64,000 nucleotides of DNA from Lachnospiraceae bacterium (GTDB lineage: Bacteria > Bacillota > Clostridia > Lachnospirales > Lachnospiraceae), in contig WSLY01000012.1 in the NCBI GenBank assembly GCA_013316825.1, positions 1-64,000 of the forward strand. The letters are read 5' to 3'. Below the pieces are notes generated by a model. The model had not been told where the DNA came from, did not search any database, and was given only the letters and a program-made list of their open reading frames with translations. A program made the translations under genes and the position numbers. Positions 1 to 64,000 of the stretch are shown one piece after another. The stretch's first letter is position 1. Every line of letters starts with the position of its first letter.

Positions 1-163
1 TTGCCAACGGAGAAACTTGCCTGATGTCCACACGCATGATGAAAGGGCTTTAAAGCAATTTTCAATACTGTCATCTTATTCACTCCACATATTTGTGTCT
101 GCTGTCCTAAACACAATTTTTGAGTTTTATCCTTATCTGGTTTCATTCATGTATTGTAATCCT

Positions 164-215
164 ACACAAAAGGAAAACATGATTTATATACACAAAAGGA
201 AAACATGATTTTCCT
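164..215. repeat. Two tandem copies of a ~26-bp unit (acacaaaaggaaaacatgattt...)
   Basis: 22 bp identical at 164-185 and 190-211, ending at the -35 box of the ileS promoter. Confidence 0.8.
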
Positions 216-243
216 TGACAATTCCGCTTTCTCCACATATAAT
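215..243 (+). promoter_or_regulatory. Consensus sigma-A promoter for the ileS T-box leader
   Basis: TTGACA (215-220), 17-nt spacer, TATAAT (238-243). Confidence 0.85.
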
Positions 244-261
244 TACCAATAAACAACAACA

Positions 262-523
262 GAAAGACTATGACGAAGACAGTAAGCAGTTTCCCAAAGT
301 TGCAGCGAGCCGGTGAGGGTGCAAGACCGGTATGAGTAGGAGATTGCGGAATATCACTTCCGAGTCGCGCGGGCAAAAAGCATCGCTCAGTAGTCCGTGA
401 CGGTATCCTGCCGTTATCGGGAACCATATAACTTCTGCTTAAGGAGCAGATGCAGAAGCGTATGTTGTAACAGGTGGTTTTACGGAGTTTTGAGCCCCGT
501 CCTTTTACGGACGGGGCTTTTTG
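262..523 (+). promoter_or_regulatory. T-box leader (tRNA-Ile responsive) upstream of ileS
   Basis: T-box-like aacaggtggttttacgg (~469-485), then GC-rich terminator agccccgtcc/ggacggggct + T run (493-523). Candidate ATC (Ile) specifier at 353-355. Directly upstream of ileS. Confidence 0.85.
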
Positions 524-546
524 GTTCCGCATATTTTAATGGGATT

Positions 547-570
547 AGGGCTTTTGACATCCGAATCCTA
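547..570. repeat. Dispersed repeat, single-arm copy between T-box terminator and ileS
   Basis: agggcttttgacatccgaatccta, reverse complement of taggattcgg(g/a)tgtcaaaagccct. Confidence 0.7.
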
Positions 571-613
571 AGGCATTAGACAATTTAAAACAAAAAAGAG
601 AAAGGAAAAAGCC

Positions 614-3600
614 ATGTACAAAAAAGTATCTACGGATTTAAATTTTGTAGAAAGAGAAAAGCAGGTCGAGGCGTTTTGGAAGGAAAATGACATATTTAAA
701 AAGAGCATGGAGAGCCGGAAGGAAGGACCGGAGTATACCTTTTATGACGGACCGCCTACCGCGAACGGCAAACCTCATATCGGACATGTGCTGACCCGCG
801 TTATCAAGGATATGATTCCCAGATACCGTACCATGAAAGGGTATATGGTGCCGCGAAAGGCTGGCTGGGATACCCATGGGCTTCCGGTGGAAATCGAGGT
901 GGAAAAGCTGCTTGGGCTGGACGGCAAGGAGCAGATAGAAAATTACGGGCTGGAGCCTTTTATCAATAAGTGTAAGGAAAGTGTCTGGAAATATAAGGGC
1001 ATGTGGGAGGATTTCTCCGGTACCGTCGGTTTCTGGGCGGATATGGACAATCCCTACGTGACCTATCATGACGACTATATCGAGTCCGAGTGGTGGGCGC
1101 TTAAGGAAATCTGGGATAAAGGGCTGCTTTATAAGGGCTTTAAGATTGTGCCTTATTGTCCTCGCTGCGGCACGCCGCTTTCTTCTCAGGAAGTGGCGCA
1201 GGGCTACAAGGATGTAAAGGAACGATCCGCTGTGGCGCGTTTCAAGGTAAAGGGCGAGGATGCCTATATTCTGGCGTGGACGACGACGCCGTGGACGCTG
1301 CCCTCCAATGTGGCGCTCTGCGTCAATCCGACGGAAACCTATGCAAAGGTGAAGGCGGCGGACGGCTATACCTATTACATGGCGGAAGCGCTTCTTGACA
1401 CGGTTCTCGGCAGGCTTGGGAATGCAGAAGAGGGCGTAAAGGCATATGAAGTGCTGGAAACCATGCTGGGAAAAGCGTTGGAATATAAAGAGTACGAGCC
1501 GCTTTTTGACTGTGCGGCGGAAATTTGCAAAAAGCAGAATAAAAAAGCCCACTATGTAACTTGTGACAGTTATGTTACCTTGACGGACGGCACGGGCGTG
1601 GTACACATTGCGCCTGCGTTCGGTGAGGACGATGCCAAGGTAGGGCGTATCTATGACCTGCCCTTTGTACAGCTTGTGGACGGACAGGGAAATATGACGG
1701 CGGAGGCGCCCTTTGCAGGCACCTTTGTCAAAAAGGCGGACCCCATGATATTGAAAGCGCTGGAGGACGCGGGACTTTTGTTTGACGCGCCCAAATTTGA
1801 GCACAGCTATCCGCACTGCTGGCGCTGCGATACGCCGTTGATTTATTATGCAAGAGAGTCATGGTATATCAAAATGACCGACGTAAAAGAGGATTTGATA
1901 CGCAACAACAATACTATCAACTGGATTCCGGAGTCCATCGGCAAGGGACGCTTTGGGGATTGGCTGGAAAATATACAGGACTGGGCAATTTCCCGCAACC
2001 GTTACTGGGGTACGCCGCTCAATATCTGGGAGTGCGAGTGCGGATGCCAGTACTGTGTCGGAAGCCGCGAGGAGCTTGCGAAGATGAGCGGCAATCCGGA
2101 CGACGCGAAGGTAGAGCTGCACAGACCCTATATCGATGCCGTGACCATCAAATGTCCGGAGTGCGGTAAGGATATGCACAGAGTGCCGGAGGTTATCGAC
2201 TGCTGGTTTGATTCCGGCGCCATGCCTTTTGCACAGCATCACTATCCTTTTGAGAACAAGGAGCTGTTTGAAAAGCAATTTCCCGCACAGTTTATTTCGG
2301 AGGCGGTGGACCAGACAAGAGGCTGGTTCTATTCCCTGCTTGCAGAATCGACCCTGCTCTTCAACAAAGCGCCTTATGAGAATGTCATAGTACTGGGGCA
2401 TGTGCAGGACGAAAACGGGCAGAAGATGAGCAAGTCCAAAGGAAATGCGGTGGACCCGTTTGACGCGCTGGAAACCTATGGCGCAGATGCAATCCGCTGG
2501 TATTTCTACATCAATTCTGCGCCATGGCTGCCGAACCGTTTTCATGGCAGGGCAGTACAGGAAGGACAGCGCAAATTTATGGGCACGCTCTGGAATACCT
2601 ATGCGTTCTTTGTACTGTACGCTAATATAGATGATTTTGACGCGTCGAAGTATACGCTCGCCTACGATAAGCTTGCCGTTATGGATAAATGGCTGCTTTC
2701 CAAGCTGAACAGCGTTGTGGCAGAGGTAGACGGGGATTTGGAGAACTATCGGATTCCCGAAGCGGCAAGAGCGCTGCAGGATTTTGTGGATGATATGAGC
2801 AACTGGTATGTCAGAAGGAGCCGTGAGCGCTTTTGGGCAAAGGGTATGGAGCAGGATAAAATCAATGCGTACATGACGCTTTACACGGCGTTAGTTACCA
2901 TCAGCAAGGCAGCGGCGCCCATGATACCGTTTATGACGGAGGACATTTACCAGAATCTGGTGAGAAGCGTGGACACGGCGGCGCCGGAGAGTATACATTT
3001 GTGTGATTTCCCGAAGGCAGATACCGCTTTGATAGATAAGAAGCTGGAAGAGGATATGGAGACCGCGCTGAGGGCAGTGGTGATGGGACGCGCCTGCCGC
3101 AATACGGCAAATATCAAAAACCGGCAGCCGATAAGCACCATGTTTGTCAAGACAGAGCATGGGCTGACTGATTTTTATAAGGATATTATTGCAGAAGAGC
3201 TTAATGTGAAAGAAGTGCGGTTTACGGAGGACGTGCGGGAATTTACCTCCTATATCTTCAAACCCCAGCTTAAGACAGTCGGTCCCAAATACGGAAAGCT
3301 GCTCGGCAGTATCCAAAAAACACTTGCTTCCCTTGACGGCAATGCGGCGATGGATGAGCTGCGGGCACAGGGCGCGCTGAATTTTATGGCGGGAGACAGC
3401 AAGGTGGTGCTGGCGGAAGAAGATTTGCTGATTGAGATGACCCAGAAGGAGGGGTATGTGACGGAGAGTGACAACCGCATGACGGTGGTACTTGACACAA
3501 ACCTGACGGACGAACTGGTGGAGGAAGGCTTTGTGCTAGAGGTTATCAGCAAAATCCAGACCATGCGCAAGGAAGCTGACTTTGAGGTGACTGACCGTAT

Positions 3601-3781
3601 CAGGGTATCCTTTGCAGGCAATGAAAAGGTGGCAGATATTGCGCTGCGCAACAGGGAAACGATTGCTGCAAAAGTGCTTGCAGAGACAATGACGGCGGGT
3701 GAAAATTTTGCCGTGTCAAAGGAATGGAATGTAAACGGAGAAAATGTTACGATTTCTGTGGAAAGAGTTGCAAACAAATAG
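614..3781 (+). CDS. ileS: Isoleucyl-tRNA synthetase
   Basis: 1055 aa; class I motifs PPTANGKPHIGHVLTR and KMSKSKGN. Confidence 0.98.
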   Translation: MYKKVSTDLNFVEREKQVEAFWKENDIFKKSMESRKEGPEYTFYDGPPTANGKPHIGHVLTRVIKDMIPRYRTMKGYMVPRKAGWDTHGLPVEIEVEKLLGLDGKEQIENYGLEPFINKCKESVWKYKGMWEDFSGTVGFWADMDNPYVTYHDDYIESEWWALKEIWDKGLLYKGFKIVPYCPRCGTPLSSQEVAQGYKDVKERSAVARFKVKGEDAYILAWTTTPWTLPSNVALCVNPTETYAKVKAADGYTYYMAEALLDTVLGRLGNAEEGVKAYEVLETMLGKALEYKEYEPLFDCAAEICKKQNKKAHYVTCDSYVTLTDGTGVVHIAPAFGEDDAKVGRIYDLPFVQLVDGQGNMTAEAPFAGTFVKKADPMILKALEDAGLLFDAPKFEHSYPHCWRCDTPLIYYARESWYIKMTDVKEDLIRNNNTINWIPESIGKGRFGDWLENIQDWAISRNRYWGTPLNIWECECGCQYCVGSREELAKMSGNPDDAKVELHRPYIDAVTIKCPECGKDMHRVPEVIDCWFDSGAMPFAQHHYPFENKELFEKQFPAQFISEAVDQTRGWFYSLLAESTLLFNKAPYENVIVLGHVQDENGQKMSKSKGNAVDPFDALETYGADAIRWYFYINSAPWLPNRFHGRAVQEGQRKFMGTLWNTYAFFVLYANIDDFDASKYTLAYDKLAVMDKWLLSKLNSVVAEVDGDLENYRIPEAARALQDFVDDMSNWYVRRSRERFWAKGMEQDKINAYMTLYTALVTISKAAAPMIPFMTEDIYQNLVRSVDTAAPESIHLCDFPKADTALIDKKLEEDMETALRAVVMGRACRNTANIKNRQPISTMFVKTEHGLTDFYKDIIAEELNVKEVRFTEDVREFTSYIFKPQLKTVGPKYGKLLGSIQKTLASLDGNAAMDELRAQGALNFMAGDSKVVLAEEDLLIEMTQKEGYVTESDNRMTVVLDTNLTDELVEEGFVLEVISKIQTMRKEADFEVTDRIRVSFAGNEKVADIALRNRETIAAKVLAETMTAGENFAVSKEWNVNGENVTISVERVANK

Positions 3782-3862
3782 TATAATACAGTTAGTTATG
3801 AAAAGCGGCAGGTGTAAGCGCCTGCCTCAAAACGAAGACAACAAGCATGAGGAGGACAGAAT

Positions 3863-6346
3863 ATGCTGAAAAGCAAGGTAAAGTTTGACAAGGAATTGTT
3901 TAAAAGAAGCGTTCTGTACAATATAAAAACCCTGTACAGAAAGACTTTGGAGGAGGCAACGCAGCAGCAGATATTTCAGGCGGTATGTTATGCTGTGAAG
4001 GATCAGATTGTGGACTGCTGGATGGAGACTCAGAGGGAGTACGATAAGCAGGACCCGAAGACGGTATATTACCTTTCCATGGAGTTCCTGATGGGGCGTG
4101 CACTGGGCAATAATCTTATCAACATGCAGGCGTACAAGCCGGTCAAGGAAGCTTTGACAGAGCTTGGACTGGATTTGAATTTTGTTGAGGATGCGGAGCC
4201 GGATGCGGCGCTGGGCAACGGGGGATTAGGACGTCTGGCTGCTTGCTTTTTGGATTCTCTTGCCACGCTTGGATATCCTGCATATGGCTGCGGAATCCGC
4301 TACCGTTACGGCATGTTTAAACAGGAAATCAGGGATGGCTATCAGGTAGAAGTACCGGATGTGTGGCTGGAAAACGGCAATCCGTTTGAACTGCGCCGTC
4401 CTGAATATGCGCAGGAAGTAAAATTTGGCGGTTATGTCAATGTGCGCACGGATGAGAAAGGCAGAAACCATTTCTTTCAGGAGGGCTATCAGTCCGTAAA
4501 GGCGATTCCTTACGACCTGCCTATCGTCGGCTACGGCAACGGCATTGTAAATACCCTGCGTATTTGGGATGCAGAGCCCATTGAATGCTTCCAGCTTGAT
4601 TCCTTTGATAAGGGCGATTACCAAAAGGCGGTGGAGCAGCAGAATCTGGCGCGTAATATTGTAGAGGTGCTCTATCCTAACGACAACCACTATGCGGGTA
4701 AAGAGCTTCGCTTAAAGCAGCAGTATTTCTTTATCTCGGCATCCGTGCAGCGGGCAGTTGCAAAATACATGAAGAAGCATGATGACATCAGGAAGTTCCA
4801 TGAAAAGGTAACGTTCCAGCTCAATGATACCCACCCGACGGTTGCGATAGCGGAGCTTATGCGTATCCTCATGGATGATTATGATTTAGAGTGGGATGAG
4901 GCATGGGAAGTCACTACAAAAACCTGCGCATACACGAACCATACGATTATGGCAGAAGCATTGGAAAAATGGCCGATTGAGCTGTTTTCCCGCCTGCTGC
5001 CCCGTATTTACCAGATTGTAGAAGAGATTAACCGCCGCTTTGTAAATAAGGTTGCCGCGATGTACCCCGGCAATCAGGACAAAATCAACAAGATGGCGAT
5101 TGTCTACAACGGACAGGTGCATATGGCGCATCTTGCCATTGTAGCGGGCTATTCCGTCAACGGTGTGGCAAAGCTGCATACGGAGATATTAAAGCATCAG
5201 GAATTAAAGGATTTCTACGAAATGATGCCGGAGAAATTCAACAACAAGACCAACGGCATCACCCAGAGAAGATTTCTGCTTCACGGCAACCCGCTGCTTG
5301 CAGACTGGGTGACGGAGCATATTGGTTCCGAGTGGATTACCGATTTGCCTCAGATTGCAAAGATGAAGATTTACGCCGACGACAAGAAGGCGCAGCAGGA
5401 GTTTATGAATATCAAATACCGCAACAAGGTGCGCCTCGCTCAGTATATTTTAGAGCACAACGGCGTGGAGGTAAATCCCCGTTCCATTTTCGACGTACAG
5501 GTAAAGAGACTGCATGAGTATAAGAGACAGCTCTTAAATATCCTGCACGTGATGTATCTGTACAATGAGTTGAAAGAGCATCCGGATATGGACTTTTACC
5601 CCCGCACCTTTATCTTCGGTGCGAAAGCAGCGGCAGGCTACCGCAATGCGAAGCTTACCATCAAATTAATCAATGCGGTGGCGGACGTAATTAATAACGA
5701 TGCCACCATTGGCGGTAAGATGAAGGTGGTATTTATTGAAAATTATCGTGTTTCCAATGCGGAGATGATTTTTGCGGCGGCAGATGTTTCCGAGCAGATT
5801 TCGACTGCAAGCAAAGAGGCTTCCGGTACCGGTAATATGAAGTTTATGCTAAACGGCGCCCTGACTATCGGCACCATGGACGGCGCAAATGTGGAAATCG
5901 TGGAAGAAGTCGGCGAGGAGAATGCCTTTATCTTTGGTCTTTCCTCCGACGAGGTAATTCACTATGAAAATTATGGCGGTTACAATCCCATGGAAATTTT
6001 CAACAATGATCAGGATATCCGCAAGGTGCTGATGCAGTTGATCAACGGCACCTATGCCCCGGGCGATACGGAGCTGTTCAGAACCTTGTACAATTCCCTG
6101 CTCAATACCCAGAGTACTTCCAAGGCGGATACCTACTTTATTCTGAAGGATTTCAGGTCCTATGCGGAAGCACAGAAAAAGGTAGAAGCAGCGTACAGGA
6201 ACGAAGCTGGCTGGGCAAGGAGCGCCATCTTAAATATGGCGAGCTCAGGCAAGTTTACTTCTGACAGAACCATTCAGGAGTATGTGGATGATATCTGGCA
6301 TTTGGATAAGGTCGTGCTTTCTGAAAAAGCATTGGCAAGAAAGTAA
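3863..6346 (+). CDS. glgP: Glycogen/starch phosphorylase
   Basis: 827 aa; YYLSMEFLMGRALGNNL, EASGTGNMKFMLNGALTIGTMDGANVEI. Confidence 0.97.
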   Translation: MLKSKVKFDKELFKRSVLYNIKTLYRKTLEEATQQQIFQAVCYAVKDQIVDCWMETQREYDKQDPKTVYYLSMEFLMGRALGNNLINMQAYKPVKEALTELGLDLNFVEDAEPDAALGNGGLGRLAACFLDSLATLGYPAYGCGIRYRYGMFKQEIRDGYQVEVPDVWLENGNPFELRRPEYAQEVKFGGYVNVRTDEKGRNHFFQEGYQSVKAIPYDLPIVGYGNGIVNTLRIWDAEPIECFQLDSFDKGDYQKAVEQQNLARNIVEVLYPNDNHYAGKELRLKQQYFFISASVQRAVAKYMKKHDDIRKFHEKVTFQLNDTHPTVAIAELMRILMDDYDLEWDEAWEVTTKTCAYTNHTIMAEALEKWPIELFSRLLPRIYQIVEEINRRFVNKVAAMYPGNQDKINKMAIVYNGQVHMAHLAIVAGYSVNGVAKLHTEILKHQELKDFYEMMPEKFNNKTNGITQRRFLLHGNPLLADWVTEHIGSEWITDLPQIAKMKIYADDKKAQQEFMNIKYRNKVRLAQYILEHNGVEVNPRSIFDVQVKRLHEYKRQLLNILHVMYLYNELKEHPDMDFYPRTFIFGAKAAAGYRNAKLTIKLINAVADVINNDATIGGKMKVVFIENYRVSNAEMIFAAADVSEQISTASKEASGTGNMKFMLNGALTIGTMDGANVEIVEEVGEENAFIFGLSSDEVIHYENYGGYNPMEIFNNDQDIRKVLMQLINGTYAPGDTELFRTLYNSLLNTQSTSKADTYFILKDFRSYAEAQKKVEAAYRNEAGWARSAILNMASSGKFTSDRTIQEYVDDIWHLDKVVLSEKALARK

Positions 6347-6355
6347 GGAAAGGTA

Positions 6356-6393
6356 AGATAACCGCCCGGTTTGCACTGTGGCGGTTATCTTTA
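6356..6393 (+). terminator. Hairpin downstream of glgP
   Basis: agataaccgcc / ggcggttatct. Confidence 0.6.
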
Positions 6394-6468
6394 TAAGGTT
6401 TTCTGCCGTGCCGCTAAGACAGCGGTATCAGAGAGGCGGCAGAGAATGTTTTTGCTGGGAGGACGGAT

Positions 6469-7761
6469 ATGTTTTCGAAAAGGAAAAAAGGAATCGCAGT
6501 GTTTTTGACGGCGTTACTGCTGCTCGCCGGCTGCGGAAAAGAGCAGGCAGCCATGGCGGGAGCCGGCGGACAGGAGCAGGCAGCCATGACAGGAGCCGCA
6601 GCCGGCGGCGAGATGAGGGGAAGCGGATTGGTAAATAAGGCAGCGGTTTCTGCTGCGCCGCTTTCTGACGGGCTGGAAAGCTCTGCCTTTTCGCTGCGGG
6701 AAGAAATGAAAGTATTGGCGACACCGGAAGTAACATTGGTGATGGTGGGCGATATCCTGATGCACATGCCGGTCAACAACAGCGGCAGGCTGGCGGATGG
6801 CAGCAGGAATTTTGACCACCTTTTTACCTATACGAAAGATATGATAGAAGCGGCTGACATTGCCATTGTGAATCAGGAGGTGATATTGGGAGGACCGGAG
6901 CTCGGCATTTCCGGCTATCCCAGATTCAACACCTACTATGAAGTAGGGGATGCACTGGTGAATGCAGGTTTTGACGTGATTCTGCATGCGACGAACCACA
7001 GCCTTGACAGGGGACGGGAGGGCATAGAAAATTGTCTTGCTTTTTGGGAAGAGCATTATCCCGATATTGCGGTTGTGGGGATTTACGACAGCAAAGAAAA
7101 ACAGGATGAGATTTATGTCTGTGAGCAGGAGGGTATTAAAATAGCAATTTTGAATTATACCTACGGAACCAACGGGCTGCCTTTTCCTGCCGGTATGCCT
7201 TATGCGGTCAATCTTCTGGACAGGGAGAGAATTGCATCAGATGTGGCACGCGCGAAGGAGATAGCGGATTTTGTGGTGCTATGCCCTCACTGGGGAACGG
7301 AATATGTATTGGAGGAGAGCCAGAACCAACGGGACTGGGCGGCGTTTTTTATGGAGTGCGGCGTGGATTTGGTAATTGGTACGCATCCCCATGTAATCGA
7401 GCCGGTGGAAATGCTTTATGACGAGAATGGCAATGAGATGCTCGTGTACTATTCTCTGGGCAATTATGTCAATGCCACGGCAGGAGAGGACAGTGATATC
7501 GGGACGCGGATGCTTGGCGCAATGGCGACCGTTACCATTTCCCGCAATGCGGACGGAGAGGTATACATTAAGGAGTACGGCGCAGAGCCCTTGGTAACTT
7601 ATTTTTCCGCGGACAGAAAAACCGTACTGGTCTATCCCATGGATGCGTTTACGGATGAGATGGCGGCTGACAGCTTTACAATCAAGCGGGACAAGGATTT
7701 TAGTCCGGCTTACTGTCAGGAGATTTGGGAGCAGGTATTTGGGGACTTGCAGATAGGATAA
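6469..7761 (+). CDS. CapA-family (poly-gamma-glutamate synthesis/metallophosphatase-like) lipoprotein
   Basis: Lipobox LLLLAGCG; MVGDILMHMPV, NQEVILGG, ATNHSLDRG, GTHPHV motifs. Confidence 0.88.
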   Translation: MFSKRKKGIAVFLTALLLLAGCGKEQAAMAGAGGQEQAAMTGAAAGGEMRGSGLVNKAAVSAAPLSDGLESSAFSLREEMKVLATPEVTLVMVGDILMHMPVNNSGRLADGSRNFDHLFTYTKDMIEAADIAIVNQEVILGGPELGISGYPRFNTYYEVGDALVNAGFDVILHATNHSLDRGREGIENCLAFWEEHYPDIAVVGIYDSKEKQDEIYVCEQEGIKIAILNYTYGTNGLPFPAGMPYAVNLLDRERIASDVARAKEIADFVVLCPHWGTEYVLEESQNQRDWAAFFMECGVDLVIGTHPHVIEPVEMLYDENGNEMLVYYSLGNYVNATAGEDSDIGTRMLGAMATVTISRNADGEVYIKEYGAEPLVTYFSADRKTVLVYPMDAFTDEMAADSFTIKRDKDFSPAYCQEIWEQVFGDLQIG

Positions 7762-7880
7762 GATAGTTTTGTCATGCGGTTGCGTAAGCGGAAACTTTCC
7801 TTTATAATAAAAACGTAAAATTTGCAAAACAAACGAAGCTGCCCTATGAAGGGAGCAGGCGGCAGAACGGGAGGCTAAAT

Positions 7881-10169
7881 ATGATTCAGTTATTACAGGG
7901 CGGCGCTTATCTTGTGGGCGGTACGCAGATTATCGAGGACACACAGGAAGCGGCGCTTGCCATTGCGCATAAAACAGGAAAAAAGGTGACGAAAAAGGAG
8001 GCGGCAAAGCAGACTATTGCCTACGGTATTTTGGAGAGCCACAATACCTCCGGCAATATGGACAAGCTGAAGATTCGGTTCGACAAGCTGACAAGTCATG
8101 ACATTACCTTTGTAGGCATTATCCAGACGGCAAGGGCTTCGGGGCTTACCAAATTTCCGGTGCCTTATGTACTGACGAACTGCCACAATTCCCTTTGTGC
8201 GGTGGGCGGCACCATCAATGAAGATGACCACATGTTTGGACTTACCTGTGCTAAGAAGTACGGCGGCGTCTACGTGCCGCCTCATCAGGCGGTGATTCAC
8301 CAGTTTGCAAGGGAGATGCTTGCAGGCGGCGGCAGCATGATTTTGGGCTCTGATTCCCATACGCGGTACGGTGCATTGGGGACCATGGCAATGGGCGAGG
8401 GCGGACCGGAGCTGGTAAAACAGCTTTTGAATCAGACCTATGACATCAATATGCCTGAGGTGGTAGGCGTTTATCTGACGGGTGAGCCGGTAAAAGGCGT
8501 AGGACCGCAGGACGTTGCACTGGCGATTATCGGCGCAGTATTTCAAAACGGCTATGTGAAAAATAAGGTGATGGAGTTTGTAGGACCCGGGGTTGCTTCC
8601 CTGAGCGCAGACTTCCGTATTGGCATCGATGTGATGACGACGGAGACCACCTGCCTTTCTTCCATCTGGCAGACGGATGCGGCAGTGGAAGAATTTTATG
8701 AGATTCACGGCAGAAAGGCTGATTATAAGGAGCTTATGCCTGGCGAGGTATCCTATTATGACGGCATGATAATTGTGGATTTGGCAAAAATCAGGCCGAT
8801 GATAGCCATGCCTTTCCATCCCAGCAACACGTATACGATTGAAGAGCTGAATGCCAATTTGTCGGATATTCTTGATGAGACGGAAAAACGGGCGCAGGTG
8901 AGTCTTGACGGCGCAGTAGCGTTTTCCTTAAAGGATAAGGTGCGCGACGGAAAGTTCTATGTGGATCAGGGGATTATTGCAGGCTGTGCAGGCGGCGGTT
9001 TTGAAAACATCTGCGCGGCGGCGGATATTTTGAAGGGCAGTTACATTGGAGCGGAGGGCTTTACCTTAAGTGTGTATCCTGCTTCCATGCCTGTATATAT
9101 GGAGCTGATTCGAAACGGATGTGCCGCTTCCATTTTGGAGACGGGCGCGGTGATGAAGACTGCCTTCTGCGGTCCCTGCTTTGGCGCAGGAGATACGCCG
9201 GCGCATAATGCGTTCAGTATCCGCCATTCTACAAGGAATTTCCCCAACAGGGAAGGTTCCAAGCTGCAGAGCGGACAGATTGCTTCCGTGGCGCTTATGG
9301 ATGCGCGCTCTATTGCGGCGACGGCTGCAAATAAGGGTGTGCTGACACCGGCGACGGCGTTTGACGGTGACTTTAATCGTTATCAATATCATTTTGACAG
9401 TAATATTTATGCAAACCGTGTGTTTGACTCTCATGGTGTGGCGGACCCGTCTGTGGAAATTCAGTTTGGTCCCAATATCAAGGACTGGCCTGCCATGGGC
9501 GAATTGCCGGAAAATCTGGTATTGCAGGTGGTTTCCGAAATCCACGATCCGGTAACGACCACGGACGAGCTGATTCCCTCCGGCGAGACCTCTTCCTACC
9601 GCTCCAATCCGCTTGGTCTGGCGGAATTTACCTTGAGCCGCAAGGACCCGCAGTATGTGGGGCGTGCAAAGGAGATTCAGAAGGCGGAGAAGGAAAGAAC
9701 GGCTGGCGGTCATCCCTGCGGCGTTATTCCTGAGCTTAAAGATGTGATGGGTGTGATAAAGAAAACCTTTGCAGATGTAAGCCACACGAATACGGGATTT
9801 GGCTCCACGATATTTGCGGTGAAGCCCGGGGACGGCTCCGCGCGTGAGCAGGCGGCTTCCTGTCAAAAGGTATTGGGCGGCTGGGCAAATATTGCCAATG
9901 AATACGCGACCAAGAGATACCGCTCCAACCTGATTAACTGGGGTATGCTTCCCTTCCTGATTGAGGAAGGAGAGCTTCCGTTCTCCAATCTGGATTACCT
10001 GTTTATACCGCAAATTAAAAAAGCGGTGGAGGAGAAATGGGATGAAATCAAGGCGTATACAGTAGAAAAGGAAGAACTGAAGGAGTTTACTCTTCGTCTT
10101 GGAGAACTGACAAAGGAGGAAAGAGAAATTATTTTAAAAGGGTGCCTGATTAATTACAATAGAGTATAG
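7881..10169 (+). CDS. Hydratase of the aconitase superfamily (YbhJ-like)
   Basis: 762 aa; [59 protein letters not shown]. Confidence 0.85.
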
Positions 10170-10172
10170 CAG

Positions 10173-10216
10173 GTTTTCTACAAGGCGCCCGGATGGAAGG
10201 CGCCTTGTGGAAAACA
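10173..10216 (+). terminator. Inverted repeat / terminator after the hydratase gene
   Basis: ttttctacaaggcgcc ... ggcgccttgtggaaaa. Confidence 0.6.
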
Positions 10217-10255
10217 GGGTAAAAATAGGAATGGTGAAGCAGCATAGGGGGAAAT

Positions 10256-10780
10256 ATGCAGGAAGTAACCGAAATTGGAAAAAAGAGAAAACGGGGCGTA
10301 GTGGAGCCTTTGTATGTGTCATACTATGATGAAATTTATCAGTATGCCTTTTCCCTGCTGGAAAATGTGCATGATGCAGAGGATGCAGTACATACGGTAT
10401 TTTTGCACGTTGTGAACAGATGGCGTGATTTGTCTTCTGCGCCGAAGCAAGAAGTAAGGAATTTTCTGTATAAGGCAGTGCGCAACGCCTCATTGGATAT
10501 TATGAGAAGAAGAGCGTGCTATCGGGAGATACCACTGGACTCTTTGGAAGCGCAGGAGAGGCTTGCCTGTTATATGACACGCGGAGTGCAGGAAATATTT
10601 GAAACATTAAATCAGCTTCCGCGCTGGAACAGAAATATTCTGGCGGAGGCGTATGTTTTTGGATATACAAGCGGCGAGTTGGCAGAAGAGAAAGGCATGG
10701 AACAGAATGCCATAGAAAGGCGTCTGGACAGGGCGAAGGGTTCCATTCGAGGGCTTCGCCGTACAGGGATATATTGGTAA
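10256..10780 (+). CDS. RNA polymerase sigma-70 family (ECF) factor
   Basis: YDEIYQYAFSLLENVHDAEDAVHTVFLHVVNRW region 2, C-terminal region-4-like HTH. Confidence 0.85.
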   Translation: MQEVTEIGKKRKRGVVEPLYVSYYDEIYQYAFSLLENVHDAEDAVHTVFLHVVNRWRDLSSAPKQEVRNFLYKAVRNASLDIMRRRACYREIPLDSLEAQERLACYMTRGVQEIFETLNQLPRWNRNILAEAYVFGYTSGELAEEKGMEQNAIERRLDRAKGSIRGLRRTGIYW

Positions 10781-10822
10781 AGGTGCGCATAGCGTAGTAC
10801 ACAATTAGTCTCAAAATAGCTG

Positions 10823-10887
10823 TTTAGCCCTCTGCCAATAAGATTAGGGTGTCAAAAGCCCCAATTCCAATAGGCGGAGGGCTAAAA
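10823..10887. repeat. 65-bp imperfect palindrome containing the GATTAGGGTGTCAAAAGCCCC core
   Basis: tttagccctctgcc ... ggcggagggctaaaa pair; the centre resembles the dispersed repeat core. Confidence 0.65.
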
Positions 10888-10904
10888 GGAATAGGAGAAC
10901 GGAA

Positions 10905-12845
10905 ATGAAAAGAAAAACAAAGCTTTTTCTCCTGCTGCTTTCCGTGGTTTTTCTTTGCGGCTGCGGAAAAAAAGAAAAATATGATTTGCAGGTGGAATAT
11001 AGCGCTCTTGTGTTTGCCGATGTGACAGGCTATTATCTGGGTCAGCAGTATTATCAGGGAGAAGAAATCCTGCTTGCAGGAACAAAAGAGGGAGAGGTGC
11101 GGCTGCTGCGGGACGGAAAGAGGGAGGAAATTTTGCTGAGAGGCATGCCGGAAAGCCTGCTTAACATAGAGACGAGATGGTGGCTGGACAATCAGGGGAA
11201 TCCCTATGTGCTTTACCGTGACAAGGTGTTTTTGTTAAATCAGGAGGGAGAGGTGCGGTTAGAGGCGCAGGCGGATGGCGTGGTGACAGGTATCTGCGAG
11301 AGCGCGGCAGGGGAAATTGTGCTGAAGATAAATGCTGCGGATAAACACAGGAGCGGGCTTACGATTCTCGATACAAAAACGGGGACGATGGGGAAAATCA
11401 TCTGGCTGAAGGATATTGCCTACTGCATTGCCAAAGGGTATGAGAAGGATATTCTGATTGCGGATGCAAAGGGACTTTACGATTATGGGCTGTCCGACGG
11501 GAGCAGACAGTATTATATCGAATGGCGGGGCACGGCATACGACCCGCAGAGCGGCGCGGAGGATATAAAATTTCTATCCGACAATCAAATAGAGCTTTAT
11601 GCGGAAAAGGATATGGTAGTAACGCTCTCCAAAATAAATCCGGAGGAATCCGGCAAAACGGTTTTGACATACAAGACAACCTATGTTACCGGTGAGATAA
11701 AAGAACTGATTGTGCAGTTCAACAAAGAAGATCCGGATTATTACATTGTGATAGAGGAGCGGCAGACAAATGAGGATTATGATACCTTTCGGGAGAAGGT
11801 GGAAATAGAAATTGCGGCAGGACACGGACCGGATATTCTTGACGATTCTTCCGTACAGAACCCATATGCATTGATCGAAAAGGGCGCTATCGAGGAATTA
11901 TCGCCTTATATAGAAGCGGCGGGAATAGACAGAACTGCTTATTTTCCGGCTGCTTTTCAGGGATTTAAGGTAGAAACAGGCGTATATGGAATCGGAATCG
12001 GTATCAGCGTTCATTCATGCTGTGCAGACAGCAGTCTTTTTTCGGGGGAAGAGACATACAGCCTTGCGCATATGATGGATATTCTGGAAGAGCAGGAAGA
12101 AGATAAAGTATTTCAGAATAAAAAAGACGCTGTTGCGCTTGTCCACGACTGGCTGAAGCCTTCCGAAGACTTATATGGGATGGTGGATTGGGAGAAGAAT
12201 CTCTGTGATTTTTCAGGAGCTGATTTTTGCAGGATACTGGAATTGGCGGCAAGATATGGAGCCGGCGAAGGGAAAGGCGCGGATGGGTATCTGTTTAACA
12301 GGGTAGATATCAACAATTACGGATGGTATGCAGGTTATGATAACAGCATCAAAAACAGCGGGCGGGTAATGACAGGCTTTCCGGGAGAAGAAGCGGGAGC
12401 GCACAGTCTGGCTGTGAATACGATTGCCGTCAATGCCGCGTCGGATAAGAAAGAAGGTGCGTGGCGGTTTATCTGCTTTTTGCTGCAGGAAGAGATACAG
12501 GAAAAATTAGGAATGAACGCCGCATGCTATCAGTTTCCCACAAACCGGCAGGCATTTTGGAATGCGGGAAACTACTGGTGTGAAAACCATGTGGGCGTCC
12601 GGTTAGAGCCGGCAGAAGATCCTGAGTGGGTAATCGAAGCCGACTGGTTTACCAAAGAGCAGCTTGCAGACTTGGAAAGCCTGCTTGGGAGAGCCGTCTT
12701 TTTTCCCTATAAGACACAGGAAATTCTTGCGATAATAGAAGAGGAAACAGCATTGTATTTTGATGGCAGCAAAAGCATGGAAGAAACCGTCGATGTGATT
12801 CAGAACCGTGTACAGCTATATTTGGATGAACAGGCAGGGCGTTAA
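10905..12845 (+). CDS. Lipoprotein with C-terminal extracellular solute-binding (family 1-like) domain
   Basis: Lipobox VVFLCGCG; C-terminal half resembles SBP_bac_1 (AGHGPDILDDSS..., AINTIAVNAASDKKEGAWRFICFL-like). Confidence 0.75.
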   Translation: MKRKTKLFLLLLSVVFLCGCGKKEKYDLQVEYSALVFADVTGYYLGQQYYQGEEILLAGTKEGEVRLLRDGKREEILLRGMPESLLNIETRWWLDNQGNPYVLYRDKVFLLNQEGEVRLEAQADGVVTGICESAAGEIVLKINAADKHRSGLTILDTKTGTMGKIIWLKDIAYCIAKGYEKDILIADAKGLYDYGLSDGSRQYYIEWRGTAYDPQSGAEDIKFLSDNQIELYAEKDMVVTLSKINPEESGKTVLTYKTTYVTGEIKELIVQFNKEDPDYYIVIEERQTNEDYDTFREKVEIEIAAGHGPDILDDSSVQNPYALIEKGAIEELSPYIEAAGIDRTAYFPAAFQGFKVETGVYGIGIGISVHSCCADSSLFSGEETYSLAHMMDILEEQEEDKVFQNKKDAVALVHDWLKPSEDLYGMVDWEKNLCDFSGADFCRILELAARYGAGEGKGADGYLFNRVDINNYGWYAGYDNSIKNSGRVMTGFPGEEAGAHSLAVNTIAVNAASDKKEGAWRFICFLLQEEIQEKLGMNAACYQFPTNRQAFWNAGNYWCENHVGVRLEPAEDPEWVIEADWFTKEQLADLESLLGRAVFFPYKTQEILAIIEEETALYFDGSKSMEETVDVIQNRVQLYLDEQAGR

Positions 12846-12880
12846 GCCCTGCCTGCGCTTGTCAAAAACAGTACGGTAGG

Positions 12881-13651
12881 TCAGGCATATTTTCTGGCGA
12901 CAATGTAGATGGGAATAAAAAGCCCGCCGAGGGTAATGCCAAGCGTAATATAGAGAAACACCATATTGCCGAAGAGTCCGGACAGGAACGAAGCGGCAGC
13001 CATACCAAGCAGAGGATAGCACACTAAAAGAATCAGCGCCCATAGGCGTACTGTACGGATAATATAAGGCCAGTTGCTGTTGTTGAAGGAAACGCCCGGC
13101 ATGTGCATGCGCAGGGGACCCTGTGTGTAGTAAGCGATATGGTTGTCATCATAATAGGAAGGAAGCTTTTCTTTTACAAAAAGACAGAAAAGCAAGCCGA
13201 ATAAAGCAGTCAAAAGCTCTACTGTCAGCAGGTGTGTAAAAAAGAATTCTGCGGAATAGTCTAAGAGGAAAAAAAGACAGATTTCAATGCAGGAGACTGT
13301 GAGGCAGCAGGCATAGGCAGCTCCCCAGCGTTTTCGGCTTCTGCTGCCCGCAGCAAGCTCGCTTTCCGACATGCTGATGGTTTTTTTGACAAGCGCTTCT
13401 GTCTGGGTAGTATTCATGGTTTCCGTGGATTGTAAGCGGCGGCATTCCAACAGTTCCGTGACGGTCACATTGAGCACGCCTGCCATAGGGACAAGCAGGG
13501 AAATATCAGGGCAGCTTTGTCCTGTTTCCCACTTGCTGACGGCCTTATCGGATACAAGCAGTTTTGCAGCAAGTTCTTTCTGGGTAAATCCTTTTTCTTT
13601 TCTAAGTTCTGCAACAAACAGGCCAAATTGTTTTTTGTCAATTTCAAACAT
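12881..13651 (-). CDS. XRE-family HTH regulator with C-terminal membrane segments
   Basis: FGLFVAELRKEKGFTQKELAAKLLVSDKAVSKWETGQSCPDISLL. Confidence 0.9.
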   Translation of the reverse strand: MFEIDKKQFGLFVAELRKEKGFTQKELAAKLLVSDKAVSKWETGQSCPDISLLVPMAGVLNVTVTELLECRRLQSTETMNTTQTEALVKKTISMSESELAAGSRSRKRWGAAYACCLTVSCIEICLFFLLDYSAEFFFTHLLTVELLTALFGLLFCLFVKEKLPSYYDDNHIAYYTQGPLRMHMPGVSFNNSNWPYIIRTVRLWALILLVCYPLLGMAAASFLSGLFGNMVFLYITLGITLGGLFIPIYIVARKYA

Positions 13652-13785
13652 AAAGTATTACTCCTTTCGCCATTACATTGCAATGTATGTTAGGAATATT
13701 GTAGCGGAGGAGTGCCGGTTTGACAACCGATAGACAGTAGAATCGACGCAGAAAGGGTATAAAAAGGGTATAGAAGAGCGATACG

Positions 13786-14667
13786 TTAAATATGTGTCCA
13801 TTTTTCCAGCAGCACGGCTCCTGCGATGCCGAGGATGATACAGCTTCCGTGCGTGAAAAAGCCGAAAACTGATACGGCAAAGCTGTCCAAGGGAAGGATG
13901 AGGATGGTGGCGGCAATGACGATGCCGATAATGGCGTGGAATGCCGCAGCGTAATGGCGTTCAAAGAGAGTGTTGACTGCTCGGGAGAGAAGAAATACCG
14001 TGAGCAGCGCGCAGATGCCTGCAGGCAGCAGTACTTTTAAGTCCAGTCTGCCGATGCCTTCTATAAAAGAAGTGTACAGACCGAGGGGCATAAGCAGAGT
14101 GGAAAAGCTCATACCCGGGACAATCACGCTGAGAGCCAGACAAAAGCCGCAGAAGAGGTATACTGCAAAACCAGGAGCGAGCTCGACGGAAAAAGAGTTT
14201 AACGCGCAGAGCAGCACGACCGTTACTGTCATGGAAATAAAAAGGGCGGCATGGGAGTTTTTGGTTTTGCCTTTGCTTTCTGCTTCCTTAAAAAGAGAGG
14301 GCAGCGTTCCGATAATCAGCCCCGCGAACAGGCAGACGGATAGGGAGGGATACTTTGTCAAAAAGAAAGACAAGAGTCGTGCAATTCCCAAAAAGCCGGC
14401 AATGATACCCAAAAAAACAGGAATCAGCTTTGGCACGTGGGTTTTAAAACAGCGAATGGGATTTGCCAAAAGCTCCATGATGGGCTTGTAGATACCGAAA
14501 ATGACGCACAGCACACCGCCGGATATGCCGGGCAGGACGGCGCCCAAGCCGATGAAAGTACCTTGTATAAAGCGAAGTAAAACAGTAAAAAGGGAATTGT
14601 TGCTGCAATTTTTCTGCATATCATTCCTTCCTTTGCCGCATAATCTTTTTTGTCCGGTCAAAAGCAT
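13786..14667 (-). CDS. DUF368 family membrane protein
   Basis: GTFIGLGAVLPGISGGVLCVIFGIY and VPGMSFSTLLMPLGLY repeats. Confidence 0.85.
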   Translation of the reverse strand: MLLTGQKRLCGKGRNDMQKNCSNNSLFTVLLRFIQGTFIGLGAVLPGISGGVLCVIFGIYKPIMELLANPIRCFKTHVPKLIPVFLGIIAGFLGIARLLSFFLTKYPSLSVCLFAGLIIGTLPSLFKEAESKGKTKNSHAALFISMTVTVVLLCALNSFSVELAPGFAVYLFCGFCLALSVIVPGMSFSTLLMPLGLYTSFIEGIGRLDLKVLLPAGICALLTVFLLSRAVNTLFERHYAAAFHAIIGIVIAATILILPLDSFAVSVFGFFTHGSCIILGIAGAVLLEKWTHI

Positions 14668-14788
14668 TCTAGCGTAAAAGCAGTATAAAACAACTTTTTC
14701 ATTATAAGAAAGTATATTAAGACAGCCGGTAAGTCATGCATGGAGTTGTCTATAAAGCACGTTTCATGCCACATTTTTCATTTTTCTC

Positions 14789-14815
14789 TAAATTTATCCG
14801 CAGGGCAACCGATAA
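14789..14815 (+). promoter_or_regulatory. Sigma-28 (SigD/FliA)-type promoter
   Basis: TAAA (14789-14792) and CCGATAA (14809-14815) with canonical spacing. Confidence 0.6.
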
Positions 14816-14961
14816 ATATAATACAAGTGCTTGTAATACATTATGACATAAGTCGCCACGGATGGTATGCAAAGGGATAAGGACAGCCCTGCGTGTATCA
14901 TTTTTGTTTTTTGTCAATCAGGGAGGGGAGACAGAGGCAAGGGACTAAGAAAGGGGCATAA

Positions 14962-16041
14962 TTGCGAATTGATTCTAGTGTTATAGGAATGGATTCCGCC
15001 AGAAGATATTCCTCTTCATCAGTAAGAGGCAGCCGTTTTATGGTAAGGGACTACAGAAATGGAGCGGCAAACAGTTTAAATAGTACATTTGGTAATCTTT
15101 TTGATACGGGAGAAGCGCTTTCAGGCGAGGGCAATGCATCGGGAGAGACAAAGGACAGCAGCATGGCGTCGCGAGATTCCATCGAAGAGCTTCGGGAGAG
15201 AGTGGAAAGTATGCGGAGCGGAAGAGTCAGTATCCGAAACGCGGCGTCTGCCAGCTTAGACAGCTTCAGGCAGTCTACCATCCGTTCCCTCTTCAACGTG
15301 CTGTTTGGCGGAAGGCTGGGAGGCTTTTTAGGGAATACTTCCCTGTTTGCCGGTCTTAGGCAGTCTTCAGCAAACGTACTTACTTTAAGCTCTGAGCAGG
15401 TATACGAGGAGAGTGAAAGCACGTCCTTTTCCACCACCGGCGTGGTACGGACGGCGGATGGCAGGGAAATTTCCATCAATGTAGATGTTGCCATGAGCAG
15501 AAAATTTACCCAGTATTTTAAGGAGGAATTGCAGATTCCGCAGTTGGTGAATACCTGTGACCCGCTGGTGATTAATTTTGACGGGGATGTGGCAGAGCTT
15601 TCCGACCAGAAGTTTTTCTTTGATATTGATGGGGATGGCGAAAAGGATGAAGTGTCCTATCTGGGCAGCGGCAGCGGTTATCTGGCGCTTGACAAAAACG
15701 GGGACGGCACTATCAATGACGGCAACGAGCTGTTTGGACCGCAGACGGGCAACGGCTTTGACGACCTTGCAAAATATGATGCGGACGGCAACGGCTGGAT
15801 AGATGAGAACGACCCTATCTGGTCACAGCTAAAAATCTGGTGCAAAAATGAAGACGGCACGGAGGCGCTTTATACATTGGCAGAAAAAGGTCTGGGCGCT
15901 ATCTGCCTGCAGAATGCAGCAACGGATTTTGCATTAAACAATGCAAAAAACCAGACGAATGGTTATATTCGCAGTACCGGTATTTTCCTCTATGAGAATG
16001 GCAATGTTGGAACCGTCCAGCATTTGGACGTGGCAAAATAA
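14962..16041 (+). CDS. Uncharacterised protein with acidic calcium-binding/EF-hand-like segments (TTG start)
   Basis: 359 aa; repeated DxDGDG-type motifs (DIDGDGEKDE, DKNGDGTINDGNELFG, DADGNGWIDEND). Confidence 0.75.
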   Translation: MRIDSSVIGMDSARRYSSSSVRGSRFMVRDYRNGAANSLNSTFGNLFDTGEALSGEGNASGETKDSSMASRDSIEELRERVESMRSGRVSIRNAASASLDSFRQSTIRSLFNVLFGGRLGGFLGNTSLFAGLRQSSANVLTLSSEQVYEESESTSFSTTGVVRTADGREISINVDVAMSRKFTQYFKEELQIPQLVNTCDPLVINFDGDVAELSDQKFFFDIDGDGEKDEVSYLGSGSGYLALDKNGDGTINDGNELFGPQTGNGFDDLAKYDADGNGWIDENDPIWSQLKIWCKNEDGTEALYTLAEKGLGAICLQNAATDFALNNAKNQTNGYIRSTGIFLYENGNVGTVQHLDVAK

Positions 16042-16074
16042 AGAATAAAAAAATAGAATCGTCATAGTTTTCTG

Positions 16075-16112
16075 AAAACCATGCGGCGCGAAAAGCGGCG
16101 CATGGTTTTTTT
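16075..16112 (+). terminator. Rho-independent terminator
   Basis: aaaaccatgcggcgc gaaaa gcggcgcatggttttttt. Confidence 0.85.
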
Positions 16113-16223
16113 CATGCTTTAAGAATAAAATGGCATTTTGGGGAAAAACTATCCGTACAAGAAAAATGTTACAGCTTTCTAATAAGTAAAAAAGGGAACA
16201 GGAAAGAAAGGACACGGATAGAA

Positions 16224-17231
16224 ATGAACAGACAAAACAGAAATAACCGAAGCAACGGGAAGAAAGAGCGTATTGTCATGATAGCCACGTCGGTCTTTGT
16301 GCTGGCAGCACTTACCATGACGGGTTTATATGTAAAGAAAAACAGCGAAAAAAATAAAAATGACGGCTATAACATTGATTTCAGCGTACTGGAGGATAAT
16401 TCACAGGACAATAATACCGTCCAGAATAAGTATGAAGAAATCGACGGGCAGACGGCAGAAGACTTTCAGCCCTTTGCACCATCTTTGGAAGACGATTTAG
16501 ACTATACACCAATGGAGCCTGTTGATTCAGGCGAAGTACAAAATCCGGAAGGCGGAGAAGACGGCAAGCAGGAGGCAGACAACAAAAAGCCGGATGGTAC
16601 AGGCGCTGTCACGGACAACGGCGTAAATCCTGCAACGGAAGGAGCGGATACGGCACAGGGAGAAACAGAGGGTAATGCGGAAGCGGACAATGCGGCAGTA
16701 CCGGATACTGTAGAGGATGCGATGAACAGCACGGATACGGCGGCAGAGGACGCCATGGATCAGGCGGCAATCAATGCAGATGCCGGACTGCCCATTGTCA
16801 ACCAGCCGGAGCCGGATTTTAAGTCGGGAGATACCCTTATCTGGCCTGTTACCGGCAATGTACTCATTCCCTACAGCATGGACAGGACAGTATTTTTCTC
16901 CACCCTGCAGCAGTATAAATACAGTCCGGCAATGGTGATTGCAGCGCTTGAGGGCGATGCTATTTCAGCAGCGGCTTCAGGGCAGGTAGTCGATGTTTTC
17001 TATAACGAAGAAATCGGAAACGCAGTTACGGTCAACATTGGAAACGGCTATAAGATTACCTATGGACAACTGAAAGATGTGGCAGTAACCAACGGCTCCT
17101 ATATAGAACGCGGCAGCATTATCGGTTATGTGTCTGCGCCTACCAAGTATTATAGTGTGGAGGGAACCAATGTGTATTTTTCCCTTACATTAAATGACAA
17201 GCCCGTTGACCCTATGGGAGAGCTGCAGTAG
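16224..17231 (+). CDS. M23-family peptidase-like membrane protein (SpoIIQ-like architecture)
   Basis: N-terminal TM, acidic linker, C-terminal LytM-like domain (AALEGDAISAAASGQVVDVFYNEEIGNAVTVNIGNGYKITYGQL). Confidence 0.85.
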   Translation: MNRQNRNNRSNGKKERIVMIATSVFVLAALTMTGLYVKKNSEKNKNDGYNIDFSVLEDNSQDNNTVQNKYEEIDGQTAEDFQPFAPSLEDDLDYTPMEPVDSGEVQNPEGGEDGKQEADNKKPDGTGAVTDNGVNPATEGADTAQGETEGNAEADNAAVPDTVEDAMNSTDTAAEDAMDQAAINADAGLPIVNQPEPDFKSGDTLIWPVTGNVLIPYSMDRTVFFSTLQQYKYSPAMVIAALEGDAISAAASGQVVDVFYNEEIGNAVTVNIGNGYKITYGQLKDVAVTNGSYIERGSIIGYVSAPTKYYSVEGTNVYFSLTLNDKPVDPMGELQ

Positions 17232-17244
17232 GAGACAGAATAAC

Positions 17245-18426
17245 ATGTTTATTACAGGCGGACGCATTCTGACGATGGAAGGTCAGGAGTATGAAAACGG
17301 AACGATTCAGATAGAAAATGGAAAAATCATTGCCCTGCGGGAGGGCGCAATCGGAGATATGCCTGCAGGGAAGGAAAAGAAAGTGCTCGACGTGCAGGGG
17401 GCGTGGATCATGCCCGGACTGATAGAAGCGCATTGCCACATGGGTATTACCGAAGAAAAGAAAGGAATGGAGGGCGACGACTGCAATGAAAATGTGGAGC
17501 CCTCCACACCGCATCTGCGCGCTGTCGATGCAATCAATTCCATGGACGCTGCATTTGACGATGCGGTCAGGGCGGGGATTACGTCAGCGATGATAGGTCC
17601 CGGAAGCTCCAACGTGGTAGGCGGACAGTTTGCATTTGTAAAGACGAGAGGGAGATGCATCGACGATTTGATTGTCAAGGCGCCGGCAGCCATGAAGGTT
17701 GCATTTGGGGAAAATCCAAAGGTCAACTATGCAGGTATGGGAAAAAGTCCGGTGACGAGGATGGCGATTGCCGCTATCCTGCGGGAAGCGCTGTTTCAGG
17801 CAGGGCAGTACAAAAAGCAGAAGGAAAACGGCGGGGACGATTTTAAAGAGGATTTTCGGATGGAGCCGTGGCTTCCGGTTCTGAACGGGGAAATTCCGCT
17901 AAAGGCACATGTGCATCGGGTGGACGATATTTTTACAGCCATCAGAATTGCAAAGGAGTATGGGCTTTCTATGACGCTGGACCACTGCAGCGAGGGACAC
18001 TTGGTTGCAGACAGGCTTGCAGAAGAGGGGTTTCCTGCGATTGTGGGACCGGATTTGTCCAGCAGAAGCAAAATAGAAGTACAGAATATGGCATTCAAGA
18101 CAGTGGGGGTCTTAAACGCAGCGGGCGTCAAAACGGCTATCACTACCGACCATCCCGTATCTCTTATTCAGTCGCTTCCGCTTTGCGCAGGACTGGCGGT
18201 AAAAGCAGGGCTGCCTCATGAGGAAGGCTTGAAGGCAATCACCATTCATCCCGCTCAAATCTGCGGCGTGGCAGACAGGGTAGGAAGCCTTGCCGTGGGG
18301 AAAGACGCAGACATTGCCATCTTTGACGGCGACCCCATGGAAATTGCCACAAGAACACTGTATACGATTATCAATGGTGAAATTGTTTATGATGCATCGG
18401 AAGACGCCATACGAAAAGAGGCTTAG
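17245..18426 (+). CDS. Amidohydrolase (imidazolonepropionase-like)
   Basis: WIMPGLIEAHCHMGI, TTDHPVSL, VGSLAVGKDADIAIFDGDP; ATG at 17245. Confidence 0.9.
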   Translation: MFITGGRILTMEGQEYENGTIQIENGKIIALREGAIGDMPAGKEKKVLDVQGAWIMPGLIEAHCHMGITEEKKGMEGDDCNENVEPSTPHLRAVDAINSMDAAFDDAVRAGITSAMIGPGSSNVVGGQFAFVKTRGRCIDDLIVKAPAAMKVAFGENPKVNYAGMGKSPVTRMAIAAILREALFQAGQYKKQKENGGDDFKEDFRMEPWLPVLNGEIPLKAHVHRVDDIFTAIRIAKEYGLSMTLDHCSEGHLVADRLAEEGFPAIVGPDLSSRSKIEVQNMAFKTVGVLNAAGVKTAITTDHPVSLIQSLPLCAGLAVKAGLPHEEGLKAITIHPAQICGVADRVGSLAVGKDADIAIFDGDPMEIATRTLYTIINGEIVYDASEDAIRKEA

Positions 18427-18463
18427 GATTTTGGCAGAGAGGAAGATCCTAAGCCTCTTTTTT
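18414..18463. terminator. Bidirectional terminator between convergent genes
   Basis: aaaagaggcttaggat ... atcctaagcctctttttt. Confidence 0.85.
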
Positions 18464-18472
18464 GGCAGTTCT

Positions 18473-19345
18473 TTAATAAGACAGAATTTCGTAGCCGGTT
18501 TCCGTCACCAGAACCTGAATCTCCCATTGGGCGGAAGGCTTGCCGTCCGCCGTATATACGGACCAGCCGTCGGCTTTGTCTATGTAGATTTCACTGCCGC
18601 CCATGTTAATCATCGGCTCAATGGTAAAGACGAAGCCGGGAACCATAAGCATACCGGTGCCTTTTTCAGAAGTGTAGCTGACGAAAGGCTCCTCATGGAA
18701 TTCAAGACCAACGCCGTGACCGCCTATTTCACGAACTACGCTGTATCCGTTTTTCTGCGCAAATTCGTTGATGGCGTGTCCCATATCGCCGAGGGGATGC
18801 CAAGGCTTTACCTGTGAAAGCCCGACGTTCAGGCTTTCCTTTGTGACTTCCACGAGCCGCTTCTTTTCGGGAGAAACCTCTCCGATGCAGTACATGCGCG
18901 AAGAGTCGGAAAAGTAACCGTTGTAGATGGTGGAGGCGTCCACATTGACAATATCCCCTTCGTGAAGTACCACGTCGCCGGAGGGAATACCATGGCATAC
19001 CTGCTCATTGATAGAGGTACATACGCTTTTGGGGTAGCCCTTGTAGTGCAGGGGCGCAGGAACGGCGTGGGCGGCGGTAGTCAGTTCATACACCCACTTG
19101 TCAATCTCTTCCGTGGTGATGCCCTCACGAATATGCTCTCCGATATAGTCAAGAACGGCAATATTGATTTTGGCGCTCTCTCTGATACCAGCTAACTGTG
19201 CTTCGTTCTTAATCAATTTTCTGGAGGGCACGAGAAAACCTTTCAGATGATATTCTTCGATGCGGCTGTCAAAATCACAGTGGCACTTTTTATATTTTTT
19301 GCCGCTGCCGCACCAACATTCATCATTTCTTCCTATTTTTTCCAT
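18473..19345 (-). CDS. map: Methionine aminopeptidase with N-terminal SEC-C zinc motif
   Basis: NDECWCGSGKKYKKCH + M24 residues (NVDASTIYNGYFSDSSRM, EIGGHGVGLEFHEEP). Confidence 0.95.
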   Translation of the reverse strand: MEKIGRNDECWCGSGKKYKKCHCDFDSRIEEYHLKGFLVPSRKLIKNEAQLAGIRESAKINIAVLDYIGEHIREGITTEEIDKWVYELTTAAHAVPAPLHYKGYPKSVCTSINEQVCHGIPSGDVVLHEGDIVNVDASTIYNGYFSDSSRMYCIGEVSPEKKRLVEVTKESLNVGLSQVKPWHPLGDMGHAINEFAQKNGYSVVREIGGHGVGLEFHEEPFVSYTSEKGTGMLMVPGFVFTIEPMINMGGSEIYIDKADGWSVYTADGKPSAQWEIQVLVTETGYEILSY

Positions 19346-19358
19346 AAGTCATGACTCC

Positions 19359-21245
19359 TCATTTCATTTTTACGCAGTTTTCGGTCGATATGGTATGATA
19401 TACCGTGTACGCTTCGTCCTTTATCTCGTACAGGGGCTTTAACATAAAGTTCTTTGCCTGACCTCTGGTACGGTAACTATTTTGCAGCCACGGGAATGTG
19501 CTGTAGGTATGTTCCATCTGGGGAGACAAAAAATCTTGTGGCTGTGCGGCGTTTCCGGTGATACCATAGTCTGTTTCTGTCAGCCCTGCAAGTACGATGG
19601 GACCGTCCACGGCAGCGGCAAGCTCCGGCATGTCGGCAAGAGGCTCCATGACAACCCCGTCCGGCAGATACATATAGATAGTCGTTTTAGCCCACACGCC
19701 TGTCAGGTGAATATAACCGTCTGTAACCTGAAAGGATATATTTCCGCTTTGTCCGCTTACGTCTGCTTTCATCAGCTTTTCATAAGTAAAGCCGGAAAGC
19801 TTCGGCAGGGAAAGGGGCTGTCCGTCGATGGTAAGAACGGGGACATCCTGTATCCAGCAGGGAAGCCTAAAGGACAGGGTAAGCGCCGTGGGTAAATCTG
19901 TTTTAATTGTAAACTTTAAAGACCAGCGGGACATCTGGCTGTTGTCATTTTCATCAAATAATGCTTGTGCATTATAGTATTTCATGTCCGTATCCTGCGT
20001 AAAAAATACTGTGTTCTCACCATAGCGGCAATTTGCTTCGGACGGAATATACTGGCTGATGACGAGCCTGTTTGCAGGAATATCCTGATAATAGATAAGG
20101 TCGGGATACAAGGTCTGTGCCTGTACCATGGTGCCGTGGCAGCACCAGAAATCGCGGGTTTTGCTTCCCCACTTCTTTTTGCTTCCGGCAAGCATGGGCA
20201 GGAAGTAGGTGGGCATACCGGTAGAAGGGTTTTGCTGTGCCAGAAAACCATTATACAGACAGCGTTCGATATAGTCCGCATACTTGGTGTCGCCGCTCCA
20301 GTGATACAGGTAGGCGGCAGTACGCACCATATTGTAAACGGTGCAAAATTCCTGATTGCGTTCGCCAAGAAACTGTCCCTGCATATGGGGCGGCATCCAG
20401 AACTCTCCGGCATTCTGTCCGGTGGTAGCGAGCATACCGCGCTCGGTGACGGCACAATCCCAGAACAGCTCCGTGATACGCCGCCATTCTTCATCGCCTG
20501 TAACCTCGTATAGCCTGGCGGCACCATGGGATAAAGGAATACTGGCATTGGCATGACAGTTGGTGAGTGGATCCTGCCCGCTTTTCAATTTGCGAAATAA
20601 ACCGGCATCCTGATAACGTCCGGCAAGTTCTTTGTAGATTTCATTCTTTGTAAGTGCATAAAGTTCCGTCCAGATTTCCAGCATACCGCCTTCTTCACCG
20701 CTGTAAACGGCATGGGGGCTGCGCTTTTGCATATCATCCGTCCATCGGATATACCAACCGGCAAGCCTGTCTAAAATTTCTAAAGCCTGTGTGCTGCCTG
20801 CATATTGGTAAGCATGGGTCAATCCCATAATCAGCTTGTGCATGGTGTACTGGGGAGACCAGATATACCGATCTGTCGTAAGCATTTCAAAATATTTTTC
20901 AGGGATGGGACCGACCCAGCCGTTTCCGTTTAATTCCTGACAGCGAGCCAGTTCTGAAATGATGTTATCCAGCTTGCATTTCAATGTTCTATCCTTGTCC
21001 GAGGAGGAAAGAGCGGCGGCAGCAGACAGCCAGTGCCCTAAAAAGTGTCCGCGAAGCTGGCATGTGGGAGCTTCCCAGCCCCAGTGCAGATGCTCGTTAG
21101 ATACCTGAATACATGCTTCCAGATAAAAATTCTGCAGCAGGCAGGTGCTGTCAAGATCCAAAAGATACTGACGGTTTAAGTCCATGCGCTCTCGAAATAT
21201 GGAGGGCAGGATGGTTACTTGGGATTTGTCAAGGGAGGTCAGCAT
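19359..21245 (-). CDS. Beta-L-arabinofuranosidase-type glycoside hydrolase (GH127 / DUF1680)
   Basis: RGHFLGHWLSAAA, CCHGTMVQAQTLYPDLIYYQD, catalytic Cys-rich region. Confidence 0.85.
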   Translation of the reverse strand: MLTSLDKSQVTILPSIFRERMDLNRQYLLDLDSTCLLQNFYLEACIQVSNEHLHWGWEAPTCQLRGHFLGHWLSAAAALSSSDKDRTLKCKLDNIISELARCQELNGNGWVGPIPEKYFEMLTTDRYIWSPQYTMHKLIMGLTHAYQYAGSTQALEILDRLAGWYIRWTDDMQKRSPHAVYSGEEGGMLEIWTELYALTKNEIYKELAGRYQDAGLFRKLKSGQDPLTNCHANASIPLSHGAARLYEVTGDEEWRRITELFWDCAVTERGMLATTGQNAGEFWMPPHMQGQFLGERNQEFCTVYNMVRTAAYLYHWSGDTKYADYIERCLYNGFLAQQNPSTGMPTYFLPMLAGSKKKWGSKTRDFWCCHGTMVQAQTLYPDLIYYQDIPANRLVISQYIPSEANCRYGENTVFFTQDTDMKYYNAQALFDENDNSQMSRWSLKFTIKTDLPTALTLSFRLPCWIQDVPVLTIDGQPLSLPKLSGFTYEKLMKADVSGQSGNISFQVTDGYIHLTGVWAKTTIYMYLPDGVVMEPLADMPELAAAVDGPIVLAGLTETDYGITGNAAQPQDFLSPQMEHTYSTFPWLQNSYRTRGQAKNFMLKPLYEIKDEAYTVYHTISTENCVKMK

Positions 21246-21372
21246 AGAATGCTCCTTTCTGCTATGTGTTGATTTAAGGGGGCTGTGAAACTAAGGGCTG
21301 CAAGTGTCATTGTACGGATGGTATATGCCGCCGCAATATGCTTCGGATTCTACGCCTCGCAATCACCAGCCA

Positions 21373-22290
21373 TTATATTGTAGTGGCAGCATTTGCCTCC
21401 TGCACCAAAACCTCTCCCACCGCCTCAGGGTCATCCCGTATGATTTCCCCCACAGCAGGCAGGGTAATACATCCCGCATAGGGGTTTTTGATACTAATCA
21501 CCGGCGCGGTAAGGGAAGCCTCCACCTGTGACCTTTCAAAGCACAAATCTGCATCGCACATTTCACAGTCAATCAGCTTTAAGCCTTTGCAGTAACACAA
21601 GGGCTGGGTGCCAATGATTTTGCAATGTTCAAAGGTAACGTTTTCACAGTACCAGGCAAGGTATTCCCCTTTGACGGTGCTGTTGCGTACCACAATATTT
21701 TTTGCATGCCAAAAAGCGTCCTTTGTATCGAAAATACAGTTTTCAAACAAGGAATCTTCTATGTACTGGAAAGAATATTTACCATTCAGGGTCACATTCT
21801 GAAAGTGCAGGCGGCTGGAGCGCATCATAAAATATTCGCTTGCAGCGGTGCAGTTTTTCATTTCGATATCCTGCACGGACCAGCCGAATTCAGGAGAAAT
21901 AATGTCGCAATCCAGCATCTTTACCCGTGCACATTCCCGCAGCGCTTTAATGCCATGGAGCTTTGTGCCGGTGATATGGATGTCTTCGGAATACCAGAGC
22001 GCCGCACGGCAAAGTGCTGTCAGTTCCGAGCGGCTGATGGTAAGGTTATGGTTATGCCAAAAGGGATAGCGCAAGTTAAAGAAACAGTCTTCCACTTGAA
22101 TATCGCTGCTTTCCTTCAAAGCACTTTCCCCATCTGCGGGTCCGTCAAAAGAACAGTTTTTGACAAGCAGCCCCTTGCTTCCGTACAGGGCGCGTTCGCT
22201 GTCAAGTGACTGGTTTTCTAGTATGTTCATGTCTGTATTCACGCCTTTCTTTGTAAAGTATCTAAAATGCTCTTCTTTAGTATATGACAC
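21373..22290 (-). CDS. DUF3737 family protein (right-handed beta-helix-like)
   Basis: Repetitive NCSFDGPADGESALKES...ECFF..WHNHNL..S. Confidence 0.8.
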   Translation of the reverse strand: MSYTKEEHFRYFTKKGVNTDMNILENQSLDSERALYGSKGLLVKNCSFDGPADGESALKESSDIQVEDCFFNLRYPFWHNHNLTISRSELTALCRAALWYSEDIHITGTKLHGIKALRECARVKMLDCDIISPEFGWSVQDIEMKNCTAASEYFMMRSSRLHFQNVTLNGKYSFQYIEDSLFENCIFDTKDAFWHAKNIVVRNSTVKGEYLAWYCENVTFEHCKIIGTQPLCYCKGLKLIDCEMCDADLCFERSQVEASLTAPVISIKNPYAGCITLPAVGEIIRDDPEAVGEVLVQEANAATTI

Positions 22291-22453
22291 AATGAGGCAA
22301 ATAGCAAACAGGAAATTTTAGTATGCAAAACGTGCTGTTTGATAGTTATAAACAGCAAAAAATGGGAACTTTTTCAACACATACCGCCAATACTTTACCT
22401 TTTTGTGTAAACATGATAAAATGTGCGAAAAGGCGTGACAGGAGGGCAGTCGG

Positions 22454-23857
22454 TTGTCTGGAAGAAAAAGACCAAACAAAAGAATCGTGCTATGGTTTTT
22501 GGCGGCTTTGGCAGCAGTATTTACCGGCTGCGGTTCGCGTGATGACGGGGAGAGGGCACAAAAGCAGGAGACGCAGCAGGCAGAGATTTTCAGCATGGAA
22601 ACAGAACCGGTGCTTGACTATGAAGTGCCCGTTGTTCTGCCCGGGATTTTAGTGGACAGGATAGGATATGAAGCATTGTCATATAAGACGGCAGTGGTGC
22701 GGGGAAGCAGTCTGCCCGCCCGTTTTCGTATTGTCAATGCTGACACGGGAGAAGTGGTATACACCGGCAGTCTGGAAGGCGCAGGTTACGATACAGAGAC
22801 GAAGGAATATAATAGTTATGGGGATTTTTCCGCGCTGACAGAGGAAGGCGTTTACTATATGGAGTGCGATATGTTAGGGCGCTCTTATTCATTTGAAATA
22901 AAGGATACCATGTATGAGGATTTGATGGAGGAGGCAATCGCACTTTTAAACGGCAGGCGCAGTCATTTGACAGAAGCAGACGTGTTAGATGTATGTCAAA
23001 GTGTTTCCGTACTGCTATTGTCTTACGAGCTGTTTGCACCTGTGTATGAAGGGCGGGCGGCAGAGGGAAAGGAGCCTCCTCTGATTGCACTTGTCAAAAG
23101 CTATGCGGAGTGGCTGCTTACAATGCAGGATGCACAGACAGGAGCCGTACTGGAAGAGGGAGAGGCGTTGTGGACGGAAACGGCATGGTTATCGGCTGTG
23201 CTGGCAAAATTCAGCTATACCTATCAAAAATACGACAGCGTCTATGCAACGGTATGCCTGCAGGCATCTGACAAGGCGTGGAAAGCGATAACAGAACAAA
23301 AGCAGCAAAAGGCAGAGGAAAGCGGGGAAGGCAGTTATGAGGAAGTGATGTTTTATGCGGCTGCCGAATTGTACCGTGCCACCGGACGAAACGCATATCA
23401 TCTGATGGTGATAGAGTTAAGTAAGGATATGACGGCGGATGCGGATAAAGTTGCGCTTGTTTTCGGCACATTGACGTATGCCTCCACAAAACGAAGTGTA
23501 AACATGGATTTATGCGCGCGTCTGACGAAGGTGCTTTTGGATGAAGCGGAATATATTGCGGAGCTTGCACAGGAGGATGTTTTTTCTGCCGGCAGCAGTC
23601 TGGCGGAAGAAAGTCTGGAGGAAATCCTTTGGGATATGGTAGTGGTATCCTCGGTAGATTATATCATTACCAACCATGAATATGCCACGTTGATTGAAAA
23701 TCATCTGCACTATCTGGCAGGGGTAAATGAGACGGCAGCCTGCCATACCTGCCCCGATGGAGAAAGCGCGGGTGCGGACATCGGCAAGGACTGTATGAGT
23801 ACGGCGGAGTATGTGATGATGTTGAGTGAAATTTTGAGCCATAAACAGGAGGAGTAA
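22454..23857 (+). CDS. Lipoprotein with N-terminal cellulase-type Ig-like domain and GH9-like helical region
   Basis: LAAVFTGCGS lipobox; ILVDRIGYEALSYKTAVVRGSSLPARFRIVNADTGEVVYTG. Confidence 0.7.
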   Translation: MSGRKRPNKRIVLWFLAALAAVFTGCGSRDDGERAQKQETQQAEIFSMETEPVLDYEVPVVLPGILVDRIGYEALSYKTAVVRGSSLPARFRIVNADTGEVVYTGSLEGAGYDTETKEYNSYGDFSALTEEGVYYMECDMLGRSYSFEIKDTMYEDLMEEAIALLNGRRSHLTEADVLDVCQSVSVLLLSYELFAPVYEGRAAEGKEPPLIALVKSYAEWLLTMQDAQTGAVLEEGEALWTETAWLSAVLAKFSYTYQKYDSVYATVCLQASDKAWKAITEQKQQKAEESGEGSYEEVMFYAAAELYRATGRNAYHLMVIELSKDMTADADKVALVFGTLTYASTKRSVNMDLCARLTKVLLDEAEYIAELAQEDVFSAGSSLAEESLEEILWDMVVVSSVDYIITNHEYATLIENHLHYLAGVNETAACHTCPDGESAGADIGKDCMSTAEYVMMLSEILSHKQEE

Positions 23858-24898
23858 TTGATGGATATAGTGGTGCTTGCGGGCGGAATCAGTACGGAGA
23901 GAGACGTATCCTTGGTGACCGGCAAAATGATTTACCGCGCCCTGAAAAAGAATGGGCACAGAGTTATTTTGCTGGATGTATTTTTAGGATATGAAGGCAC
24001 GGATATCGACTCTGTTTTTTCTCTGAATAAGGATTGGGAGGCGCAGGCAGAGGATATAAAAGAGACAAATCCGGACATTAACCGGATAAAAGCCATGCGG
24101 AAGGATTGGGAGAAATGTTTTTTCGGTCCCAATGTGATTGCCGCCTGCCAGAAGGCGGATGTTGTATTTATTGCACTGCATGGTGAAAATGGCGAGAATG
24201 GAAAGGTGCAGGCATATTTTGATTTGATGGGGATTACCTACACGGGAACGGATTATGTAAGCGCGGCGCTCAGCATGGATAAGGGGCTGTCCAAAGATAT
24301 TTTTCGCCAGTACGGGATTCCCACGCCAAAGGGAATTCGTTTGAAAAAGGGAGAGTCAGAATTGGAGCGGGTGCCCTTTCCCTGTATGGTTAAGGCTTGC
24401 TGCGGCGGCTCCAGCGTGGGCGTCTGCATAGCAGAAAATGAGGCAGAATATGAAGCGGCAAAGGCAGAGGCGTATCAATATGATGAGGAGATTGTCATAG
24501 AGCAGTATATTGAAGGCAGGGAGTTTTCCGTCGGGGTGCTGGACGGAGAGGCGCTGCCGGTGATTGAAATAGAACCGCTTGTGGGTTTTTACGATTACAA
24601 GAACAAATATCAGGCAGGCAGCAGCATCGAGACCTGTCCGGCGCTTCTTGCAAGAGAGAAGACAGAAGAATTGCAGCGCTGTGCGGAGACAGTATTTGGC
24701 GCATTGCGGCTGAAAAAATATGCCAGAATGGATTTTATGATGGACAAAAACGGGGAAATCTATTGTCTGGAGGCAAATACCATGCCGGGCATGACGCCTA
24801 CCTCGCTGCTGCCGCAGGAGGCTGCCGCCGCGGGAATGAGCTATGAGCAGCTTTGTGAAAAGCTGTTGGAAATATCCCTTCGGGACAAAAAGGATTGA
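23858..24898 (+). CDS. ddl: D-alanine--D-alanine ligase
   Basis: ATP-grasp: VVFIALHGENGENGKVQAYFD, YARMDFMMDKNGEIYCLEANTMPGMTPTSLLP. Confidence 0.95.
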   Translation: MMDIVVLAGGISTERDVSLVTGKMIYRALKKNGHRVILLDVFLGYEGTDIDSVFSLNKDWEAQAEDIKETNPDINRIKAMRKDWEKCFFGPNVIAACQKADVVFIALHGENGENGKVQAYFDLMGITYTGTDYVSAALSMDKGLSKDIFRQYGIPTPKGIRLKKGESELERVPFPCMVKACCGGSSVGVCIAENEAEYEAAKAEAYQYDEEIVIEQYIEGREFSVGVLDGEALPVIEIEPLVGFYDYKNKYQAGSSIETCPALLAREKTEELQRCAETVFGALRLKKYARMDFMMDKNGEIYCLEANTMPGMTPTSLLPQEAAAAGMSYEQLCEKLLEISLRDKKD

Positions 24899-24920
24899 TA
24901 GAATAAGGAGCGTATGTACT

Positions 24921-26381
24921 ATGGAAAATACCATGCAGAATATGACACTTTATAATATTGCGGAGGCTTGCTGCGGCAGGCTGCTGCGGGGCGCTTTGGC
25001 GGCAGGTGATGCGAAAAGGGAGATTACCTGTGCGGAAATTGATTCCCGTAAGATGATGGCAGGAGGTCTTTTCTTTGCCGCAAAGGGAGAAAAAGTGGAC
25101 GGACACCGGTTTATCGGGCAGGTATTTGAAAAAGGGGCGCTCTGTGTCGTGACGGAAAAGACACCTGAGCAGGTAGAAGAAGAGCATGGGGTGCCTGCAG
25201 CTTCTTGGGGTTTTTATATTTTGGTGGAAAATACGTTTACGGCGCTGCGGGGAATTGCCGCTTTTTACCGAAAGCAGTTGTCTATTCCGGTGGTGGGTAT
25301 TACAGGAAGCGTAGGCAAAACCAGCACAAAGGAATTTATTGCAGGAGTGCTCTCTGCAAAATATCAGGTGCTAAAGACAGAAGGTAATTTTAACAATGGC
25401 ATCGGGCTGCCCCTGACGCTTCTGCGCATCCGCAGGGAGCATGAGGCGGCGGTAGTAGAGATGGGCATCAGTGATTTTGGGGAGATGAGCCGGCTTGGGG
25501 AAATGGCAAGACCGGATATCTGCGTGATTACCAATATTGGGCAGTGCCATCTGGAAACGCTGCATGACAGGGCAGGTATTTTAAAGGCAAAGACGGAAGT
25601 TTTTCACTATATGCAGGAGGATGGAGAGGTCTGTTTAAATGGCGATGACGATTTATTATCCATGATTCAGACCGTGAATGGCAAGGCGGTGCATCATTTT
25701 GGCATTTCGGAGACGGAGGGTTTTGAAGTGTTTGCGACCGATATTGAAAATCTGGGTCTGGCAGGGAGCCGCGCCGTGATGCATATTGGCGGCAGCCTGT
25801 TGACAAAGAGTCATAAGCCGGAGGAGTCTTATCCCGTAGAGATTACGCTTCCCGGGCAGCATATGGTGATTAACGCTATGGCGGCGGCAATGGTCGGAAG
25901 ACTTTTGGGGCTTCAGGTGGAAGAGATACAAAGAGGAATCAAGAGTGTGGAGCCGGTGGGAGGCAGAAGCCATATTGTGCGGCTTGCAAAAAGGACGGTG
26001 ATTGACGACTGCTATAATGCCAATCCTGTGTCCATGAAGGCGGCGCTTGACCTTTTGTCCGGTGCGTTAGGCAGAAAGATTGCCATTCTGGGCGATATGT
26101 TTGAACTGGGAAATCATTCCGATAAAATGCATGAAGAAGTGGGAGCTTACGCCGTAGAAAAAGAAATAGACGCTGTTTTCTGTGTGGGAGAAAGCGCCCG
26201 CTTTATGTACGATGCAGCGCTGGTAAGGTATGACGGAATGCAGGATATTCGATATTTTGCAGCCAAGGAAGAGCTGTTAGAGAGTCTGCCGGATCTGGTT
26301 TTAGAGGGGGACACCATATTGGTAAAGGCATCTCATGGAATGGGCTTTGCCGAGATTGTGGAAGCGTTAAAGCAGATGTAA
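24921..26381 (+). CDS. murF: UDP-N-acetylmuramoyl-tripeptide--D-alanyl-D-alanine ligase
   Basis: VVGITGSVGKTSTKEFIAGVL, DDCYNANPVSMKAALDLL; ATG 24921. Confidence 0.95.
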   Translation: MENTMQNMTLYNIAEACCGRLLRGALAAGDAKREITCAEIDSRKMMAGGLFFAAKGEKVDGHRFIGQVFEKGALCVVTEKTPEQVEEEHGVPAASWGFYILVENTFTALRGIAAFYRKQLSIPVVGITGSVGKTSTKEFIAGVLSAKYQVLKTEGNFNNGIGLPLTLLRIRREHEAAVVEMGISDFGEMSRLGEMARPDICVITNIGQCHLETLHDRAGILKAKTEVFHYMQEDGEVCLNGDDDLLSMIQTVNGKAVHHFGISETEGFEVFATDIENLGLAGSRAVMHIGGSLLTKSHKPEESYPVEITLPGQHMVINAMAAAMVGRLLGLQVEEIQRGIKSVEPVGGRSHIVRLAKRTVIDDCYNANPVSMKAALDLLSGALGRKIAILGDMFELGNHSDKMHEEVGAYAVEKEIDAVFCVGESARFMYDAALVRYDGMQDIRYFAAKEELLESLPDLVLEGDTILVKASHGMGFAEIVEALKQM

Positions 26382-26495
26382 GTTGTCGCCGTGCAGAGCT
26401 GCTTTGCCACACAGCCGGATAGCTGCATGACAAAGCGGCGGCACGGCACAGCGTCCGTACAAACGGCTGTACTTTGGCGGATAATCAGTGCCTGC

Positions 26496-27260
26496 TCAGC
26501 CCTGCTGCGAATCCTGTGTTTCAGGAAAATAAGCGGCTTTGTTTCTGAAATAGGTTTCTTCGATAATGCCCTTGACCTTGGAGCCGATAAATTTCTTTTC
26601 TTCTTTGGGAAGTTCGCTTATGGATACAGGCGCGCCGTATTCAATGACTACAGTGCGCTTTTTGATTTTAGGAAACTGGTCTTCAAAAACGGCGGCAGAA
26701 TTTACAATCGTCATGGGAATAATGGGAACGCCTGCTTTTTCTGCAATCTTAAAGCTTCCTTCGTGGAAAGGAAGGAAGGTGTCAGAAGTCTTGTTGCGTG
26801 TGCCTTCCGGAAAAATGCAGATGGAAATACCGTTCTTTGCTTTTTCAATGGCGGTAAGAATGGTTTTCATGCCCTCTTTGATGTTGTCACGATCCAAAAA
26901 GAGACAGTGCAGGTTTTTCATCCAAGTAGAGAGCAGCGGTATCTTTTCCATTTCTTTTTTCGCCACATAGCCGGTAGGACGGGGAACCCGCACATAGGTG
27001 AGTACGATATCAAAAAAACTGCGGTGGTTGCCCACATAGAGGACGGCGCTGTCCTTCGGCAGATTTTCTTCGCCTAATGCGATTACCTTTACGCCGGCGA
27101 TGCGTATCACGCAGCGAAACGCCCAGTTTACGATAGCGAGGGAGCTGCGGTTTTTGACATCCATATTAAATTTTCCGATAATCCATTCTACAATCATAAG
27201 GGGGATGGATAAAATCAGGAACAATATTACAAAGGATGAAACAGAAAGAAAACGTATCAT
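26496..27260 (-). CDS. plsC: 1-acyl-sn-glycerol-3-phosphate acyltransferase
   Basis: YVGNHRSFFDIV (HX4D), FPEGTRNK. Confidence 0.93.
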   Translation of the reverse strand: MIRFLSVSSFVILFLILSIPLMIVEWIIGKFNMDVKNRSSLAIVNWAFRCVIRIAGVKVIALGEENLPKDSAVLYVGNHRSFFDIVLTYVRVPRPTGYVAKKEMEKIPLLSTWMKNLHCLFLDRDNIKEGMKTILTAIEKAKNGISICIFPEGTRNKTSDTFLPFHEGSFKIAEKAGVPIIPMTIVNSAAVFEDQFPKIKKRTVVIEYGAPVSISELPKEEKKFIGSKVKGIIEETYFRNKAAYFPETQDSQQG

Positions 27261-27295
27261 AAAAATCTCCTTTTGGTAAAGTTTTATCCGGCAGC

Positions 27296-28696
27296 TTAAA
27301 AGCCGCGTTTTTTCAGCCCGGCAAAGAGCAGTACATAAAATTCGCAGACGTCGAAGCCTTTTATGTTTTTGTGTGTCAAATCAATCATGTCCCCGTGGGA
27401 AATCCCTTTTTTGCCTGCACATAAAACGCCCATATAATTGCGCCACGCGGCAGAGGAAACGCTCACCAGCCCGTCATTGTCCCCCTCGTATTTTTTGCAG
27501 AGAAGATACCCAATATTTAAGGGAAAACCGGCGCTTCGCGCAGAGCGCATTTTTGAGGCGACGCTTTGATAAAAAACGTTGGACATGTCCGGCGTCCGGC
27601 TGTTAAATACGGCGCAGGAGGCGGCGGTAAGGTCCTGTACGCCCGCAAGAAAATCGGGGGCGTTATCGCCAAGCTTACGAAACAGGGCGTTGTAACGGGA
27701 AGCGGTAAAACAAATCAGCCACCCGGGCAGGGACGCAAGAAGCGCATCTGCAAACCGGCAGCCGCGGTGGGGAGTGTTTATGGTAGTCAGCGACGCCACA
27801 TAGGGAGCCATACCGAGCCTGCTGATGGCGTACCGTGCATCCAGACCGCCCTTGGAATGCGCTACAATATTGACTTTTTCTGCGCCGGTCTGTTCCAGAA
27901 CACGCAGGATTTCCTGCTTCAGCTCCTTCGCACTGTCTGCAATGGAAAGAGAGGACTGCTGCCTGCCGTAGAAAACCGCTGCGCCATTGCGTTTCAGAGC
28001 GTGCGGTATGCGTCCCCAGTAATTGAGGCACTGCCAATCCCGAAAGAAAACGCCATGTACCATAATGACAGGGAAACGGGTCCTGCATACGCTGCTTTCA
28101 ACCCGCGCAGAGTCTAACAGATACCGGTTTTTTTCGTAAAGAATTTCTCTTCGCACAATAGCGCACCATTTCACGAAGAGGACAAGACTAAAAGGCAAAA
28201 GCCACCAGAAAAAAAGCATCAGCAGGCGCAGGACAATGCCGAGCTGTGCCGAACAGAAGGCAGTCCTGAGAAAGCCGTTCATATAGTGGATAAAAAGAAA
28301 TATGCCCGCCATAAGAGCATTTACCGCAAGCATAATCAGAAGCCCGCGCTGTGCATCCGGCGTGTGCCGCCGGATAATTGCCAGAGGCGAGAGCTTTGTT
28401 GTGCAGAAAAAAACGATATATCCGGTTATTTCCGCAAACAGGCAGAAAGCCGAGGTTACAATCAGCTCATAGCCGCCGGAGAGCACCTGAAGCCGTAACT
28501 TCAGTCCCTTTTCATAGCAGGGAAGAATTTCCGTAATCAGGTAAAAAAATCCTATGGTTATCCACAGAAAAAAGCCATAAAAAATCCTGCTGAAAATAAA
28601 GCTTTCATTTTTGGTAAAAAAATCCAACAGCAATACAATATTCATCATCAGCAGTACACAGATGCAGCCCGCAGCTCTTCGTAAAGACTTTATCAT
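27296..28696 (-). CDS. Membrane-anchored alpha/beta-hydrolase (lipase/esterase-like)
   Basis: VIMVHGVFFRDW, NIVAHSKGGLDARYAIS. Confidence 0.85.
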   Translation of the reverse strand: MIKSLRRAAGCICVLLMMNIVLLLDFFTKNESFIFSRIFYGFFLWITIGFFYLITEILPCYEKGLKLRLQVLSGGYELIVTSAFCLFAEITGYIVFFCTTKLSPLAIIRRHTPDAQRGLLIMLAVNALMAGIFLFIHYMNGFLRTAFCSAQLGIVLRLLMLFFWWLLPFSLVLFVKWCAIVRREILYEKNRYLLDSARVESSVCRTRFPVIMVHGVFFRDWQCLNYWGRIPHALKRNGAAVFYGRQQSSLSIADSAKELKQEILRVLEQTGAEKVNIVAHSKGGLDARYAISRLGMAPYVASLTTINTPHRGCRFADALLASLPGWLICFTASRYNALFRKLGDNAPDFLAGVQDLTAASCAVFNSRTPDMSNVFYQSVASKMRSARSAGFPLNIGYLLCKKYEGDNDGLVSVSSAAWRNYMGVLCAGKKGISHGDMIDLTHKNIKGFDVCEFYVLLFAGLKKRGF

Positions 28697-28709
28697 GAAG
28701 TACCTCCAA

Positions 28710-28752
28710 TAAAAAACAACCGCCAGACAGTTGCCGGCAGTTGTTTTTTTAG
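28710..28752. terminator. Hairpin terminator
   Basis: aaaaaacaaccgcc ... ggcagttgttttttt. Confidence 0.7.
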
Positions 28753-28813
28753 GCGCGCCGATGGCGCGCGTTTCTACCTGTCTTTGCTCTCAGCAGACAG
28801 TATAGCACTTTTT

Positions 28814-29248
28814 TTACTCGAATACTACTGTTTTATCCAAGTATTCGGTTTTTACCACAATAAACGGATAGGAAGGAGCGGTGCCAACCCTGTCTTCGGG
28901 GGAGGGACCGAGAAGGCTGGTACTTATGTAGATGGAATTGTCCGTCAGGTATAAATCATTGACGGCAATGCTGTATCCGCCGGTCGCCTGTTCGCCGTAG
29001 CCCACACAGATATACAAATATTCATTGTCAGTGTAGGTGATTTTGAACTCGGCGTTTTGCCGTTCCGCAATCAGTGACTTCAGTTCATCAGGCAGCCGCT
29101 CCTCACTGATAATGGTAAATTCCAAATCGCGTAGTCTGGTGGTTTCGCTGGTACCTATACCGCAGCCGCCCAAAAAGCACGCAAAGAGCAGCAAAGCGGC
29201 AGTAATCTGAAAGAGAAGCTTTATTCTGTTTTTTTTCATACACATCAC
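28814..29248 (-). CDS. PrcB-like protease complex-subunit family lipoprotein
   Basis: Lipobox ACFLGGCG; GYGEQATGGYSIAVNDLYL...VVKTEYLDKTVVFE. Confidence 0.75.
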   Translation of the reverse strand: MMCMKKNRIKLLFQITAALLLFACFLGGCGIGTSETTRLRDLEFTIISEERLPDELKSLIAERQNAEFKITYTDNEYLYICVGYGEQATGGYSIAVNDLYLTDNSIYISTSLLGPSPEDRVGTAPSYPFIVVKTEYLDKTVVFE

Positions 29249-29410
29249 ATTCTCGGGATTTATATAATCTTATGAGGAGAAAATAAGTAGTATGCACAGA
29301 AAAGCAGAGTGTGCTATACTCTAGGTAGAAATTGCCGCAGGAGTATGGCGCACTTGCGTCTTTACGGCGGCAAGGACTTTTATAGTATGGTTTAGGAGGG
29401 AATACCGGTT

Positions 29411-31510
29411 ATGCTTTTCATAGCGAATGCCTATGTGATGAATCCGGCCACGGGGGAGGAAGGATATCAGGATATTTTAATTGAGGGAAGCCGCATTGTA
29501 AAAATGGGGGAAAATCTGTATGACACTATGACGAAAAACGGGGAAACAGAAGGGCTTCAAATCATCGATGCGACAGGGCTTGTGGCGGCGCCCGGGCTGG
29601 TGGACGTACATGTCCACTTCAGGGACCCGGGTTTTACCTACAAGGAGGATATAGAGACAGGTGCAAAAGCGGCGTTAAAGGGCGGCTACACCACTGTGGT
29701 GCTGATGGCAAATACCAAGCCTGTGGCGGACAATGCGGAAACGCTTGCCTATGTACTGGAGAAAGGCCAAAAAACGGGACTGCATGTGGAAACCTGTGCT
29801 TGTGTAACCCGCGGGATGAAGGGACAGGAGCTGACGGACATGGAGCAGCTTTTCAGAGAGGGTGCTGCGGGTTTTACGGACGACGGCGTCCCCGTGTTGA
29901 CGGAAGAAATTGTAAAAAGCGCCATGCAGGAAGCCGGACGGCTGGGCGTGCCCATCAGCTTTCACGAGGAAAATCCTGCTTTTATCGAAAATAACGGTGT
30001 CAATGCGGGTGCTGCATCCGCCCATTATCAGATAGGCGGTTCTAAGCGGGAGGCGGAAATCGACTTGGTGCGGCGGGATTTGGCGCTTGCACTAAAGACG
30101 GGCGCCTGCGTCAACATACAGCACATCAGCACGAAGGAAGCGGTGGAGCTAATCAGGCAGGCAAAAGCGAAGGGCGGCGATATCCACGCAGAGGCGACGC
30201 CTCACCATTTTACCTTGACGGAAGAAGCCGTGATACAGTACGGCACACTGGCGAAGATGAACCCGCCTCTCAGGGAGGAGAGCGATCGTATGGCAATCAT
30301 CGAAGGGCTTAAGGACGGCACCATCGACTTGATTGCGACGGACCATGCGCCCCACAGCCGCGAGGAAAAAGCGCGTCCCATCACGGAAGCCCCCAGCGGC
30401 ATCATCGGACTGGAAACCGCGCTGGCGCTTGGCATCACCTACCTTGTGGACACGGGACAGCTCTCCCTCATGTCCCTGCTTGAGAAAATGACGATAAATC
30501 CTGCCCGCATGTATCATTTTGATGCTGGTTATCTCGCAGAAGGCGCGCCTGCAGACATTGTACTCTTTGACCCGCAGGAGAGCTTTATTGTGGATGGGTT
30601 TGCGTCAAAGTCGGAGAATAGTCCGTTTTTGGGGTGGAGATTACGGGGAAAGGTGAAGTATACGATTTGCGGCGGGGAGAGCAAGTATGAGGATTCCTGT
30701 GCCGGAAAAGAGGAGAAAACCAGAAAGGAACGCATCATGCACAAGAAAAAATTAACTGCAGCAGTAAACTCACAGCGCGAAATTGCGCCCCATATTTATG
30801 ACCTGCGGCTGTCCGTCAAGCTGGCGGCGGATGCGAAGGCGGGGCAATTTGTATGCCTGTATCCGAAGGATAAGAGTACGCTGCTTCCCCGTCCGATAAG
30901 CATATGTGAGGCAGACGGGGAAAGCGGCATCCTGCGGCTTGTCTACCGCGTTGTGGGAAAGGGAACAGCGGAGTTTTCACGTCTGACTAAAGGAGAGACC
31001 GTAGAAGTGCTGGGAAATCTGGGAAATGGATTTCCTGTGGAGGAAGCGGCGGGAAAGCGCGTGTTTATCATGGGAGGCGGCATTGGCATTCCGCCTATGT
31101 TAGAGCTTGCGAAAAGGCTGCAGGCGGATAAGCAGATTATTGTCGGCTACCGTGACCGCGATACTTTTTTAAAAGAAGAGCTGGAGCAGTACGGGAGCGT
31201 CTATGTGGCGACGGAGGACGGCAGCGTGGGAAGCCGCGGCAACGTGATGGATGCCATACGGGAAAACGGGCTTTGTGCGGATGTGATTTATGCCTGCGGT
31301 CCTATGCCGATGCTGCGTGCCATCAAAAAGTATGCCGAAGAACAGGGAATCCCCGCTTATATCTCTCTTGAGGAGCACATGGCGTGCGGCGTGGGCGCCT
31401 GTCTGGGCTGCGTGGTAAAGACAAAGAAGGTGGACAGTCATTCACATGTAAACAATGCCCGCATCTGTACGGACGGGCCGGTTTTTGAGGCTGGGGAGGT
31501 GGATATCTGA
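29411..31510 (+). CDS. pyrC-pyrK: Fused dihydroorotase - dihydroorotate dehydrogenase electron-transfer subunit
   Basis: N-term DVHVHFRDPG, ATDHAPHSREEK (dihydroorotase); C-term RPISICEADGES, GGGIGIPPMLELAK, EEHMACGVGACLGCV (PyrK); one continuous frame. Confidence 0.93.
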   Translation: MLFIANAYVMNPATGEEGYQDILIEGSRIVKMGENLYDTMTKNGETEGLQIIDATGLVAAPGLVDVHVHFRDPGFTYKEDIETGAKAALKGGYTTVVLMANTKPVADNAETLAYVLEKGQKTGLHVETCACVTRGMKGQELTDMEQLFREGAAGFTDDGVPVLTEEIVKSAMQEAGRLGVPISFHEENPAFIENNGVNAGAASAHYQIGGSKREAEIDLVRRDLALALKTGACVNIQHISTKEAVELIRQAKAKGGDIHAEATPHHFTLTEEAVIQYGTLAKMNPPLREESDRMAIIEGLKDGTIDLIATDHAPHSREEKARPITEAPSGIIGLETALALGITYLVDTGQLSLMSLLEKMTINPARMYHFDAGYLAEGAPADIVLFDPQESFIVDGFASKSENSPFLGWRLRGKVKYTICGGESKYEDSCAGKEEKTRKERIMHKKKLTAAVNSQREIAPHIYDLRLSVKLAADAKAGQFVCLYPKDKSTLLPRPISICEADGESGILRLVYRVVGKGTAEFSRLTKGETVEVLGNLGNGFPVEEAAGKRVFIMGGGIGIPPMLELAKRLQADKQIIVGYRDRDTFLKEELEQYGSVYVATEDGSVGSRGNVMDAIRENGLCADVIYACGPMPMLRAIKKYAEEQGIPAYISLEEHMACGVGACLGCVVKTKKVDSHSHVNNARICTDGPVFEAGEVDI

Positions 31511-32418
31511 TGAATACAAAAGTAACGATAGCAGGCGTGGCCCTGCAGAATCCTGTGATGACGGCTTCGGGGACATTTGGCTCCGGTATGGAATACGGCG
31601 AATTTGTGGACCTAAACAGACTGGGTGCAGTGGTGACAAAGGGCGTGGCAAATGTACCGTGGGCAGGCAATCCCACGCCACGTGTGGCGGAGGTCTATGG
31701 CGGTATGTTAAATGCCATTGGACTGCAGAACCCGGGTATTGATGTTTTTATAGAAAGGGATATTCCTTTCTTAAAACAGTACGATACGAAGATTATTGTG
31801 AATGTATGCGGAAAAACAGTGGAGGATTATATTGCAGTTGTGGAGAAGCTGGGGGACGAGGGAGTGGATATGCTGGAAATCAACGTCTCCTGCCCCAATG
31901 TCAAGGAGGGCGCCATTGCCTTTGGGCAGAAAACGGATGCGCTGTTTGACATCACCTCACAGATAAAAAAACATGCCGTACAGCCTGTTATCATGAAGCT
32001 GAGTCCGAATGTGACGGACATCGGCGAGATGGCGAGAGCGGCGGAGGCCGCGGGAGCGGACGCTATTTCTTTGATTAACACGCTGACAGGTATGAAGATT
32101 GATATTCACAGGCGTACCTTCGCCCTTGCCAACAAGACGGGCGGTATGTCGGGGCCGGCTATCAAGCCGATAGCCGTGCGGATGGTGTATCAGGCGGCAT
32201 CCGCCGTCAAAATTCCGATAATCGGAATGGGCGGCATCTGCAATGCCGAGGACGCGGTTGAGTTTTTGTTAGCCGGTGCGTCGGCAGTCAGCGTGGGGGC
32301 AGCAAATTTCTTTAACCCCTATGTGACGGAGGAAATTGTGCGCGGCATTGAGGCGTACATGGAGCAATATCACATAGAAGATATCAAGGAGCTTATCGGC
32401 GCGGTGCGGGAGTCATAA
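31510..32418 (+). CDS. pyrD: Dihydroorotate dehydrogenase, catalytic subunit (class 1B)
   Basis: NPVMTASGTFGSGMEY, MLEINVSCPNV, IIGMGGICNAEDAVEFLLAGASAV. Confidence 0.97.
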   Translation: MNTKVTIAGVALQNPVMTASGTFGSGMEYGEFVDLNRLGAVVTKGVANVPWAGNPTPRVAEVYGGMLNAIGLQNPGIDVFIERDIPFLKQYDTKIIVNVCGKTVEDYIAVVEKLGDEGVDMLEINVSCPNVKEGAIAFGQKTDALFDITSQIKKHAVQPVIMKLSPNVTDIGEMARAAEAAGADAISLINTLTGMKIDIHRRTFALANKTGGMSGPAIKPIAVRMVYQAASAVKIPIIGMGGICNAEDAVEFLLAGASAVSVGAANFFNPYVTEEIVRGIEAYMEQYHIEDIKELIGAVRES

Positions 32419-32471
32419 TTTGGAGAATACCTTCATATAGTAAGTATAAGCACATATATGGAGGTATTTTT

Positions 32472-34037
32472 GTGGAACTGATTAAGAAAAACATACATAT
32501 GGACCGTATAAAATGCAGAAGTACCAGTCAGGTGACGCTGGAGGAGGATATCAATATTCCCGACAGCAAGCCGGACGTGGCTGCCCTTATTTACGAAAAA
32601 GGCCAGATACAGATAGAAGAGGTAAAACCGACAGAGGACCACGTGAGTATCCGCGGCAGGCTTCTTTTTTCTGTTCTGTACCAGACTCGTGAGGAGGGGC
32701 AGAAGCTGGTTTGCGTCGAGGGGAAAATTCCTTTTGAAGAGCAGCTTTATATGGAAGGAGTACAGGGAACGGATGCCGTGACGGTAAAACCTATGCTGGA
32801 GGACTTGACAGTGGGCACCATCAATTCCCGCAAGCTGTCCGTGCAGAGTCTTTTTACTCTAAAGGCATGGGTGGAGGAGCTGTACGACGAGGAAGCGCCT
32901 GTGGACATTTATTTTGAGGAGTCCGGCGCACCCCTTGAGTATCGAAAGGTGATGATGGAACTGGCACAGATTGCCATTCAAAAAAACGATATCTTCCGTA
33001 TTCGTGAGGAAATTCCGCTTCCGCAGAATTATCCCAATATTTTTCATATTATCTGGGATAGTGTGACGCTGGAGGAAGTGGAGTTCAAGCCGCTTGCGGA
33101 AAATATATCCGTACAGGGAGATGTGCATATTTTTGTTTTGTACGAAGGAGAAGGCGAAGATGCGCCGATACGTACGTTTGAGACGACTGTTCCTTTCAGC
33201 GGGACAGTGGAGTGCCATGGCTGCAGCGACGGCATGATTGCGGATATCGGTTATGAAATCGGGCACAGGGAATTGGAGGTCAGACCTGATTTTGATGGCG
33301 AGGAACGTATGTTAGGGCTGGAGCTGGTGCTGGATATCTCCATGAAGCTTTATGACGAAGAGACCGTGGAGATGATTTCCGATGTGTACGGCGTCACCAA
33401 GGAAGTAGAAAATATAGAAAAACCGGTAGAGTTTAAGCAGCTTCTCATGAAAATAGGCGGAAAGAGCAAGGTGACGGACCGTCTTAAAGTAAAGAATCCG
33501 GAGGAAAGAGTGCTTCAGCTTCTTTACAGCAGCGGCAGCGTGCAGATAGACAGTCAGGGCGTGACGGAAGAAGGTATTGTACTGGAAGGGACGGTATTTT
33601 TGCAGATTTTGTATATTACCGGAGACGACACGTCTCCCTATAACTGCTTAAAGGCATCGATTCCGTTCAATTATACGCTGGAGGTTCCGAATATCAGCCC
33701 TTCCGACAGCTTCCGCGTGCATTCGGCTGTAGGGCAGCTTCAGGTAGTAATGATTGACAGCGAGGAAATGGACGTCAAGGCAGTGTTGGATTTTCAGGCG
33801 GTGGTATTCCGCAGCGTGCCGCAGATGTTGATTTCGGACATCAAGGTATCCGAGCTGGATATGTCCAAGGTGAGCGAACTGCCCGGCATGGTAGTGTATG
33901 TGGTGCGGCCGGAGGATAATCTTTGGAATATCGGCAAACGGTATTATGTGCCGGTTGAAAGAATCAAAGAGGTTAATGAGCTTAGCTCCGATGAAGTCAG
34001 AGCAGGGGATAAACTGCTGATTGTAAAAGGCGCATAA
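32472..34037 (+). CDS. SPOCS (DUF3794) domain protein with C-terminal LysM domain
   Basis: CRSTSQVTLEEDINIPDSKPDV repeats; C-term VYVVRPEDNLWNIGKRYYVPVERIKEVNELSSDEVRAGDKLLIVK. Confidence 0.9.
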   Translation: MELIKKNIHMDRIKCRSTSQVTLEEDINIPDSKPDVAALIYEKGQIQIEEVKPTEDHVSIRGRLLFSVLYQTREEGQKLVCVEGKIPFEEQLYMEGVQGTDAVTVKPMLEDLTVGTINSRKLSVQSLFTLKAWVEELYDEEAPVDIYFEESGAPLEYRKVMMELAQIAIQKNDIFRIREEIPLPQNYPNIFHIIWDSVTLEEVEFKPLAENISVQGDVHIFVLYEGEGEDAPIRTFETTVPFSGTVECHGCSDGMIADIGYEIGHRELEVRPDFDGEERMLGLELVLDISMKLYDEETVEMISDVYGVTKEVENIEKPVEFKQLLMKIGGKSKVTDRLKVKNPEERVLQLLYSSGSVQIDSQGVTEEGIVLEGTVFLQILYITGDDTSPYNCLKASIPFNYTLEVPNISPSDSFRVHSAVGQLQVVMIDSEEMDVKAVLDFQAVVFRSVPQMLISDIKVSELDMSKVSELPGMVVYVVRPEDNLWNIGKRYYVPVERIKEVNELSSDEVRAGDKLLIVKGA

Positions 34038-34055
34038 GATTACGGGAAATGAAAC

Positions 34056-34132
34056 AAAGGGCTGTTGCAGGAGCGGCAAAACAGGCTGCGAAAGCGACAG
34101 CCCCTTTATGCTGCCGGCAAGTCGGCCGGCAG
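34056..34132. terminator. Adjacent hairpins between convergent genes
   Basis: aaagggctgt...acagcccctttt-like, then ctgccggc/gccggcag. Confidence 0.6.
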
Positions 34133-34146
34133 CTTGTCTGCGGCAA

Positions 34147-35319
34147 TCAAAGACACATCCGCAAAATATTGACAACGTCTTTTTCTGTGAGCGGCACATA
34201 GGCTTCGGAAAGCCCGCCGAAGCGGACAGCCTTTTTTGCCATAATTTCAAACTTGGAATCGTCTATGCCAAGCTCTGTCAGCGTCATGGGGATGCCACAT
34301 TCTAAGAAAAATTCTTCCGTGGCGTCGATTGCCATATTAGCGCACCTGTAAGCGTCAGGCTCTGTGATGCTCCACACGTTTCTGGCGTACTCGCAGAATT
34401 TTCCCACGGTATCATCATTTAAAATATAGCGGAACCATCGCGGCGTCACAATGGCAAGACCGACGCCGTGGGTGATGTCGTAGTAAGCGCTCAGCTCGTG
34501 CTCAATCGGGTGGCAGGTCCATGCGCCGCCTTTGCCGCAGGCAGTCAGCCCATTCAGCGCCTGTGTGCTTGCCCACATCAGGTTGGCTCTGGCTTCATAG
34601 TTGGCAGGCTCCTCCAAGGCAATGGGGCAGTATTTGATACATGCCTTCAGCAGTCCTTCGGCAAAGCGGTCAGAGATAAAAGCACGGTTTTCTTTCTGAA
34701 AATACTGTTCAAATAAATGGGACATAATGTCCGCCGTTCCCGCTGCCGTCTGCACAGAGGGCAGGGTATACAGATAGGAAGGGTCGCAGATGGAAGCCTT
34801 TGGAATAAAATCATGGGAGGAAGTTCCCAGTTTTTCGTTGGTTTCCCTATTGCTGATAACGGCATTTTTGTTCATTTCCGAGCCGGTTGCCGCCAGTGTC
34901 AGCACGGTCACAATAGGGAGGACATTTCCGATTTTTTCAGGATTTGTCACCAAATCCCACGGGTCCCCTTCATAGGCGGCGCCTCCGGCAATTACCTTGG
35001 CTGCGTCGATAACGCTGCCGCCTCCGACAGCAAGCACAGCGTCGATGTCATGTTCCTTGCAGAGCTTTACGCCTTCACGGACGGAAGTAATTTTGGGATT
35101 TGGCTCCACGCCGGACAGCTCATACAGAGAAAAGCCGGAGAGCAGTTTTAGAACCTGTTCGTACAGTCCGTTTTTTTGAATGCTGCTGCCGCCGTAAACA
35201 AGCAGTATTTTCTTGCCGTAAGGCGCTAACAACTCCGGCAGCGCTTCAAGCTGCCCCTCCCCAAAGCGGATGTCCGTGTAAGCGTGAAATCTGAAACGAT
35301 TCATAAATGATACCTCCAT
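34147..35319 (-). CDS. Iron-containing alcohol dehydrogenase
   Basis: AVGGGSVIDAAKVIAGGA, WTCHPIEHELSAYYDITHGVGLAI. Confidence 0.93.
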   Translation of the reverse strand: MEVSFMNRFRFHAYTDIRFGEGQLEALPELLAPYGKKILLVYGGSSIQKNGLYEQVLKLLSGFSLYELSGVEPNPKITSVREGVKLCKEHDIDAVLAVGGGSVIDAAKVIAGGAAYEGDPWDLVTNPEKIGNVLPIVTVLTLAATGSEMNKNAVISNRETNEKLGTSSHDFIPKASICDPSYLYTLPSVQTAAGTADIMSHLFEQYFQKENRAFISDRFAEGLLKACIKYCPIALEEPANYEARANLMWASTQALNGLTACGKGGAWTCHPIEHELSAYYDITHGVGLAIVTPRWFRYILNDDTVGKFCEYARNVWSITEPDAYRCANMAIDATEEFFLECGIPMTLTELGIDDSKFEIMAKKAVRFGGLSEAYVPLTEKDVVNILRMCL

Positions 35320-35461
35320 TTGTCATAAATAGGTTACAGCAATTTGACTCTGCCCTTTGCGGATATTATAGCATAAATAAATAGAATTGTTTATGCTATA
35401 TTTTTTTCCTTTCTTCCAATGATATACTGAGAATAAAGCGTAGAAAAGGAGTGAAACAGAC

Positions 35462-36508
35462 ATGAAAAATATTGATAAGGAATTAGTCGAATGGGCAGTG
35501 AATAAGATTCAGACAGAGTACAGGGAAGACGTATCATTATTGATAGGTCAAGTAGGCGGGGGGAAAATTCCCACGGATGAACAAAATATGGTATTTGATT
35601 TTTTTGTTCCGGCAACCGAACGCGGAAATCAACTGGCGCGTACTTTTATCATTGAAGATATGGGATATGATTTGTATCCGATTTCCTGGGAAAGACTGGA
35701 GCGGATTGCCAATATCGAAGAACCCCAAATGATTTTTGCATTTGCAAGGGGGGAAGTGATTTATGCAAAAAGAAAAGAGGAAAAAGACCGTTTTGAAAAT
35801 TTAAAGGCGGAAATGCTATTAAAATTGCAGGATAGTACATTTCACACGCCGAAAAGTCTGGAATTTTTGGAAACCGCGCAGGAGATTTTTCAGACAATGC
35901 TTTTTGAAGAATCATTATGCAAGGTGCGAAAAGCAGCCGGCGGCGTGTGCTGCTACCTGATGAATTCGATTGCTATGGTAAACGGAACCTATTTAAAAAG
36001 CGGGTATATGAATCTGACGGATAATTTGCATGTGATGAAGGACTATCCGTGTGAATTTGAAAAAGCGTTTACGGAAATGCTTTCTGAAAGAGAAATCGCT
36101 GCCGTCAAAAAAAGGGTATATGAATTAATTCGTATCACAAGAAACTTTCTTATGCAAAGGATAAAAACAGAAGGGGAAAAAACGGGGGAGCCAAATTTTG
36201 AAGATTTGGTAATGTGGTATCAGGAAATGCGGTATACTTTTCGCAGGCTTGCTTATTTTACAGGAATAGACAGCGTCGAGGACAGTTATTTGCTGGGCTG
36301 CTATCTCCAAATCGAATTTGATGCCGTTCAAGAGGATTTTAACTTAAAGAAAATGGATTTATTGTCTGCTTTTGATAAGGAGAATCTGCATGGATTTGCA
36401 AAAAAAGCAGAAGAAATAGAGAACTATATTGTAGAGGTGCTCGAAGAAAGCAATGCACCGCAAAATAGGTATGCTTCTTTTTCGGAATTTGCCAAGGAAA
36501 ACGGGTGA
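35462..36508 (+). CDS. Hypothetical protein (DUF-like, 348 aa)
   Basis: Long intact ORF with strong SD (aaaaggag); family not recognised. Confidence 0.7.
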   Translation: MKNIDKELVEWAVNKIQTEYREDVSLLIGQVGGGKIPTDEQNMVFDFFVPATERGNQLARTFIIEDMGYDLYPISWERLERIANIEEPQMIFAFARGEVIYAKRKEEKDRFENLKAEMLLKLQDSTFHTPKSLEFLETAQEIFQTMLFEESLCKVRKAAGGVCCYLMNSIAMVNGTYLKSGYMNLTDNLHVMKDYPCEFEKAFTEMLSEREIAAVKKRVYELIRITRNFLMQRIKTEGEKTGEPNFEDLVMWYQEMRYTFRRLAYFTGIDSVEDSYLLGCYLQIEFDAVQEDFNLKKMDLLSAFDKENLHGFAKKAEEIENYIVEVLEESNAPQNRYASFSEFAKENG

Positions 36509-36537
36509 AAATATATTTGAAAGCCAGGGGGATCTCC

Positions 36538-36807
36538 ATGAAATATCAAAATGCTTCCCATGTTCTGCCTGATGAACTGCTAAAAGAAATACAAAAATAT
36601 GTGACGGGTGAAGCAATCTATATTCCGGAACCCAAAAAGAAAAAGTGGGGAGAAGGTTCCGGTGCAAGACAGTTTTACCATGAGCGCAACAGAAAGATTC
36701 AGTCAGATTATCAAAAGGGAATGAAAGTAGAAGCATTAACGGAAAAATACAATTTATCAGCGGAAAGCATAAAGCGAATTGTTTATAGCAAATGTTCTTT
36801 TGATTGA
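36538..36807 (+). CDS. CD3324-family small DNA-binding-like protein
   Basis: MKYQNASHVLPDELLKEIQKYVTGEAIYIPEP ... C-terminal HTH-like ALTEKYNLSAESIKRIVY. Confidence 0.8.
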   Translation: MKYQNASHVLPDELLKEIQKYVTGEAIYIPEPKKKKWGEGSGARQFYHERNRKIQSDYQKGMKVEALTEKYNLSAESIKRIVYSKCSFD

Positions 36808-36809
36808 GA

Positions 36810-36905
36810 CATACGCAAACAGACGATACCGATTATGAAATATATTTTGAAAATGGGGAGAGTGGTTTGTTCTGTGAATTGCGGGTTCCTGTGAAACAAA
36901 TTTAG
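36810..36905 (+). pseudogene. Remnant: coding-like C-terminal fragment (GyrI/effector-binding-like?)
   Basis: In-frame HTQTDDTDYEIYFENGESGLFCELRVPVKQI* with no start or N-terminal part. Confidence 0.4.
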
Positions 36906-36957
36906 CGTATACTTCGGCGGGTATTATATGGTAAATAATAACATAACTATATTTTAC

Positions 36958-36995
36958 AAAAAGCGCGAGCCGGACTGAACCAGCTCGCGCTTTTG
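36958..36995. terminator. Terminator hairpin
   Basis: aaaagcgcgagc ... gctcgcgctttt. Confidence 0.8.
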
Positions 36996-37012
36996 GCATC
37001 GGATTCTCTGTG

Positions 37013-37303
37013 TTAGTGACAATGATGCCGTCTGCCGCATCCATGGCGTGAAACCGTCTTGTAGGAAGCTCTTTCACAGGAATGGTCGCAGTAACCGCTC
37101 TCATGGTCGTATCCGCAATAGGAATCGCCGTCATGTGTGTGCCTGCCTTCTTCGGTACATCCATCTACCGTGCAGACAGGGCAGACGTCATCGTTGGAAG
37201 ACTGCTGTCTGTGATGATGGCCGTGGGCAGAAACAGGCATAACGAAAAGGAAAGATACCATTGCTGCGGTCATTGCTGCAGTAAACAATTTTTTCAGGCG
37301 CAT
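37013..37303 (-). CDS. Small secreted His/Cys-rich protein
   Basis: Signal peptide MRLKKLFTAAMTAAMVSFLFVMPVSA then HGHHHRQQSSNDDVCPVCTVDGCTEEGRHTHDGDSYCGYDHESGYCDHSC. Confidence 0.75.
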   Translation of the reverse strand: MRLKKLFTAAMTAAMVSFLFVMPVSAHGHHHRQQSSNDDVCPVCTVDGCTEEGRHTHDGDSYCGYDHESGYCDHSCERASYKTVSRHGCGRRHHCH

Positions 37304-37451
37304 GGCAAAAACCTCCTCTCTTTTTATAAAAGGGTATGCTGTTTTGCAGGAGCAAAGCAGTATATCCAAAATCTGTATTGTTAGGGTTAGTATATCACGC
37401 TGCTGTATTTCGGGCAAGATGCAAAGCCTTTTTGGCTAAAATAAACTGCCG

Positions 37452-37716
37452 TCACATGTCGTCAAACAGCATCCATCCTGCATTTTGGATTCTGCGAGTA
37501 ATTTCTTCCCATTTTTCACGTGCCAGACGGTATTCTTCTGAGGCGGTATCCTTTGGAACGGCTATGGTAAATCTGATTTCTTCTCTGCCGCTGTCCGGCT
37601 TCCAATTCTACAATCAACAACCGGCTGTCATGTCTTTTGACAGTATTTTCGCAACCGGCATGATACAGTGCTTCGGCGAGCAAAGTATATAATTCCTCAA
37701 AGCTGCAAATCTCCAT
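37452..37716 (-). pseudogene. Small acidic protein gene interrupted by one frameshift
   Basis: Frame 1 MEICSFEELYTLLAEALYHAGCENTVKRHDSRLLIVELEAG continues one base out of frame as SGREEIRFTIAVPKDTASEEYRLAREKWEEITRRIQNAGWMLFDDM*. Confidence 0.7.
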
Positions 37717-37918
37717 TTTTTCTTCATTTCTGCGCTGCTTTTGTCCCAACCCTGCCGAGACTGTACAAACTCGTCTGCGACTATCTTAATTCTAGCATAA
37801 CCGCCGTTGCAATTCCATGAGATTTGCGTGCAAAGGTTACCGCTTGACGAAAAAATCCCGATTGTATATAATAAAGTACAATCCTTGTATACAATAAACA
37901 AGGGAGGTGTATAATAAG

Positions 37919-38785
37919 ATGGAATCTATAGAACTTGCGGCATACGCAAAAATAAATTTGGGACTGGACGTGGTGCGGCGGTTGGAAAACGGCTATCATG
38001 AAGTAAAAATGGTTATGCAGACGATCGGACTTCATGATACCCTGCGGCTGGAAAAGACGAAGGAAGGCATCGCGCTTTTTGTGGACAGCAGCGAGGCGCC
38101 GGCTGACGAGAACAACCTTGCTTATAAGGCGGCACATCTGTTAAAGGAGCATTGCGGCGTGGCGGAAGGCATTTCGATTCATTTGCAGAAGCGGATACCT
38201 GTGGCGGCAGGTATGGCGGGCGGCAGCACGGATGCGGCGGCGGTGCTAAAAGGTATGAACAGGCTGTTTTCACTTGGGCTTTCAGAAGAGGAGCTCTGCG
38301 GTATAGGTGTGCGTCTGGGAGCCGATGTGCCTTACTGCATTATGGGAGGAACCGCGCTGGCGGAGGGCATCGGCGAAAAGCTGACGGTGCTTCCCGATGC
38401 GCCGGACAGTGTCGTTTTGGTGGCAAAGCCGCCGGTCAGCGTTTCCACCAAATATGTATATGAAACATTGCGACTGTCTGAAATAGAAAAGCATCCGGAT
38501 ATTGACGGCATGGTAAGGGCAGTCAGGGAGGGAAGCCTTGCAGGGATAGTCTCCCGCATGGAAAATGTGCTGGAAAGCGTAACGGAGAAAGAGCATTCCG
38601 TTATCACGGGGATAAAGCATTTCATGGAAGAAAACGGCGCAAAAAAAGCGCTGATGAGCGGCAGCGGTCCCACGGTATTTGGCATATATGAAGATAGGGC
38701 AGATGCAGAAAAGGCAGCAGAAAAGCTCCTTGTGAGAAAGCCCTGCGTGCAGGCTGCCGTAACTGCGTTTCAGAGAAAGGAGTGA
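37919..38785 (+). CDS. ispE: 4-diphosphocytidyl-2-C-methyl-D-erythritol kinase
   Basis: YAKINLGLDVVRRLENGYHEVKMVMQTI, PVAAGMAGGSTDAAAVL, GSGPTVFGIY. Confidence 0.96.
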   Translation: MESIELAAYAKINLGLDVVRRLENGYHEVKMVMQTIGLHDTLRLEKTKEGIALFVDSSEAPADENNLAYKAAHLLKEHCGVAEGISIHLQKRIPVAAGMAGGSTDAAAVLKGMNRLFSLGLSEEELCGIGVRLGADVPYCIMGGTALAEGIGEKLTVLPDAPDSVVLVAKPPVSVSTKYVYETLRLSEIEKHPDIDGMVRAVREGSLAGIVSRMENVLESVTEKEHSVITGIKHFMEENGAKKALMSGSGPTVFGIYEDRADAEKAAEKLLVRKPCVQAAVTAFQRKE

Positions 38786-39492
38786 TAAGCGTGCAGGATA
38801 ATTTGCAGGTCAACATGGATGAATTTCTGCCTTTGCGCGATGTCGTTTTCAACACGCTGCGGCGGGCAATTCTCACGGGAGAATTAAAACCGGGCGAGCG
38901 GCTGATGGAAATTCATCTTGCCAACCGGCTGGGAGTAAGCCGGACGCCGATTCGGGAAGCGATACGGAAGCTGGAATTGGAAGGTCTTGTCACCATGATA
39001 CCCAGACGGGGTGCAGAGGTAGCGCAGATAACGGAAAAGAGCCTGCAGGATGTGCTGGAGGTCAGGCGTGCCCTTGACGCGCTTTCCGTAGAGCTTGCCT
39101 GCGACCGAATCAGTGAAGAAGCGCTGACGGCGCTTGGCAGCGCCTGCGAAGCTTTTGCGATGGCGACCAAAACAAAGGACACCAAAAAAATGGCGGAGGC
39201 GGATGTGGCACTGCATGATATTATCGTGCGGGCGGCGGACAACAGTCGTCTGGTGTCCCTTGTCAACAATCTTTCTGAGCAGATGTACCGTTATCGGTTT
39301 GAGTATTTAAAGGATGCGAGCGCCCACGGGCAGTTGATAGAGGAGCACCGTGTTATTTATGAGAGCATTCGGAAAAAAGACAAAAAAACAGCAGCGGAGA
39401 CCGCAAAGCTTCATATTGACAATCAGGAGCAGTCTATTATGAAGCAGCTTCGTTTAGAAAAGGACAAGAATCTGACGAAGCATTCCCTTTAG
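38782..39492 (+). CDS. GntR-family (FadR/FCD subfamily) transcriptional regulator
   Basis: GELKPGERLMEIHLANRLGVSRTPIREAIRKLELEGLV; FCD domain. Confidence 0.93.
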   Translation: MISVQDNLQVNMDEFLPLRDVVFNTLRRAILTGELKPGERLMEIHLANRLGVSRTPIREAIRKLELEGLVTMIPRRGAEVAQITEKSLQDVLEVRRALDALSVELACDRISEEALTALGSACEAFAMATKTKDTKKMAEADVALHDIIVRAADNSRLVSLVNNLSEQMYRYRFEYLKDASAHGQLIEEHRVIYESIRKKDKKTAAETAKLHIDNQEQSIMKQLRLEKDKNLTKHSL

Positions 39493-39581
39493 GGAAACCT
39501 CTTTGCCTAAGAGTGTATAAAATTTCTGCATAAGGCAAGACTTTTATCAGAAAGCGCTGAGGCGCATGGATAGGAGCAAAG

Positions 39582-39839
39582 ATGAAACAGAAAATATGCC
39601 TTATGTGGAAAAAAAGTTTGGTTTTACTGGCAGCGCTGGGGTTTTTTGGGCTGCTTTATCCGGAGTTCTGTATTTTTGACGATACCTGCCGGATTGTATA
39701 TGAGACGGAAGATGGCGGGGAGAAGGCGCCGGAAGGCAGCGAGTTGTATTACAGCCTCTTGTCAGCGAAGCCGGAAGAGATTAAAATAAAGAGCGGGTTG
39801 TTGGAATGGCTGAGCCGTTACTTTAATAAAATGGAATGA
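39582..39839 (+). CDS. Small membrane-anchored hypothetical protein
   Basis: 85 aa; single N-terminal TM segment. Confidence 0.55.
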   Translation: MKQKICLMWKKSLVLLAALGFFGLLYPEFCIFDDTCRIVYETEDGGEKAPEGSELYYSLLSAKPEEIKIKSGLLEWLSRYFNKME

Positions 39840-39885
39840 AGTTACTTTCAGGGAAGAGCCGCCCTGCGGCAAAACAGGTGTAAAA

Positions 39886-40731
39886 ATGATGAATGGAAAG
39901 ACAGAAAATACGACGCCGGCAGAAGCGCCAATCGGTGTGTTTGACTCCGGTATCGGCGGGCTGACGGTGGTAAGGGAAATTATGCGTCAGATTCCCAACG
40001 AGAGCATCGTCTACTTCGGGGATACGGCAAGGCTGCCTTACGGCAGCAAGTCAAAGGAAACCGTGACAAGGTATTCGAAGCAAATTGTCCGTTTTTTGAA
40101 GACACACCATGTCAAGACAATAGTGGCAGCGTGCAATACGGTGAGCGCTTATGCGCTGGATGATTTGGAGCAGGAGTGCGATATGCCGATTATCGGTGTG
40201 GTGAAGCCCGGCGCAAAAGTGGCCGCTGCAACCACCCGCAACAAAAAAATCGGTGTTATCGCGACAGAAGCTACCATCGGAAGCGGTATTTACAATCGTT
40301 ACATAGAAGAACTGAACCATGGTGTTACCATATGGGAAAAGGCATGTCCTCTCTTTGTGCCGCTGGTGGAGGAGGGGCTTTTGGAAGACCCTGTCACGGA
40401 TGAGATTGCGCGGCGCTATCTGACGGAGCTGATTGATTTGGATATTGACACATTGATTTTAGGCTGTACCCATTATCCGCTGATTCGTTCCACGCTTGGA
40501 AAGATTATGGGGGAGAGCGTGACATTAGTCAATCCTGCCTATGAGACGGCGAGAGAATTGAAAGGGCTGCTGGAGGAGAAGGGGCTGTTAAACAAAGAGA
40601 CGCCAAAGCTTGGCAGCAACCGTTATCAGTTTTATGTAAGCGACACTACGGAAAAATTTATTCGGTTTGCCAATTCTATTATCAAATATGGTATTTTATC
40701 TGCGAAACAGGTAAACATTGAAGAATATTAA
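39886..40731 (+). CDS. murI: Glutamate racemase
   Basis: GVFDSGIGGLTVVREI, VAACNTVSA, LGCTHYPLI. Confidence 0.97.
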   Translation: MMNGKTENTTPAEAPIGVFDSGIGGLTVVREIMRQIPNESIVYFGDTARLPYGSKSKETVTRYSKQIVRFLKTHHVKTIVAACNTVSAYALDDLEQECDMPIIGVVKPGAKVAAATTRNKKIGVIATEATIGSGIYNRYIEELNHGVTIWEKACPLFVPLVEEGLLEDPVTDEIARRYLTELIDLDIDTLILGCTHYPLIRSTLGKIMGESVTLVNPAYETARELKGLLEEKGLLNKETPKLGSNRYQFYVSDTTEKFIRFANSIIKYGILSAKQVNIEEY

Positions 40732-40749
40732 AACGGGGATTATTTTGTT

Positions 40750-41196
40750 ATGACGAAAGATGTTTTGCTGGCAATAAAGGGCATACAGTTTGATGCGACG
40801 GAAGCGGAGAGCAATGTGCAGACGATTACAGTGGCAGAATACTATGAAAAAAACAGCAGCAGGTATGTGATTTTTGAAGAATCGGCAGAAGGGACTGACG
40901 AAAAGACAAAAAATATTATCAAGTTTAAGGATAATATGCTGGAGCTTACCAAGAGGGGATTTGTCAATGTGCATATGCTTTTTGAAGAAAATAAAAAGAG
41001 CCTGACAAATTATGCCACGCCCTTTGGCGATGTACTGATAGGCATCGATGCGAAAAAAATAACGCTTACGGAAGAGGAGCATAAAATCTGCATTGATATT
41101 GACTATGCGCTGGAAGCAAATTATGAGTTTCTGGCGGACTGCAAAATCAATGTGGAAATATCAGAAAAGAGGCAGCCGGGGGCATGCCTCTCCTAA
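40750..41196 (+). CDS. DUF1934 (YwiB-like) family protein
   Basis: MTKDVLLAIKGIQFD...YFVLYEE-like beta-barrel pattern. Confidence 0.75.
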   Translation: MTKDVLLAIKGIQFDATEAESNVQTITVAEYYEKNSSRYVIFEESAEGTDEKTKNIIKFKDNMLELTKRGFVNVHMLFEENKKSLTNYATPFGDVLIGIDAKKITLTEEEHKICIDIDYALEANYEFLADCKINVEISEKRQPGACLS

Positions 41197-41212
41197 ATAC
41201 AGTTTATCATAT

Positions 41213-41689
41213 TTATTTGACGGGCTTTGCGCCGGCTTTTTCCTGCGCTTTTTCCAAGGTGCGCTTAAACCAGCCTTTTTTCTTTGCGGGAGCCGCCTGC
41301 ACTTTGCCGTGAAGTCCTTTGACGCCGAGTATGTAGATACCGCTTACGGTAGCCTTTACTTCCTTTTTGACGGGAATGCTGTCAAAGATTTTTTCGTCAC
41401 TGACGAGGGATACAATCTGCGGACCGACCTTTGCCTTGACAATGGGCAGCTTGGAGCCGCGCATCAGCTTCGGCGTCTGGTCGATAACAATCTGGGGAAG
41501 ACCGGAATCCTTCATCTTCATCCGCTTTTTGTCGATGATAAGCATGGAAACGGTCTGCTTGTTTTCTTCCATCAGAGCCTGCTGCTCGTTCTGCTTTTTC
41601 TGCGCCTTTTTTCCTAAAAAATATAATACTGCCAGAATGGCGGTAATAACTACGATAACTACAATGGTTATAATCCAGCCTGTACTCAC
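41213..41689 (-). CDS. Membrane-anchored hypothetical protein (GTG start)
   Basis: VSTGWIITIVVIVVITAILAVLYFLGKKAQKKQ...; GTG preceded by SD aggaggtg. Confidence 0.75.
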   Translation of the reverse strand: MSTGWIITIVVIVVITAILAVLYFLGKKAQKKQNEQQALMEENKQTVSMLIIDKKRMKMKDSGLPQIVIDQTPKLMRGSKLPIVKAKVGPQIVSLVSDEKIFDSIPVKKEVKATVSGIYILGVKGLHGKVQAAPAKKKGWFKRTLEKAQEKAGAKPVK

Positions 41690-41864
41690 AAGACACCTCC
41701 TAAATTTAGTATGCACAAAATATTGTAGCATTGTTTGGAATATTAGGCAATACGCTTTTGGGGGTATTTTTTCCGGCGGCATTGTGGTATGATGATACAG
41801 ACATTCTTTGCCGTAAGGAGCAGGCTTTGCCGCAGGGAGCGGCAGGAAGGACAGGGAGGTTTTC

Positions 41865-43337
41865 ATGCAGCAGGTATGGGATACTGCCGTAACGGTGGTA
41901 CGGTTCATATTCGGACATTTGGTATTTTTTAATTTAATATTTGCGGTGATTATCGTATTTTTTCAGCGCAGGGACCCCAAAACAGTCTGGACGTGGCTGA
42001 TGCTTTTATACTTTATCCCGATACTTGGCTTTATTTTTTACCTGTTTCTGGGAACAGATATGCACAAAAGAAAAATGTTTAAGGTCAAGGAGATAGAGGA
42101 CAAGCTGAACGAGGCAATCCGCCAGCAGGAGCTGAAGCTGCAGAGCAACGAGCTGCAGGAGCATACGCCTGATATAGAGGGATTTTCTGATTTGGTGATG
42201 TTTAACTTAAGCACAACGGGGGCTATGCTGTCGGACACCAACGATATTGATATTTTTACGGATGGCAATGTGAAATTCGAAGCGCTGCTTGCGGATTTGC
42301 GGCAGGCGAAGGAATTTATCCATATACAGTATTATATCATAAAAAATGATGTGCTCTTTAACCGTATCAGGGAAGTGCTTGAAGAGAAGGCGGCGCAGGG
42401 GGTGGAGGTCAGGGTTTTGTTTGATGCGATGGGCTGCCGCTCAGTGCGGAAAAGCTACTGGAGGAAGCTGAACGCAAAGGGCATTAAGACGGCGGAATTT
42501 TTCCCAATCCTGCTGCGCCGCCTGCATTTGCGTATTAATTACCGCAACCATAGGAAAATTGTGGTGATTGACAATAAGGTGGGCTATGTAGGGGGCTTCA
42601 ATATAGGCAAGGAATATATCGGACTGGACCCTAAATTCGGCTATTGGCGGGATACCCACCTGCGCATCAGGGGCGAGGCGATACAGGGGCTGGAGCTTCG
42701 GTTTTTGCTGGACTGGAATTATGCGGCGGAGGAAAATCTGTTTACCGAGCCCAAGTACATGGAAGGAATCGAGGCGGGCAGCAGGGACGGCTGCGGGGTG
42801 CAGATTATCTACAGCGGACCGGATACTTCGCTGCAGCCTGTGCGGGACAATTATGTCCGTCTTATCAACAAGGCGCAGAAGCGGATATACATCCAGACGC
42901 CCTATTTTATACCGGATGAGGCGATGTATACGGCGTTGATGATGGCGATATACTCCGGTGTGGAGGTAAACCTGATGATTCCCTGTAAGCCGGACCATCC
43001 TTTTGTATACTGGGCGACCTATTCCTATATGGGAGAGCTGGTTATGGCGGGCGCCAAATGTTACATTTACAACAATGGATTTCTGCATACAAAAGCGATT
43101 GTGGTGGACGAAAAGGTCTTCTGCTGCGGAACCGCCAACATGGATATCAGAAGTTTTGCCTTAAATTTTGAGGTCAATGCGGTGGTTTACGACGAGGCGA
43201 AGGCGAGGGAGATGACGGACTGCTTTGCAAAAGATTTGGAGCATTGTACGCTGGTGACGAAAGATATGTACGCGAGCCGCTCACTTCCCGTGCGGCTGAA
43301 GGAGCAGGTAAGCAGGCTGATGTCTCCGCTTTTGTAA
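41865..43337 (+). CDS. cls: Cardiolipin synthase
   Basis: Two HKD motifs (NHRKIVVIDNKVGYVGGFNIG; HTKAIVVDEKVFCCGTANMD). Confidence 0.95.
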   Translation: MQQVWDTAVTVVRFIFGHLVFFNLIFAVIIVFFQRRDPKTVWTWLMLLYFIPILGFIFYLFLGTDMHKRKMFKVKEIEDKLNEAIRQQELKLQSNELQEHTPDIEGFSDLVMFNLSTTGAMLSDTNDIDIFTDGNVKFEALLADLRQAKEFIHIQYYIIKNDVLFNRIREVLEEKAAQGVEVRVLFDAMGCRSVRKSYWRKLNAKGIKTAEFFPILLRRLHLRINYRNHRKIVVIDNKVGYVGGFNIGKEYIGLDPKFGYWRDTHLRIRGEAIQGLELRFLLDWNYAAEENLFTEPKYMEGIEAGSRDGCGVQIIYSGPDTSLQPVRDNYVRLINKAQKRIYIQTPYFIPDEAMYTALMMAIYSGVEVNLMIPCKPDHPFVYWATYSYMGELVMAGAKCYIYNNGFLHTKAIVVDEKVFCCGTANMDIRSFALNFEVNAVVYDEAKAREMTDCFAKDLEHCTLVTKDMYASRSLPVRLKEQVSRLMSPLL

Positions 43338-43422
43338 AAAGGACTTTTAAGAAAAGCAGATTTATGGTATAAAGAATATAGCGATGCCGTGGAAGACGGC
43401 ATGGCGGGAAGGTTGAATCAGA

Positions 43423-44499
43423 ATGAAAATAAAAAGAGCAGTGATGTTGATGCCGCTTTTGCTGGCGGCTGCCGTGCTTGCGGGTTGCGGAGACAGCAAA
43501 AGTAAAAATTTAGCGGATATTAAAGTGGAAAAATATTTGAGCTGGAGTGCGGCGTATACGGGACTTTCGCTGTCGGTGGCGCCGAGAACGGAAGTGACGG
43601 ACGAATTGGTTGAGCAGACCCTTGTGGCGAGTCTGTCCGGCTATGTGACGGCAGAAAACGGCATTAAGGACCGTGCTGCCGAGCTGGGAGATACGGTTAA
43701 CATTGACTATTCGGGCAAAAAGGATGGTGTTGCATTTGAGGGCGGAACTGCTGCAAATCAGAGTCTGACCCTTGGTTCAGGCGGCTTCATTCCTGGGTTT
43801 GAGGATGGGCTGGTAGGCGTAAAGCCGGGAGAAACCGTGGATTTGGAGCTTAGCTTTCCCGAAGACTACCGAAATAACAAGGAGCTTGCGGGGCAGGCGG
43901 TTGTATTTACCGTGACAGTCAACTATATTTATCCGGCATCAGTGGATGAGATTCCGGATGAGGTGGTTTCGGCTTACACGAATGGAGAATATACAACGAT
44001 GGAGGATTTTAAAGGATACTGTCGGGAATATCTGGAGTCCAATGCGGATTACCGGTATGATTCGGAAAAGGAAACGGCGGTGATTCGGGCGTTGGAAGCC
44101 ATTGTGACCTGTGAAAAAGCGCCGGAAGCGCTGGTGGAAAAATATGCGGCAAATGTGGAAGCATCCCTTGCGCGTCAGGCAGCGCAGTATAATGTGGACG
44201 TAGAGACCCTCTGCACCTATTATTACAGGACGGATTCCGCTTCTTACATTGCACAAATGTCGGAGGCAAGCGCAAGACAGGGTATGATGTTCCAGTATAT
44301 TGCCAATAAAGAGGGATTAAATGTATCGGATGAGGAGCTGGACGAATCCTTGGCGGCGTTTGTGGAGGAAAATAAGCTGGAATCCGTAGAGGCGCTTTTG
44401 GCAGACACGGACAAGGAAGAATTCAGGGAATACTTTATGTTTAAAAAGGTTGTGGATTTCGTGTTTGACAATGCGCAGGTAACGGAAAGCGGACAATAA
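43423..44499 (+). CDS. FKBP-type peptidyl-prolyl isomerase / trigger-factor-like lipoprotein
   Basis: Lipobox [52 protein letters not shown]. Confidence 0.9.
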
Positions 44500-44530
44500 T
44501 AAGAACTTTTGGTATGCAGGAGGTATGAAA

Positions 44531-45922
44531 ATGGAATTGACGGATATTAAGGAATTATATCGCAGCAGGGAGGACTATTACGGAAAAGAAGTCACGGTAG
44601 GCGGATGGGTGAGAAGCAACCGCGATTCAAAGAGTTTTGGCTTTATCGTAATTAATGACGGCACTTATTTTGAAACGCTGCAGGTGGTATACAGCGACAA
44701 GCTTGCCAACTTTGAAGAAATCAGCAAATTAAACGTAGGATCCGCGGTTGTGGTGAAAGGCGTTATCGTGGCGACTCCCGAGGCGAAGCAGCCCTTTGAG
44801 ATGCAGGCGGCGGAAGCCTTTGTGGAAGGGGTATCGAGCTCCGATTATCCGCTGCAGAAAAAGCGCCATAGTTTTGAATATTTGCGAACGATTCCCCATC
44901 TGCGTGCGAGGACAAATACCTTTCAGGCGGTATTCCGCGTGCGTTCCCTGATTGCCTATGCCATCCACACCTTCTTTCAGGAGAGAGGGTTTGTCTATGT
45001 GCATACGCCGCTGATTACGGGCAGCGACTGTGAGGGCGCGGGCGAAATGTTTCAGGTGACGACTCTTGATTTGACCAATATTCCGAAGACGGAAGACGGA
45101 AATGTGGATTTTGCACAGGACTTTTTTGGAAAGCCGACCAATCTGACCGTCAGCGGGCAGCTCAATCTGGAGACCTATGCGTTTGCTTTTAAAAATGTAT
45201 ATACTTTCGGACCTACCTTCAGGGCGGAAAACTCCAATACCACCCGCCATGCGGCCGAATTTTGGATGATTGAGCCGGAAATTGCTTTTGCAGACTTGAC
45301 GGACGACATGGTGCTTGCAGAGTCCATGTTAAAGCATATTATCCGCTATGTACTGGAGAACGCACCTGCAGAGATGGCGTTTTTTAATCAGTTTGTGGAC
45401 AAGGGACTGATTGAAAGGCTGGAGCATGTGCTTCATTCCGATTTTGCCCATGTAACCTACACGGAGGCGGTTGCAATTCTGGAAAAGCATAATGATGCGT
45501 TTGAATACAAGGTGTCATGGGGCTGCGATTTGCAGACGGAGCATGAGAGATTCCTGACGGAGCAGGAATTCAAGCGTCCCGTATTTGTGACTGATTATCC
45601 GAAGGAAATCAAGGCGTTCTACATGAAGCTGAATGATGACGGCAAAACGGTAGCAGCCATGGACTGCCTTGTGCCTGGCATCGGGGAAATTATTGGCGGC
45701 AGCCAAAGGGAAGATAAGCTTGAGGTGCTTGAGGCGAGAATGGAAGAGATGGGACTTAACAAGGAGGATTACGATTTCTACCTTGACCTCAGAAAATACG
45801 GTTCTGTCCGTCATGCGGGCTTTGGGCTTGGCTTTGAGCGCTGCGTCATGTACCTGACGGGAATGGGTAATATCAGGGATGTCATACCTTTCCCGAGAAC
45901 GGTAAATAATTGTGAGTTATAA
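44531..45922 (+). CDS. asnS: Asparaginyl-tRNA synthetase
   Basis: [25 protein letters not shown]; class II motifs; [29 protein letters not shown]. Confidence 0.97.
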
Positions 45923-45923
45923 A

Positions 45924-45958
45924 TAGGATTCGGGTGTCAAAATCCCTGTCCGAATCCT
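45924..45958. repeat. Dispersed hairpin repeat, short copy
   Basis: TAGGATTCGGGTGTCAAAATCCCTGTCCGAATCCT; 9-bp stem AGGATTCGG/CCGAATCCT. Confidence 0.8.
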
Positions 45959-46022
45959 GATGCGTTATAAGGTGTGAAAGGAATGCCTTGAAGGGTTTTT
46001 GGATAAAGATGTGGGAGTGCAG

Positions 46023-47267
46023 ATGAAAAAAGCGTTCGTCAGAATCATAAATTTAATATTGGTGATTGCAGTGGTGGGGATAATGACGATTCCTTCCGAG
46101 GCGACGACAGTAAAGGATATTCAGGACCAGATTAATCAGGATAACGCGGCATTAAATGAAATTAATGACGATATGCTGGCGCTGCAGGATGAACAGGACC
46201 TTTTGGAAGAGGAAATCTGCGATTTAGATGCGGAGCTTATCAATACGATGACGGTTATCGGCGGACTGGAGGAGGATATTGCCGCCAGTGAGGAAGCCAT
46301 TGCCGCAAAGGAGCAGGATATCTCGGCAAAGGAAGCGGATATCAGAACGACGCAGGGTTTGTATGAGGAGGCGCGCGAAAAGGAAGAGGCCCAGTACAAT
46401 GCCATGGTTGCGCGCATCCAGTATTTGTATGAAAACGGCGAGGGAGACTATTTGTCGGTTCTGTTTTCCGCGACAAGCTTCAGCGAGATACTGACGCTGC
46501 AGAGCTATATCGAGGCGGTTTATGCATATGACCAGAATATGCTTGCGGCGTATGAGGCGGCGCGTGAAGAAGTGAAGCTTCTCTGGGAAAGGCTGGAGGA
46601 GGAAAAGGCTTCTTTAGAAGAAGAGAAGGCTGCTTTAGAAGCGGAAAAATCAGTTTTGGAGGCAAACCGTGCGGAGATGGAAGCACAGGTGTCGTATCTG
46701 GACGGGCTTCTTGCCAGAAAGAAGCAGGAGTCTGCCAATTATGACGCGCAGATAGCCCGTATGCGGCAGGAAGCGAATGCGTTAAAAGTGAAAATCAGAC
46801 AGGAACAGGCAGAACTGAAAAAGATGGAGGAAGAAGCGCGCAGGCGTGCGGCGGCAGCCGCAGCAAACGGCAGCTACACGGTGTCAGCTTCCATTTCTGA
46901 TATTATTAACGGGGCGAGCGGCAGCGACTTGGGCAAACAGATTGCACGCTATGGATGTCAGTATATAGGCAATCCCTATGTATCCGGCGGCACCAGCCTG
47001 ACGAACGGGGCGGACTGTTCCGGTTTTACCTACCGCATTTATGCTGATTTCGGATATACAATACCCCGCACCTCTTACCAACAGCGGAGCGCCGGCACGG
47101 AGGTCAGCTATGAGAATGCGCAGCCCGGCGATTTGATCTGCTATGAAGGACATGTGGCAATGTATATTGGTGGCGGTTATATTGTACATGCAAGCAATGT
47201 CAAAACGGGGATTAAGGTAAGCAGGGCGACGTACAAGAAGATTTTGACGGTGCGCAGAATCATATAG
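46023..47267 (+). CDS. NlpC/P60 (C40) peptidase with N-terminal coiled coil
   Basis: Coiled coil, then GCQYIGNPYVSGGTSLTNGADCSGFTYRIYADFGYTIPRTS...GDLICYEGHVAMYIGGG. Confidence 0.93.
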   Translation: MKKAFVRIINLILVIAVVGIMTIPSEATTVKDIQDQINQDNAALNEINDDMLALQDEQDLLEEEICDLDAELINTMTVIGGLEEDIAASEEAIAAKEQDISAKEADIRTTQGLYEEAREKEEAQYNAMVARIQYLYENGEGDYLSVLFSATSFSEILTLQSYIEAVYAYDQNMLAAYEAAREEVKLLWERLEEEKASLEEEKAALEAEKSVLEANRAEMEAQVSYLDGLLARKKQESANYDAQIARMRQEANALKVKIRQEQAELKKMEEEARRRAAAAAANGSYTVSASISDIINGASGSDLGKQIARYGCQYIGNPYVSGGTSLTNGADCSGFTYRIYADFGYTIPRTSYQQRSAGTEVSYENAQPGDLICYEGHVAMYIGGGYIVHASNVKTGIKVSRATYKKILTVRRII

Positions 47268-47274
47268 GGGGATG

Positions 47275-47514
47275 TAGGATTCGGGTGTCAAAAGCCCTGA
47301 CTGAAGTTGCTTCATGTCAATTTGCCCAAACGTATTGGCGCGCTCTCCATTGCACCAAACATTCCAATGAGCCTCTAAAGCGAAAATCGTGTTCAGCAAA
47401 GGCTTCCACGATTTTTGAGTCTCATTTCCATGGTGCAAAAGTCGTTTGCACCAATACGTTTGTGCAAATTGACAAATAACATTTTCGGACAGGGCTTTTG
47501 ACGCCCGAATCCTA
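47275..47514. mobile_element. MITE-like foldback element of the dispersed repeat family
   Basis: Terminal inverted repeats 47275-47299 and 47490-47514 (24/25); internal gtcaatttgcccaaacgtattgg inverted at its other end; flanking direct repeat TATAGGGGGATG. Confidence 0.75.
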
Positions 47515-47592
47515 TAGGGGGATGCCGCGGAATGGAACGCCGTCAGCGGCGGGAGACGTGGCGCTTCCTATGAAAGACACAAGAAAAAACAG

Positions 47593-47622
47593 TTGCATTG
47601 TCTTGGAGAGCGGGTGTATAAT
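47593..47622 (+). promoter_or_regulatory. Promoter of tRNA-Val
   Basis: TTGCAT, 18-nt spacer, TATAAT, 8 nt before the tRNA 5' end. Confidence 0.7.
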
Positions 47623-47630
47623 ACGGGCAT

Positions 47631-47704
47631 GGGGTCATAGCTCAGCTGGGATGAGCGTTCGCCTCACACGCGAGAGGTCATGGGTTCGAGCCCCATTGGC
47701 CCCA
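47631..47704 (+). tRNA. tRNA-Val (anticodon CAC), 3' CCA not encoded
   Basis: Full cloverleaf: acceptor GGGGTCA/TGGCCCC, anticodon loop CTCACAC, T arm ATGGG TTCGAGC CCCAT. Confidence 0.95.
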
Positions 47705-47895
47705 TTACGGACAGCAGATTTCCTTTGGATAAAAGGGAAATCCGCTGTTCTTTTTTTGCTGTCATGGAAATCATTCCACGACATGAAAAGGCCATTTCAC
47801 GGCAAATGCGTTGTTTCGGTGTTTTGGGCAGGATATAATGAAGTATCCGGTCGTCTTGCGGCGGTCGGTGTATGGTATTTATCGAGGTGACAAAG

Positions 47896-48060
47896 ATGCT
47901 CCATGTATATATTCGCGTCATAATAAGTTTTATTTGGCTGGTGACGGCTATTATAAGCGGTATTTCCGGCAAGCTGCAGAATGCTGCTCTCTATGTGGTT
48001 CTGGCAGGGCTGATTTTGTATTCTGCTTATGCAGCATGGAAAAAAGAAAAAGGCGACTAA
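47896..48060 (+). CDS. Small membrane protein
   Basis: MLHVYIRVIISFIWLVTAIISGISGKLQNAALYVVLAGLILYSAYAAWKKEKGD; SD gaggtg. Confidence 0.55.
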   Translation: MLHVYIRVIISFIWLVTAIISGISGKLQNAALYVVLAGLILYSAYAAWKKEKGD

Positions 48061-48092
48061 ATGTGGAAAATATTAAAACAGGAGGTACGATT

Positions 48093-48602
48093 ATGCATAC
48101 GAAAACAATGGAAGGACTTGTAGGGGCGAGCACAAATATGGACCTGCTGCATACGCCGTTTCGGGTATATAAAGAGGCAAGACAAAAAGGTGATGCAGGC
48201 GCAATGAAACGTGCAATGGGGTATGTGAACGAGTATTCTGACAAAGCCGAAGAGTATATGGAGAAGGCAGAAAAAGGAATGAAGGAGGATGCAGAGGAAG
48301 CAAAAGAAAAAGCAAAAGCAGAACGTGAAAACGCCCTAAAGAAACGCAGGGAAGAATGGGAGGAGCTTGAAAACAGGATAGAAGAAGGCAGGATGAAGCA
48401 TACGGATACGGTTGAGATAAGCAAAGACGGTAAAGAAGCATGGAGCGAAAATACCGGCGTGGACAGCGATGGTATGGATAACCATGTGCCTGCAGAAACA
48501 GCAGCGGATGCGGTGAAGTCTAAGCCTGTCATTTATACAAAAGACGGAAGCGTGAGCCAAAGCCAGAAAGAATCTGTTGCGAAGCTTTCTGTTTCGGTAT
48601 AG
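48093..48602 (+). CDS. Hypothetical helical/charged protein
   Basis: SD ggagg upstream of ATG 48093; strongly charged central helix. Confidence 0.65.
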   Translation: MHTKTMEGLVGASTNMDLLHTPFRVYKEARQKGDAGAMKRAMGYVNEYSDKAEEYMEKAEKGMKEDAEEAKEKAKAERENALKKRREEWEELENRIEEGRMKHTDTVEISKDGKEAWSENTGVDSDGMDNHVPAETAADAVKSKPVIYTKDGSVSQSQKESVAKLSVSV

Positions 48603-48683
48603 AATTATGAAAAGCTTCTTGTGTGAGAGCACATAATTTGAATGGCGGAGCAGAATCTGCCAAGGCGGACAGGGGAAATCAAG

Positions 48684-49244
48684 ATGGAATTTGTAACATT
48701 AACACATGACAATATAGAACAGGAGCATATTTGCTGCGCGATAGCCAACGAAAAGGATATTCAGGTGGTCTCAAAAAAGAACTGGCTGAAAGAAAGACTG
48801 GACGAGGGGCTCGTATTTTTGAAAGGAAATGTTCGCGGCAAGTGCTTTATTGAGTATATACCTGCCGAATATGCGTGGGCGCCTGTCGAAGCAGAGGGGT
48901 ATATGTATATTGACTGAAGGTTTTCTTTCCGACCCTGCTTATATGAGATATAAAGGATTTGAAACAGTCGATACGGCAGACCCCTATTTTGAATTGTTGT
49001 ATCTTCCTTTTGACAGAAGCGCAGAAAAGCCTCGTTTTAAGAACACGGTACAGGAACGGGGCGGAATGGCAAAGGCGCGAGGTGCCGCTCTTCATGTGAT
49101 ACCGATACGGACCAGAGAGGAAGCACAAAACGCGCCGTCGCCGTTTTTACGACATTTTCTCTTTTCTATGACGGTCAGCTTGTGACGCATGAAATATTGT
49201 CAGAAAAGAAGTTTGAAAACATTCTGATAAGTAAAGGGATGTAA
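48684..49244 (+). pseudogene. Decayed GNAT/YoaP-type N-acetyltransferase
   Basis: Family-like pieces in different frames: MEFVTLTHDNIEQEHICCAIANEKDIQVVSKKNWLKERL...GYMYID / FLSDPAYMRYKGFETVDTADPYFELLYLPF / VFTTFSLFYDGQLVTHEILSEKKFENIL. Confidence 0.8.
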
Positions 49245-49251
49245 GCTTGCG

Positions 49252-50160
49252 TTACCGAAAAGTATCGTAGTAGATGTTTTGCGTGTTATTTGTCAAAACA
49301 GACAGTTTTTCATTTGTATCCCGCAAATGTTCTATCTGCGCTATATTCTTATCGGGATCAGCCAGTAATTCAGCCAGGGAATCAAGCTCACACAATTCTT
49401 TTTCTTTCAGTGTTTGTATTCCGCCGCGAAGATATAGGGGTTGATAAGAATAAAAGATTTCATTGTTCAGCAACGCATGAAAATCCATGAACAAATATTC
49501 ACAGGCGCCTTCCAAGGGCGTGGGGGAAAACAGGTTCAGCTTTTTATGTAAGGTGTTTTTTCTCAAGCCAAGCCATGCCTCGGAAGCGGTTACAAATTTC
49601 CTGCGCGGCAAATCAAATTGACTGTAGCCAAATCGCTCTTCATATTCATAATAGCCATCCACATCCGCTAAAACCCACCGGTTTTTTTGAAAATCCCAAT
49701 ATTCATTCACCCAATGTTCCATATAGCTGTCGCCCGTATTGCCAAAATCCATGAATCCGGCTCTCGAACGGCAGGGAATCCCTTTTGCCTTCAAAATTGC
49801 ACTAAACAATACGGAAGCCTGCCGGCAGGATACCGTAATTCTTTTTGTGACATCCTTGTTTGCGGTAAACCCCGCTTCGTCCAAACGCAAAATGCCGGCA
49901 ATCATGGAAACGGCGGTGATATATAATTCATCTTCGTTTTTAAAACGATATTTTGGATAGGACGCAAATTTTCCGTAATAAGTATCCTCCAAATAGGGAG
50001 ACGGCTCCGTAAAATACATGGAAGGGTGGGTAATTTGACCGCAAACCAACATGCCGATGGAAGGGATATCCTCCGGCAGTGACAATATAAATTCTTTATA
50101 TGGCTCTGCATATGTGTAAATACTGGTTTCCAAATAACGCTGGTATGTTTTTTCATTCAT
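49252..50160 (-). CDS. Transglutaminase-like domain protein
   Basis: VSCRQASVLFSAILKAKGIPCRSRAGFMDF...MEHWVNEYWDFQKNRWVLADVD. Confidence 0.85.
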   Translation of the reverse strand: MNEKTYQRYLETSIYTYAEPYKEFILSLPEDIPSIGMLVCGQITHPSMYFTEPSPYLEDTYYGKFASYPKYRFKNEDELYITAVSMIAGILRLDEAGFTANKDVTKRITVSCRQASVLFSAILKAKGIPCRSRAGFMDFGNTGDSYMEHWVNEYWDFQKNRWVLADVDGYYEYEERFGYSQFDLPRRKFVTASEAWLGLRKNTLHKKLNLFSPTPLEGACEYLFMDFHALLNNEIFYSYQPLYLRGGIQTLKEKELCELDSLAELLADPDKNIAQIEHLRDTNEKLSVLTNNTQNIYYDTFR

Positions 50161-50312
50161 AGTTTTTTTCCTTTCTGCTCTGATTTCATGCTATCAAAAT
50201 AAAAAAATTACGTCAATGCAATAAAACCATTCTTTGCATTTGTGTAAAAATGCGGACTGGATATACCGGCGGGTTTCTGTTATAATGAAAAAAAACCAAA
50301 ACGGAGACGGAA

Positions 50313-50699
50313 ATGAGAACGAGAGAGGAGACGGCGGCATACTGTCTGACGCTGCCGGATGTTTATGCGGACACACCCTTTCGGGATGAAAACTGGACGG
50401 TTATCCGATGCAGGGGAAACCGCAAAGTATTTGCATGGATTTTTGAGCGGGAAGGCAATATTTGGCTCAATGTGAAAATGCGTCCTGAGTGGCGTGATTT
50501 CTGGCGGGAAGCATTTGAAGCGGTAATTCCGGCATATCATCTCAACAAAGAGCACTGGAGCTCCGTTATCTTAAACGGAACCGTACCTGAAAAAGATGTG
50601 CGGAGAATGATAGAGGAAAGTTATGATCTGGTAAAGCCTGATTTGAAAAAGAGCAAAGCAAAAAACAAAAAGGCAAAAAATACAAAGGAAAACGGATAA
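50313..50699 (+). CDS. MmcQ/YjbR family protein
   Basis: LTLPDVYADTPFRDENWTVIRCRGNRKVFAWIFEREGNIWLNVK...NKEHWSSVILNG. Confidence 0.9.
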   Translation: MRTREETAAYCLTLPDVYADTPFRDENWTVIRCRGNRKVFAWIFEREGNIWLNVKMRPEWRDFWREAFEAVIPAYHLNKEHWSSVILNGTVPEKDVRRMIEESYDLVKPDLKKSKAKNKKAKNTKENG

Positions 50700-50712
50700 A
50701 TACGGGAAGTGC

Positions 50713-51411
50713 ATGATGACAGGGAAAACAGGAAAGAGACTCAATGAGTATGCAGAAAATTATGTGGTTTTTGATTTGGAGACGACAGGCTTCAGCCCTT
50801 TGAAAGATGAAATTATTGAGATATCGGCTCTCAGAGTGCGAAACGGGGCCGTAAAGGAGGAATTTACTACATTAGTAAATCCAAATATGCCGATACCCCG
50901 GGCGGCATCGCGCGTGAATGGTATTACGGATGAGATGGTGGAAGGCGCTCCGCAGCTTTCGAAGGCGCTCGCCGCTTTTCTGGATTTTGCGGGGGAAGAT
51001 GTGCTGGTGGGACATAACATTCACAGCTTTGATATGCCTTTTGTATACGAGGGAGCGAAAAAAGCGCTCTGCCGACAGGTGTACAACAACTATGTAGATA
51101 CGCTGTATTTTGCCAGAAGCTGTATGCCGCAGCTTGGGCATTACAAGCTTACGGATATATCGGCGCATTTTGGCATTGCGACGAAAGGGGCGCATCGTGC
51201 CTTGGCGGACTGTCATATGAATCAAAAATGCTATGAAAAGCTTCTGGAAATCTGGCAGAAAAAACAGGAAGAGATGCGGTTGAAAGAAGGAGAGCAAAAG
51301 CTGTGCTGTCCGCAATGCGGATGTATTCTGATAAAGAGAAAAGGGAAGTTTGGCTTCTTTTGGGGCTGCAGCGGGTTTCCGGACTGCAGATATACGAAAA
51401 ACTGCAGGTAG
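50713..51411 (+). CDS. 3'-5' exonuclease (DnaQ/PolC-like) with C-terminal topoisomerase-type zinc ribbon
   Basis: YVVFDLETTGFSPLKDEIIEISALRV, GHNIHSFDMPF, HRALADC; CPQCGCILIKRKGKFGFFWGCSGFPDCRYTK. Confidence 0.92.
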   Translation: MMTGKTGKRLNEYAENYVVFDLETTGFSPLKDEIIEISALRVRNGAVKEEFTTLVNPNMPIPRAASRVNGITDEMVEGAPQLSKALAAFLDFAGEDVLVGHNIHSFDMPFVYEGAKKALCRQVYNNYVDTLYFARSCMPQLGHYKLTDISAHFGIATKGAHRALADCHMNQKCYEKLLEIWQKKQEEMRLKEGEQKLCCPQCGCILIKRKGKFGFFWGCSGFPDCRYTKNCR

Positions 51412-51521
51412 CGTTAACCGTGCAGGCTGGGCGTATTGGACAGAGGAGCGGCCGTATGTCCTGCTAATGCAAAAGTGAGGAAATCTGTGTCAGGTTTGCC
51501 GTGTGGCGGCAGAATGGAGGA

Positions 51522-53243
51522 ATGATGAAAAGAAAGAAAATGTATGCGGCAGGCATGGTAATCGTATTGATTTTATCTCTTTTTATACAGGGCTGCGGTA
51601 AGAAAACGCAGGAAGTATCCGAAAAGCGGCAGCAGGAGCAAAGTGGGGCTGGAGAGGAAACGTCCGTGGCGCCGGAGAGTGTACAGGTGCCTAAGGAAGC
51701 GGATGAGAAACCGGACGAGACAGAGCCGGAAGATGACAAAGAGCAAAATCCGAAGCCGCCTAAAACGGACGGACAGGAAACGCCGAAGGAGGACTCACAG
51801 GAAAAACCGGAGAAAAAACCTGATGAAGAAGGAAACAAGCCGGTTAAGCCTGCGTCTGCTTCCGGGACGGCATATCCCTCTACGGCCGGCGCCCTGCAGG
51901 TAAACGGGACGCAGCTTACCGACGAAAATGGCGTGGCAGTACAGCTAAAAGGAATCAGCACGCATGGGCTGGCATGGTTTCCCGCCTATGTCAATGAGGA
52001 CTGTTTCAGACAGTTTCGGGAGGAGTGGAATGTCAATGTTATGCGCCTTGCCATGTATACGGCAGAGAATGGAGGCTATTGCAGCGGCGGAGACCAGAAT
52101 CAATTAAAAGAACTGATTCACAACGGTGTGTCATATGCGACATCGCTTGACATGTATGTTATTATTGACTGGCATATCCTGTCCGACAACAATCCGAATA
52201 CCAACAAAGAATCGGCGAAGGAATTTTTTGCGGAAATGGCGGAAAAATATGCCGGTTACAATAATGTGCTGTATGAAATCTGTAACGAGCCAAACGGGGG
52301 AACAAGCTGGAGTGATATCAAGTCCTATGCGGAGGAAGTTATCGGGGTAATCCGTTCCTACGACGAGGACGGCATTATCATTGTCGGCACGCCGAATTGG
52401 TCGCAGTATGTGGACCAGGCGGCGGCAGACCCTATTACCGGATATGACAATATTATGTACGCCCTGCATTTTTATGCAGCGACACACAAAGAGTCCCTGC
52501 GGAATACCATGACGGCGGCAATCGATGCGGGACTTCCTATATTTGTGACGGAGTATGGCATTTGTGATGCCAGCGGCAATGGCGCAATTGATGAAAATCA
52601 GGCGAATCAGTGGGTAAGCACCATGAACAGCTATGGCGTCAGTTATGTTGCGTGGAACCTCTCCAACAAGGGAGAAACCTCTGCAATGATAAACAGCGGC
52701 TGCAACAAAACCTCGGGATTTACGGAGAGTGATTTAAGTGCATCCGGAAAATGGCTGTATCAAATGTTGACCGGTGAAAATGCACAGCTTTCTTCTATCG
52801 GGCAGAACAGCAGCGGTTCCTCCGGCGGCAGTTCGAACGCAGGACAGGGAAATAACAACAGCTCCGGTCAGCAGAATAACGGCGGGCAGGGCGGTTCTGC
52901 AGGCAGCAGTCCGGCGCAGAGCGCCACGGTCACTTTGACTAACGGCGATATTACGTTTACCGCAGAGATGAAAAATAGCTGGGAGTCTGAAGGGAAAGCC
53001 TTTTACCAGTATGAGCTGACCCTGCAGAATACTTCTTCTACAGACTGTGATAAATGGGAAATCGATGTTCCCTTTAGTGAGGCAGTTACGCTTGTGGACG
53101 GCTGGAATGGAGATTACACGGCGTCCGACAAGGTTCTGCACATCATATGCAAGGACTATAATGGAAGTATTGCCGCAGGGTCTTCGGTAAAGGATATCGG
53201 TTTTATTGTCAGCGGAAGCGGGAGCATGAAAGTGGCAGAATAA
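51522..53243 (+). CDS. GH5-family endoglucanase lipoprotein with C-terminal carbohydrate-binding module
   Basis: Lipobox FIQGCG; VLYEICNEPNGG, FVTEYGICDASGNG; Ser/Gly linker then CBM2-like domain. Confidence 0.9.
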   Translation: MMKRKKMYAAGMVIVLILSLFIQGCGKKTQEVSEKRQQEQSGAGEETSVAPESVQVPKEADEKPDETEPEDDKEQNPKPPKTDGQETPKEDSQEKPEKKPDEEGNKPVKPASASGTAYPSTAGALQVNGTQLTDENGVAVQLKGISTHGLAWFPAYVNEDCFRQFREEWNVNVMRLAMYTAENGGYCSGGDQNQLKELIHNGVSYATSLDMYVIIDWHILSDNNPNTNKESAKEFFAEMAEKYAGYNNVLYEICNEPNGGTSWSDIKSYAEEVIGVIRSYDEDGIIIVGTPNWSQYVDQAAADPITGYDNIMYALHFYAATHKESLRNTMTAAIDAGLPIFVTEYGICDASGNGAIDENQANQWVSTMNSYGVSYVAWNLSNKGETSAMINSGCNKTSGFTESDLSASGKWLYQMLTGENAQLSSIGQNSSGSSGGSSNAGQGNNNSSGQQNNGGQGGSAGSSPAQSATVTLTNGDITFTAEMKNSWESEGKAFYQYELTLQNTSSTDCDKWEIDVPFSEAVTLVDGWNGDYTASDKVLHIICKDYNGSIAAGSSVKDIGFIVSGSGSMKVAE

Positions 53244-54803
53244 CTATCTGTCCAGTCTAAAGTCTCTTGTATGCCCGTCAAACATTTCATCACCCTCATG
53301 CTGCGCTGTTACGCCCGAGATAAAGCCGTAACGGTTGCGGTGTATGGTGACGTCAATGGTGCCCTCCCGCTCCATATGCATACCGCACAGTTCGTCGGCG
53401 CAGATACGGATTTTTTCACCTTGATAGAAAAAGCTGCCGTCGCCATCGCGGGTAATGTCCCAATCGGCGTATTCTGCATATTTTTCTTCATCGTTTATAC
53501 AGAGGGAGAAGAATACGCGGAATGCGCTTTTTTCAACGCCGAAAACTTCGGCGAGGGAGGCTTTTATCTGCTCTTCCATAAGTTCGGGGTCGTTTGTGGT
53601 ATCCGCTGCCAGTATGTCAATGATTGCATTTTCCGCCCGTCTCTGTGCGTTTTGTCCAAGATAGATGTCCCGTGTAATATCTACATAGCATCCCCAGCGG
53701 CAGTTGGAGCTTGCACAGTAGGAAGACAGATAGGAGGAAAAAGGCGCCTGTATGCCGGTGGCAAATACCGCGGTTCCACAGATAAGGAACAGCGTGGAGA
53801 AAGCAAGTATCAGTGCGGAAGCCCTTTTATAATTTATGATATTTTTCACACGTTTTTCAATTTCCGTTCTGGAAAAGGCACTGTAAAGTAACGTAACGCG
53901 GTTTCCCGTAACTGCCATGGACAGCAGGCTCATGGCGTAACTTTTGCGCTCCTCTGTATCGTATGCTTTTAGAAGGGCGGCGTCACAGGCATTTTCCAAA
54001 TCGGCGGAAAAATACTTTGACATAATCCACACAAACGGATTGAACCAATGCAGGCAGAGCGACGCCAGCATAATTGCCTTTGCCCAGTTGTCCTTCCGCT
54101 TGATGTGCATAGTTTCATGTGTCAAAATATGACGCAGAAGCACGGTGTTTCCAAAATCCATGCGGGTAGGCAGATAGATGCGGGGATTTAACAGTCCGCT
54201 TACCAAAGGAGAAGCGATTTCGTCGCAGGTAAATACCTGTATATGTCCCATGCCTATTTCGCGAAGCATGGTGTTTATTGTCTCATTATGTTCCACCAAA
54301 AACCGGTTTTGTAATCTTTTCACACAGCGATATCTTTTAGTAAGTAAAATACCGGCTGTGGCGGCAAGCCCCAAAAAGTATGCGGCAGCAAGCAGAAGGC
54401 GAGGCCGGAACAGGAATGCGGCAATATCTGTAAGGTATTCGCCGTAAGAAGCAGAGCTTTCGGATACGGAGACACCTTCCGAAAGGATACTTGCTGCAGT
54501 CACGTCCGGTGATTCCTGAAATTGCGCGTAGTCATCAGCTTCTCCTGACACGGCGACGGTATCCTCCGTTACCTCGGCAGTGTAAGTGGCATTGCCAAAA
54601 GTATGCGGTATATTTATACTGAGCGGGCTGCTCAAAGAAAAGGGTACCAAAAGGCGGACAAGTACGACACACCAGAGTATAGGAAAAACAAATTTAGGCA
54701 GCCGGTTTTTTAACAGCCCCCGCAAAAGCAGAATAATCAAAATCATAATACTTCCACAAAATGTCATAAGATAAAAAGGCATACTCATTCTGAAATGTAA
54801 CAT
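53244..54803 (-). CDS. M56 family (BlaR1-like) metallopeptidase/sensor
   Basis: ILTHETMHIKRKDNWAK (HExxH-like), CLHWFNPFVWIMSKYFSADLENACDAALL. Confidence 0.93.
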   Translation of the reverse strand: MLHFRMSMPFYLMTFCGSIMILIILLLRGLLKNRLPKFVFPILWCVVLVRLLVPFSLSSPLSINIPHTFGNATYTAEVTEDTVAVSGEADDYAQFQESPDVTAASILSEGVSVSESSASYGEYLTDIAAFLFRPRLLLAAAYFLGLAATAGILLTKRYRCVKRLQNRFLVEHNETINTMLREIGMGHIQVFTCDEIASPLVSGLLNPRIYLPTRMDFGNTVLLRHILTHETMHIKRKDNWAKAIMLASLCLHWFNPFVWIMSKYFSADLENACDAALLKAYDTEERKSYAMSLLSMAVTGNRVTLLYSAFSRTEIEKRVKNIINYKRASALILAFSTLFLICGTAVFATGIQAPFSSYLSSYCASSNCRWGCYVDITRDIYLGQNAQRRAENAIIDILAADTTNDPELMEEQIKASLAEVFGVEKSAFRVFFSLCINDEEKYAEYADWDITRDGDGSFFYQGEKIRICADELCGMHMEREGTIDVTIHRNRYGFISGVTAQHEGDEMFDGHTRDFRLDR

Positions 54804-54933
54804 TTTAATCCTCATTTCTGCGCACATTTTTGAAGCAATAAAACCGTGCTTATTGCTTGTGCATAACAAATTTGTGTCAAGTGCGCACAGCCACAAATTG
54901 CGTTTCCATTTGGAAGCGTTTTGCTGGAGAGCG

Positions 54934-55287
54934 CTATTTCGCTTCCTGAATCATTTTAAAAAGTCTCTCTGCCGCTTCTTCTGAAATTCCCTGATTTTTT
55001 AGGAAAGAGGAAAAAAACAGCTCGTTGGATCCGCCGAACATCTTGTCAATAAGCTGCTCGGTTTCGCTCTGTGCAACTTCGTCTTTTGTGACAAGGGCTC
55101 TGCACAGAAATCCCGGTTCTTCGCGCTCTATGGCACCTTTCTCAATACACTTTTTGATGACGGTGTAGGTGGTGTTTTTGTTCCAGCCAATATGTGCCGC
55201 AAGCACATCGACAATATCCTTGGCAGGCTTTTCACCCTGTTCCCACAAAACCTCCATCACTTTAAGTTCCGAATCAAATAGTTTCAC
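54934..55287 (-). CDS. BlaI/MecI/CopY family repressor
   Basis: ELKVMEVLWEQGEKPAKDIVDVLAAHIGWNKNTTYTVIKKCIEKGAIERE. Confidence 0.95.
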   Translation of the reverse strand: MKLFDSELKVMEVLWEQGEKPAKDIVDVLAAHIGWNKNTTYTVIKKCIEKGAIEREEPGFLCRALVTKDEVAQSETEQLIDKMFGGSNELFFSSFLKNQGISEEAAERLFKMIQEAK

Positions 55288-55309
55288 GGTACACCTCTCT
55301 TTTTAATTG

Positions 55310-55356
55310 GACTACTGCAATAGTCTAGCGATTAAGAGTAGACTATCACAATAGTC
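55310..55356. promoter_or_regulatory. Tandem BlaI-type operators
   Basis: GACTACTGCAATAGTC (55310-55325) and GACTATCACAATAGTC (55341-55356), upstream of the blaI-like gene. Confidence 0.75.
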
Positions 55357-55491
55357 TGATGGTGTCAAGGGGGGATGTGAAAAAGATAAAAAGTTATCAT
55401 TGTTTTTACCGTTTTACAATTATATTGTTTGTAAATTGTGCGTATTATAAGAATAAAAATCAGATAATTTTAGAATTAGGCACAACGTGTA

Positions 55492-55519
55492 TTGACAAAT
55501 CTTGGCAAAAGTTTAAAAT
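55492..55519 (+). promoter_or_regulatory. Candidate cas operon promoter
   Basis: TTGACA (55492-55497), 16-nt spacer, TAAAAT (55514-55519). Confidence 0.6.
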
Positions 55520-55539
55520 ATATCTTATATATTATGTAT

Positions 55540-55595
55540 AGAAAAAGAGACTGCCTATTGTAGTAGGTGTAATGCAATAGGAAACCTCTTTTTCT
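55540..55595 (+). promoter_or_regulatory. Long hairpin in the cas3 leader
   Basis: AGAAAAAGAG / CTCTTTTTCT perfect 10-bp stem with inner CCTATTG / CAATAGG stem. Confidence 0.7.
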
Positions 55596-55611
55596 AATAA
55601 CAATGTTATTT

Positions 55612-55636
55612 TTTCAATCCACAGGACATGCCTGAC
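55612..55636 (-). other. Single type I-C CRISPR-repeat-like sequence
   Basis: Minus strand GTCAGGCATGTCCTGTGGATTGAAA: GTC + short stem-loop + GTGGATTGAAA, the layout of I-C repeats. Confidence 0.55.
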
Positions 55637-55702
55637 GTTGAGGCAAAAAAATGTGATATATATGTAAACAGGAAATGTAATTTAGGGGAGGGCAACAGGA
55701 AA

Positions 55703-58165
55703 ATGAAGATTGCACACATAACCGTAAAAGAGGGGAAAGCGGTGGTACAGGACTTAAAAGAGCATTTGGAACATGTAGCGGCGCTTTGCCAGGAGTATAT
55801 GCGGGGGATTGGCTGCCCTGCCATGGGGTATCTGGCGGGCGTGTTGCATGATGCGGGTAAGGCTTCCGGCGCCTTTCAGGGCAGAATGGAAGCGATCCGT
55901 CAGGGGAAGCCGGACCCGGGGCAAAAGGGCGGACACGCTTCTGCCGGAGCGGTGCTTTTGCAGAAAGTGGCAGGCGATTTAAACACTCCGTTTGAAAAAT
56001 TGGCAGTGCAGGCAGTATGCGAGGCGGTTTTTTCACATCATACTGCGCTTCCGGATAACATTTCACCCAAGGGAGAGGATGGATACGAGAGCAGGTTATA
56101 CTGTGAGCCGGCAGAGCTGCTTGAAATCGAGTCATACTTTTGGAAAGAAATTATTTCAGAGGGAGCACTGAAAAAACTTCTGCAGAAAGCATATACGGAG
56201 GCAGAAGTATTATGTCGAGGGGTGAAAGGGAATGGGGCAGATGGAAAGGAAGCAAATTTCTTTTTGGGGCTGCTGGAAAAAATGCTTTTATCTGCACTGA
56301 TTGATGCGGATTGGCTTGACAGCGCGACCAGCGGAGAAAACACATCTTGGGATTTCCCAGACATTTTTCAGTCAGAAACAAATTATAGAGAAGAAAGAAA
56401 GCGGCTCTTTGAAGATTTTCAGAAAAATCTGGAGGACAGTCTGCGTGATATGAATGAATCTGGGAATGAGATTCATCTTTGGAGAAACTACATTTCCGAA
56501 AAGTGCGGCGAGGCAGGAGAACAGAATGGCGGCATCTATACACTGTCCTGCCCTACCGGTGCAGGAAAAACCTTGGCAGGGCTTCGTTTTGCACTCAGGC
56601 ATTGTATCACACAACAAAAAGACAGGATATTTTACGTCATTCCTTTTATAAGTATCATAGACCAGAATGCAAAAAGCATAAAAACCGCATTGGGACGGGG
56701 CGATTTTGCTGCGCAGGCAGAGAAACATATTTTGGAGTTACATTCCAATGTGGAAATGGCAGCCGGAAAAAAGAGTGAGACTTTTTGTGATGAGGGATTT
56801 TGGGCACAGAGAATGGCAGAGCCGATTGTGTTGACGACTATGGTTCGTTTTCTTAATACCTTTTTTGCCGAAGGAACAAGAAATTTAAGGCCGGCACATC
56901 AGTTTCAGAATGCAGTACTTATTTTTGATGAAATTCAATCGCTTTCCGTCAGACAGATAGGCATTTTTAACAGTCTGATAAATTTTCTCACCTATGTGTG
57001 CGGTTGTACTTGTGTTTTGTGTACTGCAACACAGCCGCTTTTGGCAGAAACGCAAAAGCCAGTATATCCCGTAAAAATGACAGAGACGTCAGCATTGGTA
57101 GAACTTCCCAAGGAAGCAGGAGAAGTTTTTCGGCGGGTTGTGGTAAAGCCTGCTTTGAAAAGCAATGGATACACGGAAAAAGAGCTGGCGAAGTTTGTAT
57201 GGGGCAAGGCTGTCAGTGCCGGAAATGTGTTGGTAGTTATGAACACAAAACAGTCGTCGCTTGCCGTCTATCATGAGGTTTCAAAGAAAACAACAGGAGA
57301 ATATAAGGTTTATTATCTTTCCACAAGGCTTTACGCAGCCCACAGAAAAGAAGTGATTGCAGAAATCAGAAAAGCGCTGCTGCATAAGGAAAAGATAATT
57401 GTAGTTAGCACGCAGTTGATTGAAGCAGGAATCGACTTTGACTTTTCCTGTGTTATCCGCGCACTGGCAGGCATGGATTCCATTGTGCAGGCGGCGGGAA
57501 GATGTAACAGAGAGGGAAAAAAAGAAATTTGTACGACGTACATTGTCAATCCCCATGAAAAATTGGAATTGTTGGCACCTTTAAAGGATATCCGAGAGGG
57601 GGCAAATCAGACACAGCGTTTGCTTGGGGAGTTTGAAGCGAATCCCGCAGAATTTGACGGTGACCTGTTGTCGTCTAAGGCGATGTATCGGTATTTCAAG
57701 TATTATTTTTGGAATAGAAAAGAAGAAATGACTTATCCAATAGAGCGGACGAGCGATACACTTTATATGTTACTTTCGGACAATAAAAATCGGGTTGGCT
57801 CGGGTGTACGGCATCATGCATATAAAGTGAAAGCCCTGAACCAGTCATTTCAGACGGCGGCAGAACAATTTCGGGTGATAGAAGCCGTGGGAAGTCCTGT
57901 GTTTGTCAGAAGAGACAGGGGCAGGGAAATTTGGGAGGAAATACAGAGAAGCGCGGTGTATCAGGAGGTAAAAATGCTGTTAAAAGAGGCACAGCAGTTT
58001 GTGGTAAACGTGCCGCCATATGAGCTTGAAAAATTGGGAGAAAGCAAGGGGGTTTTGGAATGGGAGGATAAGATGGGAATGTATGTTTTGAATGAAATGT
58101 ACTACGATGAAAAAACCGGTTTGTCAGGAGAAACCGGAGATACTATGCCGTTCTACGGATTTTAG
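55703..58165 (+). CDS. cas3: CRISPR-associated helicase/nuclease Cas3 (type I-C)
   Basis: HD domain (LAGVLHDAGKASGAFQ, GGHASAGA), PTGAGKT, IFDEIQ, VQAAGRCNREGKK; start assigned to MKIAHITV after gggagggcaacagga. Confidence 0.96.
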   Translation: MKIAHITVKEGKAVVQDLKEHLEHVAALCQEYMRGIGCPAMGYLAGVLHDAGKASGAFQGRMEAIRQGKPDPGQKGGHASAGAVLLQKVAGDLNTPFEKLAVQAVCEAVFSHHTALPDNISPKGEDGYESRLYCEPAELLEIESYFWKEIISEGALKKLLQKAYTEAEVLCRGVKGNGADGKEANFFLGLLEKMLLSALIDADWLDSATSGENTSWDFPDIFQSETNYREERKRLFEDFQKNLEDSLRDMNESGNEIHLWRNYISEKCGEAGEQNGGIYTLSCPTGAGKTLAGLRFALRHCITQQKDRIFYVIPFISIIDQNAKSIKTALGRGDFAAQAEKHILELHSNVEMAAGKKSETFCDEGFWAQRMAEPIVLTTMVRFLNTFFAEGTRNLRPAHQFQNAVLIFDEIQSLSVRQIGIFNSLINFLTYVCGCTCVLCTATQPLLAETQKPVYPVKMTETSALVELPKEAGEVFRRVVVKPALKSNGYTEKELAKFVWGKAVSAGNVLVVMNTKQSSLAVYHEVSKKTTGEYKVYYLSTRLYAAHRKEVIAEIRKALLHKEKIIVVSTQLIEAGIDFDFSCVIRALAGMDSIVQAAGRCNREGKKEICTTYIVNPHEKLELLAPLKDIREGANQTQRLLGEFEANPAEFDGDLLSSKAMYRYFKYYFWNRKEEMTYPIERTSDTLYMLLSDNKNRVGSGVRHHAYKVKALNQSFQTAAEQFRVIEAVGSPVFVRRDRGREIWEEIQRSAVYQEVKMLLKEAQQFVVNVPPYELEKLGESKGVLEWEDKMGMYVLNEMYYDEKTGLSGETGDTMPFYGF

Positions 58166-58183
58166 GCGGCGGGAAGGAGGAGC

Positions 58184-58918
58184 ATGGAAAAGAAGAACAG
58201 TATTACATTTTCGTTGAAAGGCAGAAGAGCGCTTTTTACGGATCCTGTCAGCAGGATGGGCGGTGAAAAATTTACTTATCAGGTGCCGACCTATCAGGCG
58301 TTGAAGGGTGTACTGGAAAGTATCTATTGGAAACCGACCTTCGTGTGGATAGTGGATAAGGTGCGTGTCATGAAGCAGATTCAGTCGGAATCGCAGGCTG
58401 TCAGACCGATAGACTATGGCGGCGGCAACACCCTGTCAATTTATACCTATCTTGCAGATGTGGAGTATCATGTGCAGGCGCATTTTGAGTGGAATGAAAA
58501 CCGACAGGATATGGCAGGGGATAGGAATGAAAACAAGCACTATTTTATTGCCAAGCGTGCATTGGAAAAGGGCGGAAGAAGGGATATTTTTCTGGGCACA
58601 AGGGAATGTCAGGGGTATGTAGAGCCCTGTGATTTTGATGAGGGAACAGGACATTATGATGGCTGTCAGGAAATGCCGATGGGATTTATGTTCCATGGCT
58701 TTACCTATCCGGACGAAGCAGTGCGGGAGGAAGAAAAAAACAAGTTGACAGCACGTTTTTTCAGTCCGCTGATGAAGAATGGCGTGATTACTTTTCCGAC
58801 GCCGGAGGAGTGTGGTGTGCGCCGGATACTGGCGGACAGGAAGGCAAAGGAATTTAGTCCAAGGAGCGGTAATGTAAGCATGGCGGGAGGAGGTGCGCTG
58901 GATGAGCTGGCTGAATGA
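58184..58918 (+). CDS. cas5c: CRISPR-associated protein Cas5c (Cas5d)
   Basis: ALFTDPVSRMGGEKFTYQVPTYQALKGVLESIYWKPTFVWIVDKVRVM. Confidence 0.96.
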   Translation: MEKKNSITFSLKGRRALFTDPVSRMGGEKFTYQVPTYQALKGVLESIYWKPTFVWIVDKVRVMKQIQSESQAVRPIDYGGGNTLSIYTYLADVEYHVQAHFEWNENRQDMAGDRNENKHYFIAKRALEKGGRRDIFLGTRECQGYVEPCDFDEGTGHYDGCQEMPMGFMFHGFTYPDEAVREEEKNKLTARFFSPLMKNGVITFPTPEECGVRRILADRKAKEFSPRSGNVSMAGGGALDELAE

Positions 58919-60728
58919 GTTATACCGGACCTATGAAGCCTGCAGGAGCGAAGCAGGCATGATAAAAGAAAACCAGCCTTTGCTTCTGCCGATTGCACAC
59001 CTGACCCAGAATGCCCAGCTTGAGATTATTTTAGATGGTACAGGTCATTTCCGCAGGGCGTGCAGAGTGCCAAAGGAGGATGCGGTTACGGTAATTCCGG
59101 CTACGGAGGATTCGGGCAGCAGGAGCGGAAAAGCGATTTTCCCACATCCCTTGGCGGACAAACTGGAGTATATTGCAGGGGATTATGGGGACTTTGTAAA
59201 GGCTGGTCCTGAAAAATATGAAACCTATATGGCACAACTGGAAAGGTGGTCGTCGTCGCCGTACAGTCTGCCGCAGATAAACAGTGTGTACCAGTATCTT
59301 CGTGAAGGAAGGGTTATGCAGGATTTGCTGGAAGAGGGTATATTTTCCTTTGAAAACAGAAAAATTCTGGCAGAAAAGCAGCAGAATATAGAGCTGGAAA
59401 AGTGGTTTGTCCGGTTTTCGGTTGAGATTCCCGGAAAGGCGGAGAGCAGGCTGTACTGCGACACAGAGGTGTTTGAAAGCTACATACGCTTTTATCTTGC
59501 GGGACAGGAAACGCAGGAGCTGTGTTATGCAACCGGTGAGAGAGTGCCCTGTTCTGAAAAACATCCTGCTAAAATCCGGCATACAGGCGATAAGGCAAAG
59601 CTGATATCGTCAAACGATGCTTCCGGCGTACTGACCTACAAGGGCAGATTTAGTGAGAGTGGACAAGTGGCGTCCGTAAGCTATGAGGTATCGCAGAAGG
59701 CGCATAGTGCATTGCGGTGGCTGATTGCAAAGCAGGCATGTCTGAAGGCGGGCGAGCAGGTTTTTGTAGTGTGGTCTGTGGAAAAGCCGGATATGAAAAA
59801 TCCTCTTGCTGAATTTTGGGGCGAGGAAGAGGAGACGGAAGTCTTTACTGACGAGCCATATGCCGCTCAAGTCAGAAAAGCCATATGGGGAGAGGAAAGG
59901 GAGCCGCAGGAAGGCGATAGCGTCATGGTTATGGGCGTGGAAGCTGCTACTACCGGCAGGCTGTCCATCCCTTTTTATCAAAAATATGAAGCACGTCAGT
60001 TTATCAAAAACATTATAAAGTGGAAAACAGAAAGCTGCTGGCTTTATAAGCCGGCAAAAGAAAATGCGGCGGTAATGTGGTCCCCTTCCCTAATTGATAT
60101 TGTCAAACTGGTAACGGGAGATAGAAATGATAAGCTGACCAAGAGTATGTATGAACGGCTTTTGCCCTGTATTGTGGAGAGTAGAAGGCTGCCTTATGAC
60201 GTTGTGTTATCTGCTGTGCAGCAGGCGGCAAATCCTATGCATTACAAAAACGAATGGGATTGGGACAGGGCAATCAGAATAGCGTGTGCACTACTGCGAA
60301 AATGGCAGATGGAAAGAGAAAACCGAGAGGAGGGATACGGCATGATATTACAAGAGGAGAGCAAGGATAGGAGTTATATTTTCGGGCAGCTGCTTGCTAC
60401 TGCGGAGATGCTGGAGAAGAGCGCTCTGCGAGGAGGCGGCAAGGAGATACGGAATACGGCGGCTGAGAAATATTTTGTCAGATTCCAGCGATATCCTGTA
60501 GAGACATGGCTCACCATTAGAAATCAGTTAAACCCGTATATTGCAAAGCTTAGCGCGGAGGGAAAGCGGTTTTATATTGACAGGATTGACGAGTTGACTG
60601 CAAGGCTGGATTTGACAGATAAGAGAAAACTGGAGCCGACATTTTTACAGGGATACAGCTGCCAGAAAATGGATTATTGGGGATATTTTAAGAAAAGCGG
60701 TGCAGATAACAAAGCAGAGGAAGAGTGA
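58902..60728 (+). CDS. cas8c: CRISPR-associated protein Cas8c (Csd1)
   Basis: MSWLNELYRTYEACRSEAG...LLPIAHLTQNAQLEIILDGTGHFRRACRVPKEDAVTVIPATEDSGSRSG. Confidence 0.96.
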   Translation: MSWLNELYRTYEACRSEAGMIKENQPLLLPIAHLTQNAQLEIILDGTGHFRRACRVPKEDAVTVIPATEDSGSRSGKAIFPHPLADKLEYIAGDYGDFVKAGPEKYETYMAQLERWSSSPYSLPQINSVYQYLREGRVMQDLLEEGIFSFENRKILAEKQQNIELEKWFVRFSVEIPGKAESRLYCDTEVFESYIRFYLAGQETQELCYATGERVPCSEKHPAKIRHTGDKAKLISSNDASGVLTYKGRFSESGQVASVSYEVSQKAHSALRWLIAKQACLKAGEQVFVVWSVEKPDMKNPLAEFWGEEEETEVFTDEPYAAQVRKAIWGEEREPQEGDSVMVMGVEAATTGRLSIPFYQKYEARQFIKNIIKWKTESCWLYKPAKENAAVMWSPSLIDIVKLVTGDRNDKLTKSMYERLLPCIVESRRLPYDVVLSAVQQAANPMHYKNEWDWDRAIRIACALLRKWQMERENREEGYGMILQEESKDRSYIFGQLLATAEMLEKSALRGGGKEIRNTAAEKYFVRFQRYPVETWLTIRNQLNPYIAKLSAEGKRFYIDRIDELTARLDLTDKRKLEPTFLQGYSCQKMDYWGYFKKSGADNKAEEE

Positions 60729-60831
60729 ACGGGTGACGGCGTGAAGTGATCTAAATGGCGGAATGGGGCAGGAAAGACCTGTATCCGCTTCGATTTGTAA
60801 GCGTGTCTTAGACATGCAGAAGGGAGAAAAT

Positions 60832-61686
60832 ATGAGTGAATTTACAAACAAGATTGATTTTGCGGTAGTATTTAGCGTAAAAAATGCAAACCCCAACGGG
60901 GACCCTCTGAATGGGAACAGACCAAGAGAAACTTATGATGGATTTGGAGAGGTTTCTGATGTGTGCCTGAAAAGAAAAATCCGCAACAGAATGATTGACC
61001 TTGGATATCCGGTTTTTGTACAGTCAGATGAGAAAAATGTAGATGGAATCAGAAGTCTGAGCGAGCGGGCAAGTGCTGCACCTGAGTTAAAAGAGGCAGG
61101 AAAGGATAAGGAAAAATATGCGGCGGCAGCTTGCAGGAAGTGGCTTGATGTCAGGACTTTTGGACAGGTGTTTGCATTTAAGGGAAGCGGTTCTGACGGA
61201 GTATCAGTGGGTGTAAGAGGTCCTGTTTCCATACAGACTGCGGTGAGCGTGGTGCCAATTGATATTTCTTCCATGCAGATTACCAAAAGTGTAAACAGTG
61301 AGCCGAGCGAAAAGAAATCTTCGGATACCATGGGAATGAAACATAGGGTTGACTTTGGAATGTATGTTACTTATGGAAGTATCAATCATCAACTTGCAGA
61401 AAAGACAGGTTTTTCGGACGAGGATGCGGAAGTCATTAAAAATGCACTGATAACGTTATTTGAAAATGATGCTTCTTCGGCAAGACCGGAGGGCAGTATG
61501 GAGGTGTGTAAGGTTATCTGGTGGAGGCATAATTCTTTTCTGGGACAATATTCTTCTGCAAAGGTACATAGAAGCCTGAAAGTGGAGAAAAAGCATGATG
61601 TGGAGATTCCGAAAAGTGTGGACGATTTCGAGATTACGGTAGAAGAAATGAAGGATTTAAAGGTCGAGATATATGATGGAGTCTGA
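60832..61686 (+). CDS. cas7c: CRISPR-associated protein Cas7c (Csd2)
   Basis: KIDFAVVFSVKNANPNGDPLNGNRPRETYDGFGEVSDVCLKRKIRNRMID. Confidence 0.96.
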   Translation: MSEFTNKIDFAVVFSVKNANPNGDPLNGNRPRETYDGFGEVSDVCLKRKIRNRMIDLGYPVFVQSDEKNVDGIRSLSERASAAPELKEAGKDKEKYAAAACRKWLDVRTFGQVFAFKGSGSDGVSVGVRGPVSIQTAVSVVPIDISSMQITKSVNSEPSEKKSSDTMGMKHRVDFGMYVTYGSINHQLAEKTGFSDEDAEVIKNALITLFENDASSARPEGSMEVCKVIWWRHNSFLGQYSSAKVHRSLKVEKKHDVEIPKSVDDFEITVEEMKDLKVEIYDGV

Positions 61687-62338
61687 ATATAAGGAAGAGG
61701 ATTTTCTTCAACTTTCGGGTTTGCAGCATTTTTCTTTTTGTAGAAGACAGTGGGCGCTGATTCATATAGAACAGCAGTGGAATGAAAATGTGCTTACCAT
61801 GAAAGGTAATCTTTTTCATGAAAAGGTACATGATGGGTATTCCTCGGAAAAGCGAAAAAATGTGATTATTTCCAGAGGGCTGCCCATACATTCCAGAACA
61901 CTTGGAGTGAGCGGAGAATGTGATGTGGTAGAATTTGTACAGAAAGAAGAAGGGATTACCCTGCAGAATCGGAAAGGAAAATATATATTGTATCCTGTGG
62001 AATATAAACGAGGAAAAGCAAAGGTAACAGATGAGGACAGGATGCAGCTTACGGCACAGGTGATTTGTCTGGAGGAAATGTTTCTGACAGAAATACCAGA
62101 GGCATATTTATTTTATGGTGAAACCAGACGACGTGAATGTGTAGAAATTACAAAAGTGCTGAGAAAGGAATGCAGGAGTCTGCTTTTGGAAATGCATCAG
62201 CTTTATGAAAGGGGGTATACGCCAAAAGTGAAAAGGACAAAAAAATGTGAGGCCTGTTCCATGAAATCTATATGTTTGCCGAAGTTGGAAAAGAGCAGGC
62301 AGGTTGCCACATATATTTCCGAGTATGTAGAAGAGTGA
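61673..62338 (+). CDS. cas4: CRISPR-associated exonuclease Cas4
   Basis: LSGLQHFSFCRRQWALIHIEQQW, VEYKRGK, CxxC...CxxxxxC (CEACSMKSICLP). Confidence 0.95.
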   Translation: MMESEYKEEDFLQLSGLQHFSFCRRQWALIHIEQQWNENVLTMKGNLFHEKVHDGYSSEKRKNVIISRGLPIHSRTLGVSGECDVVEFVQKEEGITLQNRKGKYILYPVEYKRGKAKVTDEDRMQLTAQVICLEEMFLTEIPEAYLFYGETRRRECVEITKVLRKECRSLLLEMHQLYERGYTPKVKRTKKCEACSMKSICLPKLEKSRQVATYISEYVEE

Positions 62339-62352
62339 AGGGTGGTAGATGA

Positions 62353-63384
62353 TTGAGAAAATTATTAAATACACTATACATTACCTCTAGTGATTATTAT
62401 CTCTCTTTGGATGGAGAAAATGTGGTGGTACTGCAGGGCAAAAAAGAAGTAGGAAGGCTGCCTCTGCACAATCTGGAAGCCATTGTAACATGTGGGTATG
62501 CGGGAGCGAGCCCTGCATTAATGGAGAAATGTGCTGCCAATAATATTTCTATGACATTTTTGTCTGTAACGGGTAAGTTTCGTGCTAAAGTAACCGGAAA
62601 AGCATATGGAAATATTTTGCTCAGACGGACACAATATCGAATGGCGGATAATGAAAAGCAGACTTTGCAGACTGCAAAAAACTTTATAATTGGAAAACTA
62701 TATAATGAGCGAAGTGTTATTAACCGAGCGATACGAGACTATGCGGAAAGGCTTGACACGGAAAAGCTGTGCAGGGTATCAGGACAGTTAAAAGAAATTC
62801 TACAAATGGCAAAAGAAGCAGAAAACATGGAATCATTAAGGGGATATGAGGGGGAAGCGGCTTCCCGGTATTTTTCTCAGTTTGACCAATTAATATTGCA
62901 GCAAAAAGAAGATTTTGTGTTTGATGTTCGAAATCGAAGGCCTCCGCTTGACAGAGTGAATGCATTGTTATCTTTTACTTATGCGTTGCTGACTGGTATG
63001 TGTGTGGCGGCATTGGAAACGGTAGGTCTGGACCCATATGCAGGCTTTCTGCATACGGATCGCCCCGGCAGGTGTTCTTTGGCGCTGGATTTGCTAGAGG
63101 AACTCAGGGCGCCATATGCGGACCGTTTTGTACTTTCCTGTATTAATAAGAAAGTGCTTGATTCGGCAGATTTTGAGCAAAAGGAAAATGGTGCTGTGCT
63201 TTTAAATGAATCAGGAAGAAAAAAGTATTTGACCGTATGGCAAAATAAAAAAACGGAGAAGTTGAAGCACCCTTATTTGCAGGAAAGTATCGAATGGGGG
63301 CTCGTACCGTATGTGCAGGCGCTTTTGTTGGCACGGTATATAAGAGGCGACTTAGACGGTTATCCTCCTTTTTTCTGGAAATAA
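62353..63384 (+). CDS. cas1: CRISPR-associated endonuclease Cas1 (TTG start)
   Basis: MRKLLNTLYITSSDYYLSLDGENVVV, ALETVGLDPYAGFLHTDRPGRCSLALDLLEELRAPYADRFVL. Confidence 0.97.
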   Translation: MRKLLNTLYITSSDYYLSLDGENVVVLQGKKEVGRLPLHNLEAIVTCGYAGASPALMEKCAANNISMTFLSVTGKFRAKVTGKAYGNILLRRTQYRMADNEKQTLQTAKNFIIGKLYNERSVINRAIRDYAERLDTEKLCRVSGQLKEILQMAKEAENMESLRGYEGEAASRYFSQFDQLILQQKEDFVFDVRNRRPPLDRVNALLSFTYALLTGMCVAALETVGLDPYAGFLHTDRPGRCSLALDLLEELRAPYADRFVLSCINKKVLDSADFEQKENGAVLLNESGRKKYLTVWQNKKTEKLKHPYLQESIEWGLVPYVQALLLARYIRGDLDGYPPFFWK

Positions 63385-63411
63385 ACGATATTTTCTGGTG
63401 AGAACATAATA

Positions 63412-63506
63412 TAGGATTCGGGTGCCAAAAGGTCTGGTGAAAATGTTAGTTGTCAATTTGACATCGTGTAACTCTAGTCAGGGCTTTTGACACCCAATCA
63501 ATATTA
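63412..63506. repeat. Dispersed foldback repeat, degenerate copy between cas1 and cas2
   Basis: taggattcgggtgccaaaagg...gaaaatgttagttgtcaatttg matches one arm of the 47275-47514 element; right end cagggcttttgacaccc. Confidence 0.75.
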
Positions 63507-63511
63507 GGTAA

Positions 63512-63701
63512 TTGCAAAACGCTAATTTGCCAGTCCCGAATTGTGCATGTGATATATTATTCCATAAGCAGACTAAAAAATGCCGGTCTTATGCCGTATC
63601 TTGGCATTACGCACTGCTGTGTTTTTTAGGAAGCGAAAGCGGGTCTGCGGTGGAATATATCACATGTACAATGACAACTGCATAATCACTACGTTTCGCA
63701 A
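63512..63701. repeat. Second foldback structure between cas1 and cas2
   Basis: ttgcaaaacg/cgtttcgcaa, attgtgcatgtgatatattattcca/tggaatatatcacatgtacaat and gcagac/gtctgc arms. Confidence 0.7.
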
Positions 63702-63739
63702 CCGCCTATAGGAATATAATACAGTGCGAGGAGGATGAT

Positions 63740-64000
63740 ATGTTAGTAGTGGTTACCTATGATGTTTCAACCGAAACACAGGCGGGCAGAAGCAGGTTGC
63801 GGAAGGTTGCCAAGCAATGTCAGAATTATGGCTTGCGTGTCCAAAATTCCGTTTTTGAATGTAAAGTAGATGAAGCACAGTTCGTTGTATTCAAAAGTAG
63901 TTTGCTAAAATTGATAAATGAGAAAGAAGACAGTTTGCGTTTCTATCGTTTGGGAAATGCCTATCATAATCAAATTGAGCATTACGGCTGTAAGGAGGTA
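63740..64000 (+). CDS. cas2: CRISPR-associated endoribonuclease Cas2 (truncated by the window end)
   Basis: MLVVVTYDVSTETQAGRSRLRKVAKQCQNYGLRVQNSVFECKVDEAQFVVFKSSLLKLINEKEDSLRFYRLGNAYHNQIEHYGCKEV; open at the edge, so absent from the ORF track. Confidence 0.96.
   Translation, partial: MLVVVTYDVSTETQAGRSRLRKVAKQCQNYGLRVQNSVFECKVDEAQFVVFKSSLLKLINEKEDSLRFYRLGNAYHNQIEHYGCKEV

Follow-up and report, generated by a model that had tools for sequence, protein, structure and literature searches.

The described systems closest to the element reported here are the IS1182 family of insertion sequences, bacterial MITEs and foldback elements, and the REP and REPIN sequences with their RAYT partners. The RAYT is a Y1 HUH transposase, and single-strand Y1 transposition makes no target duplication. 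Within the IS1182 family, IS1272 is the best-studied member. It is reported to replace stem-loops and to leave no duplication (PMC5678879). Literature searches on elements such as the present one in Lachnospiraceae returned nothing. In this work, we describe a short palindromic element found in a 64,000-nucleotide stretch of Lachnospiraceae DNA (hereafter the window). It is a non-autonomous, transposase-less mobile element of a multicopy terminal inverted repeat family, and we consider it very probable that it represents a MITE built on IS1182-type ends, whose palindrome is closed by a conserved hairpin called tip A.

The original prediction described a MITE-like foldback element with imperfect 25-bp terminal inverted repeats, inserted at a stop codon between two identical sequences, and these structural features were recovered. 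The left terminal repeat, TAGGATTCGGGTGTCAAAAGCCCTG (47275-47299, plus strand), and the right one, CAGGGCTTTTGACGCCCGAATCCTA (47490-47514, minus strand), differ by one mismatch; the family consensus of this end class, named TIR1, read from GATT, is GATTMGGGTGTCAAAAGCCCT. The repeats form the outer parts of two foldback arms (47275-47341 and 47448-47514, both given on the plus strand) of 67 nt each, which are 84% complementary. Folded as single-stranded DNA, the segment reaches -72.9 kcal/mol compared with -32.3 kcal/mol after shuffling (z = -11.2), and none of 200 shuffles was as good. The left arm carries a subterminal box, TGTCAATTTG (47315-47324, plus strand), and the sequence of the right arm contains its match, CAAATTGACA (47465-47474, minus strand). 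Boxes of this kind (YGTCAATTTGCACA) are common to TIR1 elements bearing either of the two tips described below, and the box is a possible second transposase site, judging from its sequence. Tip A occupies 47349-47444 on the minus strand and is matched by covariance model R1 with 110.4 bits.

The flanking direct repeat, TATAGGGGGATG, is exact at 47263-47274 and 47513-47524 (plus strand). Its left copy contains the TAG stop codon (47265-47267) of an NlpC/P60 (PcsB-type) peptidoglycan hydrolase gene (45999-47267 from a putative start, plus strand; PF00877, E 4e-20); as this stop codon is kept, the gene was not truncated by the insertion. The initial TA of the right copy also completes the right terminal repeat. 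Since these two bases belong to both repeats, the predicted length of 240 bp holds if the direct repeat is read as 10 bp (TAGGGGGATG), and becomes 238 bp (47275-47512) if it is read as 12 bp. Downstream lies the gene for tRNA-Val(CAC) (47630-47705, plus strand), just upstream of which the element had been placed. No transposase gene is present in the 240-bp element, and the sole long open reading frame across it is an antisense read-through.

The mobility of this segment is indicated by both its copy number and its absence from relatives. In the genome from which the window comes (2.37 Mb, 73% complete), there were 33 matches to the 25-bp end at up to 3 mismatches, against none for a reversed-pattern control, and five long copies of the element were found. 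A scan of public genomes with GATTMRGGTGTCAAAAGCCCT matched at least 80 loci, nearly all from Lachnospiraceae or its genera by record name, with some metagenome-assembled genomes labelled otherwise (e.g., ‘bacterium’, ‘Alistipes’, ‘Eubacterium’). In four relatives (G110, G112, G027, and G017; 86-87% identity), the junction between the NlpC/P60 gene and tRNA-Val lacks the element and retains the tRNA promoter-like stretch, which identifies the element as an insertion. The 12-mer has diverged in all four, and therefore the expected single-copy target cannot be read there letter for letter. Together with the duplications at other copies and a transposase-bearing element with the same ends, these results bear out the MITE reading, although the label ‘MITE-like’ overlooks the conserved, exchangeable hairpin tip.

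The other copies have their own target duplications. Of 49 complete pairs of TIR1 ends, 18 are immediately flanked at GATT...AATC by an exact direct repeat of 7 bp, while mismatched flank pairings reached 7 bp in 0.4% of cases. In a wider TIR1 collection, 25 elements of 25 to 1,049 bp have an exact 7-bp duplication, and their target consensus is symmetric, TTTTC[YTAWTAR]GAAAA. Such symmetry could reflect insertion into stem-loops as in IS1272; this was rejected, as flanks of the same target are complementary at 2.40 of 8 positions compared with 3.28 for flanks of different targets. Because same-target flanks are no more complementary, the consensus is read as a symmetric sequence preference, not as a stem-loop requirement.

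A partner for these ends was sought among the PF01609 and PF13751 transposases of carrier genomes. Most of them lack these ends; only one locus (L386/L405 in genome G426) has one, where GATTAGGGTGTCAAAAGG lies upstream of a decayed transposase with matches to DUF772 and DDE_Tnp_1_6 in its reading frames and a weak one to the NCBIfam IS1182 model. A search started from the 126 N-terminal residues of this transposase found relatives in 27 of 397 family genomes, and five loci start with a TIR1-type end (L423, L424, L425, L426, and L447; the first two are identical over the stretch shown). L426 carries an exact GATTAGGGTGTCAAAAGG on both sides, and L423-L425 each carry one on a single side. L426, from genome G490, is a 1,049-bp element flanked by the 7-bp duplication TTAATAG; its IS1182-like transposase has an internal deletion. 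The window’s own genome holds a decayed relative as well (L447, contig C24), in which GATTCGGGTGCCAAAAGG precedes a broken transposase, one fragment of which is 60% identical to L426 over 80 residues. The shared ends and 7-bp duplication tie the MITEs to an IS1182-type group. An intact transposase with these exact ends was found neither in the window’s own genome (73% complete) nor in the other genomes searched, and the best NCBIfam IS1182 score of the deleted or broken copies is 72.7 bits against an equivalog cut-off of 270; for this reason, the group is called IS1182-type, an assignment made from the sequences of deleted or decayed copies that stops short of calling the group a proven part of the IS1182 family. 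Two other candidates were set aside: a complete IS1182-type element (L391/L419), whose GTTGGGGTCAAAAG ends are related and not the same, and a 2.3-kb pair of terminal repeats (L223) with ordinary genes in its interior. At L395 (150-240, a position that corresponds to the one upstream of L441), a TIR1-like end is only a few bases away from the end of an IS1182-type element, ATGATGTTGGGGTCAAATAG, in a possible nested insertion.

The flanking repeat had been predicted to be a target-site duplication. Such duplications are indeed expected of the family, but the family rule is 7 bp, and the 10-12 bp of the window copy are exceptional. Read as a TIR1 element, this copy has a 12-bp repeat that is separated from GATTC...GAATC by 3 bases on one side and 1 on the other. 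This departure in length and position would also suit a tandem duplication of local origin or a remnant left by an earlier insertion, as would the GAATC that precedes both copies of the direct repeat and extends it to an 18-mer with one mismatch. We regard such an origin as unlikely, as there is a second end class, TIR2 (TAGGTAATTGCGAAAC, with TAGG...CCTA ends), whose elements duplicate 9-13 bp, and the window copy can be read alternatively as [TAGGGGGATG]TAGG...CCTA[TAGGGGGATG], which fits the TIR2 rule with 10 bp on each side. Moreover, no direct repeat of at least 12 bp arose when flanks of different copies were cross-paired. The window copy may thus owe its repeat to a transposase other than that of its family and may, from its sequence, have been moved by the TIR2 transposase. 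One end class can reach a heavy load in a genome: the 4.1-Mb genome G370 contains 146 copies of TAGGTAATTGCGAAACT at up to 2 mismatches, among which elements of about 286 and about 334 bp recur.

The centre of the element is conserved to an extent that its arms are not. Tip A is a hairpin of about 97 nt with conserved unpaired bases, carried by elements with different arms and ends, and the central 74 nt of the window element are 75-100% identical to copies in other genera. Its covariance model found matches in 21 of 397 family genomes, representing 18 genera, often with 8-14 or more copies per genome; in this search, the best 10 candidates per genome were scored, so that a count of 10 means at least 10, and deeper scoring of one genome gave 14 copies. 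Of 292 genomes sampled across the class, only two had matches, both Lachnospiraceae. A 5.2-kb faecal scaffold recorded as ‘Bacteriophage sp.’ (MT840076.1) carries a tip-A element with its own long arms at 3095-3173; the record is unverified, its reading frames look bacterial, and it is probably not a phage. The plasmids searched gave no match. At another locus (L074, 1241-1406, minus strand), a TwoAYGGAY RNA (Rfam RF01731, 109 bits) adjoins a tip-A element. A second tip, tip B, has conserved loops of its own, including GCGARAGC.

All four combinations of two tips and two end classes occur. Tip A is joined to TIR1 in the window element and to TIR2 in G370 and G585, while tip B is joined to TIR1 in Anaerosporobacter, Anaerocolumna, and Anaerobium and to TIR2 in a 209-bp element of the window’s own genome. 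A centre that is conserved in numerous gut bacteria of one family, on elements with quite different ends, is unusual. It could mean that the tips are self-serving modules, DNA hairpins recognised by a protein in folded form that move between end systems whose different transposases duplicate 7 bp or 9-13 bp, and that are thereby maintained in Lachnospiraceae without dependence on a particular insertion sequence; we offer this reading tentatively, as a possibility that is rather unlikely.

A simpler view would deny the arms and the tip any function, so that the likeness of the tips reflects recent spread and the pairing reflects correction by template switching only. Template switching at quasi-palindromes is known to cause mutations and homogenises inverted-repeat arms (PMC7202029, PMC8604942), and the arm data fit it well. 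The arms within one copy are about 0.9 complementary despite divergence between copies, and in four genomes (G426, G290, G301, and G392) the between-copy arm identity is 0.57-0.66; these copy-specific arms are not random host sequence but mostly drifted homologues, given 0.57 in G426 against 0.47 for random sequence. Homogenisation explains the mutual complementarity of the arms but not the survival of the loops. In the same four genomes, the tips are 0.83-0.90 alike, and the range for tips within genomes whose arms drop as low as 0.57-0.66 is 0.83-0.97. Several unpaired positions of the tip show no or almost no variation across many genera, whereas pure homogenisation should erase internal loops. 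As the loops have survived, a function is inferred for the tip, and a purely functionless element appears improbable.

If the tip has a function, it might be that of an RNA hairpin (a small RNA or an RNA-binding site) spread by the MITE as cargo. The conservation of unpaired bases and the covariation of the stems are compatible with this: among 26 aligned tips, changes on both sides were found in 24 of 30 pairs, and 96.4% of alignment cells are paired, compared with 82.5% when shuffled and 33-42% when slid. The minus-strand internal loops are also purine-rich (GGA/GGA, GA/GAA), and tip B contains a GNRA-like side hairpin. However, an RNA selected as a transcript should tolerate G-U over A-C on one strand, and the counts were 89 G-T to 122 A-C in the aligned arms of about 80 copies and 8 to 7 in the 26 tips, unlike the acceptor stems of 11 tRNAs at the same loci (7 to 0, a small control). 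As G-T does not exceed A-C, the pairing of arms and tips looks DNA-level, not RNA-level, with either the DNA hairpin selected or one arm copied onto the other, although selection on RNA would likewise leave a low G-T count in copies that had recently been homogenised as DNA. Searches of Rfam at gathering and loose thresholds gave a credible family for neither tip and no family above threshold; a MIR8562 match on L072 was rejected as a long AT-rich stem. Furthermore, RNA cargo needs no long complementary arms with copy-specific sequence. An RNA role is consequently a quite unlikely explanation of the tip.

Five sizes of very short element, 25, 26, 30, 36, and 42 bp, carry intact 7-bp duplications. 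They look like a left end that continues, at a short repeat (e.g., CCTGA in GATTCAGGTGTCAAAAGCCCTGAATC), into the final few bases of the right end. This suggests that the hairpin was deleted by strand slippage after insertion; alternatively, they may be directly transposed micro-elements. In their co-occurrence in one genome, short intergenic palindromes of 25-42 bp and larger paired hairpins recall the REP singlets and REPINs (PMC3116915). It is nevertheless extremely improbable that a RAYT moves the present palindromes in hairpin form, given that the flush 7-bp duplications point to a DDE enzyme and that the transposase with matching ends is of the IS1182 type, which is likewise DDE.

Further elements of this kind lie within the window. 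A 30-bp scar-like palindrome, GATTCGGGTGTCAAAATCCCTGTCCGAATC (45927-45956), begins 4 bases past the stop codon of the asparaginyl-tRNA synthetase gene, and short TIR1 palindromes are located near gene ends at 543-567 and 10842-10861, the latter inside a larger inverted repeat, TTTAGCCCTCTGCC / GGCGGAGGGCTAAA. A short TIR1 element (63415-63500) and a tip-B element (63505-63708), the TAGGTAATTGC ends of which have diverged, lie back to back between cas1-like (62353-63384) and cas2-like (from 63740) genes, named from their reading frames.

In the mechanism that we favour, that of a MITE on IS1182-type ends, a transposase acting in trans would recognise GATTMGGGTGTCAAAAGCCC and its inverted copy, would prefer TTTTC[YTAWTAR]GAAAA targets, and would normally leave 7 bp. 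Between the ends, the element is one long palindrome closed by the conserved mismatched hairpin, tip A. The tip would be selected as folded DNA, either a cruciform or a single-strand hairpin, that is bound by the transposase or a host factor or that protects the palindrome. During replication, one arm would be copied onto the other by template switching, so that complementarity is kept while the sequence drifts. Old copies would be reduced to scars of 25-42 bp when strand slippage between short repeats of the ends deletes the hairpin, and tips would pass between end classes by recombination or by insertion of one hairpin into another. Family membership, insertion at the site, the ends and duplication shared with the IS1182-type group, and conservation of the tip are the steps that the sequences support, while selection of the tip as folded DNA, arm homogenisation, scar formation, and the exchange of tips between end classes are proposed steps that we infer from them.

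Descriptions of bacterial MITEs usually rest on their ends. In the present case, it is the centre that is conserved, apparently as a DNA structure, in many genera and with at least two transposition systems. As some carriers hold many copies per genome, they constitute a natural data set on how long palindromes are protected in bacterial chromosomes, and they allow one to ask whether template switching keeps arms complementary and whether a hairpin module changes its transposase. Some unexplained short intergenic palindromes may have originated as 25-42 bp scars of this kind, in which the duplications are intact.

Among known systems, the IS1182 family is linked to the element by GATTMGGGTGTCAAAAG ends upstream of IS1182-like transposase genes (L386/L423/L424, L425, L426, and the decayed L447) and by the 7-bp duplication that L426 shares with the MITE group. 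In contrast to members of that family, the window element is gene-free and a near-perfect palindrome with a conserved tip; unlike IS1272, the MITE group duplicates 7 bp, and its targets are no more self-complementary than chance flank pairings. With bacterial MITEs and foldback elements, it shares short length, lack of coding sequence, multiple copies, terminal inverted repeats, target duplications, and empty sites in relatives, but its conserved central hairpin is shared by many genera and by two or more unrelated end classes, and its family’s arms vary between copies while remaining complementary within each copy. The REP/REPIN sequences with RAYT, also intergenic hairpin-forming palindromes that occur solo and paired, are the nearest analogue in appearance, not in mechanism: the window family has target duplications, a DDE-type partner, and full-length units of 209-276 bp in most groups, and its scars seem to be deletion products.
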